Shown here: positions 1 through 20,685 of the stretch, piece after piece
Layout: every line of letters begins with the position of its first letter
Numbering within the stretch: the stretch's first letter is position 1
From: Phycisphaerales bacterium UBA1910
GTDB lineage: Bacteria > Planctomycetota > Phycisphaerae > Phycisphaerales > UBA1924
DNA length: 20,685 bases
Direction of reading: 5' to 3'
NCBI GenBank assembly: GCA_002337545.1
Contig: DDGE01000039.1
Coordinates: forward strand, 162,539-183,223
The notes under the pieces: model-generated
What the model was told of the DNA's origin: nothing
Databases searched by the model: none
The model's input: only the letters and a program-made list of their open reading frames with translations
Translations under genes and position numbers: made by a program

Positions 1-2613
1 ATCGATCATGTGCTCGAGCATGTGCACGACCTGAGCCCGCAGGAGGGCGAGTGGGTTGAGGTCCTCGCGTCGCTGCCGTCTCTGCGGGGTGTTCTCAACG
101 ATGCGATCGGGTCCGTGCGGACCCAGCAGCCGGAATCCCGCACCCAGACTCGCCGCTCATTGATGCGGCTTGAGATTCGGGGCCTCTCCGCTTCGGACGC
201 GCTCGATCGACTGGCACGCGCTGGTGCGGACGCCCGCGACAGTGATGCGATCACACACGCCCTGCTCAAGTTTGAAGATGCATCGCGGTGTGTGGAGTCT
301 GCTACCAATCTCGTGGAACGCAACCCGTCGTGTGTTCTCGAAGTCGCGGACGCGTTGCTGCAGCTTCCCTATGAGCCTCGCCTTGTGCTTGATACGCTCA
401 TGACTGAATCCGCTGATTCGGCTTTTCTCACCACCGCGTTGCTCCAGCGTATGGGACGCCCTGAGCTGATGCCTGAGTACACCTGGGAGCGTGATGGATC
501 GCGGTTGCCCGATGAGCTGCTCAGTGTTGTGGCTTCCGTCTACGCGACCTCCGGGCAGTGGGCTCAGGCCCGTGCCGTGAGCGAAGAGCTCTTCGTTCGT
601 GCTGATGCGGGGGACATGAACGCGCTGCGCCAGGGCGCTGCAGCCGCCATCAGTTTGCAGGAGCCTCAGCGGGCGCTCGGTTATGCGACCACGCTGGCGG
701 ACTCGGAAGATGCGACCACTGATGACCTGCTCCTGCTCGCCAGAGTCGCGAGTGTTATGGGGAATCACGAGCTTGCTCGTGATTCGCTGAATCGTGGGCT
801 CACGATCGCGCCATCGGATACTCGTATCGCGGAGAGACTCGTACGCTTGCACGGCGTTGGCGGCGTGTTTGCCGACGAAGAAGCACTCCGAGAGGTGATC
901 CGGCGTGTTGGGCAGGCGGCTCCACGGAGCTCGTTTTTCCTGCAACTCCGTGCGGCGGAGCTTGCACGCAACGGGCTTCTGAGTGAGGCGGAATCGCTCC
1001 TGATCCAGCTCAATGAGCAACGCCCCGGTGACATCGTCGGCGATGATCTGCTTCTGAGCATCTGGAAGACACAAGAATCCCAGGGAACGCAGGATGCGCT
1101 CGCGGGGGGAGAGGGCTGGCTGAGCGTTCGGCTGCGGGAATACCCCGGTGCGATCCGAGCGGGCCTCGCCCTTGCCCAGATCCATTACGAGCGTGACGAG
1201 CCAGATCTGGCGCTCGAACTCCTTGCGGAACTCAGAGCCCAAACCAAATCGATGGAAGTTGCACGCGTCCACGAGCAGCTTCTTCGCGAAACAGGGAGCG
1301 CTGACGAGGCGATGTCGTACACGGCGGATCGGATCAGCACTCAGGGTGGGATCGATTCGGCACTCGAATATGTGCTGCTGATCGCACAGTTCGGAGACCC
1401 AGACGATATCGCTCCGGCGACAGAGAACTTGTTCCACGCGATACCTGACGATGTCGAGCTCTTCCCGGCTCAGGTGCAGCTGCTGTCCCGCATCGTGTAC
1501 GCACTTGCGGAACGCGCCGAAACACCCGGCATTGACGCCCCGATGCTGCGGGTCGTCAACCTGATTGAAGACCGTACGGGCGAACTCGATTTCTTCATGG
1601 CTCGCACCAAGGTGCTGCTGCACTCCCGCAAGCCGAAGACGGAGCTTGATCTCGATCAGCTCATCGAGCTCGTCAGCAGTTATGCTTCCAGGTTTGACGA
1701 CAATGCCCAGAAGCAGCAACTCGAGGCCCTCCCCATCCAGGTCTTGCTGGGCGAGGATCGTGGGCACGAGGCGATCTCTCTCGTTACGCGCATGGCGATC
1801 AACGGCGGTGAGATCCGCAATGACCTGATCATTGAAGCGTTCCGACTCCTCGGTGCTGTGGGTGAGAGCTCCGATCTTCTTGGTGTGCTCGACGAACTCG
1901 ACCGTGCCGGCGTCATGCAGCAGGTCATCGAGCTCACGACGAATCGTCTCGGTACTCCGGAGCGGCCTCAGGAAGACCTGAACCCGGACGAGCAGCGTGC
2001 AGATCTCGCGTACACCGCGGGTGCAATGGCCGCAGCGTTCGAACGCGATGCGCATTCTGAAACCTTCATGCGGCTGGCGATCTCGTTCGACGAGGACCAT
2101 GGATGGAGCAACAACGACCTCGGCTATCTTCTGCTCGAACGCGGCGAACAGATCGACGATGCGTCCGCGATGCTTGAAATCGCCGCCGAGACGCTTCCGG
2201 ATCAGCCGAATGTGATCGACTCTCTTGGGTGGCTGCGTTACAAGCAGGGCATCTTTGAGGATGAGGTCGATGAGATGAGCGGTCAGGTCATGCGCCGTGG
2301 TGCGATCTCGCTGCTGGCACGAGCAAACCGTTTGGATAGCGAACGCTCTAACGCGACCATCCTGCTCCACCTGGGTGATGCGTTCTGGCGGGCCGGGAAC
2401 AGGGCACAGGCGATTGAGGCCTGGGTCGGTGGCGAGAATATGCTCCGCTCGCGATTACGGCTGCTCAATGCACAGCCGAGCGAAACCCGGAACCAGCGTG
2501 CGATCGATGTGCTCAGCGAAGAACTCCGCGCACTCCGCTATCGGGTTCAGGACGCCGAAGCCGGCGGCGATCCCGATATCGCACCGATCTTCTCCGAGAC
2601 CAACGGGAACTGA
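1..2613 (+). CDS. Large tetratricopeptide-repeat protein, 5' end outside the window
   Basis: The frame is open from the first base of the window, so the N-terminus is probably missing. The first in-frame start-like codon is a GTG at 10, which would give 867 aa, but nothing marks it as the true start. The protein is rich in Ala, Leu and Glu and consists of helical-pair repeats of TPR type. The clearest repeats are at the C-terminus, around NVIDSLGWLRYKQG and LLHLGDAFWRAGNRAQAIEAW, with others near the middle (LLLARVASVMGNHELARDSL). No catalytic motif is recognised and no membrane segment is seen in the visible part. TPR proteins usually act as protein-protein scaffolds; the partner here is unknown. 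It ends at TGA 2611-2613, 28 bases before the next gene on the same strand, so the two may be cotranscribed. A long open frame on the opposite strand is a codon-bias shadow. Confidence 0.85.
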   Translation: MDHVLEHVHDLSPQEGEWVEVLASLPSLRGVLNDAIGSVRTQQPESRTQTRRSLMRLEIRGLSASDALDRLARAGADARDSDAITHALLKFEDASRCVESATNLVERNPSCVLEVADALLQLPYEPRLVLDTLMTESADSAFLTTALLQRMGRPELMPEYTWERDGSRLPDELLSVVASVYATSGQWAQARAVSEELFVRADAGDMNALRQGAAAAISLQEPQRALGYATTLADSEDATTDDLLLLARVASVMGNHELARDSLNRGLTIAPSDTRIAERLVRLHGVGGVFADEEALREVIRRVGQAAPRSSFFLQLRAAELARNGLLSEAESLLIQLNEQRPGDIVGDDLLLSIWKTQESQGTQDALAGGEGWLSVRLREYPGAIRAGLALAQIHYERDEPDLALELLAELRAQTKSMEVARVHEQLLRETGSADEAMSYTADRISTQGGIDSALEYVLLIAQFGDPDDIAPATENLFHAIPDDVELFPAQVQLLSRIVYALAERAETPGIDAPMLRVVNLIEDRTGELDFFMARTKVLLHSRKPKTELDLDQLIELVSSYASRFDDNAQKQQLEALPIQVLLGEDRGHEAISLVTRMAINGGEIRNDLIIEAFRLLGAVGESSDLLGVLDELDRAGVMQQVIELTTNRLGTPERPQEDLNPDEQRADLAYTAGAMAAAFERDAHSETFMRLAISFDEDHGWSNNDLGYLLLERGEQIDDASAMLEIAAETLPDQPNVIDSLGWLRYKQGIFEDEVDEMSGQVMRRGAISLLARANRLDSERSNATILLHLGDAFWRAGNRAQAIEAWVGGENMLRSRLRLLNAQPSETRNQRAIDVLSEELRALRYRVQDAEAGGDPDIAPIFSETNGN

Positions 2614-2641
2614 ATCCGCCCTGTGGTGCCCCTCAACGCGT

Positions 2642-3418
2642 ATGATCGAACCCATGATCGGCCTCCCCGAGATCTCGATCTCCGCCGCGGGCTTTGCCAT
2701 GCCCGGCGTTTTCAACGCGCGGCATGCCATTGAAGCGGTTGCGTCGCTTGGGGTGCGTGGAATCGCTCTCGATGCCACCGCACCTGGCATTCGCCCACGC
2801 GAGCTGACACGCTCAGCACGCCGAGACATCGCATCGATCCTTCGTCGGCTGGAACTCGAACTCTCGGGTCTTGATCTCTGGATCCCCCCATCACAGTTCG
2901 TTGATCCGGCCAACAGCGAACGCGCGTTCGATGCGACTGTGCAGGCACTCGAGATGGTCCATGAGCTCGTGCCACTTGTCGGGGGCCGATCGCGGGCGGT
3001 GGTGTCCGTTGTGTTGCCTGATGATCTTCCGGATACGGTTCGATCGACCCTCGCGTCTATCGCGTCGCACCATGGCAGCACCCTCGCGGATCACGCGATC
3101 ATGCGAGATGAGGCAGAATCATTCTCGGGCATCGGTGTCGGTGTTGACCCCGTCTTCTACCTCACGGACGGGCAATCCCCCGCGAAGGCGATCACCCGCG
3201 CGGGCACAGAGCTGGTGAGCGCCCGCCTGTGCGATACAAACGCGATGGGGCGTTGCATTGTGGGCGGATCGGGCTCAAAGCTTGACCTGACGGGGTACAC
3301 CGGTGCGATGATCGTGTCCGGGCAGGAGTGGGTCACGCTCGATCTGCGTGGCTTGGACGATCCGATCAGCGCCTCGCGCATGGGCATCGAAGCCTGGCGG
3401 AATGCGGGGACAATCTAG
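2642..3418 (+). CDS. Hypothetical protein, possible xylose-isomerase-like TIM barrel
   Basis: A protein of about 258 aa. ATG codons at 2642 and 2654 are both in frame and neither has a convincing Shine-Dalgarno sequence; the upstream one is listed and the start could be 12 bases later. The pattern of short beta strands and amphipathic helices (AIEAVASLGVRGIALDA, then RDIASILRRLELELSGLDLWIP, then repeated strands ending in VTLDLRGL) resembles sugar phosphate isomerase/epimerase-type TIM barrels. No metal-binding His/Glu set can be assigned with confidence, so the fold is a guess and no function is claimed. It follows the TPR gene by 28 bases on the same strand. Its TAG stop overlaps the stop of the convergent DUF1643 gene within a single CTAG. 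Confidence 0.7.
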   Translation: MIEPMIGLPEISISAAGFAMPGVFNARHAIEAVASLGVRGIALDATAPGIRPRELTRSARRDIASILRRLELELSGLDLWIPPSQFVDPANSERAFDATVQALEMVHELVPLVGGRSRAVVSVVLPDDLPDTVRSTLASIASHHGSTLADHAIMRDEAESFSGIGVGVDPVFYLTDGQSPAKAITRAGTELVSARLCDTNAMGRCIVGGSGSKLDLTGYTGAMIVSGQEWVTLDLRGLDDPISASRMGIEAWRNAGTI

Positions 3419-3942
3419 ACCATCGCAGCGTCGAAGCGGACTGGTTCCAGATCTTTGCGGAGATAGAGCGGGTGCTTTGGATACCCGTCTTTCGTGATGC
3501 CCAGACAGGTCATCTCGCACACATCTGAGAGCAGTTCCATCACGCGCGAGTGCCGATGGTTGAGCCGTGCGTGTGTCCCCCACCCGACGACGACGAGGTC
3601 GGCTTCCTGTGCGAGTTTCAGTATGTGCTCGTCGTTCTGGGGGCCGATCGGGTCTTCCACATCACGGAGCCCCTTTGGGTCTGTCGAACGCAACGCGAAG
3701 ACATTGGTCACATCCATGGCGTCGAACCCCCACCGCTTTGCGTAGCCGTAACAGCGTGTGAGGGTCGGATCGAGGACCGAGGCGTCTGCGGTGGAAGGAT
3801 TGAGAAGGCAGAAGCAGACCCGCCTGTTCCCGTCACCCCATTTGCGTCCGAGCGTGTAGCGGTATGCCTCGGATTGATCAAAGATTGCCCAGCCGGAGCC
3901 GTGCTTGGTTTCTGGAGTGGTTTTCATGATCGCGTTGGGCAT
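3415..3942 (-). CDS. DUF1643 family protein
   Basis: About 175 aa starting at the ATG at 3942 (MPNAIMKTTPETK). A second in-frame ATG lies at 3927, and GGAG about 12 bases upstream of 3942 weakly favours the longer form. The frame runs further upstream to 4068, but that part is low-complexity and reads like translated intergenic DNA. The sequence matches the DUF1643 pattern: an N-terminal YRYTLGRKWG strand, the CFCLLNPSTADA core (family signature LNPSTA), DPTLTRCYGYAKRWGFD, then VTNVFALRSTDPKGL and a VVVGWGTHA strand. The family has no established biochemical role. The gene stands alone on this strand and is convergent with the preceding gene, sharing 4 bases with it. Confidence 0.85.
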   Translation of the reverse strand: MPNAIMKTTPETKHGSGWAIFDQSEAYRYTLGRKWGDGNRRVCFCLLNPSTADASVLDPTLTRCYGYAKRWGFDAMDVTNVFALRSTDPKGLRDVEDPIGPQNDEHILKLAQEADLVVVGWGTHARLNHRHSRVMELLSDVCEMTCLGITKDGYPKHPLYLRKDLEPVRFDAAMV

Positions 3943-4291
3943 CCCAACAGCATACTCCGGGACTCTTGGTTGAGCACGCGGACGGGAGGGTGAGGGCGAG
4001 CATCTCGGGTGCGTGGTAAGCGGGTACATATCGTTGCCCCAGCCGGTTAAGAACCGATATCTATCCAAGTTCCGTCGATTTCTGCGGCAACTTTTTATCG
4101 GCTGGGGCGTAGAACCAGAGACGGGTCCTGTGCGGGCTGGATGCTGTGCGACGCCCGATACCGATTGGAATGATCGGAGTCGGGTTGGAGTTCCCTTTGA
4201 AGCGCAACTTCAGCCGATACCCTCAGCCAGGACCATTCAGTTCGTTTATCCTGTGGGGAGAAACCCTCACGACAACCACTTCGGAGTGCAC
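3943..4291. other. Gene-free divergent intergenic region with long-range inverted repeat
   Basis: This stretch separates the DUF1643 gene (-) from the S41 peptidase gene (+), so it should hold both promoters. The peptidase frame is open through 4013-4291, but that part does not resemble a secreted-protein N-terminus. No good sigma-70 promoter is evident. It contains a perfect 10-bp inverted repeat (4036-4045 and 4099-4108) and a shorter nested one, listed separately. Confidence 0.5.
4036..4108. repeat. 10-bp perfect inverted repeat with 53-base spacer
   Basis: GCCCCAGCCG at 4036-4045 is the exact reverse complement of CGGCTGGGGC at 4099-4108. Nested around the left arm is a second palindrome, ATATCG at 4028-4033 against CGATAT at 4055-4060. 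The spacer is AT-richer than its surroundings. The arrangement could be a structured leader RNA of the S41 peptidase gene, an sRNA, or a decayed mobile-element end. Nothing in the sequence decides between these. Confidence 0.45.
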
Positions 4292-6601
4292 ATGCTCGAT
4301 CAGTTCACACGACGCGCCGCCCGGAATACCACGCTCGGCGTCATCGCCTCATTTGGGGCGACCCTGGGCCTTCTTGCCGGGAGCGCGGTCGGCGCGAGTG
4401 ATGTCTTTACTCAGACGCCGACGCATGCACCCGACACGACGCTGGTCGCGCAGACCACGGCCGTGAGCCCGGGGACGATCTGGGAAGCCGCGACTCAGGG
4501 TGATTCCGCGACGCTCAAGGCGCTCCTGGATGCGACTCGCTGGGACTCGGTCGACGCGTCGCTGGCGTTCACGATTGAACGGCTGAACACGAATATCGAG
4601 AAACGCGAGACGACTCGGGCGGATCAGATCGACGAAGCACTCACGAATCTGGGCGAGAAGCTCGACGCGTTTGATCAGACCGGCTCGGGCATCGAGCTCT
4701 CCGACGCGATGCGATCAGTGATTGAGTTGCAGATCCTGTACGACGATGATGACACCCTCTTCGCCAACGATCTTGTGAACCGGACGGTGAAGCTCGCGAA
4801 AGAGAATGCGGCATACGCCGAATCGGACAATGACTGGATGGTCGCGTCTGAGCTCTACTATCGCCTCAACACCCTTTTCGATACGAGCGGCGAGTTCAAG
4901 GGTGATGTAGAACGGCTCTCCCGCCGATTGGCGATGATCCGCCTGTACGCGCCTGAGCGGCTCTGGGAGATCCGCAATCAGCGTCGTCTGGATGAGGATC
5001 TGGATCCGCTTCCGCCGTACAACGCGTTTGGTGATGACTTCCACGAAAAACTTCAGGGGATCAACTCGATCACTGTTCGCACGGCGATCCAGCGTGCGGC
5101 TGATCAGCATGTCGGTCGCCAAACCCGTCGTCACCCGGACGGGGTCACGATGAAAGACCTGATCATCTCAGGTCTTGACGCTGTGAAAACGATGGCGACC
5201 ACCACCGACCTCGCGGATGTCTTCGAAGGTTTGAGCAAGGATCACAACCGTGATGCACTGGTTCGGACGATCGAGAATGAGAAACTCCGCCTCGCGAGCA
5301 AGAACTCCCCCGCGAGCGGGTATGACCTTCGTCGGGCGCTCGATGCGGTGCTCGTTGAGGGCACGAAGAATGCCAAGATCATGGAGGAAGCGCTCCTTCA
5401 CGAGTTTGGCAACGGAGCCATGAGCGCACTCGATGACTACACCGCGATCATCTGGCCTGACGAGCTTGCACGGTTCCGTCGCTCGACACAGGGCGAGTTC
5501 ATCGGTATTGGCGTGCAGATCCAGCTCGATGAGCTCCAGAACATTAAGATCGTCACTCCACTTGAGGGCACTCCTGCGCAGCGTGCTGGTTTCCGCTCGG
5601 ACGACATCATCAAGAAGATCGATGGGCGCACGGCGGTTGGGCTCGGGCTCGACCAGGCCGTTGAGCTCATCACAGGCCCTGCGAACACGCGTGTCACTGT
5701 GACGGTTGAACGCATGGGTGACGACGGCGAGCCCGACGAGATCGATTTCACGATCGTGCGTCAGAAGATCGACCTTCCGAGCGTCAAGGGCTGGTCCAAG
5801 ACCGGCCCTGGTGATGACGAGTGGGATTACTTCATCGATAAGGACGACCAGATCGGCTACCTCCGCCTTACCGGTTTTACGGAGGACTCGACGGGCGAGT
5901 TTGATGATGCGGTATCACAGATGAAGTCCGAGGGGCTCAACGCGCTGATCCTTGATCTGCGGTATAACCCCGGCGGCCTGCTCGATCAGGCGGTCAAGCT
6001 CGCGTCACGGTTTGTGCCCGAGGGGATGATCGTCAAGACAGTGGACGGTTCGGGGATTACGGATTCGCTCAACGAAGCGGTTCGCGTCTCTGATCGCAAG
6101 TCACTCAACGATTTCCCCGTGATCGTTCTGGTGAACGAGGGCAGCGCGAGTGCGTCTGAGATTCTTTCCGGTGCGATCCAGGCGGGGGCGAAGAAGGGCA
6201 TGGTCGATGCGCTGGTCCTCGGGAATCGCTCGTTCGGCAAGGGCTCGGTGCAGAATGTCTACCTTCTCCCCGGTGCGAGAGCAGCGATGAAGGTCACGAC
6301 GAACTACTACCACATCGACGCGCCGCGCATGATCCATAAGGTGCCGGGCGCGACGGTCTGGGGCATCGATCCCGATGTCGAGATCGATATGCTTCCCTCG
6401 CAACAACAGGACGCGCTGCTTCTTCGTCGCGAGGCGGATGTGCTTCCGCTCGATGAGAACGGGAACATTATCGTTGACGCCGAGCGGCCTGATCCCAACA
6501 CGCTCCTGACCGAGGGAACGGATCTTCAGGTCGAAACGGCACTCGTGCTTCTCAAGGCGCGTGTGCACGATCGATCCCACAAAGCCGCGATGGGCGATTG
6601 A
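4292..6601 (+). CDS. Secreted S41 (C-terminal processing) peptidase with PDZ domain
   Basis: 769 aa from the ATG at 4292, chosen because GGAG lies 5 bases upstream and the protein then begins with a clear signal peptide (basic FTRRAARN, hydrophobic core to about residue 30, AVGA cleavage site near 35). Residues about 40-390 form a long helical region of unknown role. A PDZ domain follows at about 400-490 (GIGVQIQL, GTPAQRAGFRSDDIIKKIDG), then the S41 serine protease domain. The catalytic dyad is visible: Ser620 in GSASASEI and Lys650 in SFGKGSVQ, with the substrate-binding strand DLRYNPGGLLDQ upstream. The family cleaves C-terminal tails of periplasmic proteins in a PDZ-regulated way. The spacing Ser-Lys is 30 here against 25 in E. 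coli Prc, giving a longer active-site loop. A terminator follows at once, so it is probably monocistronic. Confidence 0.93.
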   Translation: MLDQFTRRAARNTTLGVIASFGATLGLLAGSAVGASDVFTQTPTHAPDTTLVAQTTAVSPGTIWEAATQGDSATLKALLDATRWDSVDASLAFTIERLNTNIEKRETTRADQIDEALTNLGEKLDAFDQTGSGIELSDAMRSVIELQILYDDDDTLFANDLVNRTVKLAKENAAYAESDNDWMVASELYYRLNTLFDTSGEFKGDVERLSRRLAMIRLYAPERLWEIRNQRRLDEDLDPLPPYNAFGDDFHEKLQGINSITVRTAIQRAADQHVGRQTRRHPDGVTMKDLIISGLDAVKTMATTTDLADVFEGLSKDHNRDALVRTIENEKLRLASKNSPASGYDLRRALDAVLVEGTKNAKIMEEALLHEFGNGAMSALDDYTAIIWPDELARFRRSTQGEFIGIGVQIQLDELQNIKIVTPLEGTPAQRAGFRSDDIIKKIDGRTAVGLGLDQAVELITGPANTRVTVTVERMGDDGEPDEIDFTIVRQKIDLPSVKGWSKTGPGDDEWDYFIDKDDQIGYLRLTGFTEDSTGEFDDAVSQMKSEGLNALILDLRYNPGGLLDQAVKLASRFVPEGMIVKTVDGSGITDSLNEAVRVSDRKSLNDFPVIVLVNEGSASASEILSGAIQAGAKKGMVDALVLGNRSFGKGSVQNVYLLPGARAAMKVTTNYYHIDAPRMIHKVPGATVWGIDPDVEIDMLPSQQQDALLLRREADVLPLDENGNIIVDAERPDPNTLLTEGTDLQVETALVLLKARVHDRSHKAAMGD

Positions 6602-6629
6602 TCGCCCTTTCCATCTCCGATCACACAAG

Positions 6630-6653
6630 CACGCCCGGAAGGGCGTGTTTTTT
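6630..6653 (+). terminator. Rho-independent terminator after the S41 peptidase gene
   Basis: A 7-bp perfect stem, CACGCCC (6630-6636) and GGGCGTG (6641-6647), closes a GGAA loop and is followed by six T (6648-6653). The last T overlaps the stop codon of the convergent nth gene. On the opposite strand the hairpin is followed by a poor T tract, so it mainly serves the plus strand. Confidence 0.85.
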
Positions 6654-7411
6654 CATTTGCGCTTCCGCTTGGCCGACTTGGGGGGGAGTGCCTTGTCGCA
6701 GTTGACCCCGAACTTGATGCAGATGGGGTGATCGTGTTTGCAGTTGGGGCGCGCGGTGCAGGCATATCGCCCGTGGAATACGAACTGGTGCCCGAGTCGT
6801 GACCAGAGCGATCTGGGGAAGATGCTCATGAGCTTCTTCTCGATGATCGCTGTGTTCGTGTTGGGATCGTCCGTGATGCCGAACCGCCACGCGAGGCGTT
6901 GGACATGGGTATCGACTACGAATCCCATGTTGATATCGAAAGCGTTTCCGAGCACCACATTCGCTGTTTTCCGCGCCACTCCTCGGAGCGTGAGCAGGTC
7001 CTCCATGGTGCTGGGGACCTCACCGTCGTACTGCTCGACGACGCGGGTCATCGCCTCATGGATCGACTTCGCTTTGCTCCGATAGAGTCCGATCGTTTTG
7101 ATATACGGCTCGATTTGCTCAGGCGACGCGCTCGCGTACGCCTGCGGGGTCTTGAACGCCTTGAAAAGCTCGGGGGTTGCCTTGTTGACACCGGCGTCCG
7201 TGGATTGTGCGGAAAGTATCGTCGCGATCAGGAGTTCGTGCGGGTTCGAGTGCGTCAGCTCGCAATACGCATCGGGGTAGTGCTCTTGGAGCGCATCCGC
7301 GAGACGCTTCGCACGCCGCTTCTGGGCGGGTGTCGCCTCGGGCAATGCGAATGGAATATCCTTGAGCCCGCGCGGGTTGTCCTTGCCCTTCGGATGGGTT
7401 TTGGTCGCCAT
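6653..7411 (-). CDS. nth: Endonuclease III (DNA glycosylase/AP lyase)
   Basis: 252 aa from the ATG at 7411; the frame extends upstream, but the resemblance to the family begins after this Met. Endonuclease III removes oxidised pyrimidines and cleaves the abasic site in base excision repair. The helix-hairpin-helix LRGVARKTANVVLG carries the catalytic Lys148, and Asp167 in VVDTHVQRL completes the active pair. ELLIATILSAQSTD is the conserved N-terminal helix (here HELLIATILSAQSTD). The C-terminal iron-sulfur loop has four Cys (218, 224, 231, 238), but with spacing x5-x6-x6 in place of the usual x6-x2-x5. A basic C-terminal tail (KSAKRKRK) follows. It is divergent from the SDR gene, 87 bases away, and convergent with the S41 peptidase gene. 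Confidence 0.95.
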   Translation of the reverse strand: MATKTHPKGKDNPRGLKDIPFALPEATPAQKRRAKRLADALQEHYPDAYCELTHSNPHELLIATILSAQSTDAGVNKATPELFKAFKTPQAYASASPEQIEPYIKTIGLYRSKAKSIHEAMTRVVEQYDGEVPSTMEDLLTLRGVARKTANVVLGNAFDINMGFVVDTHVQRLAWRFGITDDPNTNTAIIEKKLMSIFPRSLWSRLGHQFVFHGRYACTARPNCKHDHPICIKFGVNCDKALPPKSAKRKRK

Positions 7412-7498
7412 GTGGTACTGTAGCCGCGTGCGTCCGCCGCATACCCATGGACGAATCAGACATCGCCGCCCATTCATCAAAGCCACAGGAGTATCTTT

Positions 7499-8182
7499 AT
7501 GACCACGATCCTTATTACCGGTGCGAATCGCGGACTCGGTCTCGGCATGGCTCGCCACGCGGCAGCACGCGGGTACGAGGTCATCGGCACAGCACGAAAC
7601 CCCGATGATGCCAATGAACTGCGTGAGGTTGCCACGCGAATCGAGCAGCTCGAAACAGACTCGCCTGAGTCCATCGCGGGGCTCGCAGAGCGACTCAAAG
7701 GACACCCGATCGACATCCTGGTGAATAACGCGGGCATTTTTCCGCACGAGTGCGATGACATCAACGATCTCGACCTCTCATCGCTGGAACGGGCTATTCG
7801 CGTGAACACCTTCGGGCCACTGCTCACCACGCGTGCCTTCATTGATCATCTCGCCAAGTCCGAACGGAAGCTCAATGTGTCTATCACGAGCAATCTGGGA
7901 TCTATTCATGATGCGAGCAAGGGTGAGATGGGCTACCTCGGCTATCGGGTTTCCAAAGCCGCGTTGAATATGGGCAACAGCGTTGTGGCGCATCAACTGA
8001 AGCAGAAGGGCATTACGAGCGTCGTCATCCATCCCGGCTGGGTCCAGACGGATATGGGTGGGTCAGCGGCACCGCTCAAGCCCGATGAGTCCACGGGGTC
8101 GATCGTGGAGACCATTGAGAATCTCAGCCATGAGGATAACGGGCGATTCCTGGACTATCGGGGCGAGGAACTTCGGTGGTAA
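7499..8182 (+). CDS. Short-chain dehydrogenase/reductase
   Basis: 227 aa from the ATG at 7499, with AGGAG at 7487-7491 giving a 7-base spacing. This is a classical SDR Rossmann protein: the dinucleotide-binding TGANRGLG at residues 7-14, NNAG at 76-79, and the active-site YRVSK with Tyr149 and Lys153; the upstream Ser is probably Ser135. HPGWVQTDMGG after the active site is typical of the small C-factor/sniffer-like SDR subgroup, which reduces carbonyl compounds using NAD(P)H. The substrate cannot be read from sequence. The gene is divergent from nth and stands 198 bases upstream of the pyruvate dehydrogenase operon, from which it is separated by a promoter-like sequence. Confidence 0.92.
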   Translation: MTTILITGANRGLGLGMARHAAARGYEVIGTARNPDDANELREVATRIEQLETDSPESIAGLAERLKGHPIDILVNNAGIFPHECDDINDLDLSSLERAIRVNTFGPLLTTRAFIDHLAKSERKLNVSITSNLGSIHDASKGEMGYLGYRVSKAALNMGNSVVAHQLKQKGITSVVIHPGWVQTDMGGSAAPLKPDESTGSIVETIENLSHEDNGRFLDYRGEELRW

Positions 8183-8265
8183 AATGGGCGACAACTTGGG
8201 TTCCCGACCCTGAAATCAGCCCCGAAACTTCCCGCTCCTCAACATATACACCTCGCTTGCGACCC

Positions 8266-8271
8266 TATAAT
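8266..8271 (+). promoter_or_regulatory. Candidate -10 box for the pyruvate dehydrogenase operon
   Basis: A perfect TATAAT in GC-rich surroundings, 110 bases upstream of pdhA and downstream of the SDR stop. No convincing -35 hexamer lies 16-18 bases upstream (CATATA is the best available), so this is a partial promoter call. It implies a 5' leader of roughly 100 bases. Confidence 0.4.
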
Positions 8272-8380
8272 GAACTTCTGCCAGCCCCGGGTCCATTCCC
8301 GACTGGCATCGTTGTCGGCGCACTCCGCATCGCCCATCAACATTCAACCATGTGTATATGACATCATCAGGAACCCGCAC

Positions 8381-9535
8381 ATGACGCAGGCCACTGTCCA
8401 AAGCGAGCAGTCCATGACCACCGCGAAAGCAGATTCTCAGACCGCCGGGCTCGCCCCGACCGCGAAGAACGCACGAGATCTTCCCAAGGAAGTCCTCCTC
8501 AAATGGCTCCGCGATATGCAGCTCATCCGTGAGTTCGAGAATCGCACCATGCAGGCCTACCAGCAGGCCAAGATCGGTGGGTTCTGTCACATCTACACCG
8601 GACAGGAAGCCGTCGCCGTCGGCACCATCGGGTGTGTCAACTCCGATGACCCCGTCATCACCGCATACCGCGATCACGGGCACGCGCTCGCAAGAGGCAT
8701 GACCCCCGAGGCGTGCATGGCCGAGATGTTCGGCAAGATCACCGGGTGCGCCAAGGGCAAGGGCGGATCGATGCACATGTTCGATCGTCCCAACTGGCTC
8801 TTCGGCGGGCACGGGATCGTCTCCGCCCAGACCCCCATGGGTGCCGGGTTCGCGTTCGCGACTAAATACGAGCATGAAGTGCTCGGCAAGACCCTCGAAG
8901 GCGGCGAAGCGAAGAAGAAGGTCACCCTCTGTTACATGGGCGACGGCGCACTCGACCAGGGCGCGTTCCACGAGGCCCAGAACATTGCATCGCTCTGGGG
9001 TCTGCCGGTCATTTACATCCTCGAGAACAACTCGTACTCGATGGGCACCGCGATCGATCGCCATACCGCGAACCACGAGAACCTGATCGATCGCGCCAAG
9101 GGGTACGGGATGATCGGTGTCAAGATTGACGGTCTTGACATCATGAACATCTACAACGAGTTCAAACCCATCGTCGATCAGTGCCGCGAGGAATCACGCC
9201 CCGCGTTCATCGACCTCAAGACCTACCGGTACCAGGGGCACTCGATGTCCGACCCGCAGAAGTACCGCACGAAGGACGAGGTCGATCAGTACAAGGACAG
9301 GGACTCGATCGCGAAGCTCGTCTCCGATCTGATGGAGATGGGGTACCTGAGCGAGGACGATTGGAAGTCCACGCAGAAGGCACTCCGCGACGAGGTCCGC
9401 GCCGCGATCGACGCTGCGGAATCCGCACCGGTTCCTGAAGACGATGAGCTGTTCACGGATGTCTACGCCAACCCCGAGAAGAACCTCTCCCCCACGGCGA
9501 CCTACAGCCATGGGACGAAGAATCCGTTGATGTGA
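8381..9535 (+). CDS. pdhA: Pyruvate dehydrogenase E1 component, alpha subunit
   Basis: 384 aa from the ATG at 8381, supported by AGGA 8 bases upstream. The open frame continues to 8270, but that extension overlaps the promoter-like region and reads as noise. E1 alpha and beta together decarboxylate pyruvate with thiamine diphosphate and reductively acetylate the E2 lipoyl group. The thiamine-diphosphate/Mg motif is intact: GDG at residues 187-189 followed by NN at 216-217 after the usual spacing. Also seen are the substrate-channel stretch AYRDHGHALARG, GKGGSMHMF, the family's HGIVSAQTPMGAGFAFA, and the phosphorylation-loop-like YRYQGHSMSDPQKYR. The first 40 residues are a Ser/Thr/Ala-rich extension. 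It is the first gene of the operon; its TGA stop is 4 bases before the next small gene. Confidence 0.96.
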   Translation: MTQATVQSEQSMTTAKADSQTAGLAPTAKNARDLPKEVLLKWLRDMQLIREFENRTMQAYQQAKIGGFCHIYTGQEAVAVGTIGCVNSDDPVITAYRDHGHALARGMTPEACMAEMFGKITGCAKGKGGSMHMFDRPNWLFGGHGIVSAQTPMGAGFAFATKYEHEVLGKTLEGGEAKKKVTLCYMGDGALDQGAFHEAQNIASLWGLPVIYILENNSYSMGTAIDRHTANHENLIDRAKGYGMIGVKIDGLDIMNIYNEFKPIVDQCREESRPAFIDLKTYRYQGHSMSDPQKYRTKDEVDQYKDRDSIAKLVSDLMEMGYLSEDDWKSTQKALRDEVRAAIDAAESAPVPEDDELFTDVYANPEKNLSPTATYSHGTKNPLM

Positions 9536-9539
9536 ATCG

Positions 9540-9728
9540 ATGAACACCCTCGGCCCGCTCATCCTGCTGAGCCTTGCCTTCGCTCTGACGATTCTGGTAC
9601 GAGTCATCATCCTGCTCGTGCTCCGCTCGGGCGAGACCACGAAACGAACACGCCCGCAGATGGGTGAACCACCGACTGTGATTCAAGACGAACTCTTCGC
9701 TGACACGCCGAACGAGAACACACCATGA
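9540..9728 (+). CDS. 62-aa single-pass membrane peptide between pdhA and pdhB
   Basis: Begins with the ATG at 9540, four bases after the pdhA stop, and ends in a TGA that overlaps the pdhB start as ATGA (9725-9728). Both junctions suggest translational coupling. There is no separate Shine-Dalgarno sequence. Residues about 4-28 (PLILLSLAFALTILVRVIIL) form one hydrophobic segment, followed by a short basic stretch (KRTRP) and an acidic, Pro-rich tail. No family is recognised. Its position between the two E1 subunits is unusual and suggests either a membrane tether for the complex or a coupling peptide. Because it is short, the coding call rests on the neat overlaps and the membrane-like composition. 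Confidence 0.65.
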   Translation: MNTLGPLILLSLAFALTILVRVIILLVLRSGETTKRTRPQMGEPPTVIQDELFADTPNENTP

Positions 9729-10804
9729 CCACACTGCCCATGATTGAGACTGACATCCACCCCGCCGTGGACAACCCTGAGTTGCCCGACTTCGTCGCGG
9801 AGCACGAGCTCCCGTCGCGTGAGGGCGACCGCGTCGTCCAGTTCCGCGAGGCGCTGCGTGAAGCGATGTCCGAAGAGATGCGCCGCGACAAGCGTGTGTT
9901 CCTCCTCGGCGAAGAGGTCGCGGAGTACAACGGGGCGTACAAAGTCTCGCAGGGCATGCTCGATGAGTTCGGACCCGAGCGCATCATCGACACCCCGATC
10001 TCCGAGAACGGGTTCGCGGGCATGTCGATCTCCGCGGCGATGATGGGGCTCCGCCCGATCGTGGAGTTCATGTCTTGGTCGTTCAGCTTTGTCGCTGCGG
10101 ACCCGATCCTCAACAACGCCCCCAAGATGCTCTACATGTCCGGTGGGCAGTTCGGGTGCCCGATCGTCTTCCGCGGCAACGACGGCGCGGGCGGGCAGCT
10201 CGCGTCCACGCACTCGTGGTGTGTCGAAGCGCTCTACGCCAATGTCCCGGGTCTCAAGATGGCGATTCCATCCAACCCATACGACGCGAAGGGTCTGCTG
10301 AAGACCGCGATCCTCGACCCGGATCCCGTCTTCTTCCTCGAGTCCGAGCGCATGCTCGGCGACAAGGCCCATGTCCCCGAGGAGGAGTACTACATCCCCT
10401 TCGGGCGTGCCCGTGTCGCACGCGAGGGCGACGCGATCACCCTCGTGAGCTTTGGCCGCCCGGTGAACTTCTGCCTCGAAGCCGCGGAGAAGCTGGCCGA
10501 GGAAGGCATCGATGTCGAGGTTCTTGATATGCGGACGATCCGCCCGCTGGACATCGACTCGATCATTGCCAGCGTCAAGAAGACCAACCAGATCCTCGTC
10601 GTCGATCAGTCCTGGCCTTTCGCGTCCATCGCATCAGAAGTGGTGACCCAGATCTGCGAGCGTTGCTTCGATTGGCTCGACGCCCCGCCGCAGCGCCTGA
10701 ACACCGAGGATGTCCCGACGCCGTACGCGAAGGGTCTGGAATACAACTACCTGCCCAACCCCGACCGTATTTACGACGCCGTCAAGTCGATGGTGAACGC
10801 GTAA
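9725..10804 (+). CDS. pdhB: Pyruvate dehydrogenase E1 component, beta subunit
   Basis: 359 aa, starting in the ATGA overlap with the upstream small gene. E1 beta forms the alpha2-beta2 heterotetramer with the pdhA product and contributes to thiamine diphosphate binding. Recognisable blocks are LGEEVAEYNGAYKVSQG, DTPISENGFAGMSISAAMMG, EFMSWSFSFVAADPILNNA, FRGNDGAGGQLASTHSW and the C-terminal transketolase domain VEVLDMRTIRPLD. The length fits the lipoyl-less beta subunits. About 35 residues precede the conserved domain (VVQFREALREAMSEEM), and there is no N-terminal lipoyl domain as found in some alphaproteobacterial versions. Confidence 0.96.
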   Translation: MTTLPMIETDIHPAVDNPELPDFVAEHELPSREGDRVVQFREALREAMSEEMRRDKRVFLLGEEVAEYNGAYKVSQGMLDEFGPERIIDTPISENGFAGMSISAAMMGLRPIVEFMSWSFSFVAADPILNNAPKMLYMSGGQFGCPIVFRGNDGAGGQLASTHSWCVEALYANVPGLKMAIPSNPYDAKGLLKTAILDPDPVFFLESERMLGDKAHVPEEEYYIPFGRARVAREGDAITLVSFGRPVNFCLEAAEKLAEEGIDVEVLDMRTIRPLDIDSIIASVKKTNQILVVDQSWPFASIASEVVTQICERCFDWLDAPPQRLNTEDVPTPYAKGLEYNYLPNPDRIYDAVKSMVNA

Positions 10805-10811
10805 CAACAGT

Positions 10812-11792
10812 ATGCAGCTGATCAGCGACCCCCAGCTCGCTTCCAACGGCGTGCTCTTCGCGATCGACAGCGAGGGGCGCGATCTCGCGGAACCGTACAC
10901 CCCGTCCGATATGAGCGGGTGGTCTTGGCGGCACCTGGCGCAGACGAACAGCGAAGCGAGGGAGTGGGTCCTTCATAAGTCGGGCATCCCCATCGGTGAA
11001 GCCAAAGCGATGATCGCGGACCACGCACGCCCGCGCTGCACACAGAGCGATCAGGGGCTGCTCTTCATCGGACGCGGTGTCAACCTTGATCCCGCGAGCG
11101 TCCCCGAGGATGTCAAGTCCATCCGGGTATGGGTGGATCAGACGGGCATCGTGACCGTGGTGAAACGACGGATGCGTTCCGCGGAGAGCATCGCCCAGAA
11201 GTTCGGGACCGGAGAATCGCCGCAATCTCCCGCGGAGGTGCTGGTCCAGCTTTTCGCGCAGATGATGCAGTTCATCGCGCCCGTTGTCCAAGAACTCGGC
11301 GATCAGCTCGATGAGATCCAGGATACCGTCATCGACGAGAGCACCCCCACCCCGGATATCTCCGATCTCTCACCCCTGCGCCTGCGGGCCGTGAGTCTGC
11401 ACCGGTACCTCTCGCCGATGTATGACGCGTCTGTCACCTTGAGCAACGCGCCCCAGCTCACCAGTTCCAAGGCGCTCAAGGCGGAAGCGAACCTGATCAA
11501 GGACCAACTCGGGCGGATCGTCGAAGAGCTCGCCGCGATCGACTCGCGCGCATCCGTGACCCGGGACGAGATCATCTCGCAACGCTCTGATCAACTGAAT
11601 CAACGGGTTTACACCCTCACCGTTCTCGCGGGCGTATGCCTGCCCCTGAGCGTGCTCACCGGGATGCTTGGCATGAATGTCGGGGGCGTGCCCCTCGCGG
11701 AGACCCATTTCGGGTTCTGGATCACCACGATCGGGATGCTGACGCTCATGGGGATCACACTCGGCGTGCTGCGCCTGATAAAATGGATCTGA
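10812..11792 (+). CDS. CorA-family metal ion channel, ZntB-like
   Basis: 326 aa, beginning 7 bases after the pdhB stop. The architecture is that of CorA/ZntB transporters: a soluble N-terminal alpha/beta domain (about 1-170), long stalk helices (about 190-265) and two C-terminal membrane helices (about 268-288 and 301-323). The pore signature GMN is at residues 287-289, followed by VGGVPLAE. GMNVGG-P is closer to the ZntB branch (zinc) than to CorA itself (GMNF, magnesium). The transported ion cannot be fixed from sequence. It is encoded between the E1 beta and E2 genes, an unusual place. E1 needs Mg with thiamine diphosphate, but a functional link is only inference. Confidence 0.88.
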   Translation: MQLISDPQLASNGVLFAIDSEGRDLAEPYTPSDMSGWSWRHLAQTNSEAREWVLHKSGIPIGEAKAMIADHARPRCTQSDQGLLFIGRGVNLDPASVPEDVKSIRVWVDQTGIVTVVKRRMRSAESIAQKFGTGESPQSPAEVLVQLFAQMMQFIAPVVQELGDQLDEIQDTVIDESTPTPDISDLSPLRLRAVSLHRYLSPMYDASVTLSNAPQLTSSKALKAEANLIKDQLGRIVEELAAIDSRASVTRDEIISQRSDQLNQRVYTLTVLAGVCLPLSVLTGMLGMNVGGVPLAETHFGFWITTIGMLTLMGITLGVLRLIKWI

Positions 11793-11855
11793 TACACAAC
11801 GATTGACCCGGCGGCTGCTTGAGCCACCACAACGATACGAACCGGAGACGCAACG

Positions 11856-13202
11856 ATGCCCATCAACATCACCATGCCCCGCCTGTCCGACACCATGGAG
11901 CAAGGCACGGTTGTCAAATGGCATGTCAACACGGGTGACTCCGTGTCGCCCGGCGATGTCATCGCGGACATCGAGACCGACAAGGCCACGATGGAGCTCG
12001 AAGCATTCGACGAGGGCACCGTCGCGGCGCTCGCGATCGAAGAAGGGCAGACGATCAATGTCGGCGAGACGATCGTGATCCTCGCGGAAGAGGGCGAAGA
12101 TGCTGAAGAAGCCGCGAAGTCGCTGAGCTCCTCATCCGGAACATCCAAGTCCGAGTCTACCGCTGCATCCGAGTCGGGTTCGGACACACCCGCACCGAAT
12201 AGCGATGGTGGTTCGACCGCGGTTGCGGAACCGCCTCAGACGAGCTCGGAATCGACGGATCGCGTGTTCGCTTCGCCGCTCGCTCGCAAGATCGCGGAAG
12301 AGCACAACATCGATCTGGGCTCTCTCTCGGGCTCGGGCCCTTCCGGACGGATCGTCAAGAAGGATGTCGAAGCTGCGCTCAACAACGGCGCTGCGTCCGC
12401 GGCACCAGCCGCCCCCAGCACAGCGGCCTCGAGTGCCGCGTCTGCTCCGGCACCGATGATGCCGCCAGTTGGTGCGACGCTTGAGTCACGCAATGTGACG
12501 CTCAACAACATGCGTTCGACCATCGCCAAGCGCCTCGTCGAATCCAAGACGACGATCCCCCACTACCAGGTGACCGTCAGCGCACGCATGGACGCGTTGC
12601 TTGCACTCCGCGAGGAACTCAACGAGCAGCTGAGCACGCAGGGCGTGAAGCTGTCCGTGAATGATTTCCTTGTCCGTGCCTGCGCGATCGCGATGCACGA
12701 GCACCCGTTCATCAACTCGTCCTGGAACCCGCAGGGCCCCTCGATCGATCTGCACGGGCATGTCAATGTCGGCGTCGCTGTCGCGCTCCCGGAAGAGAAG
12801 GGCGGCGGGCTCGTTGTCGCGACGATCAACAACGCCGATCAGATCGGGCTGCGTCAGATCTCCGCTGAGACCAAGCGGCTCGCCAAGAAGGCCCGCGACA
12901 AGGGACTAAGCCCGCAAGAGCTCTCGGGTTCGACCTTCACGATCTCGAACCTGGGCATGTTCGGCGTCGATCACTTCACCGCGATCGTAAACCCGCCGAA
13001 TGCCGCGATCCTCGCTGTAGGCCGCTCGATCGAGAAGCCGTTCGTCGAGTACGACGAGGATGGGACCCCCGAGCTTGTAATCGGGCATGAGATGTCCATG
13101 ACGATCTCGTCGGATCATCGCATCATCGATGGCGCGATGGCCGCTGCGTACCTTAACACGGTCAAGAAACTGCTCGAGTCGCCCGCGTCGCTCTTGGTCT
13201 AA
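11856..13202 (+). CDS. pdhC: Dihydrolipoyl acetyltransferase (pyruvate dehydrogenase E2)
   Basis: 448 aa from the ATG at 11856, with GGAG 8 bases upstream. E2 is the core of the complex and transfers the acetyl group from lipoyl-lysine to CoA. Domains in order: one lipoyl domain (1-80) with the attachment Lys43 in IETDKATMELEA; a Ser/Glu/Thr-rich linker; the peripheral subunit-binding domain (about 137-175; FASPLARKIAEEHNIDL, GPSGRIVKKDV); an Ala/Pro-rich linker; and the acyltransferase domain (about 210-448) with the active-site DHRIIDG, His421 and Asp425. The start MPINITMPRLSDTMEQG and the linked E1 genes favour pyruvate over oxoglutarate as substrate. No E3 gene follows in this window, so lpd must be elsewhere. 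Confidence 0.96.
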   Translation: MPINITMPRLSDTMEQGTVVKWHVNTGDSVSPGDVIADIETDKATMELEAFDEGTVAALAIEEGQTINVGETIVILAEEGEDAEEAAKSLSSSSGTSKSESTAASESGSDTPAPNSDGGSTAVAEPPQTSSESTDRVFASPLARKIAEEHNIDLGSLSGSGPSGRIVKKDVEAALNNGAASAAPAAPSTAASSAASAPAPMMPPVGATLESRNVTLNNMRSTIAKRLVESKTTIPHYQVTVSARMDALLALREELNEQLSTQGVKLSVNDFLVRACAIAMHEHPFINSSWNPQGPSIDLHGHVNVGVAVALPEEKGGGLVVATINNADQIGLRQISAETKRLAKKARDKGLSPQELSGSTFTISNLGMFGVDHFTAIVNPPNAAILAVGRSIEKPFVEYDEDGTPELVIGHEMSMTISSDHRIIDGAMAAAYLNTVKKLLESPASLLV

Positions 13203-13217
13203 CCCGGGGATCTCACT

Positions 13218-13634
13218 ATGTCGCGCCGCGACACGGACAACCCGCCTCAGTTCTTCATCGGTCCAGAGAGTGCAGACGATCCGGGCACGCTTCTTCATGA
13301 GGCGCGTGAGAGAGTTCGGGATGAAGATATCAAGAACAAGGAATCGCAACGGCTTGCCCGTCGACTGCTCGTTGCGTTTATTCTGATCGTGCTGCTGGGT
13401 GTTGGTTTCTACATCGTATTGCCTCACTACGGGCTGCGTTTGCCGCCCTATGTCCCGATGCTCTGCTTCGGAGCTATCGCTGTGGGTGCCCTGCTCAACA
13501 CGGGCGAGACGCCGCGTAACGACTTGCACGATGACGATGACCAGGATGCGAACTGTGACGGTGGATGTGCCGTGGGTATGTGCCCGGGTCCGCGACCTCT
13601 CCGAATGTTCAAAGACTCGGAGAAGAAAGACTGA
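13218..13634 (+). CDS. Small membrane protein of unknown function, end of the pdh operon
   Basis: 138 aa, starting 15 bases after pdhC, with GGGGA 7 bases before the ATG. A charged N-terminus of about 50 residues is followed by two hydrophobic segments (about 51-74, LLVAFILIVLLGVGFYIVL; and about 80-95, YVPMLCFGAIAVGALL). The C-terminal tail is very acidic (LHDDDDQD) and then has three Cys in CDGGCAVGMC, which might bind metal or carry disulfides. No known family is recognised. It is probably the last gene of the operon, since a hairpin and a gene-free stretch follow. Confidence 0.75.
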   Translation: MSRRDTDNPPQFFIGPESADDPGTLLHEARERVRDEDIKNKESQRLARRLLVAFILIVLLGVGFYIVLPHYGLRLPPYVPMLCFGAIAVGALLNTGETPRNDLHDDDDQDANCDGGCAVGMCPGPRPLRMFKDSEKKD

Positions 13635-13679
13635 TCCCCTGGATATGGGGCACCAGTCGCGAGGGTTCCGTTCTGCGCA

Positions 13680-13696
13680 AGACCCCGGCGGGGTCT
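13680..13696 (+). terminator. Possible terminator hairpin after the pdh operon
   Basis: AGACCCC (13680-13686) and GGGGTCT (13690-13696) form a 7-bp perfect stem with a GGC loop. No T tract follows, so intrinsic termination is doubtful. A second arm pair, CTGACGG (13695-13701) and CCGTCAG (13735-13741), lies just downstream. It may instead be a pausing or processing signal. Confidence 0.4.
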
Positions 13697-14012
13697 GACG
13701 GAGCTGATATTCATTACAATTTGAAAGCGAGTTGCCGTCAGCAAATCGGTTGAAAAAATCATCTGCCGATGTATCGCGCACTCTTCAGAAAACCCCTGCA
13801 TTTCAAGCTTCGTTCGCGATTTCGGGCGCTGTCAACAACACTCAAGGCACGATCTGAATCTGCTTGCTCGCAGCGATGTTGATGTCTACTGAGCGGCGCG
13901 TTTCAGTCTGCAAAACATGCCTAAAGAGGTTCTTCTTGTCCGGATGAAAGGAGTTTTATTCTCGATCAAGTTTGTCGAAATCAGGATTACTTATCCCAGA
14001 CATACTGATTGG

Positions 14013-14021
14013 TGTTACAAT
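14013..14021 (+). promoter_or_regulatory. Weak extended -10 candidate upstream of the BLUF gene
   Basis: TGTTACAAT matches an extended -10 (TGN plus TACAAT) 35 bases before the TTG start. No good -35 sequence is seen, which an extended -10 does not strictly need. The call is tentative. Confidence 0.25.
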
Positions 14022-14056
14022 TCGAACAGCGGCCAAACGCCGATTAAGGAACCCAG

Positions 14057-14527
14057 TTGCATACTCAATCTACGAATCTCCACGAAGTCATCTATGTCAG
14101 TACACGCGCCGAAGGCATCTCCGACCACGAAGTTGTAGATGGGATCGTGCTCCCATCAGGGATCAAAAACCGCCGCCTCAATATCACTGGGTGCTTGTGG
14201 TTTTCTCCGCGTCGATTCCTACAAATTTTGGAAGGACCTCGGAAAGCCGTAGAGGATGTCTACGCGGCGATCCTCCGAGACCAACGACATCGGGATATCA
14301 CAACCGTGTCATCGAGCCCGATCACCAACCGCTCGTTCTCTCGCTGGGGCATGCGGGCACTTCAAAGTGACAAAGAGCAAAGCATCCAGGCGATCATTGA
14401 GGAATACGCCCCCGGAACGCATGTGGAAAGCAATGTCGCTCAAGCCGCTTCGGATCAGCGTTCCGTGCTCGAACAAATTCGCGTCTACCTGATCCATCTC
14501 GCGAACGCCGAACACGCGACCAAGTAG
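14057..14527 (+). CDS. Stand-alone BLUF-domain blue-light photoreceptor
   Basis: 156 aa from a TTG at 14057. The TTG is chosen because AAGGA (14046-14050) lies 6 bases upstream and the BLUF fold starts directly after it (LHEVIYVS). BLUF domains bind FAD and sense blue light by rearranging hydrogen bonds between flavin, Tyr and Gln. All key residues are present with AppA-like spacing: Tyr13 (IYVS), Asn38 (IKNRRLNITG), Gln56 (FLQILEG), Trp97 and Met99 (RWGM). QRH at 76-78 is the usual RDxRH turn. After the domain only about 55 residues remain, predicted helical, with no output enzyme, so it should act through protein contacts. No obvious partner is adjacent: the next gene is convergent, 15 bases away. 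It lies at the edge of an AT-rich gene-free pocket. Confidence 0.92.
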   Translation: MHTQSTNLHEVIYVSTRAEGISDHEVVDGIVLPSGIKNRRLNITGCLWFSPRRFLQILEGPRKAVEDVYAAILRDQRHRDITTVSSSPITNRSFSRWGMRALQSDKEQSIQAIIEEYAPGTHVESNVAQAASDQRSVLEQIRVYLIHLANAEHATK

Positions 14528-14542
14528 TGCATCAGTGAGCGG

Positions 14543-14848
14543 TCAAGGCCCAATGATGGCCATGATGATGATCCCGATGCCGATTGCGGTGACGACGAGC
14601 CCGACGACGACGATCATCAGAACCACTTCTACCCGATACAGCCGTCCGCGAACGGCCCGATCGAAGTTCGGGTCACGCGGTTTCAGGCGTACCTTGACCT
14701 CGAACACCATGTCGTAGCCGCACTCGGGGCAGGTGATCGCGAGATCATCGCTGAGTGGTACATCGCGCATCGCATAGTCGCAGTGGGCACACCGGTAATC
14801 CCCATCCGCGCGGGCTTGCTGGATGACCTCTTTCAACGCGTGGCTCAT
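14543..14848 (-). CDS. Zinc-ribbon membrane protein
   Basis: 101 aa from the ATG at 14848. A four-Cys zinc ribbon is formed by CAHC (residues 20-23) and CPEC (40-43), each followed by a Tyr or Gly-Tyr. A single C-terminal hydrophobic segment (about 73-99, VVLMIVVVGLVVTAIGIGIIIMAIIG) anchors it in the membrane. Function is unknown. Its start overlaps the stop of the upstream minus-strand gene by 4 bases (14845-14848), so it is translationally coupled to it and belongs to the prfB transcript. It is convergent with the BLUF gene. Confidence 0.82.
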   Translation of the reverse strand: MSHALKEVIQQARADGDYRCAHCDYAMRDVPLSDDLAITCPECGYDMVFEVKVRLKPRDPNFDRAVRGRLYRVEVVLMIVVVGLVVTAIGIGIIIMAIIGP

Positions 14849-15198
14849 CGCAGGACTTCTTCTCGCTTGCGGAGCTTTTTTGGAAAGAGGGTCCGCAGTG
14901 GCGCGATGATGGCGCTCACGATCATGAGCAACGCGAAGAGTCCGAGGATCGCCGCGGTTGCGTACCCGAAGATCATGTACTGATACATGCCCGACTCGTT
15001 GCGGTGCCCGTAATCCGTCCCGCCCTCATACTTCTCAAGCAGCGTGCCCCGGAACCCCTCGCCGTATTGGAACATCGCGTACCCGATCGCGATCGCGCCG
15101 CCCGCAACAATCAGCATGCAGAGCGAGGTCAACAGCGCCTGCCCCTTGGACTCGCAGGGCTCGAACATGGCTCCGATGAATCCCATCGGGGTGTTCAC
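14845..15198 (-). CDS. Two-pass membrane protein coupled to prfB
   Basis: 117 aa from a GTG at 15198. The GTG is supported by AAGGAG 6 bases upstream, placed within the last codons of prfB (reverse complement of 15205-15210). Two hydrophobic segments are seen (about 22-44 and 76-99), separated by a charged, Tyr/Gly-rich loop, with a basic C-terminus (FPKKLRKREEVLR). No family is recognised. It begins 3 bases after the prfB stop and overlaps the zinc-ribbon gene by 4 bases, so the three form one coupled minus-strand unit. Confidence 0.8.
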   Translation of the reverse strand: MNTPMGFIGAMFEPCESKGQALLTSLCMLIVAGGAIAIGYAMFQYGEGFRGTLLEKYEGGTDYGHRNESGMYQYMIFGYATAAILGLFALLMIVSAIIAPLRTLFPKKLRKREEVLR

Positions 15199-15201
15199 GC
15201 G

Positions 15202-16312
15202 TTACTCCTTGTTCGAGCGTCGACGCTTCAGCTCCGCATCGATGAACGGGTCGAGCTCGCCGCGATCGAGGACATTGCTCGGGTTTGCTTCAACATTCGT
15301 GCGATGATCCTTCACGCGATTATCGTAAAGCACATAGCTGCGGATCTGGGCACCCCAGCCGCGGTGCTCGATCTTGCCGCCCGATGCCTCGGTGATCTCC
15401 CGCTCGCGTTCTTCTTCCGCCATCTGCTCGAGCTTGGCTTGGAGGATCGAGAGTGCCTGCTTGCGGTTCTGAGGCATTTCCTTGTGCGTGCTCGACACGA
15501 CCTGGATACCCGTCGGCTTGTGTGTCACACGGACCGCGGTCGCGACCTTGTTCACATTCTGACCGCCCGGGCCGCTCGATCGTGCAAAGACCACGATGTC
15601 CAGATCCCGATCCGGGATCTCGACATCCACATCCTCAAACTCCGGCGTGATATCCACCGTCGCGAAGCTGGTCTGGCGTTTCCCCTGCGCATTGAAGGGC
15701 GAAACCCGGGCGAGCCGGTGCGTGCCCCGCTCGCAGCTGAGCATACCAAAGGCAAAGGCCCCCTGAACATGCAGAGTGACCGAATCGAGCCCGACCTCGC
15801 TGCCGTGGGATTTTTCGACTTCGTCAAGCTTCCAGCCCTGCTTCTCGCAGTAATACAGATACATGCGGAAGAGCATCTCGCACCAATCGTTGGCTTCGGT
15901 ACCGCCGTCACCGGATGAGATGGTCAGGAAGCAGTCGCGGTGATCGTGCTTGCCGCCTAGGAGCGATTGCGTCTCGATCTTCTCCATCTTCCCGATCAGC
16001 TCGTAGAGCGTCTGGTCCGCCTCTGTGAGGAGATCGCTGTCGCCCTCCTCTTTCGACATCTCGTACGCGAGTTTTGCGTTCTCGAAGTCTTCGGAGACTT
16101 TGTAGATCGGGTCAGTCTGGGCTTTGATAAGCTTGAGCTCGGCGACGATCTCATTGGCCTTCTTCTGATCGTCCCAGAAGTCCGCCTGACCCATCTGGTC
16201 TTCGAGCTCGCTCAGTCGTTGTCTTTTGTTTTCATAGTCAAAGAGAGTCACGGATCGTTACAATCCGCGCCTCTAAGTCGCTGATCACATTGTGATGCGC
16301 TTCAAGATGCAT
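15202..16312 (-). CDS. prfB: Peptide chain release factor 2, with +1 programmed frameshift
   Basis: RF2 releases peptides at UGA and UAA. The gene is in two frames. The ATG at 16312, with AGGAG 5 bases upstream, opens a 24-codon frame ending in CTT followed by an in-frame TGA (16240-16238). Skipping the T at 16240 continues into the long frame to the TAA at 15202, for 369 aa in total. The numbering then fits E. coli RF2 closely: the UGA-specifying SPF motif at 204-206 and the peptidyl-hydrolysis GGQ at 249-251. A GTG at 16251 in the long frame could be mistaken for the start, but it would remove the regulatory N-terminus. Expression should be autoregulated: scarce RF2 lets the ribosome slip at CUU UGA C. 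It is the first gene of a three-gene minus-strand unit. Confidence 0.96.
16237..16243 (-). promoter_or_regulatory. prfB: prfB +1 frameshift site CTT TGA C
   Basis: On the minus strand the codons run GAC TCT CTT TGA C. The heptamer CTTTGAC is the conserved RF2 slip site, with TGA as codon 25 of the zero frame. The AGGGGG-like Shine-Dalgarno stimulator that sits 3 bases before CTT in E. coli is not visible; the preceding bases are ATCCGTGACTCT. Confidence 0.95.
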
Positions 16313-16390
16313 GGGTGCTCCTGGCATTCTGCCGTTCGAATCAGTCTGAACTTTAGCATCCATACCGCCCGCTTGCCGTACACTAGAGTG

Positions 16391-16687
16391 ATGTTTCCCA
16401 CGATCCTCAGCACGCTGTCCCTGCTGGTGCAGGAGTCCACGGATGAGCGGAGCCGCGAGCTCTACCGCCAGTGGTCCGCGCTGATGATGGTCTTTATCCT
16501 GCTCTGCATCATCGCGATCACCGCCCTCGCGTTCATCGTGACCCGCCGGCGGGCACGCCGCCGGGTTGATTCCTCTTCCAGGAAGCAACCTGGCAAACCG
16601 ATCGCAGACGCATGGGAAGAATCCGGCAAACGCTTCGATACCTCGATAACTGAGATCACGGACGAAGACCCACCCGTCTCAGGGTAG
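16391..16687 (+). CDS. Small single-pass membrane protein
   Basis: 98 aa from the ATG at 16391. An upstream in-frame start at 16292 would run into the prfB leader on the other strand and gives an unlikely sequence. One strong membrane segment (about 32-53, MMVFILLCIIAITALAFIVTR) is followed by an Arg-rich stretch (RRRARRRV) and an acidic tail (ITEITDEDPP), which implies N-out, C-in topology. No family is recognised. It is divergent from prfB (78 bases between starts), and its last 9 bases overlap the end of the convergent TPR gene. Confidence 0.65.
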   Translation: MFPTILSTLSLLVQESTDERSRELYRQWSALMMVFILLCIIAITALAFIVTRRRARRRVDSSSRKQPGKPIADAWEESGKRFDTSITEITDEDPPVSG

Positions 16688-17737
16688 GGATTCGAGCCAT
16701 TCCTTCGCGCGAGATTCGCCAAGCTTCGCCGCCTGCTCAGCCCACATGACCGCCTCGTCTGCTCGCCCAGCCCGCTGCAACCACAACGCCGCTTCGAACC
16801 GCAACGCCCCGTTCTCCGGCTGGCGATCAGCCGCGTCCATGACGCGCGATGCCGCATCGTCGAACCGCCCCACCGACCCCAGGCATTCAGCGAGTAAAAT
16901 CACCGCATCCGGACTCATCGCCTGATCCATGGGGAGTGCCATGAGTAGCTCGATCGCGTCCTCAGTCATCCGGAGGCGTTTCAGAGCCCGCGCCTCGATG
17001 AGGATCAGCCCCAGATCGTTGGGCTCGATCTCCCGTGCCTTGCGGATCTGGTCCAGAGCGATCGTGGCCTTGTTCTCACGCATCGCGATCTCGGCACGCA
17101 TGGCGTAGATCCGCGTGTCGCTCGGATTCATTTTCTCCGCGAGCGCCAGGCTCGCCTTTGCTTCATCGAGTTTGTTGAGCTTCTGTTGGATCGCGGCCAG
17201 ATAGAGCGGAGTCTCCGGGTTGCTCGGGTCCAGACGCATCGCCGCGTTGTAATGCCCGAGCGCAATCTCGGGGTTCCCGATGGTGTTGGCGATGGTTCCG
17301 GCCGTGAAGTGGGCGTTCCACGATTCTGGGCCGATCTCGATCCCCGCGAGGTACTGCTCGTAGGCGGGCGCTGCCTGATTTGTCAGCAGGTACAGATCCC
17401 CCAACGCATACCGGAGTTCCTGATCCGCAGGGTAACTCGCGACGGCAGATTGCAGGACCTGTTGCGCCGAGTCGTAATCCTCATTCCGAACATACACCTG
17501 CACCGCACCAAGGATCTCTTCGATCGACTCCATTTCCGCGATCCCTGTTTCCGGGTCTTCCGGATTCCCGGCGGGCGTGACGGGGATTGGCGCCTGCAGG
17601 ATCGACCATACCGCGTATCCGGCAACACCAAGCCCCACAAGCGCCAGGATGCCGAGGATCACGCCGGTCAGGCGGGCACTCCCGGCACGGGATCGGTATC
17701 GAATGCATGCTTTCTGGGTCTTTGAGGGGTATCGCAT
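16679..17737 (-). CDS. Membrane-anchored TPR protein
   Basis: 352 aa from the ATG at 17737 (MRYPSKTQK). The frame opens a little further upstream at 17776, but those residues fall in the valS leader and look non-coding. After a basic N-terminus a single membrane anchor (about residues 23-47, GVILGILALVGLGVAGYAVWSIL) is followed by a Pro-rich linker and then about seven TPR units. Examples are DYDSAQQVLQSAVASYP, IALGHYNAAMRLDPSNPET and LDEAKASLALAEKMNPSD. The domain faces the non-cytoplasmic side if the anchor is an uncleaved signal. Partners are unknown. It is divergent from valS (93 bases apart) and overlaps the preceding plus-strand gene by 9 bases at the 3' ends. Confidence 0.85.
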   Translation of the reverse strand: MRYPSKTQKACIRYRSRAGSARLTGVILGILALVGLGVAGYAVWSILQAPIPVTPAGNPEDPETGIAEMESIEEILGAVQVYVRNEDYDSAQQVLQSAVASYPADQELRYALGDLYLLTNQAAPAYEQYLAGIEIGPESWNAHFTAGTIANTIGNPEIALGHYNAAMRLDPSNPETPLYLAAIQQKLNKLDEAKASLALAEKMNPSDTRIYAMRAEIAMRENKATIALDQIRKAREIEPNDLGLILIEARALKRLRMTEDAIELLMALPMDQAMSPDAVILLAECLGSVGRFDDAASRVMDAADRQPENGALRFEAALWLQRAGRADEAVMWAEQAAKLGESRAKEWLESLP

Positions 17738-17830
17738 ATGCACACGATATCGTCCACGCGTACACTCAGAAACCAAGGAAGTTATGCATTTCTCCCCGTT
17801 TACGCGGGATCACGCAGGGAACGAACCACG

Positions 17831-20685
17831 ATGACCACGGACGCGACCATGCCCCCCATGAGCAAGGCCTACAACCCGGCCGACCACGAATCACGCATCT
17901 GGCAGAAATGGGTCGATGCGAGCGCTTTCAGCGCCGATCCCCAGCGCGTCCTTGACGGCGAGGCCCCCGCCTATTCCGTCCTCATCCCCCCTCCCAATGT
18001 CACCGCCGCCCTCCATCTCGGGCACGCGCTCAACAACTCCCTCCAGGACATCCTTGTCCGCGCCCACCGCATGAAGGGGTACGAGACCCTCTGGATGCCC
18101 GGCACCGATCACGCGGGGATCGCGACCCAGACCATGGTCGACAAACGCCTCAAGGAGCAGGGCAAGGACGGGATCGCTGAGTACAAGAAGAAAGAACTCG
18201 CGGGCGGGAACGGACGCGAGGAGTTCATCAAGCTCGTCCAAGAGTTCAAGGACGAGTTCGAAGCCCGCATCACCCACCAGCTGCAGACGATGGGGTGCTC
18301 GTGTGATTGGGAACGCCAGCGCTTCACGATGGACGACATCTGCGCCCGGGCGGTACGGGAGGCGTTCTTCCAGCTTTTCAAGGACGGGTTGATCCATCGC
18401 GGCAAGCGCCTGGTCAACTGGGACCCGGTCACGCAAACCGCGCTCGCGGACGACGAGGTCGAGATGGAGGAGGTTGACGGGCACTTCTACTACCTCCGCT
18501 ACCCGCTGGTCAAAGAAATCGAGGGCGACCCCACCATCCCCGTCACTTGGGGCGAGCTCGCAGCGCGCGGATACCCCGACGCGGAGAACCACCCCGACGA
18601 CGAGCAAGCGTGGATCACCGTCGCGACGACCCGACCCGAGACCTACATGGGCGACACGGGCGTGGCCGTGAACCCGAAGGACCCTCGCGCCGGCGCGGTG
18701 CGGGGGATGCATGTCATGCTGCCCATCGTCGGGCGGATCATTCCCATCATCGAGGACGACTATGTCGTCCTCCCCGTCAAATACGGCGGCGAGGAGGGCG
18801 ACGCGAAGGCGGAGATGTCCACCGGGTTCCTCAAGGTCACGCCCGCGCACGATCCAAACGACTACATGATCGGTCAGCGACACGACCTTGAGATGATCAA
18901 CATCATGGCCCCCGACGCCTCGATCTCCGACCAGCACGGCTGGGACCGCGAAGAGCGCGGCGAGGACGGGCACATCTTTATTGGCAAGTCCCGCGAGGAC
19001 GCACGCAAGCTCGTGATCAAAGAGTTCAACGCCCGCTCCGTCGCGGAGGGCTCCGAGGGATCGCTGCTCGAGAAGATGGTCCCCCACCGCCACTCAGTCG
19101 GGCATTCGTACCGCTCCCATGTGCCGGTTGAGCCGTACCTGAGCGATCAGTGGTACTGCAAGGTGACCGACGACAAGCTCCGCGGGAATGCCCAGCGGGC
19201 ATTGGTGCTTGAGCAGCGCACCGAGGCAAGTTTGCAGGCATGGCCCGAGTCCGCTCCTAACGAGCCGCGACCGTCAGGGAGCGGTCCCCTCACAAACTAC
19301 TTCATCACTTTCACTACCTATGGAACATGGCTGCATGGTGACGAGCGTGGTTCTGCTGATCGCGACCACAACCTCCCGGGCACACCCTATTTACCTGAGA
19401 ACAATCCACGCGAAGCGTTTGAAGAATCCGAGTTAAAGCACGCCAAGGTCACCCTTGATGAAGTTGAGCGCCGGATCGTTCTTGACTCGATTCAGGAGGT
19501 CTGTATTCACCGGGGCTGGTCGCTTCATGCATGCCATGTGCGAACCAACCATGTCCACATCGTCGTCAGTGCCAATCAAACGCCCGAGCGTGTGATGAAC
19601 GACTTCAAGTCGTATGCGACGCGTCACCTCAAGAATAACGAGGACACTCAACGAGCCGCGACCGTCAGGGAGCGGACATGGACACGACATGGAAGCACCA
19701 GATATTTGAATACGGAAGATTCGTTCAACGCAGCGAAGCACTATGTACTGCATGAGCAGGGCAATGATCTCGGTTCGTGTTTCGAGGGACCGCTCCCTCA
19801 CGGTCGCGGCTCGTTGAAGACCACCACCGACGGCACGATGACCTTCTACCCGTCGCGCTACGCCAAGACCTATGAGACCTGGCACGACAACCTGCGCGAC
19901 TGGTGCATCTCCCGCCAGCTCTGGTGGGGGCATCGGATTCCAGTGTGGAAACTCGAACGCATCACGCCTGCTCAGCTTGAGCAAGCGAAGCTTGTTCTTG
20001 AAGTGGGCTATGACCCATTCCAAGATTCACTTGAAGAGCCCGCGATCCATCGCGAGATGCATGAAGACGGCACGCTATCGGTGTACGCATGTTTTCGTGA
20101 CAATGAGAATCCAGATATCAAGAACTTCGAAGCTGCAGGCTTTACCCAAGACCCCGATGTCCTCGACACCTGGTTCTCCTCCGCCCTTTGGCCGCTGAGC
20201 ACGATGGGTTGGCCGGACGCAACCGCTGCCAAGGACTCGTCCGGGATTGCAGACTTCGAGTCACTCCTTGCCGCGTTCAATCCGACTTCAGTGCTGACCA
20301 CCGCGCGTGAGATCATCACGCTGTGGGTCTCGCGCATGACCATGTTCAACCGGTACTTCCTCGGGCTCGATGAGCAACGAGCCGCGACCGTGAGGGAGCG
20401 GTCCTCAGACAACCCGGGAGAACAAGAAACCCCTCCCTCACGGTCGGGGCTCGTTGGCCCTGCCCCCTTCAAGGATGTCTTCATCCACGCGATGATCCAG
20501 GACGGTGAGGGACGCAAGATGTCCAAGTCTTTGGGCAACGGCGTCGACCCGCTCGACATCATCCACTCGCACGGGTCTGACGCGATGCGCTTCACGCTGT
20601 GTCAGATGACGACGCAGACGCAGGATGTCCGCATGCCCGTCGAGCTCGACGAATCGACCGGCAAGAACACCTCGCCCAAGTTCGA
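17831..20685 (+). CDS. valS: Valyl-tRNA synthetase carrying an in-frame RAYT domain and REP insertions (3' end outside the window)
   Basis: ValRS charges tRNA-Val. The frame is open without interruption from the ATG at 17831 (AGGGA 10 bases upstream) to the window edge, 951 codons. Class I signatures are intact: HLGH at residues 62-65 after PPPNVTAAL, and KMSKS at 896-900. CP1 editing-domain sequence is recognised at TTRPETYMGDTG, and catalytic-core blocks at NLRDWCISRQLWWGHRIPVW and DVLDTWFSSALWP. Between SDQWYCKVTDDKLRG and MTFYPSRYAKTYETW lies a foreign block, residues about 477-662, which is a complete HUH transposase domain bounded by REP palindromes. A second foreign block of about 27 residues (REP pair) sits between TMFNRYFLGL and PFKDVFIHAMIQDG, just before KMSKS. 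Both keep the frame. Whether the protein is active, or whether another valS copy exists, cannot be told here. Confidence 0.95.
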   Translation, partial: MTTDATMPPMSKAYNPADHESRIWQKWVDASAFSADPQRVLDGEAPAYSVLIPPPNVTAALHLGHALNNSLQDILVRAHRMKGYETLWMPGTDHAGIATQTMVDKRLKEQGKDGIAEYKKKELAGGNGREEFIKLVQEFKDEFEARITHQLQTMGCSCDWERQRFTMDDICARAVREAFFQLFKDGLIHRGKRLVNWDPVTQTALADDEVEMEEVDGHFYYLRYPLVKEIEGDPTIPVTWGELAARGYPDAENHPDDEQAWITVATTRPETYMGDTGVAVNPKDPRAGAVRGMHVMLPIVGRIIPIIEDDYVVLPVKYGGEEGDAKAEMSTGFLKVTPAHDPNDYMIGQRHDLEMINIMAPDASISDQHGWDREERGEDGHIFIGKSREDARKLVIKEFNARSVAEGSEGSLLEKMVPHRHSVGHSYRSHVPVEPYLSDQWYCKVTDDKLRGNAQRALVLEQRTEASLQAWPESAPNEPRPSGSGPLTNYFITFTTYGTWLHGDERGSADRDHNLPGTPYLPENNPREAFEESELKHAKVTLDEVERRIVLDSIQEVCIHRGWSLHACHVRTNHVHIVVSANQTPERVMNDFKSYATRHLKNNEDTQRAATVRERTWTRHGSTRYLNTEDSFNAAKHYVLHEQGNDLGSCFEGPLPHGRGSLKTTTDGTMTFYPSRYAKTYETWHDNLRDWCISRQLWWGHRIPVWKLERITPAQLEQAKLVLEVGYDPFQDSLEEPAIHREMHEDGTLSVYACFRDNENPDIKNFEAAGFTQDPDVLDTWFSSALWPLSTMGWPDATAAKDSSGIADFESLLAAFNPTSVLTTAREIITLWVSRMTMFNRYFLGLDEQRAATVRERSSDNPGEQETPPSRSGLVGPAPFKDVFIHAMIQDGEGRKMSKSLGNGVDPLDIIHSHGSDAMRFTLCQMTTQTQDVRMPVELDESTGKNTSPKF
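19261..19286 (+). repeat. REP copy A, left border of the RAYT
   Basis: Forward orientation, with loop variant GTCA. The hairpin part is 19265-19284 (CCGC, GA, CC, loop, GG, GA, GCGG). It is translated in valS as NEPRPSGSG. Upstream, CCGCTCCTAACG (19251-19262) resembles a degenerate inverted arm. Confidence 0.9.
19652..19675 (+). repeat. REP copy B, inside the RAYT coding region
   Basis: Forward orientation, with loop variant GTCA. The hairpin part is 19656-19675. It is translated as QRAATVRER between RHLKNNEDT and TWTRHGSTRYL, a position where relatives have a variable linker. Confidence 0.9.
19788..19813 (-). repeat. REP copy C, right border of the RAYT
   Basis: Reverse orientation to A, B and D, with loop variant GTGA (on its own strand). 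The hairpin part is 19790-19809. It is translated as GPLPHGRGSL, directly after the natural RAYT end (LGSCFE). With copy A it frames the RAYT as an inverted pair. Confidence 0.9.
20376..20455. repeat. REPIN-like inverted REP doublet in valS (copies D and E)
   Basis: Copy D (20378-20403, forward, loop GTGA) and copy E (20430-20453, reverse, loop GTGA) face each other across 26 bases. From AACGAG to CTCGTT the unit is 80 bp. It is translated as about 27 extra residues (QRAATVRER, a Ser/Asn/Glu-rich spacer, then PPSRSGLVG) between FLGLD and PFKDVFIHAM of ValRS. This is the non-autonomous form of the element, mobilised in trans by a RAYT. Copy E differs from the consensus at two positions that pair with each other. 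Confidence 0.88.

Follow-up and report, generated by a model that had tools for sequence, protein, structure and literature searches.

Inteins and homing elements are in-frame guests of conserved genes; they recur at the same sites, form lineages that are faithful to one gene and are exchanged between alleles. A different group of elements is formed by the RAYT (TnpAREP) transposases with their REPs, known as the 'REPtron'. As set out in sections of a survey of these proteins (PMC6006769), TnpA-Y1 class 3 is recognised by the signatures NHVH, W[TA] and Y----Q and is found chiefly in Planctomycetes, Acidobacteria and Proteobacteria, and in subclass 2.4 REP copies are reported to occur within the RAYT genes. 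The same sections ask by what means, and for what reason, RAYT genes persist, suggest an unidentified host benefit and state that long Y1 proteins were discarded. The Rickettsia RPEs and intragenic REPs, as covered by part of PMC3733652, are short and non-autonomous, many of them encoding 20-30 residues and clusters encoding up to 82.

Here we describe a RAYT inside valS, the gene for valyl-tRNA synthetase (ValRS), in DNA from Phycisphaerales bacterium UBA1910; the whole stretch analysed, 20,685 nucleotides, is called the window. The window element shares with the class 3 REPtron (sections of PMC6006769) the HuH and Y----Q motifs, the inverted, genome-recurring repeats on both sides and the occurrence in Planctomycetes, but its transposase, instead of being a separate gene, lies in frame as a domain within an essential synthetase. 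With the Rickettsia repeats it has in common palindromic repeats that lie in frame within genes, including tRNA synthetases; those described in the relevant part of PMC3733652 are only short repeats, whereas the frame of the window takes in a whole transposase. Compared with IS608 and ISDra2 of the IS200/IS605 type, the window element has no separate gene, has REP-type ends and is embedded in a host frame. Embedded RAYTs resemble inteins and homing elements in their in-frame position, recurrent sites, gene-faithful lineages and exchange between alleles, but they have no splicing domain and are IS200/IS605-like HUH enzymes that would be retained in the protein. A whole in-frame RAYT inside a synthetase was not found in the literature searched, which lay mostly outside subscription papers. 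We consider it probable that the locus is an entire RAYT transposon with its flanking REPs ('REPtron'), which is translated as part of an essential enzyme and lives there as an internal domain.

The RAYT and its REPs in the valS reading frame

From an ATG at position 17831 (alternative start at 17738), valS forms a single open frame on the forward strand that covers 17831..20685 and continues beyond the window end, where a run of 303 N bases is followed by the ValRS C-terminus up to a stop codon (in L005). The motifs HLGH (18014..18025, the HIGH signature) and KMSKS (20516..20530), both on the forward strand, correspond to the class I synthetase signatures. Between them lies a Y1 transposase domain (Y1_Tnp, PF01797, E 8.3e-8, residues 543-638), which Pfam finds in one protein with tRNA-synt_1 (E 2.8e-106). 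In an alignment with T. thermophilus ValRS, residues 362-660 of the window protein remain unaligned and the match restarts at 661, directly past the insert. An earlier, sequence-only reading of this DNA had described valS as open across the whole block with ValRS sequence on both sides; the single frame, Pfam and the T. thermophilus alignment agree on this point. The best NCBIfam model for the window protein is valine--tRNA ligase, with 703.4 bits (cut-off 704) on a protein that is both incomplete and interrupted.

The N run in valS just past the window, together with a genome that is 88% complete, leaves some room for an assembly chimera or for a decaying second copy of valS. The earlier reading had itself proposed a check for such a copy, and the search of this 88% complete genome returned no second valS, nor any further RAYT at E <=1e-3. 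By strong ValRS matches, valS was single in all 20 of the chimera genomes searched (the G047 copy being split across two contigs), two of which are single-contig assemblies (G069 and G095), and the same arrangement was found in many independent records. On these grounds an assembly artefact was rejected as a general account, and we regard a chimera or a decaying second copy as extremely improbable.

The REP-RAYT-REP element occupies positions 19259-19816, in frame within valS. The element had been placed at 19205..19850; the in-frame RAYT stands, but those limits do not. The left REP (19259..19288, forward strand; AACGAGCCGCGACCGTCAGGGAGCGGTCCC) reads NEPRPSGSG in frame, and the right REP (19786..19815, reverse strand), an inverted copy of the left one, reads GPLPHGRGS in frame; the two borders form a 30-base inverted repeat that is 97% complementary. 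The RAYT itself, a TnpA-Y1 class 3 HUH domain, extends on the forward strand over about 19289..19765 (ValRS residues 487-645) and contains a further in-frame REP copy within its coding sequence (19650..19675, forward strand). A REP pair without RAYT, resembling a REPIN, lies in another loop of valS, likewise in frame (20375..20456, forward strand, with arms at 20375-20402 and 20429-20456). This pair folds as one hairpin (z -7.0 against shuffles); for the single REP arms of the window, folding was no better than that of shuffles (z -0.3 to -0.7). Rfam searches of 17700-20685 at E <=1 gave two sub-threshold microRNA-type matches at the same REP pair and no others.

In the 3.5 Mb genome the REP 26-mer has 14 sites with <=3 mismatches, against 0 for the reversed control, which excludes chance for the repeats. 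Five of the 14 are in valS, namely the two borders, the copy within the RAYT and the pair at 20375-20456, while the other nine are located at five places (L006, L007, L008, L013 and L014) that appear by eye to be intergenic or near gene ends. The GTGAGG form of the REP, found at 9/14 genomic sites, would yield a TGA at the left REP position. In the window, L063 and L069 the left REP reads NEPRPSGSG, and the copies there have GTCAGG. The window RAYT is thus flanked by REPs with nine of 14 sites outside valS, as expected of a REPtron, but it is not a separate gene with its own start.

The window protein contains NHVH, WT and YVLHEQ, and its RAYT fits TnpA-Y1 class 3; the best 80 of 427 related loci include names from the phyla listed for that class. 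The HuH motif (His-Val-His, 19550..19558, forward strand) falls on residues 574-576, counting from the ATG at 17831, exactly where the sequence-only reading had put it. The choice of Tyr595 as the catalytic residue did not survive: the Y----Q signature (sections of PMC6006769) falls on Tyr638 to Gln643 (19742..19759, forward strand), the Tyr638 column is invariant in a 54-row alignment, and 23 of 59 stand-alone relatives have Trp at position 595. Tyr638 is the putative nucleophile of the window RAYT. Since the 50 Foldseek matches listed for the whole chimera were all synthetases, the RAYT domain was modelled alone, and the predicted fold is that of a HUH transposase of the Y1 type. The HuH motif and a catalytic-type tyrosine lie within this Y1 fold, as they do in TnpA-Y1 and RAYT proteins, in agreement with the initial assignment to HUH transposases of the RAYT kind. 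Judged from sequence and model, the window insert is a RAYT with REPs, apart from the missing start of its own and an NCBIfam RAYT score under the model's cut-off.

Predicted translation and fate of the embedded domain

Among stand-alone relatives, 10/16 have a stop within 35 codons ahead of the domain and 12/16 have an ATG within 20 codons. Embedded RAYTs for which DNA was available have no stop across the same 35 codons (0/34), and only three of the 34 have an ATG within 20 codons, or six when GTG and TTG are counted as well. For the window RAYT, ATG, GTG and TTG are absent within 20 codons before the domain; the nearest candidate starts are a TTG/GTG at 21 codons, followed by others at 30 and 31. 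The proposal that the element has lost its own start codon is consistent with this distance. Because 6/34 embedded copies do have one of these codons within 20, and the window has TTG/GTG further up, a separate RAYT product may be made from an internal start.

dN/dS values of 0.08-0.13 were obtained for three pairs among L024, L059 and L064 (eight other pairs, with RAYT dS >1 or undefined, were not used), and such low values point to a translated product. It would follow from the open frame that every ValRS molecule carries a tethered nuclease. An insert bordered by inverted REPs might instead be taken out ahead of enzyme function, by intein or intron splicing or through ribosomal bypassing. 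No intein family was present among the Pfam and NCBIfam matches of the window protein at E <=1e-3, and the insert matches the Y1 fold, which bears out the earlier view that it is not an intein. Rfam matched no intron family in 17700-20685 at E <=1, which leaves no sign of a group I or II intron or an IStron in the insert. Intron and intein were therefore both rejected. Removal in general is also at odds with the stop-free lead of all 34 embedded RAYTs, with a dN/dS that suggests translation and with the HUH transposase fold, and we find it very improbable.

With the REPtron as a translated domain, the preferred reading, the ribosome would read straight through the element and produce a ValRS to which an HUH nuclease is joined by flexible linkers. 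The loop would tolerate the guest, so that the synthetase keeps working, and the nuclease would act on REP hairpins like other RAYTs. Persistence may be favoured by the disruption of an essential gene that imprecise loss would cause. Spread to new genomes would take place by re-insertion at the same valS loop or by recombination into it via the conserved flanks.

Occupation of the same loop in relatives

We obtained valS from 57 of 60 relatives (G012, G028 and G052 were missing) and compared 56 ValRS rows with both halves, including that of the window's genome; G009 and G059 have no row because L057, L094, L105 and L106 are without one ValRS half. A RAYT is present at the same loop in 17/56 ValRS, the window included. 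Six of these belong to class A, as does the window RAYT, and 11 to a different class B (LPHWQ..., DHVH, WQ, Y...N). As judged by eye, an inverted REP pair borders every one of the 17 RAYTs, the REPs vary between lineages, and four further rows have REPs without a RAYT; decayed REPs, such as those of L101, were scored as empty. In a ValRS tree built without the insert, class A, class B, REP-only and empty rows interleave, with 18 changes in all. When empty rows are set against the rest there are 14 changes, of which at least 12 are forced by well-supported branches. An example is genus g20, where four ValRS with 75-87% identity carry a class-B RAYT, a class-A RAYT, a different class-A RAYT and no RAYT, respectively, the two class-A domains being 50% identical. 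These four states indicate that the site was colonised several times.

The sequence-only reading had pictured an element that landed once at a permissive loop, kept the frame and might have found there a stable refuge. The permissive loop and the kept frame are in line with a loop that is tolerant and variable across relatives, whereas a single landing in a stable refuge is not: because RAYTs of two distant classes are found in the same loop, which close sisters have empty, it is better described as a place that is colonised again and again, with turnover of its occupants. In the window's genus, the left flank has K.W..SRP in 0/8 occupied and 11/11 empty genes (p 1.3e-5, which is not a clean test, as the motif was picked with these rows in view and the rows share ancestry). 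By eye, no sequence target that would account for the choice of valS was found in the flanks.

Exchange of the insert was seen in L024. Third-position differences between L024 and L056 number 92/385 in the ValRS N-part and 100/175 in the insert, and those between L024 and L064 number 234/385 and 61/175 (Fisher p 5e-16 and 2e-9, respectively, for codons 0-385 versus 390-590, with tract limits set after inspection of the profile). As read from these sequences, L024 shows directly an insert exchanged between valS alleles, with a RAYT ancestry that differs from that of the surrounding ValRS. The empty sites in sisters and the exchanged insert would together imply movement, by recombination or transposition.

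Part of the pattern is explained by vertical descent, since RAYT distances follow those of the hosts in a weak but significant correlation (Mantel r 0.33 for class A and 0.22 for class B, with 0/999 permutations as high). Median identities are also alike for RAYT and ValRS (0.56 vs 0.58 in class A, 0.57 vs 0.59 in class B). These data, and the few host changes that well-supported branches of the RAYT trees force (see below), would suit an ancient neutral passenger, in which one or few early RAYT entries into valS in Phycisphaerales were followed by vertical descent and many losses, with no mobility now. However, such a history is difficult to reconcile with the presence at one site of two distant RAYT classes whose REPs differ, with four different states within one genus, with the exchanged insert of L024 and with conserved catalytic residues: HuH and Tyr are intact in 70/71 class-A and 71/73 class-B ValRS residents (141/144 together), and in 41/41 AlaRS residents. 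We consider a neutral passenger unlikely.

Host genes and RAYT lineages

A set of 5.8 billion proteins was searched twice, with scores taken from the RAYT part alone and with proteins of 0.55-1.75x query length (523-1664 aa or a similar range) admitted; this gave 128 and 81 matches, of which 201 were listed and classified (eight of the 128 were not listed). A search for long proteins that combine ValRS and Y1 had been suggested by the sequence-only reading. The hosts among the 201 listed are ValRS (126), AlaRS (35), a DUF1156-type methylase (18), PglX-like (6), HrpA-like (3) and oxidoreductase-like (1) proteins, with 12 unassigned; P0185 was scored as 'other' by the BLAST rule but has the Pfam domains of a ValRS, so that the ValRS number is 126 or 127. 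The class-B form is represented by, among others, P0162 from Phycisphaeraceae bacterium D3-23, which to judge by its name is probably an isolate. A strict loop rule was passed by 110/126 ValRS. Fourteen fail it with two flank alignments that overlap at or near that loop, P0083 fails the loop mapping because its right flank is missing, and P0072 is a ValRS with an AlaRS-type RAYT in another loop. For AlaRS, 33/37 RAYTs are at one place (3 judged from one flank) and 4 at a second place. P0002 and P0003 have RAYTs at both places, and the first is also occupied in a verrucomicrobial AlaRS (P0195).

In an order-wide sample of 251 genomes (E <=1e-30), 16/51 class-A and 12/19 class-B matches are in ValRS. 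The best 80 of 427 class-A loci from a scan of GTDB contigs comprise 13 in ValRS, 10 in AlaRS, 5 in DUF1156, 5 in other long frames and 47 stand-alone copies ('solo', a frame <330 aa without a match to the host references). The protein searches, the order-wide sample and the GTDB scan are biased to ValRS hosts, owing to queries that were, or were headed by, ValRS-resident RAYTs, to the protein length range and to the make-up of the class-B order-wide query, which had about ten ValRS residues attached and lacked the domain start. With the general PF01797 profile, only 3/84 Y1 matches in 101 genomes are in frames >900 aa, which indicates that only a minority of Y1 transposases is embedded.

On the class-A tree (208 rows), the ValRS residents (71 rows) require 8 changes, compared with a shuffled mean of 59.0, and AlaRS residents 6 compared with 32.8; on the class-B tree (90 rows) the corresponding values are 5 versus 15.9 and 1 versus 5.9. 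The shuffles ignore shared descent, the class-A tree leaves 109/205 inner branches open, and well-supported branches force only 2 (ValRS) and 1 (AlaRS) changes in class A and again 2 (ValRS) and 1 (AlaRS) in class B. The clustering of ValRS residents on the class-A tree suggests that lineages keep to their host gene while the site turns over. There are apparent host switches: the RAYTs of HrpA hosts fall together with one from a ValRS (support 99), and that of P0072 falls together with one from an AlaRS (support 84).

Fidelity to the gene is also what domestication would predict, that is, recruitment of the HUH domain to serve ValRS or AlaRS, for instance as a binder of hairpins in tRNA or in the mRNA of the synthetase itself, and its retention for host benefit. 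The preference for two synthetases, the low dN/dS and the retention of HuH and Tyr in nearly all ValRS residents point the same way, and domestication is proposed for RAYTs generally in sections of PMC8266576 and PMC6006769. Close sisters with empty sites, distant RAYT classes that turn over, and the occurrence of these elements in other hosts (DNA methylases, an HrpA-like helicase) argue against it, and we think it quite unlikely.

Beyond the REPtron reading of the window itself, we tentatively propose, at slightly less than even chances, that embedded RAYTs may represent a distinct life style of mobile DNA. They would live inside essential enzymes (ValRS, AlaRS and a few others) as translated, unspliced domains, in one-gene, one-loop lineages, with intein-like homing from allele to allele that is carried out without splicing by an HUH nuclease. 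There is a fair chance that embedded RAYTs deserve a class of their own. For these lineages, life within an essential enzyme would offer a further answer to the question of RAYT upkeep, and natural pairs of empty and occupied valS offer a place to test movement of the REP-RAYT unit. Our results suggest that ValRS and AlaRS have fixed loops in which a nuclease domain of ~160 residues is accepted time after time; this would be informative for protein engineering and annotation.

In the databases, proteins of this kind are named either as tRNA ligases or as transposases.

REP copies within the valS reading frame

The sequence that encodes the RAYT itself harbours one copy of the REP (window 19650-19675), which lies in frame between the HuH motif and the putative nucleophilic tyrosine. 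This copy is common to the window and L063, a locus in a relative. A similar case, REP copies within RAYT genes, is reported for subclass 2.4 in PMC6006769. Another loop of valS (20375-20456) contains a REP pair that has no RAYT and likewise keeps the frame. Folding indicated that this pair forms a single long hairpin (z -7.0), which the two microRNA matches reported there by Rfam, both under threshold, reflect. Directly past the window end, valS contains 303 N (4225-4527 of L005, the locus covering its continuation), and the frame is readable only outside this run, which may be either an assembly gap or withheld sequence.

RAYT and REP traces in relatives and other hosts

In the left arm of L093, another relative's locus, five near-tandem REP-derived repeats (TSRAREEAG..) are translated in the ValRS loop ahead of the RAYT. 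A weak second match to RAYT-A, the window's class (49 bits), was seen in a 156-aa frame of L118, downstream of the chimeric valS of relative genome G079. Two AlaRS proteins (P0002 and P0003) each carry two complete RAYT domains at two separate places. RAYT inserts also occur in two HrpA-like helicases, P0108 and P0113, apparently encoded on one 2.77 Mb contig; in the tree, their RAYTs group with a ValRS-resident RAYT.

A prfB gene with a probable frameshift site

The gene at window 15202-16312 (-) is prfB, encoding release factor 2. It contains a short upstream frame, MHLEAHHNVISDLEARIVTIRDSL, followed by CTT TGA C, which resembles the classic programmed +1 frameshift site.
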